A stretch of DNA of 64,000 nt from positions 1 through 64,000 of the forward strand of contig JANXBW010000024.1 of assembly GCA_025060325.1 (NCBI GenBank), in the 5' to 3' direction. The notes below the pieces were generated by a model. It saw only the letters and a program-made list of their open reading frames with translations. It searched no databases and was not told the DNA's origin. The DNA comes from Thermoguttaceae bacterium. GTDB lineage: Bacteria > Planctomycetota > Planctomycetia > Pirellulales > Thermoguttaceae. Within the stretch, counting starts at the first letter, position 1. Each line of letters starts with the position of its first letter. The position numbers and the translations under genes are program-made. This document shows, one piece after another, positions 1-64,000 of this stretch.

Positions 1-1013
1 AGCCTCGCCCCAATGGCGCACGTGAAGATGATGGCAGCCGTGCAACCGTTCCTCTCAGGGGCGATTTCCCCCCCCTGGCGCCGCGGCCGGATGAGTCCCA
101 CAATAGCCCAGTCACAGCGGTGTGCCGGCTGATTCCCCAGTTTTTCATGCTCCCTAAGCTGCCGGTATAGGAAGTGGCCAACCGCCCGCCCTCGAATGCC
201 CAAATTTCCCGCCCCTGGGAAAGCCAAAGTTTCCAAAAATTGTGCACATTCGAAGGGGCCATAGGCAGTCGGCAATACCAGAAGCAATCTTTTCGAACGA
301 TATCTCATATACGCGACGCTACCTGGACCTAGCGGCGGGGCTGGCGTTTCGAAGCTCTCGGGCTGTGGTTTCTTTCGAGAATGTCGCAGAATTTAGCGGG
401 AATTAAGTTTCTTCTCGTCCTTCGGGAGCGAACAATTACCTTGTTGTGCCGGAATCCAATAAAAGGAGTACCTCCCGCGGCCGGCCTAACTTCATGATGG
501 GTTTTCCTCCGACCGCCTCCCCCAGTGCCGTTGGGAGGTCAGAACATTTAGCGGTGGCGAGCTTGAAACACCTGGTTTGCCTCCGAGCCGGATACTGCGC
601 CGAAACCGCCGGCGAAACTTCTAAGGCGATTGCTCATGCTTTGGGCCCGGGAGATGCTTGAGGCCAGACACCCGCGGGTTGGACGCGCTGGCAGCGCGAC
701 CACACTAACTTCCGGGCATCGGCCCCCATCAGCGGGGGGACTGGATCGGGGTAAGCAGCGGACCTAACGGCAAAACAGTTTAGATTGATTCCGAGGGGCT
801 GGAAGCCGGGCAAGCCCATCCCAACTTGCGGCCGCCACCGGAAGATATTTTCAAGCCCTGGGTTGGCACAATAGGCCAAACGGCCAAAAGAAATGGGCCA
901 CAGGGCCGACAGATTTGGTGTTGTCGGGCGGCAAGCAAGCGGGAAAACTTGGAGACGGTCGGAGCGGGCCGAATCGGTTCTCCATTTCCCTTGGCTTAGT
1001 AGCAAGGTGATTT
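1..1013. other. Left-edge region without a recognisable gene
   Basis: No reading frame here resembles a known protein. Two plus-strand frames are open from the window edge to about 132 and about 173, so the tail of a gene lying to the left cannot be excluded, but the translated tails are Pro/Arg-rich and unrecognised. The longer open stretches on either strand look like chance openings in GC-rich DNA: none has a Shine-Dalgarno site and the composition is atypical. I saw no tRNA and no convincing terminator. Confidence 0.5.
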
Positions 1014-2180
1014 ATGGGGTCGGACAAAAAGAAAAAAAAGATCCGCGCTGATTTTCGCAAGCATGTTGACGAACGGGAACGGGTTAAGGACCTTACCCGC
1101 CGTTTTAGCCTGGAAGAGGAAGAGTTTGACAGCTTCCCGGCGGAGGAGCGACTGACGGGCAAAGGCAAACTTCGGAAGCGGCGGACAATTGTGGTTGAAA
1201 GCGCGGACGAAGACCACGCCGATGCAGTCTCCCCAGCTCATCTGCTTGAGGTGGACTTATCGGTTTGCCGCCCAGGCCGGATCCTCAGTGTCCACGGTGC
1301 CACCTGCGAGGTGGAGGCCGAGGACGGACAGATCTTCCGCTGTGCGGTTCGCCGCCTGCTCAAGACAATCCAGAGCGATTATTGGAATGTGGTGGCGGCA
1401 GGGGACCGAGTCCTCTTTCGCCCGGTGGAAGGCACGGATCACGAGGGGGTGATCGAACGGGTGGAACCGCGGCATGGGATTTTGAGCCGAAAAAGTCGCG
1501 GCCGCCAACAGGTGATTGTCGCTAATGTCGATCAACTTCTGATCGTAGTCAGTGCGGCTGAACCGCCTCTGAAACCCAACCTTATTGATCGGCTGCTCAT
1601 CAGCGCGGAAAAGGGGCGCATTCGGCCGATCATTTGCATCAACAAGATTGACTTGGTCGATCCGGCTGAGCTTATGCCTCTGGTGGGCATCTATGCCCAG
1701 CTGGGTTACCAGGTCATTTTGACAAGTGCCACGACCGGCTTTGGCATGGAGCGCCTGCGGCGGATTCTTTCTGGTCAACAAACCGTGTTGGCCGGGCAAA
1801 GCGGCGTAGGTAAGTCCTCGCTCCTTAATGCTATCGATCCCAATTTCCGTCTGCGTGTGCAGCCGGTCAGTCCCGACACTCACAAAGGTCGGCATACGAC
1901 CACTACAGCCCGGGTGCTCCGCCTGGCTAGCGGGGGATATGTTGTCGACACCCCGGGGATCCGACAGTTTGAGCTGTGGGACGTGGTGCCGGAGGAAATC
2001 GCCAGTCTCTTCCCCGAGTTCCGACCTTACCTGAATGGCTGCCGATTCCCCGATTGTACACATTTGCACGAAACGGACTGCGCGGTGAAAAATGCGGTGG
2101 CAGATGCCCGGCTGGATATTCGCCGCTACGAAAGCTACTGCCACTTGATGAGCGAGGAGGAGGAAGACTTCGAGGAATAG
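1014..2180 (+). CDS. rsgA: RsgA, circularly permuted ribosome small-subunit GTPase
   Basis: 388 residues, ATG start preceded by AAGGTG about 5 nt upstream. RsgA (YjeQ/YloQ) is a GTPase that acts late in 30S subunit maturation. A Lys/Arg/Glu-rich N-terminal extension of about 75 residues precedes an OB-fold. The GTPase motifs occur in permuted order: G4 (NKIDL, near residue 211) comes before G1 (GQSGVGKSS, near 263) and G3 (DTPG, near 313). The C-terminal zinc motif is present as Cys-x4-Cys-x-His-x5-Cys (CRFPDCTH followed by a Cys). The permuted order plus zinc motif is diagnostic for the family. The charged extension is longer than in E. coli RsgA and may contact rRNA, which is inference. The next gene on the strand is another ribosome-linked GTPase, HflX, but 568 nt separate them, so an operon is uncertain. 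Confidence 0.95.
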   Translation: MGSDKKKKKIRADFRKHVDERERVKDLTRRFSLEEEEFDSFPAEERLTGKGKLRKRRTIVVESADEDHADAVSPAHLLEVDLSVCRPGRILSVHGATCEVEAEDGQIFRCAVRRLLKTIQSDYWNVVAAGDRVLFRPVEGTDHEGVIERVEPRHGILSRKSRGRQQVIVANVDQLLIVVSAAEPPLKPNLIDRLLISAEKGRIRPIICINKIDLVDPAELMPLVGIYAQLGYQVILTSATTGFGMERLRRILSGQQTVLAGQSGVGKSSLLNAIDPNFRLRVQPVSPDTHKGRHTTTTARVLRLASGGYVVDTPGIRQFELWDVVPEEIASLFPEFRPYLNGCRFPDCTHLHETDCAVKNAVADARLDIRRYESYCHLMSEEEEDFEE

Positions 2181-2748
2181 TGACCAGAATTGGGCAAACT
2201 GCGGGAGCATTGTGCTCGGCGACGGACCCCCACAGGCTCGGCCCCATAAACGGACGAAAAAGCTGCGAAGGGCAGGGTAGAAGGGTAGAATGAAATAGAG
2301 GCGGAGGCTGCGGCGATTTTGCCCGTTCCGCTAAATTTCAGGGGTTGAGGGCAGGGATAAGTTACATAAGCTTGCCGCCCATCACGGTAAGTCTCGGAAT
2401 TGGTCTTCGTAAAAGGCCACTTGTTGAGTGCAGAGCGTCCGCCTCGGAGAGCAGCAACGAATCGAAGATCGTTTTGGAGCGGTCAACCGGAAGGTCGGCC
2501 CGAGCCCGGCTAGCCGAGGATCGATGCTGGGCTGAACGAATGGGGCCGGCGGAAGGAGCGTCCTTCGCAACTAAGTTCTAAAGTCAGCTGAATATCACAA
2601 TGACGAAGCTTGTGGCAGGGTGGGCACCAAATCCTCCGAGAGCCCAGCAGCCAGTAGTTGTGGGACCTTGCCAGCCTCTTGTCTTCGCCAAGGGTGGATC
2701 ACTCGCAATTGTCAACACCACGTTCTTTTTACGGGAGGCCCTCGATCG
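2181..2748. other. Intergenic region rsgA-hflX
   Basis: No supported gene. The hflX reading frame remains open back to a GTG at 2620, but the 43 extra residues do not resemble the family and a better-placed start with a Shine-Dalgarno site lies at 2749. I found no hairpin with a T tract that would clearly end rsgA transcription. Confidence 0.5.
2733..2738 (+). promoter_or_regulatory. Shine-Dalgarno site deciding the hflX start
   Basis: GGGAGG lies 10 nt upstream of the GTG at 2749. No comparable site precedes the in-frame GTG at 2620. This supports a start at 2749, which also matches the usual N-terminus of the family. Confidence 0.6.
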
Positions 2749-4089
2749 GTGAGAGACCGCGCGCGACTTGGTACGCCGGAACTTGAACGAGCGGTACTTG
2801 TTGGCGTTTATCTGCCGGATAGGCCACCGGAAGACCCACCACTGGCCGAGTTAGAAGGACTAGCGGAAGCAGCTGGGGTTCAGGTGGTTGGCAAGCTCGT
2901 CCAGCGTCGGCAGGCTCCCGACCCCACGTATTACTTGGGCAAAGGGAAGGTGCAGGAATTGGGCGAGCTTGTCATCCAGTCGAAGGCAGAGACAGTGATC
3001 TTCGACAACGATCTGACCGCGGCGCAAACCCGCAACTTGGAAAATGTCCTCAAGCGAAAGGTCATCGATCGCACGGAGCTAATTCTCGATATCTTTGCTA
3101 CCCGAGCGCGGACTCACGAGGCCCGCATTGCGGTGGAGCTAGCCCAGCTTGAGTACACCCGGCCGAGACTCCGCCGCATGTGGACACACCTTGAGCGACT
3201 GCGCCGAGGCGTAGGCCTGCGCGGTCCTGGCGAAAAGCAGTTGGAAGTCGACCGGCGACTCATCGACAAAAGAATCCACGAATTGCGGCGGGAACTTGCG
3301 ATCATCGAGCGGCGCAAGAAGCGCGAAGTAGCTGCCCGGCGAGAATGGTTTACGATTTCCCTAGTGGGCTATACCAACACCGGTAAGAGCACCTTGCTCA
3401 ACAAGCTGACCGGCGCTAATGTCTTCGTTCACGATATGCTCTTTGCCACGCTGGACACGCGAACCCGCCGGTGGTATATCCCCGGGTGGGGGATGGTCCT
3501 TTTGAGCGATACTGTGGGGTTTATCCGGGACCTACCGCACCATTTGGTGGCAAGCTTCCGCGCCACCTTGGAAGAAGCCCGGCAAGCGGATTTATTGCTT
3601 CACGTGGCCGACGCAGCCCATCCCCAGGTGCTAGAGCAAATTAAGGCGGCCTACCGGGTGCTTGAGGAGATTGGTATTGAACGTAAGGACACCATCCTTG
3701 TCCTCAACAAAATCGACCTTCTGGAGGACAGGTCGCGACTGGATGCTATCCTCAATGTTTACCCGGCAGCTATTCCGATTAGTGCTCACACGGGCGAAGG
3801 AATGGACAGGCTGACCGAGGCGGTGCGAGAAGCGCTGGGCCGACTGATGGTCGAACTTGAAGTCGAGACGAGCATTGCCAATGGTCGACTGCTTAGCTTT
3901 TTGGCAGTCAATAGCGAGGTTCTTTCCCGCGAATTCCACGATTCCGTGGTCCGTGTCCACTGCCGAATAGCGGCCCAACACCTTGGGTTGGTTCGGCACC
4001 TGGGTGGAACGGTCCTTAACCAGGATCCCCCGCCCGACAACCCAGAAGAGGCATGGGAACCGCCGGCCGTCGCCCACGAAGTGCCCTAA
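2749..4089 (+). CDS. hflX: HflX, ribosome-associated GTPase
   Basis: 446 residues from the GTG at 2749. HflX binds the 50S subunit and splits or rescues stalled ribosomes, notably under heat stress. The N-terminal HflX domain is recognisable from YYLGKGKVQEL and the 'DNDLTAAQTRNLE' segment. A basic coiled-coil-like linker follows (GVGLRGPGEKQLEVDRR), then the G domain: G1 GYTNTGKST, G3 DTVGFI, G4 NKID and G5 SAHTGEG. A C-terminal subdomain of about 80 residues completes the protein. Length and motif order are typical. The gene is convergent with queD, with about 80 nt between the stop codons. Assignment is secure; only the start was ambiguous. Confidence 0.95.
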   Translation: MRDRARLGTPELERAVLVGVYLPDRPPEDPPLAELEGLAEAAGVQVVGKLVQRRQAPDPTYYLGKGKVQELGELVIQSKAETVIFDNDLTAAQTRNLENVLKRKVIDRTELILDIFATRARTHEARIAVELAQLEYTRPRLRRMWTHLERLRRGVGLRGPGEKQLEVDRRLIDKRIHELRRELAIIERRKKREVAARREWFTISLVGYTNTGKSTLLNKLTGANVFVHDMLFATLDTRTRRWYIPGWGMVLLSDTVGFIRDLPHHLVASFRATLEEARQADLLLHVADAAHPQVLEQIKAAYRVLEEIGIERKDTILVLNKIDLLEDRSRLDAILNVYPAAIPISAHTGEGMDRLTEAVREALGRLMVELEVETSIANGRLLSFLAVNSEVLSREFHDSVVRVHCRIAAQHLGLVRHLGGTVLNQDPPPDNPEEAWEPPAVAHEVP

Positions 4090-4172
4090 GACTTACCCTG
4101 CCCCTTAGTGGCCAGCCCGATTCGTCGACTCAAGGCCCGGAAGAATTCCCCCCATTCGTTTACAGCGGTTCC

Positions 4173-4583
4173 CTAAAGGGAGATCTCCTGGTAGCTTGCG
4201 CTACATTCCGGGGTTTCCCAAAGTTTGACAGCAACTACCGGGAGTCCCAGCTCGCGACCAACCCGGAAGAGAAGCCGAGCAATATTCTCCGCCGTAGGAT
4301 TGTCATCTAAAAGGAAGATTGGTTCGCCTGCTTGCCGAAGTGGCTCGGCCAGGGGGTCAGTTCGGCACAGAATCATTCTGTGGTCGATATGCTCGTCAAT
4401 CCATTGCCCCAGCGTCCGCTTGATATGGCCAAAGTCGCAAAGCATCCCCAACTGATCAAGATCAGTTCCCTGGAGAGTCACCCGGAGCTTGCCATTATGG
4501 CCATGCAGCCATCGACACTTGCCCGGGTAATTAATCAGCCGATGACCATAACAAAACGACAATTCACGCGATACGCGAAACAT
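4173..4583 (-). CDS. queD: QueD, 6-carboxytetrahydropterin synthase (PTPS family)
   Basis: 136 residues, ATG start. QueD converts 7,8-dihydroneopterin triphosphate to 6-carboxy-5,6,7,8-tetrahydropterin, an early step toward 7-deazaguanine (preQ0) and queuosine. The zinc-binding histidines are visible as His14 (CYGH) and His27/His29 (WLHGHN), with the catalytic Cys at position 23. Later family features are CDFGHIKR and a PTAEN-type segment. Short length (about 120-140 residues) fits bacterial QueD rather than eukaryotic PTPS. It lies 129 nt downstream of queC on the same strand, so co-transcription is plausible. A strict 6-pyruvoyl-tetrahydropterin synthase role is less likely given the adjacent queC and nearby queF. 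Confidence 0.92.
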   Translation of the reverse strand: MFRVSRELSFCYGHRLINYPGKCRWLHGHNGKLRVTLQGTDLDQLGMLCDFGHIKRTLGQWIDEHIDHRMILCRTDPLAEPLRQAGEPIFLLDDNPTAENIARLLFRVGRELGLPVVAVKLWETPECSASYQEISL

Positions 4584-4712
4584 ACGCTGGGTCCCGTTTT
4601 TCCGGCTTTAGTGGCTCGATAGCGTTTACATGAACACCGGTCTTCGCTGAAAAACCCTTGGCCTTTCGGAAAATCACGGCGGTGTACCGAAGCTTAGCCG
4701 AAGACACGCAGG

Positions 4713-5498
4713 TTATTCTCCCAAGCGAATCTTCGACGGGGACGGCAGCATTCCGTTTGTGTGTTCCGGGGCAAAATAGTAACAGGTGCGATCCACAAGG
4801 CCAGCCAGGGCAAATGCCTCCTTTCTCTCTGCACACTTATTGCAGCGTCCACAGTGGAGCCCATCTTCCGGGGCAATGCAGGAAAAACTAAGCTCAAGGG
4901 GCAAGTCCCGGCCGAGCTCCATCACCTCGGCCTTTGTCATCTGGCCAAAAGGGGCGATAATTCGCAAACTTTTGCCGAGCGACTGGCGGACGACTTCCTC
5001 CACAATACTAAAAAACCGAGGTTGGGCATCGGAAAAAGGATTAGTCCCGAGCACCCCCAAAGCTAACTGGTTAATCCCTTGGAGAGCACACCAAATGCCT
5101 GCCTTCACCAATAGGCAAACATTTCTGCCCGGGAGGAAAACCGCCTCTGCCGGGGAATCCCCAGCCGGAACACACTGCCCGGTGATACTCCAGTGATCAC
5201 CGTAAAGATCGCCTACCGGAAATTCCAGGGTGACAAGCGATAGGAGTTGAGGGCAGCTGAGGGCGGACAGGAGCTTCCGCACTGCGGTCTGCTCGGCACC
5301 TTCCCAAACAAGTCCACAGCGAACATAAAGAGGCTGGACGCGCACCGATTGACGCAGCAAATGGCCCAATAGGATAACACTGTCCAATCCGCCGCTCAAA
5401 AGAACGGCTACTGTTGAGCTAAATTCTATTTCCCTGCTGCCGTTTTTGCCCATAGCATTAGCACCCGTTATGATGACGATTAAAACACCCCGCCACAC
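4713..5498 (-). CDS. queC: QueC, 7-cyano-7-deazaguanine synthase
   Basis: 261 residues if the GTG at 5498 is used; an in-frame ATG at 5453 would give 246. Neither has a clear Shine-Dalgarno site. QueC uses ATP and ammonia to turn 7-carboxy-7-deazaguanine into preQ0. The PP-loop SGGLDS is at residues 35-40. The C-terminal zinc site is formed by Cys207, Cys216, Cys219 and Cys222 (CGRCNKC), all characteristic of the family. The gene lies upstream of queD on the same strand, giving a queC-queD pair. Downstream use of preQ0 fits with queF at 7158. QueE, the radical SAM enzyme between QueD and QueC, is not in this window. Confidence 0.93.
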   Translation of the reverse strand: MWRGVLIVIITGANAMGKNGSREIEFSSTVAVLLSGGLDSVILLGHLLRQSVRVQPLYVRCGLVWEGAEQTAVRKLLSALSCPQLLSLVTLEFPVGDLYGDHWSITGQCVPAGDSPAEAVFLPGRNVCLLVKAGIWCALQGINQLALGVLGTNPFSDAQPRFFSIVEEVVRQSLGKSLRIIAPFGQMTKAEVMELGRDLPLELSFSCIAPEDGLHCGRCNKCAERKEAFALAGLVDRTCYYFAPEHTNGMLPSPSKIRLGE

Positions 5499-5705
5499 CG
5501 CGGCTGCGAGGATGCTCGGGAGATATCTCCCGTCATTTTAGCGCACAAGGTAAAGCGGAAAAGAGGAACCACCCATCGGCCTTGTCGACTGTGAAAATGT
5601 GCGTGGCAGCGGCTGCCGTCTATCCGGGTCGAGCTGGCAGCCCTCTTGCGCTTCAGGATAAGCTTCGTCGTCCACAGCCTCAAAATTGAGCTGGAAGCGC
5701 AGGTT

Positions 5706-6296
5706 TCATAGATCAGCACTCCCAGGTTTTGCCACTGGCAAAGCTGGTGCTTTTTGGACAAAAAGCCAATCCCGCTGCCACCACAGGAAAATGGCGGCAA
5801 ACACCCACGCCAAAAACAACGTCAAACCGGTAAGCCAGCTAAGCCAAAAGCGGCAAACGTTCTCCGGCCAACCGAGGGCCAACATGCCAAGTCCCACCCC
5901 AATGCACACGCTTTGAAGCGTGGCCTTTGTCTTGCCCATGAAATTAGCACCGACCACGTGGCCAGCGATTGCCCCCGCGCTTCGCACCCCGTCCACGATA
6001 AACTCGCGGGCAAGCATTAGTAGTGACATCCACAGCGGCACAACATGAAGATCGGACAAAGTGAAAAACAGGCTAAGCAGCACAATTTTGTCAACAACCG
6101 GATCGAGATAGGTCCCTAACGGCGAAACTTGGTTTAACTTCCGCGCCAAAGCCCCGTCCACACAGTCACTTATCCCAGTAAGGACAAAAAGAAAAAGGGC
6201 AAGCCAGCGACACCAGCTATGCGGCAAATACGTCAACCCGATAATAACAGGAAGGAGGATGAGGCGCGAGATTGTCAACAGATTAGGGAGTGTCAT
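5706..6296 (-). CDS. pgsA: CDP-diacylglycerol-glycerol-3-phosphate 3-phosphatidyltransferase
   Basis: 196 residues, ATG start. PgsA transfers a phosphatidyl group from CDP-diacylglycerol to glycerol-3-phosphate, the first committed step to phosphatidylglycerol and cardiolipin, in the inner membrane. The CDP-alcohol phosphotransferase signature is complete: Asp44, Asp47-Gly48, Ala51-Arg52, Gly61, Asp65 and Asp69 (DGALAR through DPVVDK). About five hydrophobic helices are visible. The C-terminal tail is short and polar. A tiny basic ORF (6353-6505) ends 56 nt upstream on the same strand and may be co-transcribed. Another CDP-alcohol phosphotransferase specificity, such as PssA, is possible, but length and the N-terminal LPNLLTISRL favour PgsA. 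Confidence 0.9.
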   Translation of the reverse strand: MTLPNLLTISRLILLPVIIGLTYLPHSWCRWLALFLFVLTGISDCVDGALARKLNQVSPLGTYLDPVVDKIVLLSLFFTLSDLHVVPLWMSLLMLAREFIVDGVRSAGAIAGHVVGANFMGKTKATLQSVCIGVGLGMLALGWPENVCRFWLSWLTGLTLFLAWVFAAIFLWWQRDWLFVQKAPALPVAKPGSADL

Positions 6297-6352
6297 GGTT
6301 GGCTATTGCCACAGAGGCTGTTCTTAGTCCGGATATTCCACGGTAAAAAATG

Positions 6353-6505
6353 TTAGCTCTTGCCGGTCTGGGACTTGCGGCGAAGACGATCCCGCACTGT
6401 CCGCAGGTTACGCATTCGCTTTTGCAAATGGGCAAATTTAGTAGCCGGGGCCCGCACTACGCGACGCGACCGATCACCGCGGCCTTGCGATTTGTCACCT
6501 GGCAT
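6353..6505 (-). CDS. Small basic protein of unknown function (50 aa)
   Basis: I read an ATG at 6505 with GGGAG about 5 nt upstream and a TAA at 6353-6355. The product is 50 residues: it starts MPGDKSQGRGDRSRR and ends RRKSQTGKS. About 16 of 50 residues are Arg or Lys, with a helical Arg/Leu-rich middle (LQKRMRNLRTVRDRLRR). There is no membrane segment and no cysteine. The charge and size recall small ribosome- or nucleic-acid-binding proteins, but I do not recognise a family. It lies directly upstream of pgsA on the same strand. The good ribosome site, clean stop and biased composition argue that it is real. Confidence 0.5.
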   Translation of the reverse strand: MPGDKSQGRGDRSRRVVRAPATKFAHLQKRMRNLRTVRDRLRRKSQTGKS

Positions 6506-7157
6506 GTTGTCTCCCTCATAACCCAATTCTAAACAAGCCAGCTTTCGCTACTCTTGTAGACCGTACACATCACTCCGCTATGCTTAACCCCCCGCAAGCC
6601 ACCAGTCGCCGGACTCCCCCGCCACCCGATCCGAGAACAACTTGACGCTACCACCCGAGCAGCCTGCTGACGAAAGACCCACGATCACGGCTCAAACCGT
6701 TTTCACTTGCGGCCAGCAAGCGGCAACAGTCCTCCCCAAACACCGGTGCCGATTGTTTTTTCTGCCTTGTCAAAATTGACGATGCCCTGATACCGCCCTC
6801 AAAATCGTCCTTGCGGCAATTCCTTCCGGTCGCCCCTCCTACCCCAAAACCCGGTCTCAAGCCTCGCCAAGCAGTTCGACGTCTGCTAATTTCACGCGGA
6901 GCGTCCTCCCTGTCGCACGACCCGCTTTCGGATTATAGAATGACCAAGCCGGCCCGAAGCAAGGCTACCTGAGCGGGTTTGACTCCCACAGCAGCAATTG
7001 TACCGAGTTTGGTCGACAGCCGCAGGCGGGTTTGAGCCGCGCACTTCGTCTCCCTTAGCCGCGGGGATCCATGAGGATCCTCGGCCGACCTTTGCTTACT
7101 CCCGGCTTAAAGTTTGGCTACCTTTAGTTTATCTTGGCAGGTCAAAGGAGGCTTCTT
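6506..7157. other. Divergent intergenic region upstream of queF
   Basis: About 650 nt separate the minus-strand small-protein/pgsA group from plus-strand queF. No ORF here looks genuine. The only structure noted is the hairpin at 7062-7083. Promoters for both sides should lie here, but I could not pick a convincing -35/-10 pair. Confidence 0.45.
7062..7083 (+). promoter_or_regulatory. Hairpin in the queF leader region
   Basis: CGGGGATCC and GGATCCTCG form a 9-bp stem, with one G-U pair, around an ATGA loop, about 75 nt before the queF start. No T tract follows, so it is not an ordinary intrinsic terminator. It does not match the preQ1-I aptamer pattern I know. Each arm contains the palindrome GGATCC, so the inverted repeat could also be accidental. 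Confidence 0.3.
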
Positions 7158-7520
7158 GTGAGCAGTAGCTTTCGAGACATTTTGGAAACATTCGAAAACC
7201 AGTATGCCGGACGAAGATACACAATCGAAATTGTTTGTCCGGAATTTACCTCCGTTTGCCCGCGAACAGGCCAGCCGGATTTCGGCACAATCATCATTCG
7301 CTACATTCCTCGGCGAAAGTGCGTGGAGCTAAAAAGCCTGAAGTTTTATCTGCAGCGGTACCGCAACGAAGGGATCTTTTACGAACACCTCACCAACCGT
7401 ATTTTGGACGACCTGGTGGCGGTAGTGGAACCGGAGGAAATGACCGTGACGGCCAAGTTTAACCCTCGCGGTGGGATCACCACCACGGTGACGGCAGAAT
7501 TTCGCGCAAGCACAAGCTAA
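7158..7520 (+). CDS. queF: QueF, NADPH-dependent 7-cyano-7-deazaguanine reductase
   Basis: 120 residues from GTG 7158, placed 6 nt after a strong AAAGGAGG (7144-7151); an in-frame TTG at 7134 lacks such a site. QueF reduces the nitrile of preQ0 to the aminomethyl group of preQ1, which is then inserted into tRNA. The catalytic Cys lies at residue 34 in [15 protein letters not shown]. The NADPH/substrate motif [18 protein letters not shown] follows. The size marks the short unimodular (YkvM-type) form related to the T-fold. With queD and queC nearby, the organism very probably makes queuosine. The gene is monocistronic here. Confidence 0.95.
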
Positions 7521-7651
7521 CACCGACCTTGCACCGGCCCGTGTTGACAACAGCGACCCTTCGCCCCTTACCTTCGGGTTATTTTCGCTTGCACCGAACC
7601 GCCTATTCGGATACACATGGTTGTTCGACATAAAGGGAGGGAAGACCTCAC

Positions 7652-9103
7652 ATGAACACTTATTCAAACCATGCCAAGACCGAATCGCTGCGGCTTATTT
7701 CGGCCGCATTAAGTGCGGCTTGGTTTTTTGTCGTTGTGGTCGATCTCTCAGCCACTTTGGCAAGCGAGCCGGCCGTCCCCCGGCTTCGTGTAAGCGACAA
7801 CCGGCGATACTTGGTCAACGACCGGGGCGAGCCTTTCTTTTACCTGGGCGATACAGCCTGGGAGTTATTTCACCGAACTACCCGCGAAGAAGCCGACCTT
7901 TATCTTCGCGACCGCGCGAGCAAGGGATTTACCGTCATTCAAGCGGTGGTGTTGGCAGAGCTTGACGGACTGCGGACGCCCAACGCGTATGGGCATCTCC
8001 CGCTTGTGGACGACGATCCCACCAAGCCACTTGTGCGTGAAGGTCCCGAGAATGACTATTGGGATCATGTCGACTGGATCGTTGATCGGGCCGCTGAGCT
8101 AGGACTTTTTATCGGGATGCTTCCCACTTGGGGGGACAAATGGAATAAGAAATGGGGTGTCGGGCCGGAAATCTTTACACCGGAAAATGCGGAGATTTAC
8201 GGCCGATGGCTCGGGGAAAGATACCGGGATAAACCTATCATTTGGATTTTGGGCGGCGACCGCAATCCGGAAAATGACCGGCACTTGGCTATCATTCGGG
8301 CGATGGCCCGGGGACTTCGTGCCGGTGATGGTGGGAATCATCTGTTCACTTATCATCCACAGGGAGGTGCCGATTCCGCCCGATGGTTTCACCAGGACGA
8401 TTGGCTAAACTTCAATATGTTTCAGTCTGGTCACGGGCAATTCCACATTCCCAATTATTTGACAACACTGCGGTTGCGGGAGCTTGAGCCTACAAAGCCA
8501 GTCCTTGATGGCGAGCCGCGGTACGAAGATCACCCGGTCGGATGGCGGGCGGAAAAGGGCTGGTTCGACGACTGGGATGTGCGTCAGGCGGCATACTGGT
8601 CGATGCTTTCCGGTGCTTGCGGACATACCTACGGGAACCACAATATTTGGCAAATGTGGGAGCCGCCGCGACAGCCCGTGTCCTATGCCCGCACGCCGTG
8701 GAAAAAAGCCCTTGCTCACCCGGGCAGTGCTCAAATGGGGCTCATGCGCAAAATACTTACCCTGCGGCCCTTTTGGAAACTTGTCCCGGACCAAAGCCTT
8801 ATTGCCGGCCAGGAGGGAGAAGGCGGCCAGCATCGTCGGGCAGCCCGCGCCGAGGACGGTTCTTTCGCGCTCATTTACCTACCCACCGGGGGAACTGTGG
8901 AAGTAAGTCATTCCGCTTTTGGGGCGAAAACTGTCCGATGCTGGTGGTTTGATCCTCGCAATGGTAAAACGCTAAAAGCAGGGGATTTTTCCGGAGCCGA
9001 GAAATTATCTGTGAAAGCACCCGGAGAAGGTCGAGGCCAAGATTGGCTTCTGATTGTCGACAACGCCGAGGCAAACCTCCCCCCGCCGGAAATAAGTAAA
9101 TAG
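7652..9103 (+). CDS. Secreted GH140/DUF4038-type glycoside hydrolase
   Basis: 483 residues, ATG start about 8 nt after AAGGGAGGGAAG. An N-terminal hydrophobic segment (about residues 15-37, cleavage near LASEP) indicates export. The body is a TIM-barrel of the DUF4038 type (apiosidase-like, GH140), from 'YLVNDRGEPFFYLGDTAWELF' onward. Likely catalytic acids are Asp203 in ILGGDRNP and Glu288 in LDGEPRYE. The last 90 residues form the small beta domain usual in these proteins (collagen-binding-domain-2 type). Family members cleave apiose or other decorated side chains of plant cell-wall polysaccharides, so a role in polysaccharide scavenging is likely; the substrate cannot be read from sequence. 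A Tat-exported oxidoreductase follows 183 nt downstream. Confidence 0.85.
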   Translation: MNTYSNHAKTESLRLISAALSAAWFFVVVVDLSATLASEPAVPRLRVSDNRRYLVNDRGEPFFYLGDTAWELFHRTTREEADLYLRDRASKGFTVIQAVVLAELDGLRTPNAYGHLPLVDDDPTKPLVREGPENDYWDHVDWIVDRAAELGLFIGMLPTWGDKWNKKWGVGPEIFTPENAEIYGRWLGERYRDKPIIWILGGDRNPENDRHLAIIRAMARGLRAGDGGNHLFTYHPQGGADSARWFHQDDWLNFNMFQSGHGQFHIPNYLTTLRLRELEPTKPVLDGEPRYEDHPVGWRAEKGWFDDWDVRQAAYWSMLSGACGHTYGNHNIWQMWEPPRQPVSYARTPWKKALAHPGSAQMGLMRKILTLRPFWKLVPDQSLIAGQEGEGGQHRRAARAEDGSFALIYLPTGGTVEVSHSAFGAKTVRCWWFDPRNGKTLKAGDFSGAEKLSVKAPGEGRGQDWLLIVDNAEANLPPPEISK

Positions 9104-9286
9104 TCTCCGTCAAAGCGATCAGGCGTTTTTTCGGCACCCCGGTGCGGCCTCGGAACTATAAGAATCAGCTGCGCCGCAGGGCAAAGAGTCGGAACGACAC
9201 GTTGACATCAAAAGCAACCTATTGTCACCGCATAAACGACCGGAAGTGATTGTCCCGGCAAAAGCACGTGTTAAGGAGGACCCGCC

Positions 9287-10591
9287 ATGAAATCGCGTAC
9301 CCGCTTTACTCGTCGGCAGGTAATCGGCGGTACCGTGGCTTCGTTTGTTCTTCCCACTTTAGTGCCGCGGACTGCCTTAGGACTGGGAGGTCGGCTTCCG
9401 CCCAGCGAGCGGATCCGGCTGGGGTTTATCGGCATGGGCAAACAGAACTTGGGTTTGATGGGTGGCTTCCTCGGTCAAAAAGACACGCAAGTGCTCGCCG
9501 TTTGCGATGTAGACACAACGCGGCGAGAGCACGCCCGAAATCGGGTCAACGAGCGATATGGCAATCAGGACTGTGCGGGGTATAACGATTATCGCGACTT
9601 GGTCGCCCGAGATGACATTGATGCCGTGGTGATCGCCACCCCGGACCATTGGCACACTCATCCGATTGTTGATGCGGCCAAAACCCGCAAACACATCTAT
9701 TGCGAAAAGCCCCTCACGCTGACCATCGCCGAAGCCAAGGTGTGCATCGACGCGGTAAACAAATACGGCGTGGTCTTCCAAACAGGGAGCCAGCAGCGCT
9801 CGAGCCAGGAATTCCGTATCGCATGTGAGGCGGTCCGGAATGGTCGAATCGGTAAGGTGCTTCGGGTGTATGCCTCGGTGGGCGGGCCAAGCCGATGGTG
9901 TGACCTCCCGGAAGAGCCGATGGAGCCGGGCTTGGACTGGAACCTGTGGCTGGGCCAAGCCCCCTGGCGACCGTATAACTCCATCCTTAGCCCCCGGGGT
10001 GTACACGATCATTTCCCGGCGTGGCGGGCGTACCGGGAATATTCCGGCGGCGGGATGACCGACTGGGGGGCGCACCACTTTGACATCGCTCAGTGGGGGC
10101 TCGGGATGGATGATTCCGGCCCGGTAGAAGTCATCCCGCCGGAAAAGCCCGAGGCGGGCATCGGTGTCCGCTGGGTGTACGAAAACGGCGTCGAGCTTAT
10201 CCACGGCGGCTACGAAGGTCGGGGAGGTGTTAACTTTGTCGGCACCGATGGGGTGGTCTACGTCGATCGAGGCCGACTGCAAAGTTGGCCGGAAGAGATC
10301 GTCAAAGAACCGCTCGGCGAAAACGAAAAGGTCCGCCTCTATCGCTCGCCCGGCCATCTGCGGGACTGGCTCGATGCCATTCGCGAAGGCCGCCAGCCCA
10401 TTTGCCCGGTGGAGGTGGGTGCCCGCTCCGTTACGGTCTGCCATCTAGGCAATCTGGCCTACTGGACTGGGCAGCGGCTGAAGTGGGATCCGAAGAATTG
10501 GCGGTTTATCGAGCCGGCCGAGGCAAACAACTGGTTAGACGGCATCCGCCGCGAACCCAGGCGGGACCCCTGGCAACTGCCTACGGTCTAA
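9287..10591 (+). CDS. Tat-exported Gfo/Idh/MocA-family oxidoreductase
   Basis: 434 residues, ATG start 9 nt after AAGGAGG (9271-9277). The N-terminus carries a twin-arginine signal (TRRQVIGG, then a hydrophobic stretch ending near TALG). The Rossmann domain follows (RLGFIGMGKQNLG). The family motif CEKPLT, holding the catalytic-type lysine, is near residue 141. A C-terminal alpha/beta domain of the Gfo/Idh/MocA type follows, with motifs such as GGMTDWGAHHFDIAQWGLG. These enzymes use NAD(P) to oxidise or epimerise sugars and polyols. Tat-exported members are greatly expanded in planctomycetes and presumably carry the bound cofactor folded to the periplasm. The substrate is unknown; the preceding glycosidase suggests sugar metabolism. 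Confidence 0.9.
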   Translation: MKSRTRFTRRQVIGGTVASFVLPTLVPRTALGLGGRLPPSERIRLGFIGMGKQNLGLMGGFLGQKDTQVLAVCDVDTTRREHARNRVNERYGNQDCAGYNDYRDLVARDDIDAVVIATPDHWHTHPIVDAAKTRKHIYCEKPLTLTIAEAKVCIDAVNKYGVVFQTGSQQRSSQEFRIACEAVRNGRIGKVLRVYASVGGPSRWCDLPEEPMEPGLDWNLWLGQAPWRPYNSILSPRGVHDHFPAWRAYREYSGGGMTDWGAHHFDIAQWGLGMDDSGPVEVIPPEKPEAGIGVRWVYENGVELIHGGYEGRGGVNFVGTDGVVYVDRGRLQSWPEEIVKEPLGENEKVRLYRSPGHLRDWLDAIREGRQPICPVEVGARSVTVCHLGNLAYWTGQRLKWDPKNWRFIEPAEANNWLDGIRREPRRDPWQLPTV

Positions 10592-10646
10592 CCGCCAGTG
10601 GCGTTGACCCGATAATCGGCGGCCTAACCCACTTGCGGGCCGGGGG

Positions 10647-12044
10647 CTATTTCTCCGCATCGAGAGTTACGGGTATGGACATCTCCCGGCCTTGGCGAAT
10701 GATGTTAATCACAACTTGATCGCCCGGATTGTGGGATTCGATCGCATTGAGGAAATCCTCGACGGTCAAAGTGGGCTGGCCGTCCACGCCCACGATTAAA
10801 TCGGCGGCACTACGATCAATGGTGGTGTACTCATAGACAAAAGGACCTTGCCGCCGCTGCTGACGAATAATGCGTGGGCCACGAAGCCCCGCCCGCTCGG
10901 CAGCTCCGCCCGGTACAAGTCCCGCGATCAAAAGTCCAGCTTCCGTTTGATAGACGCGGGAAATACCGATGTCCGGGCGGATCACTCGACCACGTTCGAT
11001 TAGCTGGGGCACCACCTTGGCTACCGTGTTGACCGGGATGGCAAAGCCCACGCCGGCGCTTTCGCCGGTTCGGCTGGCGATGGCCGTATTCATGCCAATC
11101 ATCCGGCTGTGGGTATCAAGGAGCGGTCCGCCGGAATTGCCCGGGTTGATAGCTGCATCAATTTGGATGACTTGGGTGATCTTTCGGTAGCGCTTCTGGC
11201 TGGGAAGCTCCCGATTCAAGCTAGAAATGATGCCGGTGGTCATTGTCCGCTCCAGCCCGAAAGGATTGCCGATTGCGTAAACTTTTTGGCCTACGCGAAG
11301 TCGACTGGAGTCGCCAAAGATCACCGGATAGAGTTTGTCGGCTGGAGCCGGGATTTTAAGCACGGCCACATCGGTGGCGGCATCGCCCCCCACGATTTGG
11401 GCTTCGTAAGCACTTCCGTCAAAAAGCGTCACTTGAATATCCCTTGCCCCTTCCACCACGTGGTAATTGGTCAAGATGTGGCCACGCTTGTCCAATACGA
11501 CGCCACTTCCCTCGCCTTCGGAGGGAATTTCCCAAAACAGAAATCGATCCCCCTGATAACCGCGGGTATTAATGTTGACCACACTGCGGTTGACGTTTTC
11601 GTAGACGGCAATGCTCACGAGCTCATCCAAAGTAAACTCTGCCGGGCCTAGCGGATCGTAATAACCGGTACCGGCGTCATAGTGCGGCTGGAGAGCCGAG
11701 GGAACTTCCTGCTGACCGGAGTTCCCGGTCCCCACCGCCCGAAAAGGCGACTTCCTCTGGGTTTGCCAGATCCGCAACGGGTAGTTTCCCCACGAGAAAA
11801 ACTGGCGCCAAACACCTGCGGACTGCCCCTGCGACTCGGCACATCCCCCCTCAAGCAGCGGGATCCCCCGGTCCGCAGGCCATAAGACAAACTGAATTGG
11901 GCCAACTGCCAACCTTACTTCACTGCTTTCCCCAAACGCCCCAACCGCGTAAATCACCTGGGCAACCAGGGAAACCAAGCCCCAGAAAGCAAGGAAAATG
12001 ACGACCGACCTTAAAATGAGCTTGGGTCTGAAAAAGTTTCCCAT
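10647..12044 (-). CDS. HtrA/DegP-type serine protease with one PDZ domain
   Basis: 465 residues from ATG 12044; an in-frame TTG at 12110 without a ribosome site would add 22. An N-terminal membrane segment (LILRSVVIFLAFWGLVSLVA) anchors the protein or acts as a signal. About 110 residues of low complexity follow. The chymotrypsin-like domain has the triad His195 (TNYHVVEG), Asp225 (TDVAVLKI) and Ser304 (NPGNSGGPL). A single PDZ domain completes it, with a longer insertion than usual around residues 375-405. It is likely a periplasmic quality-control protease. It is convergent with the upstream oxidoreductase (55 nt between stops). Confidence 0.92.
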   Translation of the reverse strand: MGNFFRPKLILRSVVIFLAFWGLVSLVAQVIYAVGAFGESSEVRLAVGPIQFVLWPADRGIPLLEGGCAESQGQSAGVWRQFFSWGNYPLRIWQTQRKSPFRAVGTGNSGQQEVPSALQPHYDAGTGYYDPLGPAEFTLDELVSIAVYENVNRSVVNINTRGYQGDRFLFWEIPSEGEGSGVVLDKRGHILTNYHVVEGARDIQVTLFDGSAYEAQIVGGDAATDVAVLKIPAPADKLYPVIFGDSSRLRVGQKVYAIGNPFGLERTMTTGIISSLNRELPSQKRYRKITQVIQIDAAINPGNSGGPLLDTHSRMIGMNTAIASRTGESAGVGFAIPVNTVAKVVPQLIERGRVIRPDIGISRVYQTEAGLLIAGLVPGGAAERAGLRGPRIIRQQRRQGPFVYEYTTIDRSAADLIVGVDGQPTLTVEDFLNAIESHNPGDQVVINIIRQGREMSIPVTLDAEK

Positions 12045-13028
12045 CTTTGAACACCTTGCCCAGATTACCTTCTTCCAAAAAACCGGTCCGTATTTCGCGT
12101 CCTTTTTCAATCGGAGGGAGTTTGGCTACCTCAAAATGCTGGCAAGAGCGCACGCGGAGAAAGCTCCATCTGCGGCCTATTTGCTCCGACTTGGTCCACA
12201 GATTGCCGCGTACTAACTCCTATCTCCCGAAAAGGGGCATAAGGCACAAGGGGTCACACGGCGATTCGCCTCGCCGCGTAACATCCTTTTGCGAACCCCA
12301 AACCGGTCCATCCTTCAAACCCCCACGAATCGTTGTGGGGCCCCAGGCCTCAGGGCCAAGGAAAAACGCTAATGCCCTCGGCATAAAGAACGTAAATCCC
12401 CGTTGAAAAGCCCTTCAAGTCAGGAATTCACTCGGGAGGGAACCGCTTGAGCCTCGCGGCCCCACTCCATCCTCTCCAAAATCATTAATTCCGATTGCCC
12501 CCCTCCGTCAGAGCCACCCTACGGCGGCAAGTAGAGCTCGTCTGAAGCTCCGTAATTGAGCCAGGTACATGAACGGCGTTGGCCGCTTTCGGAGGCCAAC
12601 CTCTACCCGGTTAGCGCATTTTTCGCCACTGGAACGGTTTGGTTAATTCGGCGGCCGCCAGTATTTCTCCCCGATTACTTTGTTTACGCGCTCAGAGAGC
12701 CCTGGAATTTCCGCATAGCCGGCACAGCTTTCCAATCCGAACCAGAGTCGCACATTAGATGGGTGAATAACCGATGCCGCCAGCAAAACACTCATCAAGA
12801 TAGGCCGAATATCTTTCCCATCTTAACAGCAGCCCTTCGTGGCTAATTCCTGACGACATTCTCCAGTTGATGAATCCTCCTAATACCCCCCTCTTTACCT
12901 AATGGCCCTAACCTCTCTGGCCCGATAACCCTATTCGGAAGGCGACCTTATCCACCCTCAGTCCTCCCAATGAACCAACTCGTTTCACCACCAATTGGAC
13001 GGACCTCCAACAAGAAAGGAATGACGCC
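12045..13028. other. Gene-free intergenic region
   Basis: About 980 nt between two divergent genes. No ORF on either strand shows family resemblance or a ribosome site. A hairpin with an 8-bp stem (CCCCAC arms, ATCG loop) lies at 12321-12340 with no T tract. The stretch just before 13029 carries AAAGGA as the ribosome site of the next gene. Confidence 0.5.
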
Positions 13029-16000
13029 ATGAGAGCCTTCATCTTCCCCTTGCGCCTTGCCCTCGCCTTATTTGGGGGCATTGTGCTCTCGAAGCTTATG
13101 CCGGGCGTAGTCCGAGCGGAGCAGTTCGTACCCACCGCCTGCGACACGCCAGCCGTGATCTGCCCTCATTCTTCGCCGGGCAGTTGGGAGTGGGAAGAAG
13201 CGGACCGAGTCTTGATGCCAGTCCATTCAGAGGCAGACCTCGGTCGCTGGTTACCGATAGCCCTCGGCCAGGCGGAAACCGATGGACCGAGCCGGGTTCC
13301 GCGAAAATTCACTTACCCGGAGCCGGCGTCAGAGTACGAAGCCGCTATCCGAGATTCTGAGCTGGGCGGGCCCGACTCCTTGCCTTCCAGTCCGGAGGGT
13401 TTAGCTACGGCAACCGCGGCCATCCCCCAACAAGACCAGGGCCCGCAAAGCGGGGGAGACGTTCCCACTCCCGAAGCGTTTGATGACGTAGCCATCTCCG
13501 CCCAACTGGATGACCATCAGTATCTCGACGAAGCCGACTATGATGGCTTTGAGGCCACCCCTTCCGGCGAAATGGTTTCGGAAGAAACTTCCGCCGATGC
13601 CCAAGGCCCCGGCCAGGCACCGGATGGGGATTTCCCTTACCCGGTGATTGAGGAAGACCCGCTGAGAGGCTCCTCATTGGACGCAAGCCAGCTTTGCCAG
13701 GCGCAGCACCAGACCAACCTCGCCCCAGATTCCAGCACGCAGGAATTTTTGGAGGACTCCGGCGAAGGTTGGGATCGCGGCGAGACAGTTGCCCCTGAGT
13801 CCGCCGAAAATCAATCCGCCGCGGATGGCTTCACGCATGCCGAGCATGCGACTGGGGGAATAACCCCGGAGGAATGGTCGCTCGAGGTGACGGGCGGAGA
13901 GGCGCTCACGGAGTCGAAGGGTTTCTCCGGATCCCCTCCTCAAGTCGAAGAAGCCACCGAAGTGGAGGAGTGGCAATGGTACGATTTTCGCGGTTTTGGC
14001 GGTGAGGAAACCGCTGCGGAAGAGTTTTCCGACTCAGCTGTTGTGCAAGAACTGCCATCGACTTCGGACACCGCGGCAGTGCCGGCTCCGGTACCGGAGG
14101 CCTACGATCCGTGGTGTTACTATGGCTATCACCTCGATGATATTTTCGCCACTGTACCCCCGGTAACCCACGAGGCAACACCAAGCCAACTGAGGGAAGA
14201 GCCTGATCTTACCGGAGCCGGCGGAGCGGAGGCCTCCCCATTGGCCGAAACGGAGGACACCTCCAACTGGACGCTTGAGAGCGCACGCCCGTGGGCAGAA
14301 ATGGACCTCGAGGCTTCCGAAGAAGCCGATCGAACCGAAGGCCCGCGGCAATCGGCCGTCCCCGCTCCAAGTTCGGAAAGCACCTGGCCAAACTCTGGTG
14401 CAGTTAGCTACGAGAACCCAACCTCTGACCACTCCACTGTGGAGTTGGAAGTGTGGGATGAGCAGGAGAGCTGGGAGGACTACGGTGAGTGGGATGAGCT
14501 AAACATCCAGGCTTCTCCAGCCCCCGAGCAGGGGTGGTCAAACCCATCCGCCGAAGAGGCCGAAACTTCGCTGCGGGACTCCGAGGTGGAAGCCGAGGCT
14601 GAGCCTAGTGATATCGGCATGACGGGCGATCCGACCGGCGAGCCGGTGATCATCTCCGAGCCTCAAATGGAATGCCCTCTCTCTGGGCCGGGAGATGAGG
14701 CGGTTTACCAGGCGCCTGCCGATATTTCCTCGAAGTACTACTATCACTACGAGGTTTATCAATCTGGCCCCGCCGAAGAACGCGGGATACCCGCCGATCC
14801 TGAAGTCTCCGGCGACGAATCCGAGGCTTGGGTTGACGAGGCGGAAGCCAGCGAACTCCCGGAAGGCGAATTCCCGGATGATCAGCCGGCGGAGATCGGC
14901 GAGAGTCTAGATGACTCGGCGGGAATCCAGTCAGAGGCCGAGCCGCTTTCCCAGTCCGAGCCGAACACCGGGATCCCGGCCTACCGGTACGAGTACTGGC
15001 AATATCGGGACCCGATGCCCGAGGGGACAGGCGACTGGAAAGATGAGCCAAGTCCCTGGAATACCTCGCCTGAGCACTACGCACTCCCCAGCAGTTTAGA
15101 GGAGGCCGCGGAACCCTCCCAGCCGTACGGGCTCCTGGAGGATGACCTTTACTGGCAAAACCGGGCGTTGAGTTCACCTCGCGCCGCTGAGGATGGGAAC
15201 TTCAACGCTCCCACCGAGCCCGTCCAAGAGCCCAGTCACGCCGACTTTGACGCCGCATCCCGTGCTCAGGAGGTGGACCCCAGGGCCTCGGAATATCCGA
15301 CACCCCAGTCCGAGGCGGGTGAGCCGGCGGTTTCCTCAGACTTAAGCGTGCCTGCCCACTGGGCCAATCCGGAACTATGGCTTGATGAGGAATCGCTTGG
15401 CTGGCTAAAGGCGCCCCATCAAGAGGGGCCAGCTCCGCCGGCCGAAACGCCTTCGCAAACCGCTGGTCACTCCGGTGAACCAGCCGGCGAAGCGACCCCC
15501 GAACCGGAGGCGGGCACTGCCGACTCCGCGGAGGGTGGCGGCGAGGCCCGGAACGAGGCTCAACCCCAGGTCTCCGAAGACCTCTTCCACTCGGAATCTT
15601 CCTGGCAGGTAGCTGCCCTCCGCGAGCAGTACGCCCGCCTTGCCCTGGGGGCGACGGCCATTAACCCGCCCGACCCGATCGAGCGCGAACAGCCGGAGTT
15701 GACGCCAAGGGCCGACAGTACCCCGCGGTTACCTGTGCCCACGGGGATTGTGCTCTTTGCCACTCAGCCGGAGAAGCTGTTGACACCGGCGGACTTTGAG
15801 GTCCTGCGGTATACGCGGCTTTTGGCGCAGCGCTCCGCGGCCGAGGCCCGGGCTTATTTCGACGGTTATCTCAGCACACTGGGTTGGCACGCGTTCGATT
15901 TGGCAGGCCGTCTGCGAAGTTGGCAGGGGCAGAATTGGCCCACAGCGGATGCCGGTTTGACGACGGCAAGTCTTCTTCTTGGGGTTTGCCGACTGGTAGA

Positions 16001-16457
16001 GCGCGGCGAATTAGGCGTGGATGAAGCCGGCCGCGTGCTCGAACAATCGCTTGCCGGCCAGTCCGCGGAGTGGTCAGAGGCCCTTCTTGCGGCCATCGCC
16101 GAGCCAGCCGACACTCCCCTGTCGGTCGCGGGCACGGATCTTCCCTTGTATGAGGGAAAGACAGCCGGGGAAAGCACGAGTGATTTCCGCGATGCCCCGG
16201 CGGCTGCGGAAACCACCCATGCAAGTTCGCCAATCCCCTCGGCCGACAACCCTCCGCCGGCCCAAAGCACGAAGCTTGGGCAGATTCTAAACGCCGGGGT
16301 TCGCTACGTCAGTTGGGCAACGGTCCGCCAAGCTGAAGAGTTAGTCCGCACCTGCAATAGCTTGTTTACAAGCTGGCTTGGGAGCTTCGACGTCAGGCGG
16401 TTAGAGGCGGCCCTTGCGGAGCTGGCCCGGCGAATGGTAAGCGAAAGTCCTCGCTAG
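13029..16457 (+). CDS. Giant secreted acidic low-complexity protein with aromatic motifs
   Basis: 1142 residues, ATG start 8 nt after AAAGGA. A signal peptide is clear (hydrophobic residues about 5-27, cleavage near VVRAEQ). Residues about 60-860 are a long disordered region rich in Glu, Ser, Pro, Ala and Gly. It is dotted with short Tyr/Trp clusters: EWQWYDFRGFG, PWCYYGYHLDD, KYYYHYEVYQ, YRYEYWQYRDP and PYGLLEDDLYWQN. The last 250-280 residues, beginning near SSWQVAALREQYARLALG, look folded and helical and contain no such clusters. I do not recognise any domain. The calculated charge must be strongly negative. Possible roles are a cell-surface matrix, mineral-binding or spacer protein; this is inference. 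A hairpin about 110 nt downstream may terminate it. Confidence 0.8.
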   Translation: MRAFIFPLRLALALFGGIVLSKLMPGVVRAEQFVPTACDTPAVICPHSSPGSWEWEEADRVLMPVHSEADLGRWLPIALGQAETDGPSRVPRKFTYPEPASEYEAAIRDSELGGPDSLPSSPEGLATATAAIPQQDQGPQSGGDVPTPEAFDDVAISAQLDDHQYLDEADYDGFEATPSGEMVSEETSADAQGPGQAPDGDFPYPVIEEDPLRGSSLDASQLCQAQHQTNLAPDSSTQEFLEDSGEGWDRGETVAPESAENQSAADGFTHAEHATGGITPEEWSLEVTGGEALTESKGFSGSPPQVEEATEVEEWQWYDFRGFGGEETAAEEFSDSAVVQELPSTSDTAAVPAPVPEAYDPWCYYGYHLDDIFATVPPVTHEATPSQLREEPDLTGAGGAEASPLAETEDTSNWTLESARPWAEMDLEASEEADRTEGPRQSAVPAPSSESTWPNSGAVSYENPTSDHSTVELEVWDEQESWEDYGEWDELNIQASPAPEQGWSNPSAEEAETSLRDSEVEAEAEPSDIGMTGDPTGEPVIISEPQMECPLSGPGDEAVYQAPADISSKYYYHYEVYQSGPAEERGIPADPEVSGDESEAWVDEAEASELPEGEFPDDQPAEIGESLDDSAGIQSEAEPLSQSEPNTGIPAYRYEYWQYRDPMPEGTGDWKDEPSPWNTSPEHYALPSSLEEAAEPSQPYGLLEDDLYWQNRALSSPRAAEDGNFNAPTEPVQEPSHADFDAASRAQEVDPRASEYPTPQSEAGEPAVSSDLSVPAHWANPELWLDEESLGWLKAPHQEGPAPPAETPSQTAGHSGEPAGEATPEPEAGTADSAEGGGEARNEAQPQVSEDLFHSESSWQVAALREQYARLALGATAINPPDPIEREQPELTPRADSTPRLPVPTGIVLFATQPEKLLTPADFEVLRYTRLLAQRSAAEARAYFDGYLSTLGWHAFDLAGRLRSWQGQNWPTADAGLTTASLLLGVCRLVERGELGVDEAGRVLEQSLAGQSAEWSEALLAAIAEPADTPLSVAGTDLPLYEGKTAGESTSDFRDAPAAAETTHASSPIPSADNPPPAQSTKLGQILNAGVRYVSWATVRQAEELVRTCNSLFTSWLGSFDVRRLEAALAELARRMVSESPR

Positions 16458-16787
16458 GATTTATAGCTCGGGCAGCACCCAAAAAGCAAACCTAACAACC
16501 CTTGTGGGTGGTAACCGGAAGCCGCTCCGGCAACGGCAAGTGGGCAGAGTCGAGGCGGGCACTCCTTGGGACCGGGGAGAAAATCTCCGGTCCCAGGTGT
16601 TTTGACGAGCATCAAAGATGTCAACATCCGGGAGAATAATTGCTCGGTGTCACGAAGCTCGGCGTCGTCCTGCTGTAAACGGCCAATTTAATGTCGGACC
16701 TTTGCTGCGACCGGAGAACCGTGCCGCGATCGAAGAGATTGGCATAGCCGCCGAGGTGAGCTTGAGCAAGTGAAGCGCAATAGTGCT
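16458..16787. other. Convergent intergenic region
   Basis: 330 nt between the acidic-protein gene and the minus-strand GH10-like gene. It holds the hairpin at 16567-16595 and no ORF that I can support. Confidence 0.5.
16567..16595 (+). terminator. Terminator-like hairpin after the acidic-protein gene
   Basis: TGGGACCGG-GGAGA and TCTCC-GGTCCCA form a 12-bp stem with a small bulge around an AAA loop, followed by GGTGTTTTG. The stem is very stable but the T run is weak and offset. The position between two convergent genes supports termination of the plus-strand transcript. Confidence 0.5.
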
Positions 16788-18257
16788 CTATGAAAGCCAC
16801 TTCCGCTTTATTTCGCCCAGGGTCTTAAGGGCCGGTTTTGGGAGAGCTTCTTGGTCGAAAAGCCCGCCGTGTGGATATTCGTGGGGAAAATGGTCACCCA
16901 GCTGGCCCCAGAAAACACCGTGGACATACGGTCGGGAAAGAAGGAGCTCCACCAGCTTGCCAGCCCAATCGGCTTGGGAGGCCGGAGTTGCCCCCGGTTG
17001 GACCATCCTGCCAGCAAGCAGGGCCTTTTTGTCAACATCGCCGCTACTGGGCACAGTGAGGGTTACAAGAAGTGGGATGTCCAGCTCGGCCCACCAATCA
17101 AGCGCCCGGGCAAACTGGACTAGATCGCGACGCACGGATCCGGGGTAGTATCCCCAGGCTATTTCCAGATGAAATCCGGAAATGGGGATCTGGCTGTGGA
17201 TGAGGGCCTGGGCCAGTAGTAACGGCGGATATTTGCTTGGTCGGCGGGAGAGGTATTCCCCCAAGGGCTGATCGATCGAAAGGAAAACGGGTGTGGACGA
17301 ATCTAGCTCCTGCACAAGGGTGGCCACTGCCGCCGCCAGTTCGATCCGCTCCTCCTCCGAAAGGATGAGCACATCGCCGGTATTCATCCGTGCCCCACAG
17401 ATCCAGGCATGCACTTTGGTCCGGTAGCGGTCCACCACAGCGCGAACAAATTCCAAGGCGGTGTCGCGGATAGCCTCCCAATCGCCAGCATACGCTTCGA
17501 GAAACAAAGGGAAATATTGTGGGGAAAAACTAATCAGTGGTCCCGCCAGCACTGCCCAACCTGCTTGCCGGCACCACTGGATCTGACGATCGGTGCGGGT
17601 CCAATCCCGCTGCCATTCGCGGGGCTCAATCTGCCGCCACACCAAGGGAACCATGCCCGCCGTAAATCCCGCTCGCAGCTGTTCCTCAAGCAAGCTGCCT
17701 GGGGCCCAGTCATTAAGGCAGATCCCAAGCAAAGTAGGCAGCCGCCGTCCCGCCCGAAGACGCAGATCCAGGAGCTCCTGGACCACCAACCGACAAACTT
17801 CCCCCCCAATTTGCACGCCCTTTTGGATAAACCAGTCCAAAGCGGCAGCTCTTTGGGCTTCTGGGGCTGGGTGACAGGCCAGGCGATAGAATTCCCGAGA
17901 CAGCTCCCGCACGCTTTCCTCGATGGAATCGGGGAGCGGCAGCCAAGCAAGGCTTACCTCCCAGAGAAACTCCCGCAGTTCAGCTAGAAAGCCCCGGGCA
18001 AGTTCGACCGTTAACGAGTAGGGCTCCGAGCTTTCCGGCAAAGTAGCCGAATGCACCGTCAGCCAACTGCCATCAGGGAGCGCCCACGGGAAAAAAAGCT
18101 TGCCCGACTCACTGGTCGGCTTTTCCACGAAAAGAATTTCGTCCACGAGGCGAACAGATGAAACCCAGGGCACACCGTCAACAGAAGCCATGTAGGCCTG
18201 GTTGACGGCATCCACTGATAGCCGCTCGGGCGGGACAAGGAATTTGGTTAAACCCAT
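16788..18257 (-). CDS. GH10-like TIM-barrel protein, catalytic positions degenerate
   Basis: 489 residues from ATG 18257; an in-frame TTG at 18287 would add ten. An N-terminal beta-rich region of about 90 residues (with a segment DGSWLTVHSATLPESSEPY) resembles a carbohydrate-binding fold. A TIM barrel follows. The order of segments recalls GH10 xylanase-like proteins common in planctomycetes: RAGFTAGMVPLVWRQIEP, then KVHAWICGARMNTGD at the position of the usual WxVxNE acid/base strand, and GFHLEIAWGYYPG near the usual nucleophile strand. The acid/base Glu is not present at the expected place. No signal peptide is evident. It may be a non-catalytic sugar-binding relative or use different residues. 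Family assignment is moderate. Confidence 0.6.
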   Translation of the reverse strand: MGLTKFLVPPERLSVDAVNQAYMASVDGVPWVSSVRLVDEILFVEKPTSESGKLFFPWALPDGSWLTVHSATLPESSEPYSLTVELARGFLAELREFLWEVSLAWLPLPDSIEESVRELSREFYRLACHPAPEAQRAAALDWFIQKGVQIGGEVCRLVVQELLDLRLRAGRRLPTLLGICLNDWAPGSLLEEQLRAGFTAGMVPLVWRQIEPREWQRDWTRTDRQIQWCRQAGWAVLAGPLISFSPQYFPLFLEAYAGDWEAIRDTALEFVRAVVDRYRTKVHAWICGARMNTGDVLILSEEERIELAAAVATLVQELDSSTPVFLSIDQPLGEYLSRRPSKYPPLLLAQALIHSQIPISGFHLEIAWGYYPGSVRRDLVQFARALDWWAELDIPLLVTLTVPSSGDVDKKALLAGRMVQPGATPASQADWAGKLVELLLSRPYVHGVFWGQLGDHFPHEYPHGGLFDQEALPKPALKTLGEIKRKWLS

Positions 18258-18467
18258 CCGGCCACCGCTAACCTTGAGGTCGACCAAAAGGCACCCAAGC
18301 TTGTTGCCACTTTAGCCAAAAGAATACCCCGGGAACAAGTTGATTTCGCCCCGGTCCAAAGAAGTCGGCCTCCTGAAGTTTGCTCAAGTCGCCCGGAAAG
18401 TGCCGAATCTTCCGGGTTTTGGAAGCCACGGGAAAAAGGAAACGTGCGATCCCTGAGGCGTCATTCC

Positions 18468-18496
18468 TTGGCCAGCTGGGAAAAAAGTCGTAAAAT
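18468..18496 (+). promoter_or_regulatory. Putative sigma-70-type promoter of purC
   Basis: TTGGCC (18468-18473) and TAAAAT (18491-18496) are separated by 17 nt, with the -10 box about 95 nt before the purC start. Spacing is ideal and the -10 is close to consensus, but the -35 matches at only four of six positions. Confidence 0.4.
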
Positions 18497-18591
18497 AGGC
18501 ATCGAGGATCCCAGAGGGGGAAGGTTCCCCGTTTGTGACTCGTGGTGAGCTTGTAAAAGTATCTCCCAGCTCAAAAGGAGGAAGGAATCAC

Positions 18592-19491
18592 ATGCCTAGT
18601 ATCCCCGTAATGTCGCAATCGGACATTCCGGGTCTACCGCGGCGGCAGGGGAAAGTTCGGGACATTTACGACTTTGGCGACACCCTCCTTCTTGTCAGCA
18701 CCGATCGGATCAGCGCCTTCGACTGGGTTTTGCCAACGCCCATTCCGTACAAAGGGTGTGTGCTTAATCAGCTTTCGGCCTTTTGGTTCGAATTCTTGGG
18801 CGTTGACAACCATCTCATCACCACGGATGTCCGCCGAGTGCCTTGGCCGGAAGGGGTCGATCCACGCCCCTTTAAAGGTCGGATTAGCTACGTCCACAAG
18901 GTGAAGGTTATTCCGGTGGAATGTGTGGTCCGTGGGTATCTTAGCGGTTCCGGATGGGCCGACTATCGCGCCACCGGGAAGGTCTGCGGAATCGCTTTGC
19001 CCCCGGGCCTTCGCGAAAGCGATCCTCTTCCGGAGCCGATCTTTACCCCGGCCACCAAGGCTCAAGTCGGGCACGATGAGAATATCACTTTCGATCAGGT
19101 TGTCCAGCTGGTTGGGGGGCCCATCGCCGAGGAACTTCGCAGCCGAAGCATCGCTCTCTATCGCAAGGGGGCGGCCTACGCCCAGGAACGGGGCATTATC
19201 TTGGCCGACACCAAGTTCGAATTTGGGCTTCGCGGGGATAAGCTCATCCTTGTGGACGAAGTGTTAACCCCGGATAGCTCGCGATTTTGGCCGGCCGATC
19301 AGTACCGACCCGGGGGGCCGCAGCCATCCTTCGACAAGCAATACGTCCGGGATTGGCTCGTCCAAAGCGGGTGGGACAAGAACAGTCCGCCGCCGGCACT
19401 TCCGCCGGAGGTCGTGGAGAAAACCTGCGAAAAATACCTGGAGGCCTTCAATCGCCTTACTGGTCGAACTTTGGAACTTCCGGAAGTTTAA
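18592..19491 (+). CDS. purC: SAICAR synthetase (phosphoribosylaminoimidazole-succinocarboxamide synthase)
   Basis: 299 residues from ATG 18592, 10 nt after AAAAGGAGG (18573-18581). The frame is open for a further 19 codons upstream but that part has no family likeness. PurC condenses CAIR with aspartate in purine synthesis. Recognisable motifs are [14 protein letters not shown] near the start, [33 protein letters not shown], and HDENITFDQ. The length is that of the long form (about 300 residues, as in yeast Ade1), not the roughly 240-residue E. coli form. The gene stands alone; purD is 20 kb away, so purine genes are scattered here. Confidence 0.95.
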
Positions 19492-19880
19492 GGCAGGAAG
19501 TTCTTAGCGATTCCCAGTTTGGTCGTTTACAGCCGGCCGGCCAAAACGTCTGTGCTCGTGAGACCCAGAAGCTTACCGGAACAAGCGGAAACAACTGGGA
19601 TCTTCTGGTCACATCAGTGAGTTATCACCCCGGTTGTTGACCGATTCTTTAATGGGGGCTGGGGCTACTCCCTCCACAACCTTTGGGAAAATGCGCGGAC
19701 TGTGTGCTTTTCGGAAAGTGGGTAAGAATGCGGTTGACCCCGTAGCGTTGCCGCGTATAAAGGATTGTCAGAAAACCGGGGCTGGGGTGACTTGTAGCGG
19801 GTTTTGCGCATCGTCTGCCGGTCTCCCAGTAGCGAGGCCGGTCAGGGCGCGAGGTTTAAATGCGGGGGAGGGTCAATCCC
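19492..19880. other. Intergenic region purC-HEAT protein
   Basis: About 390 nt with no supported gene, no clear terminator and no convincing promoter. GGGGGAGGG at 19864-19872 is the likely ribosome site of the next gene. Confidence 0.45.
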
Positions 19881-21191
19881 ATGTGTAGGAGCGTGCCGAT
19901 GGTTTTGGGGCTTGTCTGTTTAGGCTTCTCAGCGGGGGCATTTCTCGGGTGTGGCCAATCGCCGGTTGTCACCGTTAACGATTGCATCGCTGCGCTTCAA
20001 AACGAGGACCCTTATGTTCGGTTGGGGGCGCTTCATACGCTTTTCCAAATGGGCCCCGAGGCTGCCCCGGCGACCCAAAGGCTGTGTATTTTGCTCACGG
20101 ATGATGACCCGAACATAGCCGCCGGTGCTGCCCGAGTTTTGGCGGCCATTGGGCCCGCGGCTGAGTCGGCCCTTCCAGCCCTTGAGGCAGCGCTTCGGGA
20201 TGAGCGGGAAAGCCGGCTCTTTGGACCGGTGTGGTCGACCGCGGCTCAAGCCATGGGATCGATGGGGCCGAAGGGCATTGCGGCCCTGATCGCGCTCCTA
20301 GAAAGCGACGATCCTGCTATTCTCCGGGCTGCGGCTTACGGACTCCACTTCGGTGGACCTGCCGCCGCACCTGCCGTTCCCACTTTAATCCAGGTCCTGA
20401 ATCGGAACGATCCACGGTATCGCAAAGAGGTGATCTTTGCCCTGCAAGGGATTGGGCCGCCGGCAAAAGAGGCCGTCCCGGCATTGATTACTATGCTGCA
20501 TAGTGACGATTTCCATACTCAATATTGGGCGTGTCGCGCGCTGGCAGCTATTGGCCCGGAGGCCGAGCCCGCCATTCCGGTCCTTATGCGCCTAACCAAG
20601 GAGGGGGTCACTTCCGTGCGGAGAAATGCAGCTGCCGCTCTCGGACACATCGGCCCTAAGATCGGCCCGGAAGGCGTGAGCGTGCTTCTGGAAGCCCTGC
20701 GAGATCCGGCCGAGGCAGTTCGTGAGCAGGCTGTCATCGCCCTGGGTCGATTGGGAAGTTTTGCCGCGGATGCTGCCCCGGCTATTGAATTCGCCATCGT
20801 GCACCGGCGGCTTCAATGTCGGCCTCAAGCAGCAGTGGCAATCTGGAGGATCACAGGCCGGGCAGAATTGGCCATCCAGGTGATCCGGGAGGAAATATTC
20901 CTTCCGGAGAACCAAATGCAGGCGATCTGGTGCTTGAAGGAGCTTGGGCCGGACGGAGCTCCAGCCACCCCGGACCTATTAAAGCTTCTTGAATCTCCGG
21001 ACGGAGATCTTCGGGAAGCGGCCGCGGAAGTCATTGCTGAATTGGGACCTGCCGGCAAAGCCGCCATCCCGGCTTTGGAACGGCTCCTTTTCGATCGGGA
21101 CCCTGAAGTCCGCAAAGCCGCTGCGCGTGCGTTGCGAGCTCTCGGCCAACCAGTGCCGGAATCAGCCGACGTCCCCATCAGCAATCTCTAA
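19881..21191 (+). CDS. HEAT-repeat protein, probable lipoprotein
   Basis: 436 residues from ATG 19881, which follows GGGGGAGGG by about 8 nt; an ATG at 19860 would add seven residues. The N-terminus is hydrophobic (VLGLVCLGFSAGAF) and runs into LGCGQS, a near-canonical lipobox, so the protein is probably lipidated and exported. The rest is about ten HEAT/PBS-lyase-type repeats of some 35-38 residues. Each has an A-A-x-A-L core and a GPEA or GPAA turn, for example AAGAARVLAAIGPAAESALPAL. Such armadillo-like superhelices act as protein-binding scaffolds and are abundant in planctomycetes. No catalytic motif is seen and the partner is unknown. Confidence 0.85.
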   Translation: MCRSVPMVLGLVCLGFSAGAFLGCGQSPVVTVNDCIAALQNEDPYVRLGALHTLFQMGPEAAPATQRLCILLTDDDPNIAAGAARVLAAIGPAAESALPALEAALRDERESRLFGPVWSTAAQAMGSMGPKGIAALIALLESDDPAILRAAAYGLHFGGPAAAPAVPTLIQVLNRNDPRYRKEVIFALQGIGPPAKEAVPALITMLHSDDFHTQYWACRALAAIGPEAEPAIPVLMRLTKEGVTSVRRNAAAALGHIGPKIGPEGVSVLLEALRDPAEAVREQAVIALGRLGSFAADAAPAIEFAIVHRRLQCRPQAAVAIWRITGRAELAIQVIREEIFLPENQMQAIWCLKELGPDGAPATPDLLKLLESPDGDLREAAAEVIAELGPAGKAAIPALERLLFDRDPEVRKAAARALRALGQPVPESADVPISNL

Positions 21192-21475
21192 AGCGTGCAG
21201 CGCCTTGTCCACCGATCCGCCTCGGGCGGCGCCGCCGGGGAAATCTTCCGAGTGGCCAGGTAACTAGCGAAGCTAGCCCGCCGCGACTAGCGAAGACTGG
21301 CCCCTTCCGCGATGAACTCCGAGCGCTAACCATTTCTTCCTCCCGATTGGGATCCAACGACTTCTTGCCCCTGCTACCTCATGAGGTAAACTGGCCCAAG
21401 CTGGCATACCGTTAGGGTACGAGCTTGGGCTATGGATCATCCCAGTGATTTGAATTGGTTAAAGGTTCATGCACT

Positions 21476-22519
21476 GTGAGAGCGGCCTATTTCGTTTCTC
21501 CCCGAAAGATTGCTCTTCTTGAAGAGCCGGAGCCGGCCCCTCCCGGGCCCGGAGAGGTGTTAGTCCGGATTGATCGCCTTGGTGTCTGCGGCTCGGACAT
21601 TCACTATTACCTGGAAGGACGAATAGGTGATCAGGTGCTCACGTTCCCGGCCAGTTTGGGCCATGAGTGCGCTGGGACAATAGTTAGTGTGGGTCTTGGG
21701 GTAGAGGACCTTTGCCCTGGGCAACACGTGGCGATCGACCCAGCGATAAGCTGCGGCCAATGTGATCAGTGCCGGCGAGGACGCCTTCACACTTGTCGTC
21801 GGCTTCGTTTTTTGGGGGCGCCGGGGGAGGCCCCCGGGGCGGCGGCTGAGCTTCGACTTCTCCCAGCGGAAAACTGCTATCCGGTCCCAGCCAACTTAAG
21901 CTTGGAAGAAGCAGTGCTAGCCGAGCCGTTAAGTATCGCCTTTCACGCCGTGCGATTAGGCTCGATCATCCCGGGGATGCGTGTGGGTGTGATCGGTTGC
22001 GGGCCGATTGGATTGTGCGTGATCGGTGTCTTACAAATGAGCGGCGTGGCGGCCATTTACGCAAGTGAACTTCTGTCCCCCCGGCGGCAGATCGCGCAGA
22101 CGATGGGTTGTCGCCGCGTGTTTGATCCGGCAAGTGAGGATGTCGTGCAAGCAATTTTGGCGGAAGAACCGACTGGTTTAGATGTTGTCTTTGAATGCTC
22201 CGGTGACCCCTCGGTGATTGATCTTGCCCAATTGCTGTTGACGCCGGGCGGAACGTTGGTCATCGTGGGCATTACACCGCACCCTACGCTCACCTTCAAT
22301 GTCCACAGGATGCGCCGGGCAGAACTGACCTTCCGCAATGTCCGCCGGCAAGTGGGATGTATGCCGCAGGCGCTATCGGCACTGTCCAACGGCCTGATCC
22401 CAAGCCGGCTCCTTTTAACGCACCGCTTTCCCTTCGAGAAGATAAACGAGGCTTTTGAACTCGTAGCCAGCTATCAGGACGGCGTGATCAAGGCAATTGT
22501 CAACATTTCAGAGGCATAA
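21476..22519 (+). CDS. Zinc-dependent medium-chain dehydrogenase, sorbitol/xylitol-type
   Basis: 347 residues from GTG 21476, about 10 nt after AAAGG; a TTG seven codons upstream is less likely. The enzyme oxidises or reduces a polyol or sugar using NAD(P) and catalytic zinc. Visible motifs: catalytic zinc Cys in LGVCGSDIHYY, GHECAG with the second ligand pair, and the four structural-zinc cysteines in CGQCDQCRRGRLHTC. The Rossmann motif is GVIGCGPIGLCVI and the C-terminal catalytic-domain return is normal. The CGSDIHYY signature and overall length place it with sorbitol, xylitol or L-iditol dehydrogenases. Exact substrate is not determined. A strong bidirectional terminator follows. Confidence 0.88.
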   Translation: MRAAYFVSPRKIALLEEPEPAPPGPGEVLVRIDRLGVCGSDIHYYLEGRIGDQVLTFPASLGHECAGTIVSVGLGVEDLCPGQHVAIDPAISCGQCDQCRRGRLHTCRRLRFLGAPGEAPGAAAELRLLPAENCYPVPANLSLEEAVLAEPLSIAFHAVRLGSIIPGMRVGVIGCGPIGLCVIGVLQMSGVAAIYASELLSPRRQIAQTMGCRRVFDPASEDVVQAILAEEPTGLDVVFECSGDPSVIDLAQLLLTPGGTLVIVGITPHPTLTFNVHRMRRAELTFRNVRRQVGCMPQALSALSNGLIPSRLLLTHRFPFEKINEAFELVASYQDGVIKAIVNISEA

Positions 22520-22637
22520 AACGGACAATCAGAAACATAACACGCAAAAAGCTGGGGGATCAGACAGCCGGTTTGCTTAGGACCAGTCTAGCAACCCCCA
22601 CGTGAGGCGATACCCACTTAGTTGGCCCAAAAAACAT

Positions 22638-22666
22638 CGGCCGTCGCCATATTTTTGCGACGGCCG
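22638..22666. terminator. Bidirectional intrinsic terminator
   Basis: CGGCCGTCGC (22638-22647) and GCGACGGCCG (22657-22666) form a perfect 10-bp stem. On the plus strand it is followed by CTTTTCTTC, and on the minus strand by ATGTTTTTT. It lies between two convergent genes and should serve both. Confidence 0.85.
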
Positions 22667-22757
22667 CTTTTCTTCGGGTCGCACAGGACTTGGCCAAAAA
22701 GTTGTCCGAACCTGGCGAGTGGCTTCAGCTTAAGAACTGGCGTCTCCCGGCCAAGGA

Positions 22758-25700
22758 TTACCAGAATCCGCCGCCAAACCCGCCGCCAAAGCCACCAAAG
22801 CCACCGCCACCGAACAAACCACCAAACCCGAGTCCGCCGGTTCCGCCCCGACCACCGGTCGTGGTGCCGGTGACGAAGTTAAACACGTTAACTTCGGCAA
22901 TCCCGGAGAACTGCGGCATCGGGGAAACCCGCACGTACCGCCTGTCAGCGGAAATGACTGCCCAGGCAAATAGCATCGTTCCCTCGGTCACCGGAACGAC
23001 CACCGGCTGATAACCCACCGCCCCGCCTGTCACGATCGGGATAAACGGGACATAGCCGGACCCGTTCCCACCGCGGGAGCTGGCCAAGCTAGCCATCGCC
23101 CCGGGATCAACAGCCCCGGCCAACTGCTGGGCAAGCACAGCGCGGCTAATGGCCAACTGCCGATCAGCTGCCTGAGCTAATTTGTGAACTTCGATCGGTT
23201 CGGTTCGTCGTCCTTGATCCAGTTCGAATTCAATCAAGGCCCGGCCGTCCCGAAGGGTCACCACCTTTTCTAAGGCCTGAGCCTTGTTCGACCACAGGTG
23301 CCGGTAAACACTGACCTTTACCCGATCCGCAGGCAAACTTCCCCAAACCCGCTGGAGCAGCACACGGTAAGTCCCGCTGAATCCCTGCGGACACACGTAC
23401 ACCTCACGCAGTTCTTTGCCAGCCTGTCCCAAATGAGAGAAGGTATCGCCTAACAAGATGCCGCCGGAAGTCGTCCGCGGATTGCGGAGCGAACAAACTG
23501 TGCCGGCCGGCTCCTCAACCATCATGTCCACGTCAGCATCGCCTACCCAGGAAACCTCCACCACGACATCCCGGCGGACCGCTTCATCTAGCTGGGCCAG
23601 GTACTGGCGACGCTCCTCCTCCCGCTTTTCCGCCTCCAAACGCTTAAGGAGGTCCGACGCGGTGCCATAAGCCTCAAGCCAAATGTGCTTTTTCTCCTCC
23701 GGCCAAGCCTGCGAAAGCACCGCCACGGTCGCCCACTTGAGCGACTCGACGTCGTCAAGCTTTTGAGCAAGCCGCATTGCCCGAACGGCAATCTCCGGAA
23801 AGGCCGGACTCATGTCCGCCAATTGCCGGTAAAGGGACAGCGCACGCTTTTCCAGCCCAAGCTTTTCGAGATAAATTGCCACATACAGGGCATCAAGCGG
23901 CGTTTGAGCGAAAGCCACGCCGGACATGAGTGCCCGTTCAACCTCCTCGGTACTTTCCCCAGCAGCCAGCATGGCCAGTCCAAGGCCTTCGTATACCCAA
24001 GGCTCCGGTGGCCCCTGCCGGATAACCGTTTTCAGCAGGGCCACAACGTGCTGGTACTCACCGGCGTCCATTAGATCCTTGGCGATCTTCCGCAGGACTT
24101 GCCCGGAAACGTCAAATCGCTGGCAAAAATCCTCCCAGAATTGAGCCGGTGGAACATTCGCATCGATCTTCACGGGAAGCGTGGGGGCAGGCTTGCTTGG
24201 AGTGGAAGTAGCCGCATCTCCCGGGGCTCTTTCGGCCGGCACACCTACATTAAACGCCCGGAACCCACCACCCTGCATGGGCAAGAGGTTACCCAACGGG
24301 GCCGGTCCCAATCGACCTTGAATAATGGGGACATTCCATGCCCCACCACCCCAACCGCCGCCGAACCGGCCACCCCAACCGCCGCCGCCCCAACCGCCGC
24401 CGAAGCCACCCCCGAAACCGCCCATTCCACCGAAACCGCCGCCCCAACCGCCCATGCCCCCCATACCGCCCCAACCGCCGAATCCGCCAAACATCCCCAT
24501 TCCGCCCATGGCGGCTGGCGAGTAAGGCGGCACGACCAAGTCACCCACCGGATAGACTTTGATGGAGAGTCGCTGCTCCGCCTCTTCGGGCGTGGTGATC
24601 ATCAACACCTCGTCCTGGATGACGTAGCTCAGGTCAAGCGGCCGCAGCAACAGCTTCAGCGCCGACCGGAGCGAAATCCCTTTCACATCAAGCGTCACCG
24701 GGGTGTCAGTGGCAATGCCGGCATCCCTCAACGCCTTTTGGTCCAACTGAATTTCGATTTGGTGTCGGTCTTTAAGCACCGATATTGCATCCGAAAGCGG
24801 GGTATCAATGAACTGCATCTCCGTCGGCCGACGGAGTTCCTCGTTGATACGCCGCTCGGCCACGCCTTCGCTTGCTAAGCTGACGGCCGAATATCGGGCT
24901 TTACGCCGATGAGTAATTTCCTGCCAAACTTCCGCCGGCGGATAAACAACTGGAGGTTCATCCGGGAAGGGGATGTGGGACAGCTCGGCCTGGTAAAGGG
25001 TATCGAGGACCTTCCGCTGTCGTTCCACCCGCAGAGCCCATTCCTTCTCCAGGTTGCCAATCATTCGGGCGTTGTGCATGGCCAACCTGGGCACCGGATT
25101 GTCCGGATCAAGTCGCTCGGCTTGTGCAGCGACGATCTCATCGGCCTCCTGATAACGGCCCTCCTCCACAAGCGAGCTAAACCGCTCAAGCAGTTGACGA
25201 ACCTGCTCTTGGCGACGCAGAAGCGCCTCGGCCGCAAGCCGCTGCTCGCGAGCCGCCGCCTCGATCTCCATCTGCTCTTGCCGACGCTGCTCAAACTCCG
25301 TTTGTCGACGAGCAGCCTCCCGCAACGCCGCCTCCACCTGCCGCAAAAGCTGCCGGCGAACCCCCTCGTCAAGCTCCGGCACCCGGCTAATCATGTCGCT
25401 AAGAAGCTTGAGATTATCAATGGCCGCCTGGGGATTGGTGGCCATCAGCTCTCGGGCTGCGTTGACACCAGCCACCACTTCCGCAGTGACCCGCTGCTCG
25501 ATCAGTTTTCGCGATCGTTCGAAGTCCGCTACCAGCCGGCCTTCATCAGGCGGAGGCGGCGGCAAGGTAGCACCCGGCTGAGCTTCCGGGCCTAGCAACT
25601 CAAGCGGTGGCTGCGACGGGACCGAAGGGCCGGCCGGCGCCTGAGGAGTAGCACCGCCGTTTTGGACCTCTTTTTGAGCAGCCGTCAACACCAGTTGCGC

Positions 25701-26852
25701 CACCGTGTTTTCCGGATCATTCTGAAGGGCCTGATAAGCCAGCCGGACCGCCCCCTCCAGATCGCCGGTCCTCAATGCTTGAACGGCAAGCTGGGCCGTC
25801 TGATCGACGCCCTGAGCAAAGCTTTGAGCAATCTGCTGAAGGTGTGTCCAGTCAGCAACTCCTAAGAGCTTTCCGCCGGATGCTTTGGCAGTGGCGACCA
25901 AGTGAACGAGATGTCCGTTGGTATCAAGAGCTTGAGGAACCGGCAAATTGAAGCTTACAGACTGCCTTCCGGCAGCCCCCTCCACGGTAAGGGCAATCTC
26001 AAGCGCCCCCGACGGCTCGCAAGTTCCGACAATCACCGTGGGGCGATCGGCCCTTAACGGCGGGAGACTCTGCATCGCAACCTCTTTGGTGGCTCCCGCG
26101 GCGTGGATATCAACAACATAGGCAGGCGGGGTCTTTGCCGCCTTCAAGGCTTGTCTTGCTAACTGTGCTGGAGATGAGTCCTCACCACGGACTAAGACGC
26201 CACCAGTTTGCAAGGTGAGGATGCCCAAAGTTTCCCAATCGATTTGCGGGCCGGAGGGAACCGCCGTCAATGCCACCCGGAGCGCCCGCGATTTGTCGAC
26301 CAAATTGGCAAGGGCTTGAGCACTTAAGAGATTAGCTCGGCTTAGACCTTCACCAACAAAAATCACGGAAGAGGCACGTCCGCTTCTTGGCTCCTCCAAA
26401 GCGGCAAGGGCTGCCCCGAGCGCCGCCTCCAGATCCATTGCCCCAAGCGGTTCTCGCTTTTGCAGTTTCTCGATGGCGGCAGCAAGCTCTGCGTTTCCCT
26501 TGGCGGCAAAGTCGGGGGTAAGTCGAACGGGGCGCAAATCCGCGGCCAGAAGCAAAATGCGGTCTTCAGGGCCGGCCTGCTTAACAATCTCATCAACAAG
26601 CGCAAGTTGTTGCTCCCGATAAACACCGGCCTGGGTTGCCGAAGTGTCAATGACAAGAACAATGTCCGCAGGCAGGGGCGTGGCGGGTGCTGGCAACTGA
26701 ATCCCCGCCGCAAAATAAGTTGTCCCACCAGCATCAGTAAACGTTTGGACCAGTGGTGGCGCGGACTCGGCACCTAGCCCCAAAGCCAAACCGCAGAAAG
26801 GAAACCCTACTCCCACAAGCCCGACAAGAAGCCACCTTGTGCTTGTTAGCAT
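22758..26852 (-). CDS. Giant exported VWA / STN-like / Gly-rich / DUF2135-like protein
   Basis: 1364 residues from ATG 26852, 9 nt after GGAG; in-frame starts further upstream lack proper spacing. A signal peptide is evident (WLLVGLVGVGFPFCGLALGLGA). Approximate order: VWA-like domain (residues 60-250, metal-site-like DTSAT in place of DxSxS); a TPR-like stretch near 385-415; Arg/Glu-rich coiled coil (480-630); an STN/secretin-N-like domain (680-755, from TPLSDAISVLKDRHQIEIQL); a Gly/Trp/Phe/Met-rich tract (785-850); TPR-like helices (925-1080); a DUF2135-like beta domain (1095-1190, motif VGDADVDMMVEEPAGT). It ends in a second GGFGG-type tail finishing in FW. The STN module suggests contact with an outer-membrane secretin or TonB-like system. 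It reads as a cell-envelope scaffold; no enzyme activity is evident. Confidence 0.8.
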   Translation of the reverse strand: MLTSTRWLLVGLVGVGFPFCGLALGLGAESAPPLVQTFTDAGGTTYFAAGIQLPAPATPLPADIVLVIDTSATQAGVYREQQLALVDEIVKQAGPEDRILLLAADLRPVRLTPDFAAKGNAELAAAIEKLQKREPLGAMDLEAALGAALAALEEPRSGRASSVIFVGEGLSRANLLSAQALANLVDKSRALRVALTAVPSGPQIDWETLGILTLQTGGVLVRGEDSSPAQLARQALKAAKTPPAYVVDIHAAGATKEVAMQSLPPLRADRPTVIVGTCEPSGALEIALTVEGAAGRQSVSFNLPVPQALDTNGHLVHLVATAKASGGKLLGVADWTHLQQIAQSFAQGVDQTAQLAVQALRTGDLEGAVRLAYQALQNDPENTVAQLVLTAAQKEVQNGGATPQAPAGPSVPSQPPLELLGPEAQPGATLPPPPPDEGRLVADFERSRKLIEQRVTAEVVAGVNAARELMATNPQAAIDNLKLLSDMISRVPELDEGVRRQLLRQVEAALREAARRQTEFEQRRQEQMEIEAAAREQRLAAEALLRRQEQVRQLLERFSSLVEEGRYQEADEIVAAQAERLDPDNPVPRLAMHNARMIGNLEKEWALRVERQRKVLDTLYQAELSHIPFPDEPPVVYPPAEVWQEITHRRKARYSAVSLASEGVAERRINEELRRPTEMQFIDTPLSDAISVLKDRHQIEIQLDQKALRDAGIATDTPVTLDVKGISLRSALKLLLRPLDLSYVIQDEVLMITTPEEAEQRLSIKVYPVGDLVVPPYSPAAMGGMGMFGGFGGWGGMGGMGGWGGGFGGMGGFGGGFGGGWGGGGWGGRFGGGWGGGAWNVPIIQGRLGPAPLGNLLPMQGGGFRAFNVGVPAERAPGDAATSTPSKPAPTLPVKIDANVPPAQFWEDFCQRFDVSGQVLRKIAKDLMDAGEYQHVVALLKTVIRQGPPEPWVYEGLGLAMLAAGESTEEVERALMSGVAFAQTPLDALYVAIYLEKLGLEKRALSLYRQLADMSPAFPEIAVRAMRLAQKLDDVESLKWATVAVLSQAWPEEKKHIWLEAYGTASDLLKRLEAEKREEERRQYLAQLDEAVRRDVVVEVSWVGDADVDMMVEEPAGTVCSLRNPRTTSGGILLGDTFSHLGQAGKELREVYVCPQGFSGTYRVLLQRVWGSLPADRVKVSVYRHLWSNKAQALEKVVTLRDGRALIEFELDQGRRTEPIEVHKLAQAADRQLAISRAVLAQQLAGAVDPGAMASLASSRGGNGSGYVPFIPIVTGGAVGYQPVVVPVTEGTMLFAWAVISADRRYVRVSPMPQFSGIAEVNVFNFVTGTTTGGRGGTGGLGFGGLFGGGGFGGFGGGFGGGFW

Positions 26853-28408
26853 GCGTCTCATCTCCGCGCGAGACCGTACTCGGCCGTCACGAGCCGAAAA
26901 AGCCCTGTGTGGTGAAACCAATTTCTGGCAAAGCCAACCTGACTAGTCGTCTATCCCGGTGATGAAGCACCTCACCGACATTTTAGCTACGCTTTTCCCA
27001 AAGTGCCAAACAAAAACCTTTGGCTGTCTTGCGGCAATTTCCCAACTTTCCAATCTGGCGACCAGCGGCCGGTTATCTACGAGAAACCAGCGGCCAACTC
27101 GCAGAACGAGCCCCGCCCTCTTTGAGTCTACCTTGAAAACACCGCCCACCTGCTTGCACGGCGAGCAACAACTGTTCAATTTCGAGCAATCGGCGCAGAA
27201 TCCTAATCCGATCAAGAACCAGTGCAACTTAAATGCCAATAACTTCCTGCTAGCCTTCCTCAAAGTTTAGTCAGGGCGCGAATCATCGGCTTCACGAACT
27301 GCCAACCGGCCTTTCGCTTTAGACCGCTCGTTTTATTTTGCGTCGGAAAGTAATAGCAGCTCGGCCGTCCACTCCCAAAGCCGTCAGTAGCCCGGCCCAC
27401 TCCGCGCCCGCACTGGGACAGGACGCGGATCCCCGCTACCGTGAGTTGTACCAACGGCCCACTCCGCGCTGCCACTGGGAGGGGTCCAAAGGTTGAGAGC
27501 TTCAAACCGTCCGCCACTAAGTGGGGGCTAGCCCTGTGGAGGGTCAAGCTGCTGCCAATGGGGGCCGACCCTGCCACTCGCTCGGGCCACCGCCGATCAG
27601 GCCGCCGAAATTGCGTAGCTTAGGAAGCTCGGGAAACTCTTTCGGCGGTACCTGCTTTCGCGAACCGCTAGGGACCCGTGAGTCTCTTGAAGGAAGAATA
27701 GCGGACCAAGATCCTGTTCGGCGCCCGCGGAAAGCTAGCCGGGGATTTCCTACGCCGGGTCTTGCCGCTTCCCGCCACGAAAGCGAAAACGCCCGACAAG
27801 CCACCGGCCGCCGCGGGGCACGATAAGCCAGGTCGAGGGCTTATCCACCAGATCGAGGGGTAGCCGAACGAGAGCCCGGTTGTTTGCCGAAAAATGTCAC
27901 GGATTAGGCGTGCCGTGTTTTTGCAGCAGGGAAGCGCGGACCTCTAAACGGGGTGCCGGTAGGACGTACACTCAATCCAGCTGGCCATCGTCCCCCTTTC
28001 AGGGCATAGTCACGGTGCCCGTTAGGTAGATCCCTGATGTCAATCCAGAGATTTGGCCCGGTGCCAAGCCGTAAAATGTCCAGGGATCAGGCAGGGGGCA
28101 ACTGAGAAAAGCCGCAAAAAGGGTGGCCCCACTAAGCCTTTAATTGGGACGATCGCCTCGGCCGCACCGAGCGGTATCACAACTTACGGTTCGACAGTAC
28201 GCCGGGCCATCATTTGTTGGGGAAAAGTTTGGCAAGTTTGTTGACGGTTTCCAGGGGGCTTCGGGGGAGAAGCGCCGGGGTGGTGCCGGGGAAAAACCAG
28301 GGCCGATTGTAGCGATTATGTCAGGGGAAGCGGTCAACCTGTAATCGGTCCTCCCAGTCGGGCGAATGCTCCGGCTAGCGACAAAGTCTTGTCGGGGCCA
28401 GCTTGTTT
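26853..28408. other. Long gene-poor region
   Basis: About 1.55 kb with no ORF that I can support on either strand. A pair of imperfect 25-nt direct repeats lies at 27394-27480. A short inverted repeat (GATCCCTG / CAGGGATC) lies near 28032-28088. Base composition varies, with an AT-richer part at 26950-27260 and a GC-rich part after 27350. No tRNA, mobile-element ends or CRISPR-like arrays were seen. Confidence 0.45.
27394..27480 (+). repeat. Imperfect 25-nt direct repeat pair, 62-nt period
   Basis: Copies at 27394-27418 and 27456-27480 share 22 of 25 positions. Both begin GGCCCACTCCGCGC and end CACTGGGA. Only two clear copies exist, so the significance is low. They do not form a recognised riboswitch or transposon end. 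Confidence 0.5.
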
Positions 28409-29383
28409 ATGAACTTGTATCTTCTTTTTTCGCGATATGTTCGACGGCAGGTTCGGGAACTCCGCCGCCAGTTACAAGCGATCGGCAAGGTAAGTGATCC
28501 GGATGTCATTCACGATGCCCGGGTGGCATGCCGCCGACTTCGTGTAGCTTTGGCTGTCCTTCGTGACCTCCTTCCGCGGCGTTTGACGAAAAAATGGAAG
28601 CTTCGGCAACTGCGGCGCGACCTTCGCGATTTTGCTAGGGCGTTAGGTCAGGCCCGTGATCTTGACGTCCACATTGGCCGGATAAAAAAGTGGGCTAGCA
28701 CAGTGAAAAACGCCGAAGAAAAGGCCGGTGTCCGTTGGGTCGTTCGTGAACTTCAAACTGCTCGGAAGAACTCCCAATCGCAAGTGCTGGAAGCGGCCAA
28801 ACGTTTGGAGCAAACGCAGGCGGTTAAACGGTTGAAACAGTGGAGCAAATTTCTCGCCGATTCCGTTCCGAAGAAAGGTGAACTTGCCGAAATCGTTGGC
28901 CAATCGGAGGAAGTCCTCCGGGGTTACTTGGGGGCGGTGGCTCGATCCGCTGAAATCTCCCCTCATTCCCGGCCGGTGGAGGAGTTGCACGAGCTGCGGA
29001 TCACCTTCAAGAAGCTTCGCTACTTCTTGGAGCTATTCTCCGACGCCAATAAGAAATCTTTTGAGCCAGCGATCGCCGAGTGCCGGAAGATTCAAGAGGA
29101 CCTCGGTGATTTTTGCGATGCTGTTAACGGGGCAGAAATGGTCAAAACGCTGCTCGAACACGCCAAGGGGAATCCGGGCAAAAGCTCGCCTAGCCAACAC
29201 GGCTCGGCCCAGGCCCAACTTGGTATCAAGCGATGCCTCGAGTGGTACCAGTCGCTAAGCGAAGTGGCTCTCAACCGCCTAGCCGAATCCCTGAATCTAG
29301 CTAAGTCAGATGGTCCCCTGATGGGGATTTCACTTTCACAGCTGCTTCAACCAGTCGGGGCTTCCGAGGTTTCCTCAACCTAA
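28409..29383 (+). CDS. CHAD-domain protein
   Basis: 324 residues from ATG 28409; a TTG two codons upstream is also possible, and no strong ribosome site is seen for either. The CHAD (conserved histidine alpha-helical domain) signature is clear. In the first half there are VIHDARVACRRLRVALAVL and ARALGQARDLDVH; in the second there are ELHELRITFKKLRYFLEL and IQEDLGDFCDA. These form the two halves of the four-helix arrangement with conserved His, Arg and Lys lining a basic channel. CHAD proteins bind inorganic polyphosphate and often associate with polyphosphate granules or metabolism. No CYTH domain or polyphosphate kinase is encoded nearby, so the context adds nothing to function. Confidence 0.9.
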   Translation: MNLYLLFSRYVRRQVRELRRQLQAIGKVSDPDVIHDARVACRRLRVALAVLRDLLPRRLTKKWKLRQLRRDLRDFARALGQARDLDVHIGRIKKWASTVKNAEEKAGVRWVVRELQTARKNSQSQVLEAAKRLEQTQAVKRLKQWSKFLADSVPKKGELAEIVGQSEEVLRGYLGAVARSAEISPHSRPVEELHELRITFKKLRYFLELFSDANKKSFEPAIAECRKIQEDLGDFCDAVNGAEMVKTLLEHAKGNPGKSSPSQHGSAQAQLGIKRCLEWYQSLSEVALNRLAESLNLAKSDGPLMGISLSQLLQPVGASEVSST

Positions 29384-30149
29384 CAAGCCACCAAATCCCG
29401 GCACCTGCGGGGCCTTGTTCTCCCAGCTTTCGGACGCTCGAGTGTCCCCTGGGAGTTTCCTAGGCTAAACTGTTTCCCGGGCTTGGGTGATGCCCGCCAG
29501 CCGGACGACAGGATTTCTTCTTCCTATTGACAGTTCGCTTGACGGCTGGCAAGCCGCGGGGCTAATGTTCCGGCTTCGGCTTCACAACCATGCCGGCGGC
29601 CGGGAGGATGCATTCTGGGGGAGAGGCCGCAACATATACATCTTCAAATCTGCTCCCACGCGCATCCACGCTGCCAACGGGTGTCCGTCCCAGGGGAGCG
29701 TTGTCCGAAGCTTGCGGGTAGGCATAAGTTTCAAGCTTCTCGGGTGGCCAAAGCGAGCTGGTGGGACTTAGTCTCCCGCCCCACCGGCGGCGGGTAAGAA
29801 TCTTAATCTGGATACAGAACAATGTGATATTTCTGGGATCTGTCCGGTCTGATCTCTTGCCGTATCGCGGCCAAATTCTCATACGCAATGTTGGAAACCC
29901 CAGCCGGCCAAACGGTTGACTAATCTTGGACCGATGAGCCTTTTCAAGCTGCCCAGGTGGACCGGAGTTGGTTCCCCACCATTTTGGGGATGGCGGCCCT
30001 CCGCCTCGGCAAAACCTAGAAATTCTTGGGTGCTGAGGAAAAAGCCGGCCACTTGGGGGAGTTTTCGAGGAACCAATCCCGTCCCTGGTCCACCCACACC
30101 GGCAGGTGTGTTTCCTGCCGTTTGGGGCAGTGGCTACTTTGCGCCTTGT
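29384..30149. other. Intergenic region before the lipoprotein gene
   Basis: About 765 nt without a supported gene. The frame of the following lipoprotein is open back to 29916, but the extra 78 residues are Pro/Trp/Gly-rich and precede what looks like an N-terminal lipoprotein signal, so I treat them as non-coding. A long open frame on the opposite strand (29562-30176) has unnatural composition and no ribosome site. Confidence 0.4.
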
Positions 30150-31061
30150 ATGTCGCCGCAAGCACCGTCCGGCCACCCATGCAAGTGCAATCCGAACTTG
30201 GCCCTCCTCTTCTTTCTGACAGGAGTGATTGCCCTAATCGCGGGATGTACCACTGTAACGGCACCCTCGATCGATGGGGCAAACCTCCTAGCTAAACCTC
30301 GAATGAATCCCGGAAGTTGTGCCATCGAGCTACTTTTCGTGAGGTTCCCCCTTGGGACTCCAGAAGGCAATGACCAGCTCTGGCACGAGATTGACGACAG
30401 TCGTATCGCGGCTGAAGCCCGCCAGCTCCTATGGACTAACGGCTTTAAGGTGGGAATTGTTGGGACGGCTCCGCCGGCGGCGGTAACGTCGCTACTCGAC
30501 TTAAAGGGAGAAAACCTCGCTGCGACGGGGCTATCCACCGAAAGCCCGGTCCTTCCTGCCGTCAAGGTGGTGAAACGTCACATCCAACTCCCCCCGCGGG
30601 AAAGCCGGCAAATCTACCTGGGTGAGCCGGCCGAGGAACTAACCCTTTTCGTGGCCGAAAAGTCCGGGGTAAGGGGCCGAAGTTTTGCCCAAGCTCAAAC
30701 CGGGTTTACGCTCTCCTGGAGTCCCCTCCCTCAGGGGCAGGTTTGCTTGCAGGTTGTTCCGGAGATATTTCACGGCCAGCCGCGGACGAAATATGCCGCC
30801 GAAGAGGGGCATTTCCGCCTGGATTTTGTCCGGCCAAGAGAGAGCTTTACCGATCTCTCGCTCAGTGTCGCCCTAGCGCCCGGGGAGATGCTTGTAATAG
30901 GTTGCAGCCCTGACCGGCCCGGCACACTCGGTTACCAATTCCTCGTCGACAACACCGAGCAAAAACTGCTTTTCATCCGCCTTGCGCAAGTTCAGCACGA
31001 CGAAGTATTCTGTCCGGAAGATTTCGCCCGGCTATGCGGCCGGGATTCCCTCGCAAAATGA
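30150..31061 (+). CDS. Putative lipoprotein of unknown function
   Basis: 303 residues if translation begins at ATG 30150; no clear ribosome site is visible and the start is uncertain. The N-terminus has a polar stretch, a hydrophobic core (LALLFFLTGVIALIAG) and a lipobox IAGC with the Cys near residue 33. This predicts signal peptidase II cleavage and membrane attachment. The mature part contains no domain I recognise. It has mixed alpha/beta character with segments such as CAIELLFVRFPLGTPEGNDQLW, and a beta-rich second half ending in repeated LSVALAPGEMLVIG-like strands. The pattern fits planctomycete envelope proteins of unknown role. Codon use is similar to neighbours. Confidence 0.65.
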   Translation: MSPQAPSGHPCKCNPNLALLFFLTGVIALIAGCTTVTAPSIDGANLLAKPRMNPGSCAIELLFVRFPLGTPEGNDQLWHEIDDSRIAAEARQLLWTNGFKVGIVGTAPPAAVTSLLDLKGENLAATGLSTESPVLPAVKVVKRHIQLPPRESRQIYLGEPAEELTLFVAEKSGVRGRSFAQAQTGFTLSWSPLPQGQVCLQVVPEIFHGQPRTKYAAEEGHFRLDFVRPRESFTDLSLSVALAPGEMLVIGCSPDRPGTLGYQFLVDNTEQKLLFIRLAQVQHDEVFCPEDFARLCGRDSLAK

Positions 31062-31734
31062 CCCTTGCCCCTCCTCGATTGGCTTGAAAGCCTAACGCTT
31101 TCCGGTTCACACCTGAAAATTCGGCCGCACCCGTGCTCCGGTTGTGCGGCCTCAAGAGAGTCGTATTCACTAGAAATGGATCCCGTGTTCTTTCGCCACT
31201 GAGGGACTTTTGCCGAGGGGTTGGTGGGGATGTCGCGGCGGTTTTTGAAAAGCCCCGCCCCTGGCGATTCATGTGGGTTTGCATAATCGAAAAAACCCCT
31301 CCTTGCCGCACGGATTTCCCTCAGGTATTTCGCCAATGCCCCAGCACCTCTGGCACCCGCTGGCCAAACGTGGCGAAGCGCGCCCAATGGCCCTCAGTGC
31401 TTGCGGAAGCCGCAAGAGCTGTCCTCAGATAGCCGGGGGAAGGGATGCCGGTAGGTCGGCCGCTATGATTATTGAGACCCCTAAGGACAACTGGCTGAGG
31501 AGGCCAGGCCGAGAGGGGGTGAAAGCAGGGGAAAACCTTGAACCTCCTGACGACGAGTCCCGCAAAAATTCCCCGTGAGGTCCCGGGCGAGAAGGGCCTC
31601 AATGTTTAAGGTAAACCTTAAGGGTGCAGAGGTCGGGCTTCCCGGAAAATACGGTCTTCCGTTTGCTTATGGCGGGCGGGTCCCCCATCCGAATAGTTCC
31701 GGATATTTGAGCTTTCCGAAGGAGTCAGGGGTCA
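31062..31734. other. Intergenic region lipoprotein-pncA
   Basis: About 670 nt with no ORF that I can support. AAGGAG at 31719-31724 is the ribosome site for pncA. A CTGACGA string at 31546-31552 was considered as a hammerhead core and rejected. Confidence 0.45.
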
Positions 31735-32364
31735 ATGCCGCGGCAAGCCCTCATCATTGTCGACGTGCAAAATGATTTTTGCCCAGGTGGCAGTTTGCCT
31801 GTGCCGGACGGGGACCAAGTAGTCCCAGTGATCAACCGCATTCAGCCTTTATTCGAACTGGTGATTGCCACCCAGGACTGGCACCCGGCCAATCACGTGA
31901 GTTTTGCCGCCAACCATCCCGGGCGAAATGTGGGCGATGTGATCGAGGTCGACGGGCTTCCGCAGATTTTGTGGCCTGTCCATTGCGTGCAGGATTCCCC
32001 AGGGGCAGCATTTCATCCCGATCTGGACACCTCGCGGATTGTCCACATTGTCCGTAAGGGCACCGATCCCCGGGTGGATAGTTACAGCGGGTTTTTCGAC
32101 AACGCTCGGCGGCGAGACACAGGCTTGGCCAAGCTCCTGCGAGAGCTGGGCGTTTCCGAGGTAACAATCTGCGGGCTTGCCACGGATTACTGCGTGAAAT
32201 TCACCGCCTTGGACGCAAAGGAACTCGGTTTTGACACAACGGTCATTGTGGATGCTTGCCGGGGCGTGGACCTTCGGCCGGAGGACGTGTCGGAGGCAAT
32301 CCGACTGATGCAGTCTCGTGGGATCAAAATCGCCCAATCGACCGCCCTTTTAGGGGGCAGCTGA
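31735..32364 (+). CDS. pncA: Nicotinamidase
   Basis: 209 residues, ATG start 10 nt after AAGGAG. PncA hydrolyses nicotinamide to nicotinate and ammonia for NAD salvage. The catalytic triad is visible as Asp10 (IIVDVQNDF), Lys108 (VRKGTDP) and Cys153 (GLATDYCVKFTA). The metal ligands are Asp48 and His50 (TQDWHP) and His83 (WPVHCVQ). Length and spacing match E. coli PncA. It is the first of two plus-strand genes, but the next one encodes an unrelated GTPase. Assignment is secure, although other isochorismatase-fold amidases share the triad. Confidence 0.93.
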   Translation: MPRQALIIVDVQNDFCPGGSLPVPDGDQVVPVINRIQPLFELVIATQDWHPANHVSFAANHPGRNVGDVIEVDGLPQILWPVHCVQDSPGAAFHPDLDTSRIVHIVRKGTDPRVDSYSGFFDNARRRDTGLAKLLRELGVSEVTICGLATDYCVKFTALDAKELGFDTTVIVDACRGVDLRPEDVSEAIRLMQSRGIKIAQSTALLGGS

Positions 32365-32506
32365 TGAAGCCAGAGCTCCTGGGTCGTTTTTGTTGTTAAA
32401 AGGAGCGCACCGTTAGCTGCCGTGGGCAATTGCCGAAGGTTAATTGTCATGGCTGGATGTTGACGCAGTTAAGGGGGGTAATTTCAGGGAGGTCAGGGGA
32501 AAAAAC

Positions 32507-34261
32507 GTGTTGAAAATTCGCATTCCGTTTCCCTGGTGGCGTCGGGGAACCGGCACTCGCCAGCAATCAAAGAGTGGCGAATTAGTGCCTTGGGCTGGGC
32601 GATCGCCGGCAGGCCCTCTCGACCGGAGCACGGTTGGCTCACGCAGACCTACCAGCCGGTCGTGGGCGCAATGGCTCGGATGGCTCTGGCGAAGGGGGCG
32701 GGCCCTCTGGCCGTGGATCGTCGTTTTTGTCTGCTGGGCAATTCCGCTTGTGGCGCTCATAGTGGCTGGGTCGATCTGGCTTTACGAAAACGGTTGGTTG
32801 CTGGCCTGGTTTTCAGGGGCCTTTTTTGTGGGGCTTGTGGGCTGGGTGGTGGCCCACTGGGCAGTGAAAAAGGAAAGGCGATTCCCGGGGCCAGAGGTAA
32901 AACCGGCCCCGGATTGGCCCCCGGTGGGGCTGGCTGCCTGGGCCGAGGTCGAACGATTGGCCGAGGCCGCCGAGAAGAACCCGCCCCCCCTTAACGACTG
33001 GCAATCCTGGCAACGGCTCGTCGGCGAGGTCCTCGAGACAGTCGCACGACATTACTTCCCCGATGCCGAGGAACCGCTCCTTGAAGTCTCCTTGCCCAGG
33101 ATGGCTCGAGTGGTCGAGCTTGTCGCCCGGGATATCCGGCAGGTTGTGTGTGAACATATTCCTCTGGCTGACAAGTTGACAGTGGGCGATCTCCGCCGAG
33201 CCCAGCGTTTCCAGGCACTCATTAGTCAACTTTATCAACTTTATCGGCTGATTGCCCTTGGCTTTAACCCGATAACTGGCATACCGCGGATCCTTCGCGA
33301 CATGGCCGTACAAGGGATCCAGCAAACCACGGCCGACGGGTTTGTTCGGTGGGCGACAGGCTATCTGGTACGAAGGACCGGTTACTACGCCATCATGCTT
33401 TACGGGGGTTACATGGTCCTGGACGAAAAGGCACTGGCCGACTTTCGCACGCCGCAAAGTGCCCGGGATCAAGCAGCGGCTGTGGTGCAGGAAAATCTTC
33501 TCGCCCAGGAACCCCTGCGCGTGCTTGTTGTTGGCCGACGAGGGGCAGGAAAGTCAAGCATCATCTCTGTGCTGGCCGGCGAACCTGTGGCCCCGCTTGG
33601 AGTGGGGAACTTCCGGCCGACGGCGTACCGCGCCCCCACTAGCGGGGATGGCCCACCCTGGCTTTTGATTGAAGCGCCGGATCTTGAGACGCGGCCCGAC
33701 AAGGATCCGTATGAGCGATTGCGGGGGGACGTGAGCTTAGCGGATTTAATCGTTGTTGTTGTGCCGGCCGACGCAACCGACCTTCAGCCGGAGCGGACAT
33801 TCCTCCAAGGCCTTGAAAGCGACCTGGCCCGGGATCCGCACCGAGTCCCTCCCGCCCTTGCCGTAGTTGCTACGCGAGCTGATTGTGTTGTCGCGGACGA
33901 GCCGGCCGGCTTAAGGGGCCGTCCGGATAAAGGCGCAAAGCCTGCAGATGGCAAAGTGACTGCCGTTAACAAACTTTGCGACCGGTTGGCCGGGGAACTT
34001 GAACTTAGTCCACAAGTGCCCATTCTTGTCGACAGCTTTCAACTGCCCGCGGCTCCCGAGGTAACCGCCCGGCTGAATAGCCTGATCCAGCAAGTACTGC
34101 CAAAGGCACAAATTGCCTACGTGGCCAGGGTCCGAAGGGCCCTTCAATCGTTCGATCTCCATCGAGACGTTCTGCGACCTTTTGTCAACACCGCACGGAA
34201 GCTGTGGCGGTCGCTCACGAGCGGAAAAAGTAGCAGGGCTCCGGAGCCACCCGCCCAGTAA
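32507..34261 (+). CDS. Membrane-anchored P-loop GTPase-like protein
   Basis: 584 residues from GTG 32507, preceded by AGGGG; an in-frame TTG at 32444 would add 21 residues. An N-terminal basic/Trp-rich region is followed by two hydrophobic helices (WIVVFVCWAIPLVALIVAG and WFSGAFFVGLVGWVVAHW). A helical domain of about 190 residues comes next. Then a G domain: Walker A GRRGAGKSS near residue 341, a degenerate G3 (IEAPDLET in place of DTPG), LIVVVVPAD, and a G4-like ATRADC in place of NKxD. The layout resembles YcjX/YcjF- or dynamin-like membrane GTPases. Altered G3 and G4 suggest changed nucleotide specificity. It may help membrane remodelling; this is inference. Confidence 0.7.
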   Translation: MLKIRIPFPWWRRGTGTRQQSKSGELVPWAGRSPAGPLDRSTVGSRRPTSRSWAQWLGWLWRRGRALWPWIVVFVCWAIPLVALIVAGSIWLYENGWLLAWFSGAFFVGLVGWVVAHWAVKKERRFPGPEVKPAPDWPPVGLAAWAEVERLAEAAEKNPPPLNDWQSWQRLVGEVLETVARHYFPDAEEPLLEVSLPRMARVVELVARDIRQVVCEHIPLADKLTVGDLRRAQRFQALISQLYQLYRLIALGFNPITGIPRILRDMAVQGIQQTTADGFVRWATGYLVRRTGYYAIMLYGGYMVLDEKALADFRTPQSARDQAAAVVQENLLAQEPLRVLVVGRRGAGKSSIISVLAGEPVAPLGVGNFRPTAYRAPTSGDGPPWLLIEAPDLETRPDKDPYERLRGDVSLADLIVVVVPADATDLQPERTFLQGLESDLARDPHRVPPALAVVATRADCVVADEPAGLRGRPDKGAKPADGKVTAVNKLCDRLAGELELSPQVPILVDSFQLPAAPEVTARLNSLIQQVLPKAQIAYVARVRRALQSFDLHRDVLRPFVNTARKLWRSLTSGKSSRAPEPPAQ

Positions 34262-35704
34262 CTCCCAGGCCCAACCGAGCGTTGACTATCGCATGTGGGA
34301 CCTGAGATCCCCCCACCACCGACGCGCAGTGAGGAAGGCACCAAGCCAATGGCCCACTTTCGAGCGGCTTAGCTGGTGGCCGGAGTTGGATGGAGCCACC
34401 CGGGCAAGAGTTAAAACAGAGGGGGCAAAGTCATCCACAAGGGCGGCCAGTCTAACCGGGGCTTCGAAATCGGCCGCCATCCTTATTTAAAAGATAGGGG
34501 CAAGTAAGCTCCTAGCTCGTCTTGACTGCCGCCGTTCTCTTGGTCAAACGCTCGGATGAGTTTAGGACTCGTCACAGGATTTTCTCATCGGGCGAACTCC
34601 TGGGGCTGCACAAGGACAACGGTCAACATAATCAACATTTGGTTTACTCTGCCCTCACCACTATCGGCTAGGTCAGCCGCTGCCGCGGTAGTGTCGAATC
34701 GGTCCGATCGGAGCCTTGTTGGGGTTCACTGGCTGCACGGCACAACCCGCGTGGACCGGACCCAAGCAGCCACGGGTTGGGAACCGGACCAGCATCAAGA
34801 AGACCGATTGCAAGTCAAATCTCGCGCTTTTTTCGGCTTAAGCGGCGATCTTTTTGCCGGCGGCTGCCATTGCCAATTGATGAGGCAATTCAAGCTGCTA
34901 AACATGCAAGGCGGCTTTCACACCTACCAGGGCACCGGTACCCCTTACGGCTTCAAGCGACCTTAGCGAATTTGGCGAAAAATCAGCCTAAGCCCGCAAG
35001 TAACTCAACAAGGGAAGCTCCTCAGCCCGGCCTCGTTTCTGGAAAGTCACGCGGCTTTTACGTACAATCGCAGTTCCAAGCTTGGCGGAGGTGAACCGTG
35101 CGCCCGGAGCTTACGGCGAAAGTATCGACATAAGCGGGGAAAGATCACGCGCTTGGCCTTTCTGAAACTTTCCCAGAAGGCAACGCGGTAGACTCTCTTA
35201 GTGGAGAGCAAACTCCCAAAGATCATTAAGTGCTGTAGTTTACCATTCCAATCAAGGAAGTTGCCATCGGATGGGCAGTTCCGCGCTGGTCGTAGGAAAG
35301 CCGCACGCGGCAGCGCGTTTTTGAGACCCAAGGTAGCTTTCTGAGGCCGGTTTAACTTGACTCTCACCTTGCAACGTTGCCGCGGTGGAATCCGCCGGAG
35401 GCAAGTTGAAACTAAGGGGCGCTCATGCGCCGGGTGTTTGGCCGGCAGGATCGTTGCGTTGACATCGCCGGGCCGGTTTCCGGGGCAATCGCCAGATGCT
35501 TTTAAGTGTTAACTCGCCAAACAGTCAAGTTGAATAATTGCCGGGTGGGGGCCGAGGGCCGCTACAAAAACAACAATTTATTTACGGTTTAAGAGCTGAA
35601 ACTTTTTTCGCCTCCACGACTAAACATATACGGCGTTTGTTGATAAATTAGCACAACGGCAAATCTTATAGGTTTATATCAGCTGCCCTTTCGGGGGATA
35701 GACC
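34262..35704. other. Long gene-poor region before the E1/KAS III unit
   Basis: About 1.4 kb in which no ORF on either strand looks genuine. The final 150 nt become AT-rich and carry the putative promoter at 35640-35669. I saw no tRNA, ribozyme core or insertion-sequence ends. Confidence 0.45.
35640..35669 (+). promoter_or_regulatory. Putative promoter of the E1/lipoyl-KAS III operon
   Basis: TTGATA (35640-35645) and TCTTAT (35664-35669) are separated by 18 nt within the most AT-rich stretch before 35705. The following segment to the start codon includes GGGGGA as a ribosome site. The -10 match is moderate only. Confidence 0.3.
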
Positions 35705-37828
35705 GTGAGGCTCAACGAGACCGGCAAAACGCCGCTTGCCACCCCTGTCATTTCGGAAGCCGAAGCTTCCATTTCTCTTTCCCAGTGGAATCCCTGGACC
35801 TATCAGGAAAAGGACCTTCAGATCGTCAACAATCCGCTTGTCTCTCTGGCCCGTTTTCCCGGCCGGCTGGAAAGAGCCCAATTCCTGCCGATAGCTTATC
35901 GGGCAATGTTTCTATCTAGGGTCTTGGAAGAGATCCTTGTTGATCTTTACCACAAAGGGTACGTGAAAGGCACCGTTGCGCTTGGGCGGGGAAACGAGGC
36001 GACGGCCACTGCGATCGGGCTGAGTCTGCGGCCCGGCTGGGATGTGGTGTCGCTTCTTCATCGGGATTTAGCTGCCCACCTCCTTCTTGGTACGTCCCCT
36101 TACCAGGTCTTTTGCCAGTACATGGCCAACGCGGAGAGTCCTACCAAAGGCCACGAGGGCAATGTCCACTATGGGGATGCCCCCCGGCGGCGATTGCCGA
36201 TGATCAGTCATCTGGGCAAGATGCTTAGCCTGGTGGTGGGGGGCACCTGGGCGGCCCGGCAGGCAGGGGAAAATTGTCTGGGACTTGCCATCATCGGCGA
36301 CGGTGGGTCTAGCACCGGCGAATTTCACGAGGCGCTCAACATCGCCTCTGTCCACAATGTGCCTGTGCTCTTCGTCATCGAAAACAATCGTTACGCCTTT
36401 TCCACACCGATCTCCGCTCAGTATCACTGCGAATTCTTGTCAGATCGGGCCAAGGCTTACGGCATCACTGGTCAAACGATTGATGGCACTGACCCTTGGC
36501 TTGTGTATACGACGATTCAGGAATTTTTCGGCCTAATGGAGCGCGATCCGGCACCGGCGATCTTGGAGTGCATGACGCTCCGCTTATGTGGCCACGCCGT
36601 TTACGACAAATGCGAATATGTTTCCAAGGAGGAATGGGCAGCGTGGGAAGCCCAGGATCCGGTACCGAGAGTTCGTCGACAGCTTCTGGAGGAAGGGCTG
36701 GCCCAGGAGGAGGAACTGGTCGCGTTTGAAGCCTGGGTGCGAAAAGAGCTTCAGCAAATATGTTTACGGGCGCTGCGAGTGCCCCCGGCCCGACCGTCCG
36801 GCAAGAGCGGCTGGCCAGTCTTTGCGACCTCAACCCCCGGTACCAAACTCCCGCCCTTTAAAGCTCAGAAGGTTAAAAACGGCTCTGCCGTCACCTTGGC
36901 CTTAGATTACATCCTCAAGCATGACCCGAAGGCCTTTCTGGTCGGCCTTGACATCGGCCGATACGGCTCGGCCTTTAAGACTTGCAAAGGACTTATCGAT
37001 CGGTACGGGCCCTCCCGAGTGATTGATATGCCGATTGGCGAATCGGGCATTATGGGCTTTGCCTTGGGAGCAGCCCAGGTCGGAGCCAAGCCCATTATGG
37101 AATTTCAGTTTGCCGATTTTTCGACGGAAAGCACCACTCAGCTTGGCCTCAATGCGGCCACCTGGTTTTTCCGAAGCGGAAGCCCCATGCCCATCCTTGT
37201 GCGGATGCCCTGCGGCGGGGGCCTGACGATGGGAGCATTCCATTCGGCCGAACTGGAAGGCCTTTGGGCGCGGTTCCCCGGACTGAAAGTCCTTTATCCA
37301 GCGACAGCTCAAGAGATTTTCGAAGCCTTGGTAGCCGGCTTTTTTGACCCCAATCCCTGCGTGGTCTTCGAACACAAACTGCTTTACTGGAGCAAATCGG
37401 GGGATATCGACTTTAACGGTGAACTTGATAATATTTGGCGGCCCCGAAAGTACTTGGACGGCGACGCCGTAACCGTCGTGGCTTTTGGGGCAATGGTCCA
37501 CGAGGTTTTGACGGCAGTGGGGCAGGTGGGAATAGCTGCCGAGGTATGGAATCCGTTTGTGCTTCAGCCCCTGGCGATTGAGCCCGTGGTGGAGTCGGTG
37601 CGTCGCACTGGCCGATTGGTCGTCGTTCAGGAATCTCCCCGAGCGCAGGGGTTGGGTGATCGGATTATTTCGCTCATTTGCCAGATCGATCCGAGCGTCT
37701 TTCGTGTCCCGCCGGTATTGGTGGCCTCGCCAGATGCCCCGGTGCCATTTGCCCCGGAGCTGGAAAGCCATTATCGCCCCAATGCCCAGCGGATTGGTGA
37801 AGCGTTACAGGCAGTAGTGACCCCTTAA
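35705..37828 (+). CDS. 2-oxoacid dehydrogenase E1, fused alpha-beta subunits
   Basis: 707 residues, GTG start after GGGGGA. This thiamin-diphosphate enzyme decarboxylates a 2-oxo acid and passes the acyl group to lipoate. The alpha half (about residues 55-350) holds RGNEATATAIGLSLRPGWD, SHLGKMLSLVVGGTWAA and the TPP motif GDGGSSTGEFHEALN to ENNRYAFSTP (near 197-235). The beta half (about 380-705) holds MPIGESGIMGFALGAA, FADFSTES, RMPCGGGLTMGAFHSAELEG and LKVLYPATAQE. Fused E1 proteins of this kind are usually branched-chain 2-oxoacid (BCKDH-like) or related enzymes. Only 3 nt separate it from the next gene, a lipoyl-KAS III fusion, so translation is probably coupled. No E2 acyltransferase or E3 gene is in the window. 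Substrate not determined; branched-chain 2-oxo acids are the leading guess. Confidence 0.88.
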   Translation: MRLNETGKTPLATPVISEAEASISLSQWNPWTYQEKDLQIVNNPLVSLARFPGRLERAQFLPIAYRAMFLSRVLEEILVDLYHKGYVKGTVALGRGNEATATAIGLSLRPGWDVVSLLHRDLAAHLLLGTSPYQVFCQYMANAESPTKGHEGNVHYGDAPRRRLPMISHLGKMLSLVVGGTWAARQAGENCLGLAIIGDGGSSTGEFHEALNIASVHNVPVLFVIENNRYAFSTPISAQYHCEFLSDRAKAYGITGQTIDGTDPWLVYTTIQEFFGLMERDPAPAILECMTLRLCGHAVYDKCEYVSKEEWAAWEAQDPVPRVRRQLLEEGLAQEEELVAFEAWVRKELQQICLRALRVPPARPSGKSGWPVFATSTPGTKLPPFKAQKVKNGSAVTLALDYILKHDPKAFLVGLDIGRYGSAFKTCKGLIDRYGPSRVIDMPIGESGIMGFALGAAQVGAKPIMEFQFADFSTESTTQLGLNAATWFFRSGSPMPILVRMPCGGGLTMGAFHSAELEGLWARFPGLKVLYPATAQEIFEALVAGFFDPNPCVVFEHKLLYWSKSGDIDFNGELDNIWRPRKYLDGDAVTVVAFGAMVHEVLTAVGQVGIAAEVWNPFVLQPLAIEPVVESVRRTGRLVVVQESPRAQGLGDRIISLICQIDPSVFRVPPVLVASPDAPVPFAPELESHYRPNAQRIGEALQAVVTP

Positions 37829-37831
37829 CCT

Positions 37832-39154
37832 ATGGTTCAAACCCGTTTTCGAATTCCCCTCTTTCTCCCCGCTCAGGGTGCTGCTGAGACCGAGGCCACT
37901 ATCGTTCAGTGGTACGTCCAGGAGGGGCAGGAGGTCCAGCAGGGCCAGCCCTTGGCTCAGGTGGATAGTGCGAAATCGGTCTTTGATTTTGAGTCCCCGT
38001 GCGCCGGGAAAATCGCGCGGATTTTGTGTCAGGCTGGCGAAAGTGTGCCCTACGACCGGCCGGTCCTTGAAATCGAAACCGACGACCCGGCTATGCAGCA
38101 ATGGATCCCGCCGGCCCCCCTGGTTGCCAAGGAGGAATCCGCCCCTGGCCCAAGCTCGGCGGTAAGCGGCTCGGCGACGGAAGAAGTAGCGACGACTGCC
38201 ATTTTGGGAGTGGGAGGTTACCTCCCTTCGCGGGTTGTTACCAATGAAGAGCTCATCGGGCGGTTCGCAAGCATTTCCGCCGATTATGTTTACCAAGTCA
38301 CCGGAATTCGCGAAAGGCGATGGGTGGGCGAGGGAGAGCGACCAAGCGACTTGGCCTACCGGGCGAGTTTGGCGGCAGTGGCCGATGCTGGCGTCCCGCT
38401 GGGCGACATTCAGGCGATCGTCCTGGCGACTACCACCCCCGATGTGGCGATGCCAGCTACCGCGTGTATTTTGCAGGCCAAGTTGGGGCTAAATCACATT
38501 CCTGCTTTTGACATCAACGCAGCCTGTTCCGGATGGCTTTATGCGCTGGGAGTGGCTCGAGGACTAATTGCCGCAGGCACGGCGGAGACGGTGCTTGTGG
38601 TTGGGGTGGATGTCCAGTCGCGACTTCTTGACCTGAATGATCCGAACACGTGCTTCCTGTTTGGCGACGGAGCGGGGGCGGCCATAGTGGCCAAACACTC
38701 CGGCGGCCACCGGGTGGTCGAGTTTGTCATGGGCACGGATGTCCGCGGGCTGCGCTGGGCGCGGCGGTGGGAGCCTGGCTTTGTGGCGATGGATGGCCAA
38801 CCGGATGCCGATCCTTGGATCCGCTTGGAAGGCCAGCCACTTTTCCGGAGCGCCTCCGAAAGTTTTGCCGCCGTCATTCGCCAAGTGCTTCAACGAACAC
38901 GCTGGCCGGCAGAGGAGGTTCGCTGGGTGGTGCCCCATCAAGCCAACTCGCGAATTCTTCGGGCGGCAGCCAAGCGATCCGGCATAGATCCGGAGCGATT
39001 CTTCGTCAACATTGAGCGGGTGGGTAACACCTCAAGTGCCAGCATTCCCTTGGCGCTAGAGGAACTTCGCCCCAGGCTTCAACCCGGCGATAAACTTGTC
39101 CTTTGTTCCGTGGGCGCAGGCCTCACTTATGCCGCCGCGGCGGTGGAATGGTAA
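37832..39154 (+). CDS. Lipoyl domain fused to 3-oxoacyl-ACP synthase III (KAS III)
   Basis: 440 residues, ATG 3 nt after the E1 stop and without its own ribosome site, indicating coupling. Residues 1-90 are a biotinyl/lipoyl-type domain of the E2 kind (VQEGQEVQQGQP, then QVDSAKSVFDFESP with Lys48 at the lipoylation turn). A linker of about 35 residues rich in Ala, Pro, Ser and Glu follows. From about 124 onward it is a full thiolase-fold KAS III: VTGIRERRW, DINAACSGW with catalytic Cys232, VVPHQAN with His369, and VGNTSSAS with Asn399. KAS III normally condenses an acyl-CoA primer with malonyl-ACP. The fused lipoyl arm, together with E1 next door, suggests priming from lipoyl-bound acyl groups. 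The acyltransferase domain of a normal E2 is absent. Domain calls are firm; the mechanism is inference. Confidence 0.9.
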   Translation: MVQTRFRIPLFLPAQGAAETEATIVQWYVQEGQEVQQGQPLAQVDSAKSVFDFESPCAGKIARILCQAGESVPYDRPVLEIETDDPAMQQWIPPAPLVAKEESAPGPSSAVSGSATEEVATTAILGVGGYLPSRVVTNEELIGRFASISADYVYQVTGIRERRWVGEGERPSDLAYRASLAAVADAGVPLGDIQAIVLATTTPDVAMPATACILQAKLGLNHIPAFDINAACSGWLYALGVARGLIAAGTAETVLVVGVDVQSRLLDLNDPNTCFLFGDGAGAAIVAKHSGGHRVVEFVMGTDVRGLRWARRWEPGFVAMDGQPDADPWIRLEGQPLFRSASESFAAVIRQVLQRTRWPAEEVRWVVPHQANSRILRAAAKRSGIDPERFFVNIERVGNTSSASIPLALEELRPRLQPGDKLVLCSVGAGLTYAAAAVEW

Positions 39155-39335
39155 TGCCCAGCGACTGGCCCGGGCTTAGCGGGGAATGTGGTCATCTGTC
39201 CACCGTCGCCGATTTGGCCTCTCTTTGATATCCTCAGCATTATCCTTGGAAGTAACTGCCGGCTCCTCCCGCGAAAAGACCAAGGCGAATTTCCTTGCGC
39301 GGGAAAAGGCCTCCCCAGCACCTGGAGTTTAGGCC

Positions 39336-40649
39336 ATGAAGATATTGGTCGTAGGCAGTGGCGGCCGAGAGCATGCCCTAGCCTGGAAACTCAAGCAAAG
39401 CCCCCTCGTTCGCCAAGTATTTGTCGCTCCCGGCAACGCAGGGACGGCCAAGGATGCTACCAACGTCCCCATCGCGGCCGAGGACATCCCCGGACTTGTC
39501 CGGTTTGCCCGCCAAGAAAAAATCGATCTAACCGTGGTAGGGCCAGAGGCACCACTTGCCGCCGGGATTGTGGATGCCTTCCAGGCCGAGGGGCTGCGGA
39601 TCTTTGGTCCCTCTCGACTTGCCGCCGAGCTGGAATCGAGTAAGGTGTTTTGCAAACACTTGCTTCGCAAATTCAAAGTGCCGACGGCAGAGTTCTGGAC
39701 GTTCGACCAGGCGGAAGATGCTCTGCGGTTCCTCGAAAACCGTGGAGATATGCCGGTGGTGGTCAAGGCGGATGGCCTTGCCGCCGGGAAAGGGGCTTTT
39801 GTCTGCGACAATATCGAGCAGGCAATGCACGCCGTGCGACAGATCGCAATCGACAAAATCTTTGGACAGGCAGGCAATCGGTTGGTGATTGAAGAGCGCC
39901 TCCATGGACCGGAGTTGAGCGTCCTTGCTATCACCGACGGAAAAACGATTGTCACCCTTCAGCCCGCCCAGGATCACAAGCCGGCCTACGACGGGGACCA
40001 AGGTCCCAACACCGGCGGGATGGGAGCCTACTCCCCAACCCCGCTTATTGACGATGCGACCTTGCACTGGATCGAAGAGCATATCCTTGTGCCGACCGTG
40101 CACGCGATGAACCGGGAAGGTCGGCCGTTCCTGGGCGTGCTTTATGCGGGACTTATGTTGACGATCCAAGGTCCCCGGGTGCTGGAGTTCAACGTGCGGT
40201 TTGGCGATCCCGAATGCCAGCCGCTTATGATGCGACTTCGGTCCGATTTGGCGGAAATCCTCCTAGCGGCCACCGAGCGTCGACTGGAGGCGATCGAGGC
40301 AGTCGAATGGGATCCGCAAGCAGCTGTTTGCGTCGTGATGGCCAGCCGCGGCTACCCAGGCAGTTACGAAAAGGGCCATCCGATCCGTGGGCTGGAAGAG
40401 GCGGAGCAACTTCCGGGCGTGAAGGTCTTCCATGCGGGTACCGCATCCAAGGACGGACAGATTGTCACCGCAGGAGGCCGAGTCCTTGGCGTAACCGCCC
40501 TAGGGGAAACCATTCCCCAGGCCAAGCTGCACGCTTATCAAGCAGTTAAGCTCATCCGCTGGGAGGGCGCCTGGTGCCGAAAGGACATATCCGACAAAGC
40601 CTTACCTTATCTTACCGGGGCAGCTCCGGTGTACCGTCCTCCCACCTGA
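39336..40649 (+). CDS. purD: Phosphoribosylamine-glycine ligase (GAR synthetase)
   Basis: 437 residues, ATG start with CTGGAG upstream. PurD ligates glycine to 5-phosphoribosylamine with ATP, the second step of purine synthesis. Recognised segments: MKILVVGSGGREHALAWKL at the N-terminus; the ATP-grasp core VVVKADGLAAGKGAFV; VLAITDGKTIVTLQPAQDHK; the family signature GPNTGGMGAYSP; and LEFNVRFGDPECQ with metal-binding Glu and Asn. The C-terminal domain is complete. It is monocistronic, about 180 nt after the KAS III fusion and convergent with the sensor kinase gene. Confidence 0.96.
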   Translation: MKILVVGSGGREHALAWKLKQSPLVRQVFVAPGNAGTAKDATNVPIAAEDIPGLVRFARQEKIDLTVVGPEAPLAAGIVDAFQAEGLRIFGPSRLAAELESSKVFCKHLLRKFKVPTAEFWTFDQAEDALRFLENRGDMPVVVKADGLAAGKGAFVCDNIEQAMHAVRQIAIDKIFGQAGNRLVIEERLHGPELSVLAITDGKTIVTLQPAQDHKPAYDGDQGPNTGGMGAYSPTPLIDDATLHWIEEHILVPTVHAMNREGRPFLGVLYAGLMLTIQGPRVLEFNVRFGDPECQPLMMRLRSDLAEILLAATERRLEAIEAVEWDPQAAVCVVMASRGYPGSYEKGHPIRGLEEAEQLPGVKVFHAGTASKDGQIVTAGGRVLGVTALGETIPQAKLHAYQAVKLIRWEGAWCRKDISDKALPYLTGAAPVYRPPT

Positions 40650-40704
40650 CCGCCTGGCATTCAGTTCCACTGGTCAGCCTAGGATCAACCATGTTGATGC
40701 TTGC

Positions 40705-43563
40705 TTATCCGGCCGAGCAGGACAAAGTCGGCTGCCACTGCGCGGGCTTTCCCTGCTTTAGGAACTGGGCCACCTTCCGCAGGAAGGCCAGCCGATCCAC
40801 CGGCTTGGCGATATAGTCGTCACACCCAGCGGCGAGGCATTCTTCGGCGGCCCCTTCCATGGCATGAGCGGTCAAGGCCACAATGGGGCCTATATACCCT
40901 GCAGCACGTAAACGCCGAGTGGCCTCATAGCCATCAAGCACCGGCATTTGCATGTCCATGAGGATTAAATCGAAAGGCTGGCCGGCTTGCGCCGCTGAGA
41001 GGGCAGTGTCCACCGCGCGCTGGCCATCTTCGACCAGGGTCACCTCGGCCCCGGCGCGACGCAGGATGAACTCGAAGAAGCGCTGATTATCCGGCCCGTC
41101 TTCAGCCAGCAAAATCCGCCCAGAAAAGCGGATCTCTTCGGCCTTGGCCTCGTTCAATGGACCGAGTTGTCGCTGTACAGCAGTGATCCCTTCAAAAATT
41201 AGATTGGCCCGGAGTAAATCCCCCGGATCTATTGTCAACGTAAACGTACTCCCTTTGCCCACCGTGCTCCGAACGGTGATATCGCCGCCTAACATCCGAG
41301 CCAGGCGGCGACTGATTGTTAAGCCCAATCCGGATCCCCCGTGGCGCCTGGTGGCGGAACTATCCACCTGATGGAAAGGTTCAAAGATCTTTTCTAGTTG
41401 CTCAGGCGGGATACCGATGCCACTATCGACCACGTCAAAGGCTAAACGGACGCCACCGTCCTCAGCCTGGGTTGTCCGTACCACGACGCGAACACCACCT
41501 AACTCTGTAAACTTGATAGCATTGCCGATCAGGTTAATGAGAATCTGCCGCAGCCGAATCGGATCGGTCTCGATGTACTCGGGCACAGGCCCTTCGTTGA
41601 CGATAGTAAGCTCCAGGTTCTTGGCAGCCGCCCGCACCCGCATCAACGACAAAATGTCGGTCATTAAGGTGGGTAAATGACATCGGCTTTTTTCCACACG
41701 AAGCCTGCCCGCCTCGATCTTGGCCAGGTCCAAAATGTCCTCGATGAGCCGCAACAGATACTGGCCGTTGCGGTAGATGATCTCCAAAGCCTCTCGCGTC
41801 TGCGGAAAAGCTTCGCTATTTTTGGCATCGCTTAGCAGAAGCTCGGTGTACCCAAGAATAGCCGTCAGTGGCGTGCGGATTTCATGGCTCATATTGGCCA
41901 AGAATTCGCTTTTGGCCTTGGTCGCCGCCTCCGCCATTTGGTAAAGCTCTTCCAAAGTGCGGTTAGCCGAGTGCAATGCCACGTTTAGCTGAAGAAGCTC
42001 CATTTCCTTAGCTTTCAGTTCCCTAATGTCCATGAACACTCGCGCGAAAGCTGTTTGCCCGCCCCAATCGATGATCGTTCCCCCCGCCAGTGCGGACACT
42101 TCTTGGCCTGATAACGTCCGAAGGGTAAACTCGATCGGCGCGGGCTGATGGGACTGAGTGAGCTCACATCCCATGCCCCGTCGCTCGCTGCAACGAACAT
42201 GAAAATCGTAACAATGCCTGCCGATGATTGAGTGCCGATCGCCCTCTCCCAACAAACGGGCACCAGCACTGTTGACGTAAACAATCTCTTTGTTCTCAGT
42301 TATTACAAGCACTGCCGTGGGAAGGGCTTCCAGCAAAGCGGTCAAATTCCCCACTGCTTTTTCCGCCTGCTCCTGGGAACGCTTTTTTTCCTGAATGTCG
42401 GTAAGGCTAATCAGAAAACCCTTTTCCCTGGGAGACAGGTCCACTAAGCACCCGCTCACGCTAAACCAGCGGTTTTCCCCGCCCGCGCTCCGCAAACGAA
42501 TATCTTGAGGCGATGCTCGACCAGCCAAGCGGATCTCTTCTAATAGCGCTTTGCCCCGTTGTTGATCGCTCTCAGAAACGAGTACGTCGACAAACCTCTG
42601 ACCAACTACCTGGTTTGAATTCACCCCCAAAAGCTCGCCAACTAAGTCGGAAATGCTCAAGATATTTCCGTCCGCGCTCAGATGGCACAACACGGTGCGA
42701 CCCGTCCTAGCAGCTTCCACCAACCCCTCTTTGGCTATCGCTAACTGACGGGCAAACCGCTGTTGCGAAAGATATCCTTGCCAAGCAATGGCAATGATTA
42801 CAGAAAGAAATGAAAAACACATCGCCGCATTAAGCGCTATGCTCTGGATTTTCCGCTTGTTGGCCTGAGCCAGCGAGTCCGTTATGGAAACACCCGCTAT
42901 GTCGATAATGACTTCGCCAGCTTTTGGAGCACCGTGCGAAAGCCGATAAAGTTGACGAATCTCCTTCGGAGCATCCGGCTCAAGCGCATGACAGCGCAGA
43001 CATGACTGCTCGAAGCGCCGAGGCTTAGCGACCCAGTACCATCGTTGATCGCTTGCCACGCTAACCCCTTCCCAACGACTGGCTTCGGGATGCTCCTCAA
43101 AAAAACGAATAATCTCGCGCTCGAACGGAGTAGCCAAATTGACTTCGTTAAGCGGGTGTCGCGACGCGAAACGGATCACAAAATTGCCCACATCTTTTCG
43201 TGCCGATTCGAGGATCCTCCGCGTCACATAACCGGAGGCCATGACGTAAACGTCGAAGTAATCCCAGGTGTTTCGCGTTTGCAAACGCTTGGTGATTATT
43301 TCTTCCACATACGTGCGAATCGCGCTAGCACTGGCAAGAAGTTGGTGCCCATGGTTCTTGGCTTCGGTTACAATCGCATTGTCCAGCCAGTGCCACTGGA
43401 TGATTATCTGGGCTACCACCGCAAAGACACCGATACCCACCAGAGTGGCCAAAAGGCCCGCGCTCGATTTGCGAATGTGGGCCCCCCGGTCAGCCTGCTC
43501 AAGGACAGCTCCTGCACTAGGCGTTGCCACCGGCGCCGTCTTTGCCGATCTATCCGTCTTCAT
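40705..43563 (-). CDS. Hybrid sensor histidine kinase with Tll0287-like CxxCH sensor domain
   Basis: 952 residues from ATG 43563; the frame is open for 87 more codons without family likeness. TM1 (about 36-54) and TM2 (about 243-261) flank a periplasmic domain of the Tll0287-like/DUF3365 type (HPLNEVNLATPFERE...). It contains CLRCH (Cys188, Cys191, His192), a c-type heme attachment motif. Two PAS domains follow (about 275-385 and 400-510). The kinase core has the H box ANMSHEIRTPLTAILGY (His near 558), with N, G1 and G2 boxes after it (NLIGNAIKFT, DSGIGIP, GSGLGL). A C-terminal receiver domain has phosphoacceptor Asp near 867 (LMDMQMPVLDGYEA). It likely senses redox, gas or heme state. No partner regulator or phosphotransfer protein is encoded next to it. 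Confidence 0.9.
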   Translation of the reverse strand: MKTDRSAKTAPVATPSAGAVLEQADRGAHIRKSSAGLLATLVGIGVFAVVAQIIIQWHWLDNAIVTEAKNHGHQLLASASAIRTYVEEIITKRLQTRNTWDYFDVYVMASGYVTRRILESARKDVGNFVIRFASRHPLNEVNLATPFEREIIRFFEEHPEASRWEGVSVASDQRWYWVAKPRRFEQSCLRCHALEPDAPKEIRQLYRLSHGAPKAGEVIIDIAGVSITDSLAQANKRKIQSIALNAAMCFSFLSVIIAIAWQGYLSQQRFARQLAIAKEGLVEAARTGRTVLCHLSADGNILSISDLVGELLGVNSNQVVGQRFVDVLVSESDQQRGKALLEEIRLAGRASPQDIRLRSAGGENRWFSVSGCLVDLSPREKGFLISLTDIQEKKRSQEQAEKAVGNLTALLEALPTAVLVITENKEIVYVNSAGARLLGEGDRHSIIGRHCYDFHVRCSERRGMGCELTQSHQPAPIEFTLRTLSGQEVSALAGGTIIDWGGQTAFARVFMDIRELKAKEMELLQLNVALHSANRTLEELYQMAEAATKAKSEFLANMSHEIRTPLTAILGYTELLLSDAKNSEAFPQTREALEIIYRNGQYLLRLIEDILDLAKIEAGRLRVEKSRCHLPTLMTDILSLMRVRAAAKNLELTIVNEGPVPEYIETDPIRLRQILINLIGNAIKFTELGGVRVVVRTTQAEDGGVRLAFDVVDSGIGIPPEQLEKIFEPFHQVDSSATRRHGGSGLGLTISRRLARMLGGDITVRSTVGKGSTFTLTIDPGDLLRANLIFEGITAVQRQLGPLNEAKAEEIRFSGRILLAEDGPDNQRFFEFILRRAGAEVTLVEDGQRAVDTALSAAQAGQPFDLILMDMQMPVLDGYEATRRLRAAGYIGPIVALTAHAMEGAAEECLAAGCDDYIAKPVDRLAFLRKVAQFLKQGKPAQWQPTLSCSAG

Positions 43564-44144
43564 ACCCCTTTGACCTCTAGCGGAGAAGCAGCCAGCAACC
43601 CATAGCACCAAGTTCTGCCACACTGCGCACAACATGCGGAACATGGCGTGGGCCAAGTTTCCAAGGGTGGTGTGGCCGGCCTGCGTCAACGATTCAGGAG
43701 CCAAAACCCGGGGCAGTTCGATCCAACTGACTGGCCAAAAAAGCGCAGGATCCTCTGGAAAAAATCTAGAGCGCCGCTTGAAGCGAGGACGGCCCGTGCG
43801 TTCGCCAGCACAGCTCCGGGGCACAGCTGTCTATTGCTTCCTCCACCCGAGACCGGCAGCTTTCGAGTTTGCCCCAACCTAAAGAGGCGCTCCCCTTAAC
43901 CCAATTGAGGGGACAGAACCCCTACCGAAGAGGAGGTTTAGGCTAAGACTACGAATTCTTGGGGAGCGACAACTTGCATAAAATTTTCCGCAGCGTGGGC
44001 TGCCAAGAGGCCCTCCGAGCCCGTAAAGCCGACTTCCGGACCGGTTTGGCGTGGATCGGAAGGGATCGCTTAACCGAAAAGTGATTCGGGAAAGTTACCG
44101 CAGGCGTCAAAATAATTGCGATTAAGATTTCGAGGAGTTTTACC
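43564..44144. other. Divergent intergenic region, sensor kinase / rtcB
   Basis: About 580 nt. The kinase reading frame remains open in the first 260 nt, but a start far upstream lacks a ribosome site and family similarity. GAGGAG at 44132-44137 is the rtcB ribosome site. I saw no other features. Confidence 0.45.
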
Positions 44145-45608
44145 GTGGGTGGGCAAGGATTTGCTGGTCCACTAGAGCGGGTAAGCGAAACCGAATGGAA
44201 GATCCCGCGCTCGTACAAGCCGGGCATGCGGGTTGACGGGATCATCTTTGCTGACGAGCAGCTTATTGAACAAGCGAAATCGGACATGGCCCCCGAGCAG
44301 GTGGCCAACGTGGCTTTCCTGCCAGGTATCCAGCAGGCCAGCTTAGCGATGCCGGACATCCACTGGGGCTACGGCTTCTGCATTGGCGGGGTTTGTGCAA
44401 CTGATCCGGAAGAAGGTGGCGTCATCTCCCCCGGTGGCGTGGGCTACGACATTAACTGCGGAGTGCGGCTGGTTCGTACGGATCTTCGCCTCGAGGATGT
44501 CCAGCCCCGGATCCAGCAGCTAGTTAACCACCTCTTCCAGCGCATCCCCGCCGGTGTGGGGGAAGGTGGCCCATTCAAGTTTAGTCGCGAGGAAATCCGG
44601 AAGATCCTGGCTGAGGGTGTCCACTTTCTAAAAAAGCGCGGCTGGGCAACCGACAGCGACATTGAATGCACCGAGGAGGGCGGGCGCATCGCCGGGGCCG
44701 ATCCCGACGCGGTAAGCGACAAGGCAATTGAGCGGGGGCTAGACCAATGCGGCACCCTCGGTTCTGGAAACCACTTCCTCGAAGTCCAGGTGGTCGAGGA
44801 AATCTTTGACCCCGAAGCCGCCCAGGTCATGGGCCTCCAGGAAGGCGGAATTTGTGTGATGATTCACTCCGGTTCCCGGGGCCTCGGGTACCAGGTGTGC
44901 GACGACGCCCTCCGACTTTTCCGCAACACACCGGAAAAGTACGGCATTTCGCTGCCTGATCGTCAACTAGCTTGTGCTCCCGTAAATAGCCCGGAAGGGC
45001 AAAAGTATCTTGCCGGCATGCGGGCAGCGGCTAATTACGCCTGGGCCAACCGGCAACTGTTGATGTTCCTTACCCGGGAGGCCTTCGAGGACTTCTTTGG
45101 CCGGCCTTGGGAAGAACTGAAGATGAACCTCGTTTACGACGTGGCCCACAATATTGCCAAATTGGAAAAACACATAATTGACGGCCAGGAGAAGCTCGTG
45201 TGTGTTCACCGCAAGGGGGCAACCAGGGCATTTCCCCCTGGTCATCCCGAGGTACCCGAGCGATACCGGAGCATTGGCCAGCCGGTGATTATCCCTGGGG
45301 ACATGGGCCGATCGAGTTGGGTCTTGGTGGGTCAGCCGGGTAGTATGGAGAAAGCATTCGGCACAACCTGCCATGGTGCCGGGCGACTGATGAGCCGAAA
45401 CGAAGCCATTCGCCACGCCCAAGGTCGGCGGATTGATCAGGAACTGGCCCAGAAAGGCATAGTCGCCAAAGCGCGAAGCCGCACCGGCTTGGCCGAGGAA
45501 CAACCCGACGCGTACAAGGACGTCAGTTTGGTGGTCGATGTGGTCGACAGGGCGGGCTTGGCCAAGAAAGTCGCCCGACTTCGTCCGCTTGGCGTGGTGA
45601 AGGGTTAG
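44145..45608 (+). CDS. rtcB: RtcB, RNA-splicing ligase (3'-phosphate/5'-OH ligase)
   Basis: 487 residues, GTG start 7 nt after GAGGAG. RtcB joins RNA 2',3'-cyclic phosphate or 3'-phosphate ends to 5'-hydroxyl ends using GTP and manganese, in tRNA splicing or RNA repair. Family motifs are complete: MPDIHWGYGFCIGGV, GGVGYDINCGVRL with the metal Cys, GTLGSGNHFLEVQ, MIHSGSRGLGYQ, HRKGATRAFPPG and TCHGAGRLMSR, which holds the histidine that is guanylylated. The length (about 480) is the long form common to archaea and many bacteria. No archease, RtcA or RtcR is seen in the neighbourhood. Together with the absence of an rtcR-like activator this suggests constitutive rather than stress-induced expression, which is inference. 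Confidence 0.97.
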   Translation: MGGQGFAGPLERVSETEWKIPRSYKPGMRVDGIIFADEQLIEQAKSDMAPEQVANVAFLPGIQQASLAMPDIHWGYGFCIGGVCATDPEEGGVISPGGVGYDINCGVRLVRTDLRLEDVQPRIQQLVNHLFQRIPAGVGEGGPFKFSREEIRKILAEGVHFLKKRGWATDSDIECTEEGGRIAGADPDAVSDKAIERGLDQCGTLGSGNHFLEVQVVEEIFDPEAAQVMGLQEGGICVMIHSGSRGLGYQVCDDALRLFRNTPEKYGISLPDRQLACAPVNSPEGQKYLAGMRAAANYAWANRQLLMFLTREAFEDFFGRPWEELKMNLVYDVAHNIAKLEKHIIDGQEKLVCVHRKGATRAFPPGHPEVPERYRSIGQPVIIPGDMGRSSWVLVGQPGSMEKAFGTTCHGAGRLMSRNEAIRHAQGRRIDQELAQKGIVAKARSRTGLAEEQPDAYKDVSLVVDVVDRAGLAKKVARLRPLGVVKG

Positions 45609-45764
45609 AACTCTGGATGGCTTAGGCGTCGCGGCGCGGACAGTTGAGGCAACTTTGTTTGGCTAAACCCGGAGCACTCCCGCCTGCGGCACGAAGAGGG
45701 GTATGCAAAAACCGTTGCTGACTTGATCAACCCAGTTTTGGGGAATTTGTCCGGGAGGTTGGGG

Positions 45765-46487
45765 ATGGATAGCACCGTGCGGCTAATCCTTCGGGCCGGG
45801 CAACTGGGAGCGCTCTTCCTGTTGGCAAGCTCGCTTCTAATCTGGGCTGGCGGTGGTTGCTCCCCAACAAGCCCAGCGATAGGGGAAAAAGGTCCGCCGC
45901 CTGGCCTGGCAATCAGCCCCGCCGCTGCGACGTCATCTGGTCAGACGCTTTCGGAGACCGGTCAAACGGCTTCCTTGCAGTCATCGGAGGACAAACCCAC
46001 CATGAAGCTGGAAAGCCCTGCGTTTGCCCATCAATCGCCCATTCCCAAAGACCACACGGAAGACGGTAAGGATATTTCGCCGCCACTCCGGTGGTCCAAC
46101 CCGCCGGAAGCCACTAGGGAATTTGCCCTGATCTGCGATGACCCGGACGCGCCCAGTCCGCGTCGGCCCGCACCTCAGCCGTGGGTCCACTGGGTGATTT
46201 ACGGCATACCGGCCAATGTCCGGGAGCTTCCGGCCGGGATTCCGCAGAAGGAAAAGCTTGACTCGCCCGCGGGAGCAAGGCAAGGGAAGAATTCTTGGGG
46301 AACGATTGGTTACCGTGGGCCTGCTCCACCTCGAGGCAGCGGAACACACCGCTATGTGTTTACGCTTTACGCCCTCGACCAGCCGGTCAATCTCGGTCCA
46401 GGGGCCACGAAGGCGGAATTACTGAAGGCGATGGATGGCCACATCTTGGCAACCGCCCAGTGGATCGGCACGTACGAGCGTCCCTGA
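45765..46487 (+). CDS. PEBP-family (YbhB/YbcL) lipoprotein
   Basis: 240 residues from ATG 45765, 6 nt after GGGAGG (45753-45758); a TTG upstream is unlikely. The N-terminus is hydrophobic (LGALFLLASSLLIWAGGGC) with Cys32 as a probable lipid-anchor site, so the protein should sit on the outer face of a membrane. A Ser/Gln/Thr-rich linker of about 45 residues follows. The PEBP domain has the binding-pocket motifs DISPPLRWSNPPE, ICDDPDAPSP, WVHWVIYGIP and SGTHRYVFTLYALD. PEBP proteins bind anionic ligands such as phospholipid head groups. A cytosolic paralogue lies 350 nt downstream. Ligand and role are unknown. Confidence 0.88.
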   Translation: MDSTVRLILRAGQLGALFLLASSLLIWAGGGCSPTSPAIGEKGPPPGLAISPAAATSSGQTLSETGQTASLQSSEDKPTMKLESPAFAHQSPIPKDHTEDGKDISPPLRWSNPPEATREFALICDDPDAPSPRRPAPQPWVHWVIYGIPANVRELPAGIPQKEKLDSPAGARQGKNSWGTIGYRGPAPPRGSGTHRYVFTLYALDQPVNLGPGATKAELLKAMDGHILATAQWIGTYERP

Positions 46488-46837
46488 AAGAGCCGAGAGG
46501 TAGCCGGCGGGAATGCCACGTTGTGCGCCCCGTGTAAGGGGTGTGAGCGAAACGTCCGACCCTTTTTGCCAACGCAGACCAGAATCCTGAAGGCCGAATT
46601 CGGCGGAGAGCGTCGCCGGGCCGATCGTCCTGCCGCGGCTGATGCGCGGCCGAAAGTCGGTCTTTAGGTTGATGGTAGCTACCGCCCCAAGACTGGGGGC
46701 GGGTGCGTTCTGCGGTCGCGCAGGGATGCAGGAGGAGGGAAAAAGCCGGCTCCTGCCGCGGTCGCGTTTGTCCTCCTTTTGTTGCCTCTTTTCCGGGCAG
46801 GGCTGGCTTCGGTGGCAAGCAGAGGGAGGGTCGGATC
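46488..46837. other. Spacer between the two PEBP genes
   Basis: 350 nt with no supported ORF. The frame of the second PEBP gene is open back to 46703, but GAGGGAGG at 46822-46829 fixes the start at 46838. No terminator was found between the genes. Confidence 0.45.
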
Positions 46838-47320
46838 ATGTCCATCCTGGTCTGTAGTCCCGCTTTCAAGCATGGGGAGAGGATCCCCACCAAGTACACC
46901 GCCGATGGTCAGGACATCTCCCCGCCGATCAACTGGTCCAATCTTCCTAAGGGGACTAAAGAGCTGGTGCTGATCTGCGAGGATCCGGATGCCCCGACGG
47001 CTGAGCCGTGGATTCATTGGATTGTTTACAAAATTCCTGCGGAACTGCCAGGCCTGCCGGAAGGGCTGCCGAGGGAGGCTCGGCTGCGGGAACCACCCGG
47101 GGTACTTCAGGGAAAAAACTCCTGGACCATTGGCCCGAACATTGGTTATCGCGGTCCCGCCCCACCACCCGGCTCGGGGATCCACCGCTACTTTTTCCGG
47201 ATTTATGCCCTGGACAGTAAGCCCGTGATTGAGCCCGGCAAAGACAAAAAGTCCTTGTGGCGGGATATCTCCGGGCATATCATCGGCGAAGGCGAACTGA
47301 TGGGCGTTTACTCTCGTTAG
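46838..47320 (+). CDS. PEBP-family (YbhB/YbcL) protein, cytosolic
   Basis: 160 residues, ATG 46838 about 8 nt after GAGGGAGG. It has no signal peptide: the N-terminus is directly MSILVCSPAFKHGERIPTKY. PEBP motifs are complete: DISPPINWSNLPKGTKEL, ICEDPDAP, WIHWIVYKIP, YRGPAPPPGSGIHRYFF, and a C-terminal helix HIIGEGELMGVY. The sequence is close in layout to the upstream lipoprotein copy, so the pair arose by duplication, with a signal and linker present on one copy only. YbhB-type proteins are single-domain and their biochemical role in bacteria is not settled. Confidence 0.92.
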   Translation: MSILVCSPAFKHGERIPTKYTADGQDISPPINWSNLPKGTKELVLICEDPDAPTAEPWIHWIVYKIPAELPGLPEGLPREARLREPPGVLQGKNSWTIGPNIGYRGPAPPPGSGIHRYFFRIYALDSKPVIEPGKDKKSLWRDISGHIIGEGELMGVYSR

Positions 47321-47798
47321 AAACCCGCGTTTTAAAGTCCCGATGATGTTGTGAGGTGGGGAGAAAAGCCGTTTCCGACTTCGCCCCCAAGCGGGCTAAG
47401 GGGCAGTAGGGCTCCTTCTAAAGGCTACCAAGGCCAGGCTGCCCCTCTTTGGTCGGCCGGTTTGGCGAAACCACGGGGGAGCGACCGCCCGTCTTCAAGG
47501 CTAGCTCGGTATTTTTTCCAGAGCGGGCGCTATCGCACCTGAGCTGGTGCATCGCCCGGAGCGACCGCGGCTAGAAACGAGCTTTTCCGGCTTGGGCGCC
47601 AATGCGCGCGGCGTCCGGCAGATTAAATGCTTTTTTTGAGATAAAAACGGGGGTTTCCTGGGGGATTTCCCAGCCCGAACGGACGGGCCTATCTCGAGGC
47701 AGGAGGGCTGAAAGCCCGGTGGGGAAGAGTTGCTTCACTAGGCATTTTGCCCGGGCGAACTTAACTTAAGACTCCTTCAATTCGGGAAGCAAACACCG
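47321..47798. other. Intergenic region PEBP-DUF434 gene
   Basis: About 480 nt without a supported gene. A weak inverted repeat (CTGGG / CCCAG) occurs near 47660. No T-tailed hairpin was found. Confidence 0.4.
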
Positions 47799-48602
47799 GT
47801 GCCCGATAGTCGCAGTCATCGCGGGCCTCATCCAGAAGACGCCGAGCTTTTTGCCCCATCGCAATGGGAGCGGCTTCGGCAAGCGACGTTTGATCTTTCC
47901 TGGCTTTTGACCCGCGGCTATGTGAACCCTTCCGCGCTTGCCTTGGTGGGGAATCGCTACCGATTAACCGCCCGACAACGTCTGGCCGTGGAACGGGCCG
48001 CTTGCGGCGATCGGGAGCTCCGGGCCCGACTGGATCGCCGGGTGGAACCGGAGGTGGCCCGCGGCCGGCCATTGCTCTTGGACGGCTACAACGTGCTGAC
48101 AACGGTCGAGGCGGCGTTGGGGGGAGGCGTGCTCCTTCTGGCAAGAGATTCGACAGTCCGCGACATGGCCAGCATGCATGGCCATTACCGCAAGGTGGCC
48201 GAGACTCTCCCGGCAATCGAACTTATCGGAAAGGCTTTGGAAGACCTAGGGGTCACAAAGACGACCTGGCTCCTTGACCGACCCGTCTCAAACAGCGGTC
48301 GGCTTAAAAGCCTTATTGAACAGGTTGCCCACACCCACCATTGGGACTGGGAAGTGGAATTATTAAACAGCCCGGACCCTGTCTTGATGGATAGCCCCGA
48401 GATTGTCGCCACGGCTGACAGCATTGTTTTGGACTATTGTCAGCGGTGGCTTAATCTTGGCCGACTAGTCGTAGAAAGGCTTGTGCCGGGGGCAAAGATC
48501 ATCGACCTTGCATGTCCGCCTGAGCCATTCGACCATTGTTTTGGCGGGATGGCTTCTGAAGACAACATCGGCGGGGACAGCTCGGCCGTCCCGCCACCCT
48601 AA
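47799..48602 (+). CDS. DUF434-type protein with possible NYN/PIN-like core
   Basis: 267 residues, GTG start with GGGAAG upstream. The N-terminal 75 residues match the DUF434 pattern (HPEDAELFAPSQWERLRQA, then DLSWLLTRGYVNPSALALVG and LTARQRLAVERA). The following roughly 150 residues correspond to the accompanying uncharacterised domain. Its segment RPLLLDGYNVLTTVEA (Asp95, Asn98), the later WLLDRPVSNSGRLK (Asp160) and ATADSIVLDYCQ (Asp207, Asp212) resemble the acidic active-site strands of NYN/PIN-type ribonucleases. I offer that as inference. A Gly/Pro-rich tail ends the protein. There is no signal peptide. The gene stands alone. Confidence 0.75.
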   Translation: MPDSRSHRGPHPEDAELFAPSQWERLRQATFDLSWLLTRGYVNPSALALVGNRYRLTARQRLAVERAACGDRELRARLDRRVEPEVARGRPLLLDGYNVLTTVEAALGGGVLLLARDSTVRDMASMHGHYRKVAETLPAIELIGKALEDLGVTKTTWLLDRPVSNSGRLKSLIEQVAHTHHWDWEVELLNSPDPVLMDSPEIVATADSIVLDYCQRWLNLGRLVVERLVPGAKIIDLACPPEPFDHCFGGMASEDNIGGDSSAVPPP

Positions 48603-50084
48603 AAGAGGTGGGCACCGCCAAGTTCTTGAAACCATTCACGGCGTTTTTGCCCCGCAGGCACGGATTTAGAAAAAGGTTGGCTGAAAAATAGCTTCGGTGG
48701 CTCGCCCGCCGGGGAGGCCCCTTGCATTTGCACTCGCCCGCGGCACAAGCTGCGCCATCCGATCAAGTAGGAATTGCGCCTTGCTCTAAGATGTTCTTAA
48801 CCGGCTAAAGCTGCAGGTTCTCCTCGCTTTTTCCTTTCCCGACCGGGGCAAAGCCCGCAAAGGTTGGCTGTCGCTCAGAAGTTAGCAAGCTGACACCTTA
48901 CACGCCCCGGGGTAGGCGTTTTGCAGACCGGAAAGATAGCTTGGCGCGCACTTAGACCTCGTGGGGGTGACCGGTTAAATCAATTAGCAAAAAGCGGCCA
49001 TACTCATCCAAAACCGGCGGGCCCGTCCCATGACACAATCACTCCGCGGGGCCCAAACGCCGAGTGCCGGGAAAAGTCCCCCTCCCGGCGAATGCTTTTC
49101 GCCCCAGAACCGCCCATCAGCCACTTAGCCGGCACCAGGAGCCGCTCACAAGCTTGCCGGCCAAAGCGGTGCCGGCGGCTCGTTAATCCTTTCGGTGCCG
49201 GATCTTGGAACGCATGCGGCGTTTTTTCCGGCCCACCTTACGCCGACCTTTGCCTCGTTTCTTTACTCCCACTGCTTCTGCCTCTCCTTCCTCTTCCGCT
49301 GTTTGCACTCTACGTTGTTTGCACTTTGCCTCGCAAACGCCAAGGCTTGTGACCGACCACTGAGCCGCGACCAACTCACTCCGCAGCCTCAGCTCAATCA
49401 CAAGGCCGGCATATAAATTCCCTCCCCGCGGCCCACGAATTTTTGGGATTTCGGTTTGTCCACCACCCAATCCTATTCGGGGGTCATTGCCCCCGGCCTG
49501 AAGGAAGCCAAATTTTGCGAGAATATAGCCGATTCTGGCGTTACTGATCAATCATCCCCCGCTCCCGCCGCTATCCGGTGACCTGGGCTGCTTACTTTGC
49601 CGTCCGCCGACTGACTCGGGGGATCCTTGCCATCGTCGTAACTTGACCGCGTGATAAGACGCAGCATCGGCGGTACCCACTTGTGGGCACTGGGCTTTTT
49701 ATCCCTCTAAAGAGGGGATAGAATGCGCTAAGAACGTGAGGGATTACAACGGCCCGATTATCCCGGCGCATGAAAACGATGGCTAGCCGGAATAGCTTTT
49801 GCGGATTGGCAAGAAAGAGGGCAAATCTTTGCTGTTTTTGAACGTGGCAATTAGTCTCAGAAATTGACAAATCCACGGGTGAATGTGCCGCCTTTCCACC
49901 TTGTTTGGCCAAGTTAACAAGCCTTGACCTAAGAATCGCCGGGCGGTAAATGTCTGCGTGGACCCCGGAGGGTCACCGCCTCTTGTCAAGCCGACGAACC
50001 AGCTTGAGCGGCTAGTCCGGTTCGGTTGGGGGGACCTACCGGTTTCCGGCAGGGATGACTTGCACGCCGTACAGGGGATGGCCT
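48603..50084. other. Long gene-poor region
   Basis: About 1.5 kb. Apart from the minus-strand 29-residue ORF at 49183-49272, nothing convincing is seen. A 9-10 bp hairpin (TATCCCTCT / AGAGGGGATA) lies at 49700-49720 without a T tail on either strand. AGGGGA just before 50085 is the ribosome site of the next gene. Confidence 0.45.
49183..49272 (-). CDS. Very small, very basic protein (29 aa), AURKAIP1/COX24-like
   Basis: I read a GTG at 49272, 11-13 nt after AAGGAG, with a TAA at 49183-49185. The product is 29 residues; it begins MGVKKRGKGRRKVG and ends MRSKIRHRKD. About 17 residues are Lys or Arg. The KK-x-R-x-R-R-M-R pattern resembles the AURKAIP1/COX24 (mS38) group of tiny ribosomal proteins found in many bacteria and mitochondria. 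The reading frame extends upstream with acidic residues that do not fit such a protein, so the short form is preferred. Too short for statistical confidence from one sequence. Confidence 0.45.
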   Translation of the reverse strand: MGVKKRGKGRRKVGRKKRRMRSKIRHRKD

Positions 50085-53000
50085 ATGAGTACACGAACTA
50101 CCCGAGCTAATCGTCGACGTACCTGGCAGAGATTTTGTGCCCGTCGCCGGGGTCGGCTGCAACCGCGGACCTTGCGTATCGAGCACCTTGAAGACCGCCA
50201 CATGTTGTCGCTTGGTTGCTGGCCTATCCCCGCCTGGGGTGATGCCCCGCCCCTTTTTGTTGCCGGTCAAGGCCCATGGGCCGATGCTGGCTATCAACTT
50301 GTGCGCCATGGCGGTAACGGCACCGTGGGACTAAAAGACTCCTCGCTTATCTTCCAGTTTGCCCAAGAGGCGCCATTCCAGGATGGGGTGGTGATTATGT
50401 CAACGCTGGGGAAGCCCGGCGGCACACTGGCGCCACCTGCATCCGATCAGCCGCTTCAGACAATTACTTTCGGGCTCGAATTTGTCGGCGCAAGTGCGGT
50501 CAATCCTCAAGGGTTGGAGCCGGCTCCCACTGTCTTCCACTATCTTGTGGGACCTCCGCAAAACTGGCAGTTGGGCGTACCGAGTTATCGCTCGGCCGTT
50601 TACGATAATCTTTACCCGGGTGTGGACCTTGTCTTGGAAGGCTCACCAGGCGGGGTGTGCTTCCGGCTGATTGTACCTGCCGGGACAGATCCTTCGCAGT
50701 TAGAGTTCCAATGGCAAGGCATAGAAACTATTAGCTTGGACCAAAATGGGCATCTTATCCTGACGCTTCCGGATGCCACGACTGTTCTCTGGCAACCACT
50801 CCCCCGATTTTACCAGCTTGTGGATGACCAGGAGGTGGAGCTAAGCGGGCATTACCAGCTTCTTGACGAAGATTCGTTCACACTTGGCGTCGATTTAATT
50901 CCTTACCCGGAGGTGGCCGTTGTGATAGAGGGCCAGTGGGGCTGGCTCTTCTACCTTCCTTCTGAGCCCGGGGAAGAACCTCCCGAACCTGGCGAGGGAG
51001 AACCCCCTCAAGGAGAACCCGCAGGCCAAACCGGCGAAGTGTTCGCCACCTTCGCGCTCTGCGAAAACTCCGAACCTTCCGAAGATTGGGGAGTCCCAGG
51101 TGACGAACATATTGGCGACGGTGAAGGGGAAATTGGGATCTTTCCGCTATTTGACCCTGAGCGGTGGCACCTTTTCCTGGCCCAGGTAAGCCCGGAAGGA
51201 GTTGTCCGCGGCGGCGCCATCTTCCCCATTGGCGGGTGGATCGCTTATCCGTTCTGGGCCTTTGACCAGGCGGGCAACTTCGTGCTTGTCGGGTCGGTTC
51301 CTTCCGCTGTCAACCCGCCCAGCTTGACGGATGGACAGTGGCTCGATAGGGATGTTTGTGTTGTCAAATTCGACGCGGAGGGCATGCCGCTGTGGTGCGC
51401 GTTTTTGGGCGGTGCTAGTAACGATTGGGGCCACAGTGTAGCAATTGATTCCGACGGAACCATCTACCTAGCCGGATCAACTTGGTCAACGGATTGGGTC
51501 TTTGGTGGTGAAGACACGAGCTGGAACGGAGAGGCCGACGGTTTTGTTGCCAGGCTATCCCCGGAGGGTGTTCCTTCTTGGTCAACATACCTGGGAGGCG
51601 ATGCTTCCGATCACGCTTTGGGCATTACCATTGATCCACAGGGTACTGTGATAGTGACGGGTCAAAGCGCGTCGGCCGGCTGGGTCAATGGCGGAAGTGA
51701 GACGGAACTTCGCGGCCCTAGCGACGCTTTTGTCGCCAAATTCGACCCGAATGGAGCACACGTATGGTCCACCTATTTGGGCGGGGATGGAGATGACCTT
51801 GGCTTCCTAGTCGGCACGGACGCTGAAGGTACAATCTGGGTTCTCGGGGAGACATCCACAACCGATTGGCTTGCCGGAGGAGAGGAGCTTCCCTGGGTGC
51901 AGGATATGGCGGGCATCTTGGCTCAGGCATTTGCCAGCGTGCTCAATGACCCGCCGACCCTCGTCGTCACCCCTGCCGTTGACATCATCCCGGAAGATGC
52001 CAACACTTCCGAAAGGATCCGGCTTGCCGATGTCCTTGTCAGCGATGATGGCCTCGGGACCGTCCGGCTCTCCCTAACCGGTCCTGACGCGGAGCTTATG
52101 GAAATCGAACCGACAGAGGGTATCGGTAGCTTTAGTGCCAGTCTCTATCTTCGGGCAGGCACCCTTCTTGATCCCGTAAACAACCCGATCCTGGAGGTAA
52201 CAATCGAAGCCGATGATCCCGAACTGGGAACTGGGCCGGAAGCTACCCACACGTTGAATATTCCGGTGGCTCACGTCCTCAGCGGTACAAGCGTAAGTGA
52301 CTGGTTCCAATTTCGCTCCGCGCCGGGCGGCTTGTGGAAAGCGATTGTCAACGGTAAGGAAGTAATCTTCGGCCCGGAGGCAGCGGCTGTAGTCTTCCGC
52401 GGTGGTGGCGGCATTGACCGCGCCATTGTGTACGACTCACCCGCAGGGGACGAGATCACTGTAAGTGCCGAGAAAGTCCTAGCTTATTTCCGCGTGGGGA
52501 TGCAACTTCACCTTTACGGATGCGAGCAGGTCGATGTGCAAGCCGGGGCCGCCGGCGAGCCGGACACGCTCGTTCTTCAGCTGTGGTCAAGTGGTTCCAC
52601 TACGCTCGATATTTCGCCTAGCCATGTCACGTGGCGCGGGCCCGGGGCCTTTACCTTCCGCGGGTTTAACTTTGCTGGCATTCGGGCCAATGGGCAGGCA
52701 GCAACCGGTGATGTGGCCCGTTTGTGGATGGCAAGGACCGAGGTCTCTTTGAACGGAAGCCTAGAGTACCTGGAGCTATTGGTAGGCGCGGCGCGACCAT
52801 CGAGCAACAACCAGCCTGATGGTGATGGCCAGATCCGCCAGCCGCTTTCGTACGCTGTGCTGGAAGGTTTTGACCGCGTCAACGTTTTTGCAGGCCCTGG
52901 CATCGACCAAGCGGAAATTTCCGACGGAGGTCCTGGCCAGACCAACGGCTTTGTGTACAGGGCGGCTCGCGGGGAGGCCACCTTCAGCAACTGGCAGCGC

Positions 53001-53900
53001 AAGGTGAGGCTTTACGGGTTTGAGGAGCTGCGGGTGCTAGCCTCCGACCTTGCCGACCGCGCCGCGGTGGTCGGGTCTGGTTCAGGGGAAACATTCACTT
53101 TCCGCGCGGAGGACGGGTACGCAGAATTTGTGACTGACCCGTTCTTCGGCTCCCCCGTATCGATCCGGACGCAGGGATTTGGCACGGTGCTAGCTTTTAG
53201 CAGCGGCCGCGGGCAAAGTTCGGCCCGATTCTTTGATTCCGATCAAACGGCCGACCGCTTCTGGGCTGGTCCCAACTGGGCCGCTTTGCGGGCCGGCGAT
53301 TACTACGCACGAGCATTTACTTTTGACGCCTACGAAGCTTTCTTTACAGGTGGCGGGACGGGGGATGTCGTCACTTTGTACGACAGCCCGCTGACCGGAG
53401 ACCGCCTTGTATCCCACTCTAACCAGGCCGTGTTGACTTTCGGCGCCACGAGCCACAAGTATGTCAGCGTCACGGGCTATCGCTGGCTCAAGAGTTATGC
53501 CTCGGGTGCCCTTTTCGGAGAAGACACGGCCCTCATTGTCCTGCCGGCCGGAAGTAACCAGGAGGTGCGGGCAAGCTTCTGGAATCCTCAAGTCGTGGCC
53601 GAAAATCAGAGCTACTACGTTTACGTGAAGAATTTCCGCCGCATCTCCGTAATCGGAAATGGCGAGGACGATGACACCGCTCGCGTGTGGGACTCGCCAG
53701 GTAATGAGCATGTAAGCGCCGACGGCGCCCTCAACCCAAGTCGAGCGGTGGTTAGCAACCCATCCTTCTTGCTAGAGTTGAACGACCTGGCGGTAGTCCG
53801 AGTCTTCGGGCAAGCAGGCGGCGATAATACAAAGGAAATCCGCAATCCGGAACTCCTCGATTTTGTACTCGAGACCGTCGGCAGTTGGCGGGAAGTGTAA
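50085..53900 (+). CDS. Giant planctomycete surface protein: SBBP propeller plus solenoid repeats
   Basis: 1271 residues from ATG 50085, 8 nt after AGGGGA; an ATG at 50055 is less likely. The N-terminus has the planctomycete export pattern: Arg-rich, then LRIEHLEDRHMLS. Residues about 60-300 resemble the N-terminal domain of SBBP/beta-propeller proteins (PGVDLVLEGSPGGVCFRLIV). A Glu/Pro/Gly-rich linker lies near 295-320. Propeller-type repeats with DGTIYLAGST and WSTYLGGD motifs occupy about 370-600. A cadherin-like segment (IIPEDANTSERIRLADVLVSDDG) follows. At least six degenerate 50-100-residue repeats fill about 775-1240, each with a 'YDSP..D' or 'FDSD..AD' turn and an aromatic strand. It is probably a cell-surface protein. 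No protease sorting motif is recognised at the C-terminus. Confidence 0.8.
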   Translation: MSTRTTRANRRRTWQRFCARRRGRLQPRTLRIEHLEDRHMLSLGCWPIPAWGDAPPLFVAGQGPWADAGYQLVRHGGNGTVGLKDSSLIFQFAQEAPFQDGVVIMSTLGKPGGTLAPPASDQPLQTITFGLEFVGASAVNPQGLEPAPTVFHYLVGPPQNWQLGVPSYRSAVYDNLYPGVDLVLEGSPGGVCFRLIVPAGTDPSQLEFQWQGIETISLDQNGHLILTLPDATTVLWQPLPRFYQLVDDQEVELSGHYQLLDEDSFTLGVDLIPYPEVAVVIEGQWGWLFYLPSEPGEEPPEPGEGEPPQGEPAGQTGEVFATFALCENSEPSEDWGVPGDEHIGDGEGEIGIFPLFDPERWHLFLAQVSPEGVVRGGAIFPIGGWIAYPFWAFDQAGNFVLVGSVPSAVNPPSLTDGQWLDRDVCVVKFDAEGMPLWCAFLGGASNDWGHSVAIDSDGTIYLAGSTWSTDWVFGGEDTSWNGEADGFVARLSPEGVPSWSTYLGGDASDHALGITIDPQGTVIVTGQSASAGWVNGGSETELRGPSDAFVAKFDPNGAHVWSTYLGGDGDDLGFLVGTDAEGTIWVLGETSTTDWLAGGEELPWVQDMAGILAQAFASVLNDPPTLVVTPAVDIIPEDANTSERIRLADVLVSDDGLGTVRLSLTGPDAELMEIEPTEGIGSFSASLYLRAGTLLDPVNNPILEVTIEADDPELGTGPEATHTLNIPVAHVLSGTSVSDWFQFRSAPGGLWKAIVNGKEVIFGPEAAAVVFRGGGGIDRAIVYDSPAGDEITVSAEKVLAYFRVGMQLHLYGCEQVDVQAGAAGEPDTLVLQLWSSGSTTLDISPSHVTWRGPGAFTFRGFNFAGIRANGQAATGDVARLWMARTEVSLNGSLEYLELLVGAARPSSNNQPDGDGQIRQPLSYAVLEGFDRVNVFAGPGIDQAEISDGGPGQTNGFVYRAARGEATFSNWQRKVRLYGFEELRVLASDLADRAAVVGSGSGETFTFRAEDGYAEFVTDPFFGSPVSIRTQGFGTVLAFSSGRGQSSARFFDSDQTADRFWAGPNWAALRAGDYYARAFTFDAYEAFFTGGGTGDVVTLYDSPLTGDRLVSHSNQAVLTFGATSHKYVSVTGYRWLKSYASGALFGEDTALIVLPAGSNQEVRASFWNPQVVAENQSYYVYVKNFRRISVIGNGEDDDTARVWDSPGNEHVSADGALNPSRAVVSNPSFLLELNDLAVVRVFGQAGGDNTKEIRNPELLDFVLETVGSWREV

Positions 53901-54411
53901 AAAGTATTGTGCCGGTAGCTAGGCCGGCCTTGCCCCCTCGACAAATCGCTCCGGGAAGAGTTCGCACAGCCAAAGGTGACGAACGAGGGGAAACTTTGTT
54001 CGACCCGACCACGCTGGCGAAAATCTCAGCCTTTGACAACGGAGCACCCCCTCGGCAAGGCCGGCATGCTGACCGACCCTATCGCAGGACAGAGGATCGG
54101 GCCGTTTCGGCATCTGGGCGGTCCGAGGCTAATCAGAGGAGGCGTGCGCAGCCTGGAAGATAGTCGTTGCCTAAATCCGCCAAAAGCTCTATGACCTTCG
54201 CTAGTCGGCAAGGTCCTGTCTCTCATCGTGCCCCTTGAGCAACTTCCTGGGCGCCTAATATTTCGGCACTTCCCCACGTTGATCGTAAAGTTTTTTGACC
54301 AGCCTGGGCAACCAGCCTACCCAGCCAGCCCATTTGTGACTCATCCAACTAGCTGGCGTTGACAAAATAAGCTAACAATATCAGCGGGCAAAGCAGCGGA
54401 GCTTCTCTGGA
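53901..54411. other. Convergent intergenic region
   Basis: About 510 nt between the surface-protein gene and the CARF-protein gene. No ORF with supporting features and no T-tailed hairpin was found on either strand. Confidence 0.45.
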
Positions 54412-55563
54412 TTAAGACAAATACTGACGATGAAGCCAATCATTGAGCAGGGCGACAACCGCGGCCTCTTCTGATCGAGTGCGCGCCGATGAACGAACAG
54501 CAAATTTTACTGTAAATGTCCCATCCGAATAGATGCCCTCAATTCCCTTGGAGGACAACCGGAAGCGAGTCCGTTGGGGCAGATCCGGATTGTAGTAGAA
54601 AGTTTCGCAGCGAATAACCTGAGGAACTTCCGCGGTCACCCGCTCAAGAAACCGCTGGACCTCTGGGTGTTCACCCCGCCAGCCGGCTTTTTCCAACCGG
54701 GGCTTTTGCTTTTGCTCAGGCGCTACGGCAGGCGGCGTCAGCCGATCCTGAATGAGTTGAAACCTGTGGCGGAAAGTTTCGTGGAAAATTTGCCCCGTCG
54801 GCGACAGTTCCAAATAATCCACGTTGTCGATTGAGACTCGTTCGACAAGACTTTCATATTTTTCGTCCCACTCGTCTTCGTACGTTTTCGCCGGGATGGG
54901 TTCTGGGCTCCGCTCTAAATCGAAAAGCATACCACTGGCTCGCATCCACACTTCCAAATCCAATGCCACCGGCAATGCAGGGAAAGCAATGATTTCGCTG
55001 AAAAGCTCGTGTTTATAATAAACGGGAACGCCGATCGCCTGGCCGAGCACCACGGCAATTGCGATTTGAGCCTTATAACCCCCGGTGGCATTAATCGCGC
55101 AGGTTGCGGGCGAATACTGGCGAATAATTCGGCACAGGTACCGGGCTAAATTCCTCAGGCCCTTCGTGCGGAAGCGCTTCGGATCCTGGTCCTGCAAGTC
55201 GGGGACGCAAATTGTTTCGACCGGGGCATGTCCCCTTGCCTGGAAATATTGACGAAGCACTACCCCGATGCTTTTGCCATCGGGGGTATCCGAATGCAGA
55301 AAAAATAGGCCGCAGTTGGCAGGCACGTACCCCCGCTCGATCATGCTGGCAATCGAGTTGATCTCTGCCCCGCAGGTACGGTCACTTGGTGGCAAGGTCC
55401 CCAGTTCGCGAGCAACGGCCGCCCAATCTTGCTTTTCGTAAGCTTCCGCCAAACCCACCAATTCAGGTCGGATCTTCCCTTCCTGCCGCTCCCTCTTAAG
55501 GGTTTCTAGATTGGGGCGAAAGAGGCTCGTCCCCACCGTGCAAATTAGAATGTTAGGCTGCAT
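54412..55563 (-). CDS. CARF-domain protein (APE2256-type), orphan CRISPR-associated effector
   Basis: 383 residues, ATG start about 5 nt after GGAGAAG. The N-terminal 200 residues are a Rossmann-like CARF domain of the Cas_APE2256/Csm6-related kind: ILICTVGTSLF (residues 5-15), HSDTPDGKSIG (90-100) and INATGGYKAQIAIA (157-170), the ligand loop. Residues 205-275 resemble a winged-helix linker (YLELSPTGQIFHETFRHRF). The last 85 residues are beta-rich and basic (RTRFRLSSKG, FTVKFAVRSSARTRS). I cannot identify them; a RelE-type ribonuclease, as in CARF-RelE proteins, is possible. No HEPN RxxxxH motif is clear. CARF domains bind cyclic oligoadenylates made by type III CRISPR. No cas gene or CRISPR array is in the window, so it is an orphan here. 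Confidence 0.82.
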   Translation of the reverse strand: MQPNILICTVGTSLFRPNLETLKRERQEGKIRPELVGLAEAYEKQDWAAVARELGTLPPSDRTCGAEINSIASMIERGYVPANCGLFFLHSDTPDGKSIGVVLRQYFQARGHAPVETICVPDLQDQDPKRFRTKGLRNLARYLCRIIRQYSPATCAINATGGYKAQIAIAVVLGQAIGVPVYYKHELFSEIIAFPALPVALDLEVWMRASGMLFDLERSPEPIPAKTYEDEWDEKYESLVERVSIDNVDYLELSPTGQIFHETFRHRFQLIQDRLTPPAVAPEQKQKPRLEKAGWRGEHPEVQRFLERVTAEVPQVIRCETFYYNPDLPQRTRFRLSSKGIEGIYSDGTFTVKFAVRSSARTRSEEAAVVALLNDWLHRQYLS

Positions 55564-56243
55564 ACGAACTTCTCCGGGCTATCTAGCGGTTGCGGCCCTC
55601 TATCCCCGAAGTTTTGGCCGTTCGGCAGATGACCTTTGCTGCGCAAAGATTTACGTAGCTGAGCCCATTTTTGCGACTTTTTAGCCCCCGAATTAAGAGA
55701 TCAACAACCCCCTTTGCCGGGCCGAAAAGCCTTGGAACAACTCGAGCCAACAGCTTAGGGAATGGTGCGAACGTCAGCCAAGGCAGTAGGTGGGGAGGAT
55801 TATCCACTTAACTTGACGGCCTACCTAACTTGGGCTCAAACAAATGCGAGATTATACGGCGAGGGTCAGAAATCCGGGAAATCCGGTACGCTTCCGTGAG
55901 GTTCGCAAGTGGAACCGAATTGAAGCAAACTTAATGCGTAGTTTCGCAAAGAGCAAACTGCAAAAGGCGAATGGCGCCGGGAAGTGAGCAAATGGTGTGT
56001 AGTGGGGGCAAAAAGCGAGTTCCGGCTTTGGTGGGCTTGGAGATCTTTAAGCATCTCGGGGAGAGTTCTCCAAAAAGGTCGCTGGCAAACGGGAACCGGG
56101 GATGACAGCCCGAGCTACAGGCGAAATTTTGAGCGGATCGGGGGGTTAAGCGAACTGAAAAACCGTTTAAAGGGGTTACGGAGGGACGACATCACAAGCC
56201 GAGAGCTCGTAAACGGGGGGAAAATCTCCCCGAAGCGATCGCG
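55564..56243. other. Region between the CARF gene and the rRNA terminator
   Basis: About 680 nt upstream of the CARF gene on the minus strand. No ORF is supported. It presumably holds the CARF promoter. I looked for repeat-spacer arrays and found none. Confidence 0.45.
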
Positions 56244-56284
56244 CAAAAAGAAACCCCTTGGGCAAAACCTCTCGGCCCAAGGGG
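56244..56284 (-). terminator. Intrinsic terminator of the 23S-5S operon
   Basis: On the minus strand CCCCTTGGGC and GCCCAAGGGG form a perfect 10-bp stem around an 11-nt loop. The tail is TTTCTTTTT. It lies 16 nt after the 3' end of the 5S gene, as expected for an rRNA operon. Confidence 0.92.
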
Positions 56285-56300
56285 CTGCTGAGTGATTTAG

Positions 56301-56409
56301 TCCCGGCAACACCTACTCTCGCGTTTGTTGCACTACCATCGGCCCCGGAAGCTTAACGACCGTGTTCGGGATGGGAACGGGTGTGGCCTTCCGGGTATGG
56401 TCACCGGGA
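56301..56409 (-). rRNA. rrf: 5S ribosomal RNA
   Basis: The minus-strand gene begins TCCCGGTGACC and ends GTTGCCGGGA, ends that pair as a 10-bp helix I with two G-U pairs. Internal landmarks are CCGAACACGG and GCGAGAGTAGG. The length of about 109 nt is shorter than the usual 115-120, which matches the short 5S type known from Planctomycetales. It lies about 250 nt downstream of the 23S gene and directly before a strong terminator. End positions are accurate to one or two nucleotides. Confidence 0.95.
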
Positions 56410-56655
56410 AAAGGACGGATATCCCATTGGTTAAAGGGATCTTCCGCCCATAAGCCGGGACAAACTCAACACCTGCTTGGAGCGGATGCCCCCTAGCAGG
56501 CGCAGTGAGGATCTCGACAATGGGTTTGGGCGAAGGGATCCAAAGCGGCGCCGCTGGGTGGCGGATCGGATATCGCGCCCGGAGGGTAAGCTTTGCCGAG
56601 AAGGCAGCCTACCGATCCGGTGTGCGCCGTGGACCGAAGAGCCCGGAGGCCATGT

Positions 56656-59633
<2,978 letters not shown>

Positions 59634-59915
59634 ACATGGCCACCAGGCTCTCGGCCTAGGCTGACCTTCCCACCGCGGAAATTCCCAGGCTTGGGTCATC
59701 CCCGCTAGCAGGCGCCAAGCCACCGAACTCATCCGGCGTCCTCACCACCCGAGCCGATGTCGGCCGGGGGAGGACCGACGCACTGCGAGATCCTGCTCCG
59801 CCTGCGGTTCCGCAGCCTTAAGAAAGGCTCGGCGAAACCCGCCCACGGCGCTCGAGGGCGCCCGCCGTGTTGCCACGACTTGCACCCCCGCTTCGGATGC
59901 CTCTTCGACCCAAAC

Positions 59916-59931
59916 CCAATTGTCAAAGACC
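59916..59931 (-). promoter_or_regulatory. boxA-like antitermination element in the rRNA leader
   Basis: The minus strand reads GGTCTTTGACAATTGG about 40-55 nt after the predicted transcription start. It resembles boxA (TGCTCTTTAACA) used for Nus-factor antitermination of rRNA operons. A 7-bp hairpin (CCGCCGG / CCGGCGG, 59948-59967) lies just upstream, where boxB-like hairpins usually are. Confidence 0.5.
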
Positions 59932-59977
59932 AACCGCTTATTGTTTTCCGCCGGTCGGTTCCGGCGGCGAAGTGCTC

Positions 59978-60006
59978 AATTTAATCTTAGAACCGGCCTT
60001 CGTCAA
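59978..60006 (-). promoter_or_regulatory. Promoter of the 23S-5S operon
   Basis: On the minus strand TTGACG (60006-60001) and TAAATT (59983-59978) are separated by exactly 17 nt. Transcription would begin near 59970, giving a leader of about 340 nt before the 23S. It is the best sigma-70-like match upstream of the rRNA and points to transcription independent of any 16S operon. Confidence 0.6.
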
Positions 60007-60263
60007 GGGCTTAGGTGCTTTTCTAGCTCGGCTTAGCTTGGCCTGTGCCCTTGTTTCCCAAGGCCAATTGAGATTTTACCATGCGTTTTGGCCTAGGCAA
60101 GTGCCGTCGGCCAAGATTTATGTATCGTCAAGGGAGCCCCACTTTTTCAGTGCCCCGCCATTGCTTCCAGGCAAAAGACATTTACGGTCAAGCGGAATGT
60201 TGGTTCGCAACGCACTAAAAAATTTTGCGAAATATTTGGCCGATTGCAAGCCCCCTTTAGCAA

Positions 60264-60346
60264 TGCCGGAGGTGGGAGTTGAACCCACACGGGCCGAAGC
60301 CCACTGGATTTTGAGTCCAGCGCGTCTGCCATTCCGCCACTCCGGC
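60264..60346 (-). tRNA. tRNA-Leu (CAA anticodon)
   Basis: 83 nt on the minus strand. The acceptor stem pairs GCCGGAG with CTCCGGC and the discriminator is A. The D-arm is GTGGCGGAATGGCAGACGC. The anticodon stem-loop CTGGA-CTCAAAA-TCCAG gives anticodon CAA. A long variable arm GTGGGCTTCGGCCCGT marks a class II tRNA, and the T-arm is GTGGGTTCAACTCCCAC. The CCA end is not encoded. It lies about 260 nt before the rRNA promoter on the same strand and is not obviously part of that operon. Confidence 0.95.
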
Positions 60347-60404
60347 GCCCGTCTCACCCCCTCGGAGGTGCTTCAACCTCCAGAGTCGATGTGGGCACCC
60401 CTCT

Positions 60405-60434
60405 ATCCTAGCCATTTGCTAGGCTAAATGTCTA
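60405..60434 (-). promoter_or_regulatory. Putative tRNA-Leu promoter
   Basis: Minus-strand TAGACA (60434-60429) and TAGGAT (60410-60405) with an 18-nt spacer, about 60 nt before the tRNA 5' end. Two boxes with one or two mismatches each; moderate support. Confidence 0.35.
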
Positions 60435-60995
60435 GCCCCCGGAGCTTCCCCCCAGACAGAGCCCCCTTCCCTGGCCGTTCTGACTAGGCTTAAAAACCCG
60501 CTACAGCCGAGTTATTGCCACCGTCCTCGCGCGCCGCTTACCTCCAACAACAAAGGCCGCCCACCCGTACACTGTCCCCCGGCTACGACAAGAACTGGGA
60601 TCCGCCGAATAGGTGGAAGCTGTTGGCCGGATGGCGTTCCGCCTCAAAATTCCACATCCCGCGGCACTCAAAAACTTCCCCATGCCGTAAGTTCACAACA
60701 AACTTCCTCCCCATGACGGGATCCCATATCCGTTTTCTGGAAGACATCTAGGAATTGCTAGTACCGCATTACCTGATTCTCGCGGCTGATTGCCCCTCAT
60801 CCTTACCCTACCGGCAGAGTAACCCCTCCAAGGGTAACGCCATTCGCCCGCGGTATCGAGCCCATACCGCTCGGTGCTATCCCGTGCGCGACGGCAACTC
60901 TCGAAGCCACCCGGCCTCTCCACCGCAACAAGAATCGTCCACAACAGCTCCGCTCCAAGGTTGACAGGTTGTACACAAGACTTCTTCAGGAAAAC

Positions 60996-61020
60996 ACCGC
61001 CGGATGTGCGGCGGTTTTTT
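60996..61020 (+). terminator. Intrinsic terminator not assigned to any gene
   Basis: ACCGCCG and CGGCGGT form a perfect 7-bp stem around GATGTG and are followed by TTTTT on the plus strand. On the minus strand the hairpin is followed by GTTTTCC, so it may also end transcripts of the TPR gene at 61661. No plus-strand gene is seen upstream. Confidence 0.7.
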
Positions 61021-61660
61021 CCCGGATAAATGCAGCCTAGCTTGCCTCGGGTAAGTCTGGCTTAGTTCAACCCCTGCCGCTCCTTTTCATCCAACCGGCA
61101 AGCCTCATGACTGCTTGAGCAAGGCTTGCCACCGCCGGGACCGCTACGGGCAACAACGCCCGGTCGAAAGTTCACGCTTCCCTCCCAATTTCGGGGACAA
61201 GAGCCGGAAATCCCAGACCTTGTCCTCGCGGAGCCTAATGGCTATCGCGCCTCAAGGCAAATTAAAAGCAAGATGTGGAGAAACCGATGGGCTAATCACC
61301 GACATGTGCAGGGGAGGATCCATCCTGAGCCACGTCGCAAGTGCGGAGAAGGCTAGCGATGCGCGAAACCGGAAGTTTCGCGCGTGATTTCGCCTGGCCG
61401 CAAAGCCAAGGCACAATGCTTAAGGGCCGGGGAGATCGACAAAGAAAAAAACCACCCTTTAGCCGAGCATACCCGGCAGGATATCACCGCGGCGCGCTCA
61501 GCGGCGGCTAGCTTACGGAAAGGTCCTCGATCGAAGCACCCGCAGCCAAGCCGCCCGCTTACGGTCCGCTGAGATGAGGTCACGGATAGTCAACAAGATA
61601 CTTGCTTGGTAAAGTTCTCATCTTGGGCGCTTCGGAAGACCTTCCCGCGGCAGAAAGTCC

Positions 61661-63856
61661 TCACGTGCCTTGCTCCGGTAGCCAAAGGGGCGACTTTAAT
61701 TGCGACTCCTCCGGGGGAGTTTCAGAAGGCACCTCGGGCAAGATCAGGCGAGCGTCCTCAGGCTGCGTTGACGATCCTTCAGCGCCCGATTGAGCTGCAA
61801 GAACCTCCTCTTCGACGGGCTGCGTTTTGTCCGTAGGGGCCTCAGGGGTCACCGGCGCGGCAGCCCGCAGCCATTCGGGCAATTCCCTATTGCGCCCGAG
61901 GATCCCCGCCCGAGAAAGGATGTCGGTCACAAAACGGCGAACCTCCGCTTGCGCCCAATACTTTCGTCTGATCTCCCAGAAGAGCTTCGCAAATTCTTCC
62001 CGACTGCCCCATTTGGCAAAATACCACAACCACAAAAGATCGGAGATTGGCAGTTGCCAATTCTGACGGCTAGCTTCCTCCTCAACATGCCGCAGAAGAT
62101 CTTGAGCTTCTTGATAAGACAATCGGTTGAGCAACGCCGCCCGGAATGAAAAATAAACGTCGGGAGGACTAAAGCACCCGCGGATGGCCGGATTGAAACA
62201 AAAGATCCGACACAAAGCCTGAAGCGCAAGCAAGCCACCCCGTAGGGAGCCAGAAGCTTTCAGTAAATAGCGGACGTCTTTTTCTTTAACTGTCTGTGGA
62301 TCAATTCGGCGGAAGGCAATAGCCGGCAACGAACGTACAGGCCGTTTGCGAATGTTGATTAAGTCGCGAGGTTCCATCCCCACCTGACGACGCAACGATG
62401 TCACGGTGGACTCAATCCCGAAATACTCGCTCATCAAGCACAGCAAGAAACCAAGCAGTCGTGGACGAAGAAGGAGATCGCCGGCTGCTTCCTGCGGTGT
62501 CTTCCCGGCAAGTTCTTCTCGCGGAGTCCGCAGGAATTCCCCGGTCAGATAAGCGTGAAGATCGTCAAAAAATTGGCTAGCTCGCTGGCGACTATCGATA
62601 GTTGGCCGCGGATCTGTGCGAACCGGTAAGGGCGACTGGAAACGCTCCCTCCAAAGTGAACGCACATCGTCCGTTGCCGCGGGGAAAGCTTCGACCCCAA
62701 AAGCCTGCCGGACCCACTCCCGCAAGCGCTCCCCCGCTGGATCCTGAAGCCAGCGGATTTCCGCCGAGCCGTCCGAGGCAATAAATCCAAAGCCGTCGAC
62801 GATATGCCGACAAGGAGCCTCTGCCGCCGAGGAAATGTCGCCACCGGCTGCTCCTTCCCACCAGGCAAAGGCTACCACGCGGACTGGCTCTTGGGCCAGA
62901 AGCCGACTGCCGAGGAAGCCTCGGATCACGACAAATGGCGACTGACGGAAGGCAGCCCAATTGGCGGCCGACAACCTTGCTGACCAAACCGGTTTTTTCA
63001 AGGCGGTCTCCACCCAAGGGCGGACAAAGGCGAAGTAAGCGGACCAAACCTCAGCCAGATCTTCCTCGGAGAAGCCCGCCTCCTGCATCTGCCGCAGGGT
63101 GTTTTCAGCCTCCCCGACTCGGCCGAGCCAAAGCTGGAGCATCACAACGTTCCACCAGGCAGAAAAATCTTTAGGATTCTTCTCCCGCCATGCCTGGCAG
63201 ACCTCAAGGGCTGTGAGTAGAGAACCTGAGGCAATAAGCGAGGGTAACTTGCGAACCCGGCCGTCGACCGCCTTTGGTCGCTGAGGGGCCAACGGCACCT
63301 GAGCGTTGGCTGCCAAGGCGTTAGGGGCCGAGCGCACCGCACCGCGCAGGTACTGCTCGGTTGCCCGCGCAAGCCCTGGTGCCATTTTGAGAAATGCGAG
63401 GATCCTGCCGACCTCTGGCTCCCGAGCCACCGCCTCCGTCACAGCCCAGATTATCCAGGAGGGCATCTGATCCTGAGGGAGTGCCGAGAAGGTTTCCCGG
63501 AGGTGCACGTAAGCCCGGACAAGGTCGAAGAAATTTCCAGCGTCGGCAGCTTTGACCATGCGGGCCCAAAAGACGGCCGGCCAGCGAGGCTCCATTTCGC
63601 TCAAGAGCTCACGGTAGCGGGTAGCCTCCTCCTGTAGGCCAGCTTCATAGCTGGCAGCCCACAAGAGGTACCGGAGACAAGCTCGGCCGGGAAATCGCTT
63701 CTCCAGACTGGCGGCCAAGTTCTTTGCCGCGTGTGCTTGACCACCGTCATACGCCCGAATTAGGTCCTGAATTTGTTTGGCCAGGTCACGACAGCATTGG
63801 GCTACGGGAAGATCCTTTCCCGCCGGGCATTGAACGGAAGATGGTGGACCACTCAA
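61661..63856 (-). CDS. Large TPR-like protein with degenerate SEC-C-like N-terminus
   Basis: 731 residues from TTG 63856, 7 nt after GGAGG (63864-63868). No better start lies nearby, so a TTG start is likely. The first 25 residues contain a Cys pattern (QCPAGKDLPVAQCC) that looks like a worn SEC-C zinc motif (CPCGSGKK...CC). The next 280 residues are helical TPR-like repeats (LRYLLWAASYEAGLQEEATRYRELL, ALEVCQAWREKNPKDFSAWWNVVML). The middle part (about 300-560) is not recognised. A C-terminal region of about 70 residues is Pro/Glu/Ser-rich and probably disordered. There is no signal peptide, so it is probably cytosolic. Function is unknown. Confidence 0.75.
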   Translation of the reverse strand: MSGPPSSVQCPAGKDLPVAQCCRDLAKQIQDLIRAYDGGQAHAAKNLAASLEKRFPGRACLRYLLWAASYEAGLQEEATRYRELLSEMEPRWPAVFWARMVKAADAGNFFDLVRAYVHLRETFSALPQDQMPSWIIWAVTEAVAREPEVGRILAFLKMAPGLARATEQYLRGAVRSAPNALAANAQVPLAPQRPKAVDGRVRKLPSLIASGSLLTALEVCQAWREKNPKDFSAWWNVVMLQLWLGRVGEAENTLRQMQEAGFSEEDLAEVWSAYFAFVRPWVETALKKPVWSARLSAANWAAFRQSPFVVIRGFLGSRLLAQEPVRVVAFAWWEGAAGGDISSAAEAPCRHIVDGFGFIASDGSAEIRWLQDPAGERLREWVRQAFGVEAFPAATDDVRSLWRERFQSPLPVRTDPRPTIDSRQRASQFFDDLHAYLTGEFLRTPREELAGKTPQEAAGDLLLRPRLLGFLLCLMSEYFGIESTVTSLRRQVGMEPRDLINIRKRPVRSLPAIAFRRIDPQTVKEKDVRYLLKASGSLRGGLLALQALCRIFCFNPAIRGCFSPPDVYFSFRAALLNRLSYQEAQDLLRHVEEEASRQNWQLPISDLLWLWYFAKWGSREEFAKLFWEIRRKYWAQAEVRRFVTDILSRAGILGRNRELPEWLRAAAPVTPEAPTDKTQPVEEEVLAAQSGAEGSSTQPEDARLILPEVPSETPPEESQLKSPLWLPEQGT

Positions 63857-64000
63857 AGGCGCACCTCCGGAAAAATCCTCCTGGCTTATGAAGTTACCCT
63901 TCCGGCGTTACTCCTCCGAGCCGGAATTCCGGTCAGCCTGGATCCGTGTTTAGGTCGCAGCTTAAGAGCTCACCAGCTTGGTAGGGTGCAAAGCAGTGAA

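Follow-up and report, generated by a model that had tools for sequence, protein, structure and literature searches.

Partnership of a 2-oxo acid dehydrogenase E1 with a lipoyl-KAS III fusion in Planctomycetota and Opitutae, and a possible acyl transfer without free CoA

Bacteria using FabH are generally assumed to begin making fatty acids from acyl-CoA. A gene pair on the forward strand of the window (the whole stretch of 64,000 nucleotides of Thermoguttaceae bacterium DNA analysed here) raises the question whether an acyl group could pass to a condensing enzyme directly from a lipoyl arm. The first gene (35705..37828; 707 amino acids, GTG start) encodes an E1 alpha-beta fusion of the 2-oxo acid dehydrogenase type and the second (37832..39154; 440 amino acids, ATG start) a lipoyl-KAS III fusion, both being defined by their open reading frames and Pfam matches; 3 nt lie between the E1 stop and the following start.

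The gene pair and its genome

The E1 protein contains the E1 alpha domain (E1_dh, PF00676, 2.2e-53; residues 65–356, 35897..36772), the E1 beta pyrimidine-binding domain (PF02779, 1.4e-27; residues 389–561, 36869..37387) and the E1 beta C-terminal domain (PF02780, 4.1e-20; residues 585–697, 37457..37795). The letters H119, R120, GDG, N227 and H297 of the alpha part and E446 and H513 of the beta part, which we take to be active-site residues, are all present. Together with the Pfam domains they support the earlier prediction of a complete TPP-dependent E1. As the curated cut-off was reached by none of the family models, the substrate cannot be read from these.

In the second protein the lipoyl domain covers about residues 5–83 (37844..38080; PF00364 match at residues 12–81, 3.5e-14), with K48 of a DSAK motif (codon 37973..37975) as the predicted lipoylation site. 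It is followed by a linker (residues 84–120, 38081..38191), the predicted structure of which has a pLDDT below 50 over residues 98–116, and by the KAS III (FabH-like) domain (residues 121–440, 38192..39151; PF08545, 2.8e-27, and PF08541, 3.8e-31). Alignment identifies C232 (38525..38527) as the KAS nucleophile and H369 (38936..38938) and N399 (39026..39028) as the catalytic His and Asn. These three residues and K48 are invariant in 19/19 aligned lipoyl-KAS III sequences. The best family matches of the KAS III part are PRK09352 (323.7 bits; cut-off 249) and TIGR00747 (297.7 bits; cut-off 292.1), and the FabH fold was evident from TM-scores (by target length) of 0.92–0.96 for the 20 best PDB matches. 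The acyltransferase domain 2-oxoacid_dh (PF00198) gave no match in this protein at E 0.001. The first-pass annotation, which had noted a lipoyl domain and a KAS III in one protein lacking an E2 acyltransferase domain, 3 nt behind the E1 gene, thus agrees with the Pfam matches, with the positions of the residues and with those of the stop and start codons.

Biotin in place of lipoate was considered and rejected: the window lysine lies within an E/D-x-x-K motif, and the motifs of the group (DSAK, ESDK, EADK, EATK) differ from the EAMK of the biotin carrier encoded in the same genome. The PF00364 proteins of this genome are AceF, the biotin carrier, GcvH and the lipoyl-KAS III protein. AceF bears an acyltransferase domain and is found, together with an ORF that by eye resembles AceE and an E3-like protein of 480 amino acids, on a contig other than that of the window. 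The other PF02852 match of the genome looks, at a glance, like a different reductase. A search with the E1 protein returned one match at 1e-20, namely itself, hence no second E1 of this kind. A conventional E2 elsewhere for the window E1 would have spoken against the first-pass reading; none but AceF was found among the PF00364 proteins, but the genome is 95.57% complete and such an E2 could therefore be missing from the assembly.

Three architectures and their distribution

The gene pair recurs in relatives of the same family, the second protein with 52–77% identity. A whole lipoyl-KAS III protein was found in 21 of the 37 family genomes (with two matches in one frame in G021), and in a further one (G013) it is cut by the contig end. 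The search proposed earlier, for lipoyl plus KAS III proteins beside fused E1 genes, gave a positive answer, a matching E1 being present in all 22. Window-type E1 occurs in a 23rd family genome (G006), at a contig edge; the remaining 14 have neither protein. The spacing was 8 nt or less, overlaps included, in 12 of the 16 loci measured. As a control, 13 ordinary E1 loci were inspected in the same order, and 7 of them adjoin an E2 with an acyltransferase domain. No shared pathway was found among the gene neighbours of the window copy and ten other loci of the phylum.

E1 alpha, E1 beta, lipoyl and KAS III parts form a single chain of 1140–1300 amino acids in five further genomes of the phylum: two among the 23 that belong to the same order but not to the family, and three among 392 from the phylum, with four candidates scored per genome. 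No acyltransferase domain is carried by the single chains, Pfam having been run on two of them. Fusion by chance or in assembly was rejected, because the pair stands in many genomes and the single chain in others.

A third form belongs to the Opitutae (Verrucomicrobiota). Here KAS III stands behind a lipoyl and an E3_binding domain, i.e. in the slot of the E2 acyltransferase (Pfam, L051), and BLAST returned the same order in 15 distinct proteins. This class of KAS III is present in 18 of 337 genomes of that phylum and a sister E1 in 18/18 of these, mostly not adjoining the lipoyl-KAS III gene; only 3–4 candidates per genome were scored in both surveys. A search for the E1 found 48 of the 337 genomes at 1e-90, of which 27 with at least 50% identity were kept and 21 at 33–39% were dropped. 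Nine of the 27 contain the lipoyl-E3_binding protein and lack this type of KAS III, their best KAS III match being a FabH with intact CoA residues; the lipoyl arm can therefore serve without it. In one of the nine (G523), part of an acyltransferase ORF is located some 7.5 kb away from the E1 (L239). Among 50 surveyed named-record genomes, the Opitutae type occurs in two, which bear Verrucomicrobiota names.

The arrangement recurs in at least two groups, Planctomycetota and Opitutae, genome contigs at large having been covered by one pattern scan (at least 592 rows). Sphingobacterium and some other Bacteroidota gave long matches in that scan but were rejected as members, since BLAST resolved their loci into a FabH and, behind it, a distinct short protein, which has a weak lipoyl/biotin-type match and which we take for a putative biotin carrier. 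Although 404 plasmid records gave a match, in none of them was 80% of the query covered at any one place. No description of the lipoyl-KAS III protein was recognised in the titles and abstract beginnings of open-access PMC papers.

The E1 tree (10 two-gene, 5 single-chain and the first 14 of 26 Opitutae-type rows) joined the two-gene and Opitutae E1s in one clade with a support of 100, apart from ordinary E1 fusions, and placed the single-chain E1s in another lineage, subject to a warning of long branches. The G006 E1 (L299), entered as outgroup, grouped with the family of the window. In one quick tree of the KAS domains (10/21 two-gene, 5/5 single-chain, 8/16 Opitutae from the fused set) the three forms stood together against 36 FabH with a support of 98; constraining the two-gene and Opitutae forms to stay together gave a tree that exceeded the unconstrained one by 8.5 log units and was not rejected (p-AU 0.67). 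In a 130-row KAS tree that contained a very divergent row, the single-chain domains fell among FabH at open forks. As the E1 lineages differ, the single-chain form may have arisen by an assembly independent of that of the two-gene/Opitutae forms.

Donor-site residues and the proposed reaction

The lipoyl-partnered KAS III sequences (46) were compared with 116 stand-alone FabH, E. coli FabH included. This panel derives from 128 stand-alone KAS ORFs, five of which (L054, L208–L211) were reassigned to the lipoyl-partnered sequences, and seven rows were dropped (coverage below 90%, identity below 33%, fewer than 290 amino acids, or near-duplicate). According to excerpts of PMC4606726, W32 of E. 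coli FabH stacks on the CoA adenine. T28, R36 and R151 likewise belong to the CoA-adenine contacts of that enzyme. W32 is found in 116/116 stand-alone and 0/46 lipoyl-partnered sequences, T28 in 105/116 and 0/46, R36 in 112/116 and 4/46, and R151 in 106/116 and 12/46. C112, H244, N274, N247 and R249, the last presumably an ACP contact, are retained in 46/46; since the patterns used for the FabH panel contain PHQANxRI, H244, N247 and R249 are partly selected there, whereas T28, W32, R36 and R151 are not. At these last four positions the window protein reads I148, Y152 (38285..38287), V156 (38297..38299) and P271 (38642..38644), and R374 (38951..38953) corresponds to R249. Both proteins were aligned for five Opitutae genomes; at T28, W32, R36 and R151 the stand-alone FabH has T-W-R-R, against R-E-L-H in the lipoyl partner. 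None of the 46 sequences has F at the acyl-pocket position F87. Loss of the CoA contacts would also be expected with an acyl-ACP donor.

That E1, the lipoyl arm and KAS III function together as a single unit is very probable in our view, and the best explanation is a 2-oxo acid dehydrogenase in which a condensing enzyme has taken the place of the E2 acyltransferase. Judging from domains and residues, the ThDP-dependent E1 would decarboxylate a 2-oxo acid and reductively acylate the lipoyl arm at K48. The arm would then enter the KAS III active site and pass the acyl group to C232, and condensation with malonyl-ACP would yield 3-oxoacyl-ACP, from which a fatty acid or related chain would start. 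Re-oxidation would fall to a dihydrolipoamide dehydrogenase, probably that beside AceEF, and free acyl-CoA would be needless throughout. It counts against this scheme that the lipoyl-lysine arm is shorter than phosphopantetheine and would therefore have to dock deeper in KAS III. Among 2-oxo acids, a branched-chain one is the likeliest substrate. Iso/anteiso primers are a plausible product on indirect grounds only, because AceEF serves pyruvate, F87 is absent and cultured Opitutae, in the parts of the published record consulted, contain branched fatty acids.

Direct transfer from lipoyl to KAS followed by condensation appears rather probable from the sequences. The first-pass proposal that free CoA is bypassed gains from the coupling in three architectures and from the loss of the CoA-adenine residues while the catalytic residues and Arg249 are kept, a combination that fits such a step. 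Against it stand the nine Verrucomicrobiota genomes having this E1 class without this KAS III, and the retention of R151 in 12/21 two-gene sequences and of R36 in 4/5 single-chain sequences.

KAS III might act as an acyltransferase only, an unusual E2 moving the acyl group from lipoyl to ACP or CoA without condensation. It occupies the acyltransferase slot in Opitutae, and persistence of the lipoyl-E3_binding partner in the nine genomes suggests that acceptors may vary; however, H244 and N274, needed for condensation, are conserved throughout the 46, whereas an enzyme that only transferred acyl groups could dispense with them, which makes this reading unlikely. Still less probable is a lipoyl domain serving purely as a tether, with E1 making acyl-lipoyl, AceF acyl-CoA and KAS III drawing on the nearby pool. 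The presence in the genome of an AceF with its acyltransferase domain and the R151 of the two-gene sequences would suit this arrangement; the complete loss of W32 and T28, the existence of single chains devoid of an acyltransferase, and the location of AceF with its own AceE-like ORF and E3 on another contig do not. We give very little weight to acyl-ACP as donor with the lipoyl part in another role, e.g. redox or regulatory: Arg249 is kept and KAS III enzymes known to use acyl-ACP donors also lack the FabH CoA site, but the steady E1 partnership in three architectures is contrary to it.

A different matter is the end use, on which a role of the Opitutae unit in lipopolysaccharide (e.g. lipid A acyl chains) and not in bulk fatty acids would be compatible with the condensing dehydrogenase preferred here; the window version may differ in its end use. 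At L248 the E1 gene is followed by genes for a HAD phosphatase, an LptA-like protein and an ABC ATPase, and gene families recur in other E1 stretches. Ahead of the lipoyl gene lies CTP synthase, often together with a gene of the DAHP/KDO8P-synthase family. No such genes lie beside the window copy or among 20 neighbours annotated at ten other loci of the phylum, and we regard this role as possible but doubtful.

Relation to known systems

On balance we lean slightly towards regarding these complexes as a class of their own among the 2-oxo acid dehydrogenases, with a ketosynthase accepting the acyl group of lipoyl and primers of fatty acids or lipid A bypassing acyl-CoA. Should direct lipoyl-to-KAS transfer be demonstrated, its chemistry, a direct coupling of oxidative decarboxylation to carbon-carbon bond formation, would be novel. 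It would give 2-oxo acids derived from amino acids a way into lipids that avoids CoA, offer a ready-made engineering module for branched or unusual starter units, and suggest what is probably the function of a protein called simply beta-ketoacyl-ACP synthase III by family models.

The pyruvate and branched-chain dehydrogenase complexes with alpha2beta2 E1 share the E1 catalytic residues checked and a lipoyl domain with conserved lysine, and with the Opitutae form also the E3-binding domain and the E2 order. They differ in that here KAS III replaces PF00198 in the lipoyl protein and no acyl-CoA product is expected. KAS III/FabH enzymes are alike in the Cys-His-Asn residues and the fold, but here an N-terminal lipoyl domain and a partner E1 next door are added and T28 and W32 are replaced. 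The route to branched fatty acids by the Bkd complex and FabH of Staphylococcus, as given in excerpts of PMC10026030, would share the kind of product, branched fatty acids from 2-oxo acids. On that account two separate enzymes pass free acyl-CoA, whereas here the arm and the condensing enzyme are one protein. Bacillus also has the Bkd and FabH route. The E1-partnered lipoyl-KAS III protein is a newly found variant of the known 2-oxo acid dehydrogenase and KAS III kinds.

The gene pair and its genome

The E1 alpha-beta fusion (707 aa, 35705-37828) and the lipoyl-KAS III fusion (440 aa, 37832-39154) lie 3 nt apart, both as the first-pass annotation had described them. In the second protein a linker of about 37 residues joins the lipoyl domain to a full KAS III; a domain search of it gave no match to an E2 acyltransferase, in agreement with the same annotation. 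An AlphaFold2 model (mean pLDDT 88.7; input alignment of 41 rows) is confident for the lipoyl barrel and the greater part of KAS III, and of low confidence for linker residues 98–116 and residues 310–313. Its top Foldseek matches were FabH structures, with TM-scores by target length of 0.92–0.96 among the 20 best. Downstream of the pair are purD (39336-40649) and rtcB (44145-45608), with a histidine-kinase-like gene on the opposite strand between them, recognised by eye. Of the loci clustered, three had a purD-like neighbour: the window, L037 and L038.

The assembly (4.78 Mb, 89 contigs, 95.57% complete) codes for four PF00364 proteins: AceF (lipoyl, E3_binding and acyltransferase domains), a biotin carrier bearing EAMK, GcvH and the lipoyl-KAS III protein. 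An E3-like protein is encoded near AceF, and an AceE ORF was recognised there by eye. PF02779 matched the window's E1 and two further frames (720 and 671 aa), and a genome search with the window's E1 protein retrieved nothing beyond itself at 1e-20. PF08541 was found in the lipoyl-KAS III protein, FabH (361 aa frame) and a divergent protein (378 aa frame). Because of the PF00364 and E1 searches, there appears to be no other obvious E2 for the window's E1; the first-pass annotation had named a conventional E2 elsewhere as evidence that would count against its reading, and apart from AceF none is evident among the PF00364 proteins.

Conservation and partnership with E1

The whole lipoyl-KAS III protein is present in 21 of the 37 genomes of the window's family and is cut at a contig end in one more. 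An E1 of the same class (at least 49% identity per piece) is present in 23 of the 37, namely all 22 of these plus G006, whose copy is cut short by the contig edge; the remaining 14 have neither. The adjacency to a fused E1 that had been suggested for checking holds in the family loci measured: with gene starts placed by homology, the gap is −4 to 8 nt in 12 of 16 loci and 104–164 nt in the other four. We call this two-gene form A.

In form B a single chain of 1140–1300 aa carries E1 alpha, E1 beta, lipoyl and KAS III (five genomes; Pfam run on two of the five chains). Beyond the family, two of 23 genomes from the same order have it (G052, G041), as do three of 392 drawn from the phylum with four candidates scored per genome (G170, G399, G413).

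Form C occurs in Verrucomicrobiota. L051, from a record titled Opitutaceae bacterium, encodes a lipoyl-E3_binding-KAS III protein of 529 aa; in L054 (titled Opitutae), lipoyl-E3_binding and KAS III are neighbouring genes. Among the loci gathered, BLAST found all three parts in 15 distinct proteins, and five loci were split into neighbouring genes. The genomes of L051 and L054 both have an E1 fusion 41–43% identical to the window's, their other E1s being 28–32% identical to it. C-type KAS III matched at 1e-75 or better in 18 of 337 Verrucomicrobiota genomes, which are related and therefore not 18 independent events; the C-type E1 class is in 27, including all 18. One Opitutae genome (G447) codes two lipoyl-E3_binding-KAS III proteins (L194, L212), of which the second shares 60% identity with the first. 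An Opitutae-type match was also seen in a MAG whose title, Akkermansia muciniphila, may be a mislabel; it runs over residues 2–529 at 59% identity (L302; L088's genome, G812).

In an Opitutae stretch (L248:2801-8432), the E1 fusion is followed by lipopolysaccharide-type genes: a HAD phosphatase (KdsC-like), an LptA-like protein, an ABC ATPase and HPr kinase. By clustering, these families recur in other E1 stretches. The lipoyl-E3_binding(-KAS III) gene adjoins CTP synthase (L051:6294-10343, L054:5519-9493, L254, L258, L276, L278, L284-L286), frequently separated from it by a DAHP/KDO8P-synthase family gene, and an RsmE-like methyltransferase flanks the other side in several genomes. L255 and L256 are without the CTP synthase setting.

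The KAS domains of A, B and C each form one clade (support 99–100). Two quick KAS trees place them differently: with 59 rows, A, B and C stand together against 36 FabH (support 98); with 130 rows and a very long outlier, B falls among FabH at open forks. In the E1 tree, A and C share one clade (support 100) to the exclusion of ordinary fusions. B groups there with other E1s, and the tree carries a caution about long branches meeting. The unit may have arisen once, with B exchanging its E1, or have been assembled twice.

E1 fusions without the condensing enzyme

Against the pairing stand nine Verrucomicrobiota genomes that have the C-type E1 and no KAS III of the lipoyl-partnered type (27 vs 18 of 337). 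They were searched anew with all candidates scored. Each codes for a stand-alone lipoyl-E3_binding protein with an ESDK motif (L275-L283), beside which no KAS III or acyltransferase was found on the fetched stretches. The best KAS III match was in all nine a FabH with intact CoA residues, with further divergent matches in G617 and G629. In L276 and L278, on which the neighbour comparison rests since antisense ORFs muddled gene picking in the other seven, the two gene families next to the protein are those found there in KAS-bearing genomes. At L239 (G523), part of an acyltransferase ORF is located about 7.5 kb away from the E1. Therefore E1 plus a lipoyl arm can exist without the condensing enzyme.

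As a control, 13 ordinary E1 loci of the same order were inspected out of 14 stretches fetched, L299 being left out as the window's own class. An acyltransferase E2 is next door in seven (L288, L289, L292, L293, L294, L297, L301). L300 runs into a contig end just where a lipoyl protein begins, the stretches L290 and L296 stop at a contig end or near one, and L291 and L298 show no acyltransferase E2. L295 holds an 852 aa E1a-E1b-lipoyl fusion (1152-3710), with no acyltransferase or KAS III match on its 9 kb stretch. None of the 13 has a KAS III match; an E1 fusion alone is therefore no predictor of KAS III, and what sets the window's unit apart is that the acyltransferase has been replaced.

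Loss of CoA-adenine residues and proposed mechanism

According to an excerpt in which E. coli FabH-CoA structures are superposed on another FabH (PMC4606726), adenine is held by T28 and W32 with R151 stacked on it, and pantetheine by R36 and two Asn, numbered 209 and 246 there. We compared 116 stand-alone FabH-like proteins with 46 lipoyl-partnered KAS III (A 21, B 5, C 20; E. coli numbering). W32 is kept in 116/116 vs 0/46, T28 in 105/116 vs 0/46, R36 in 112/116 vs 4/46 (all B) and R151 in 106/116 vs 12/46 (all A). C112, H244, N247, R249 and N274 are kept in every protein of both sets. The substitutions vary from clade to clade (Y in A, D in B and E in 18 of 20 C), a pattern to be expected if the CoA site had been abandoned and not altered a single time. 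The acyl-pocket position F87 is F in 68/116 stand-alone proteins and in 0/46 lipoyl-partnered ones (M, V, T or I), which may leave room for a larger acyl group.

We propose that K48 of the lipoyl domain would be lipoylated, that the acyl group would pass from the lipoyl arm to the KAS III cysteine, and that KAS III would condense it with malonyl-ACP. The substrate may be a branched acyl source, because AceEF already serves pyruvate and cultured Opitutae have iso/anteiso acids; excerpts on species not tied to the genomes searched give iso-C15:0 or iso-C14:0 for Lacunisphaera (PMC5303756) and iso-C14:0 for Coraliomargarita parva (PMC10288369).

Both parts are of known kinds and their union is apparently new; among titles and abstract starts of the open-access PMC literature, no description of a lipoyl-KAS III protein was recognised. 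In its working the unit would parallel a 2-oxo acid dehydrogenase complex, yet the acyltransferase of that family is missing; it would likewise work as a KAS III, yet departs from FabH at the CoA site.
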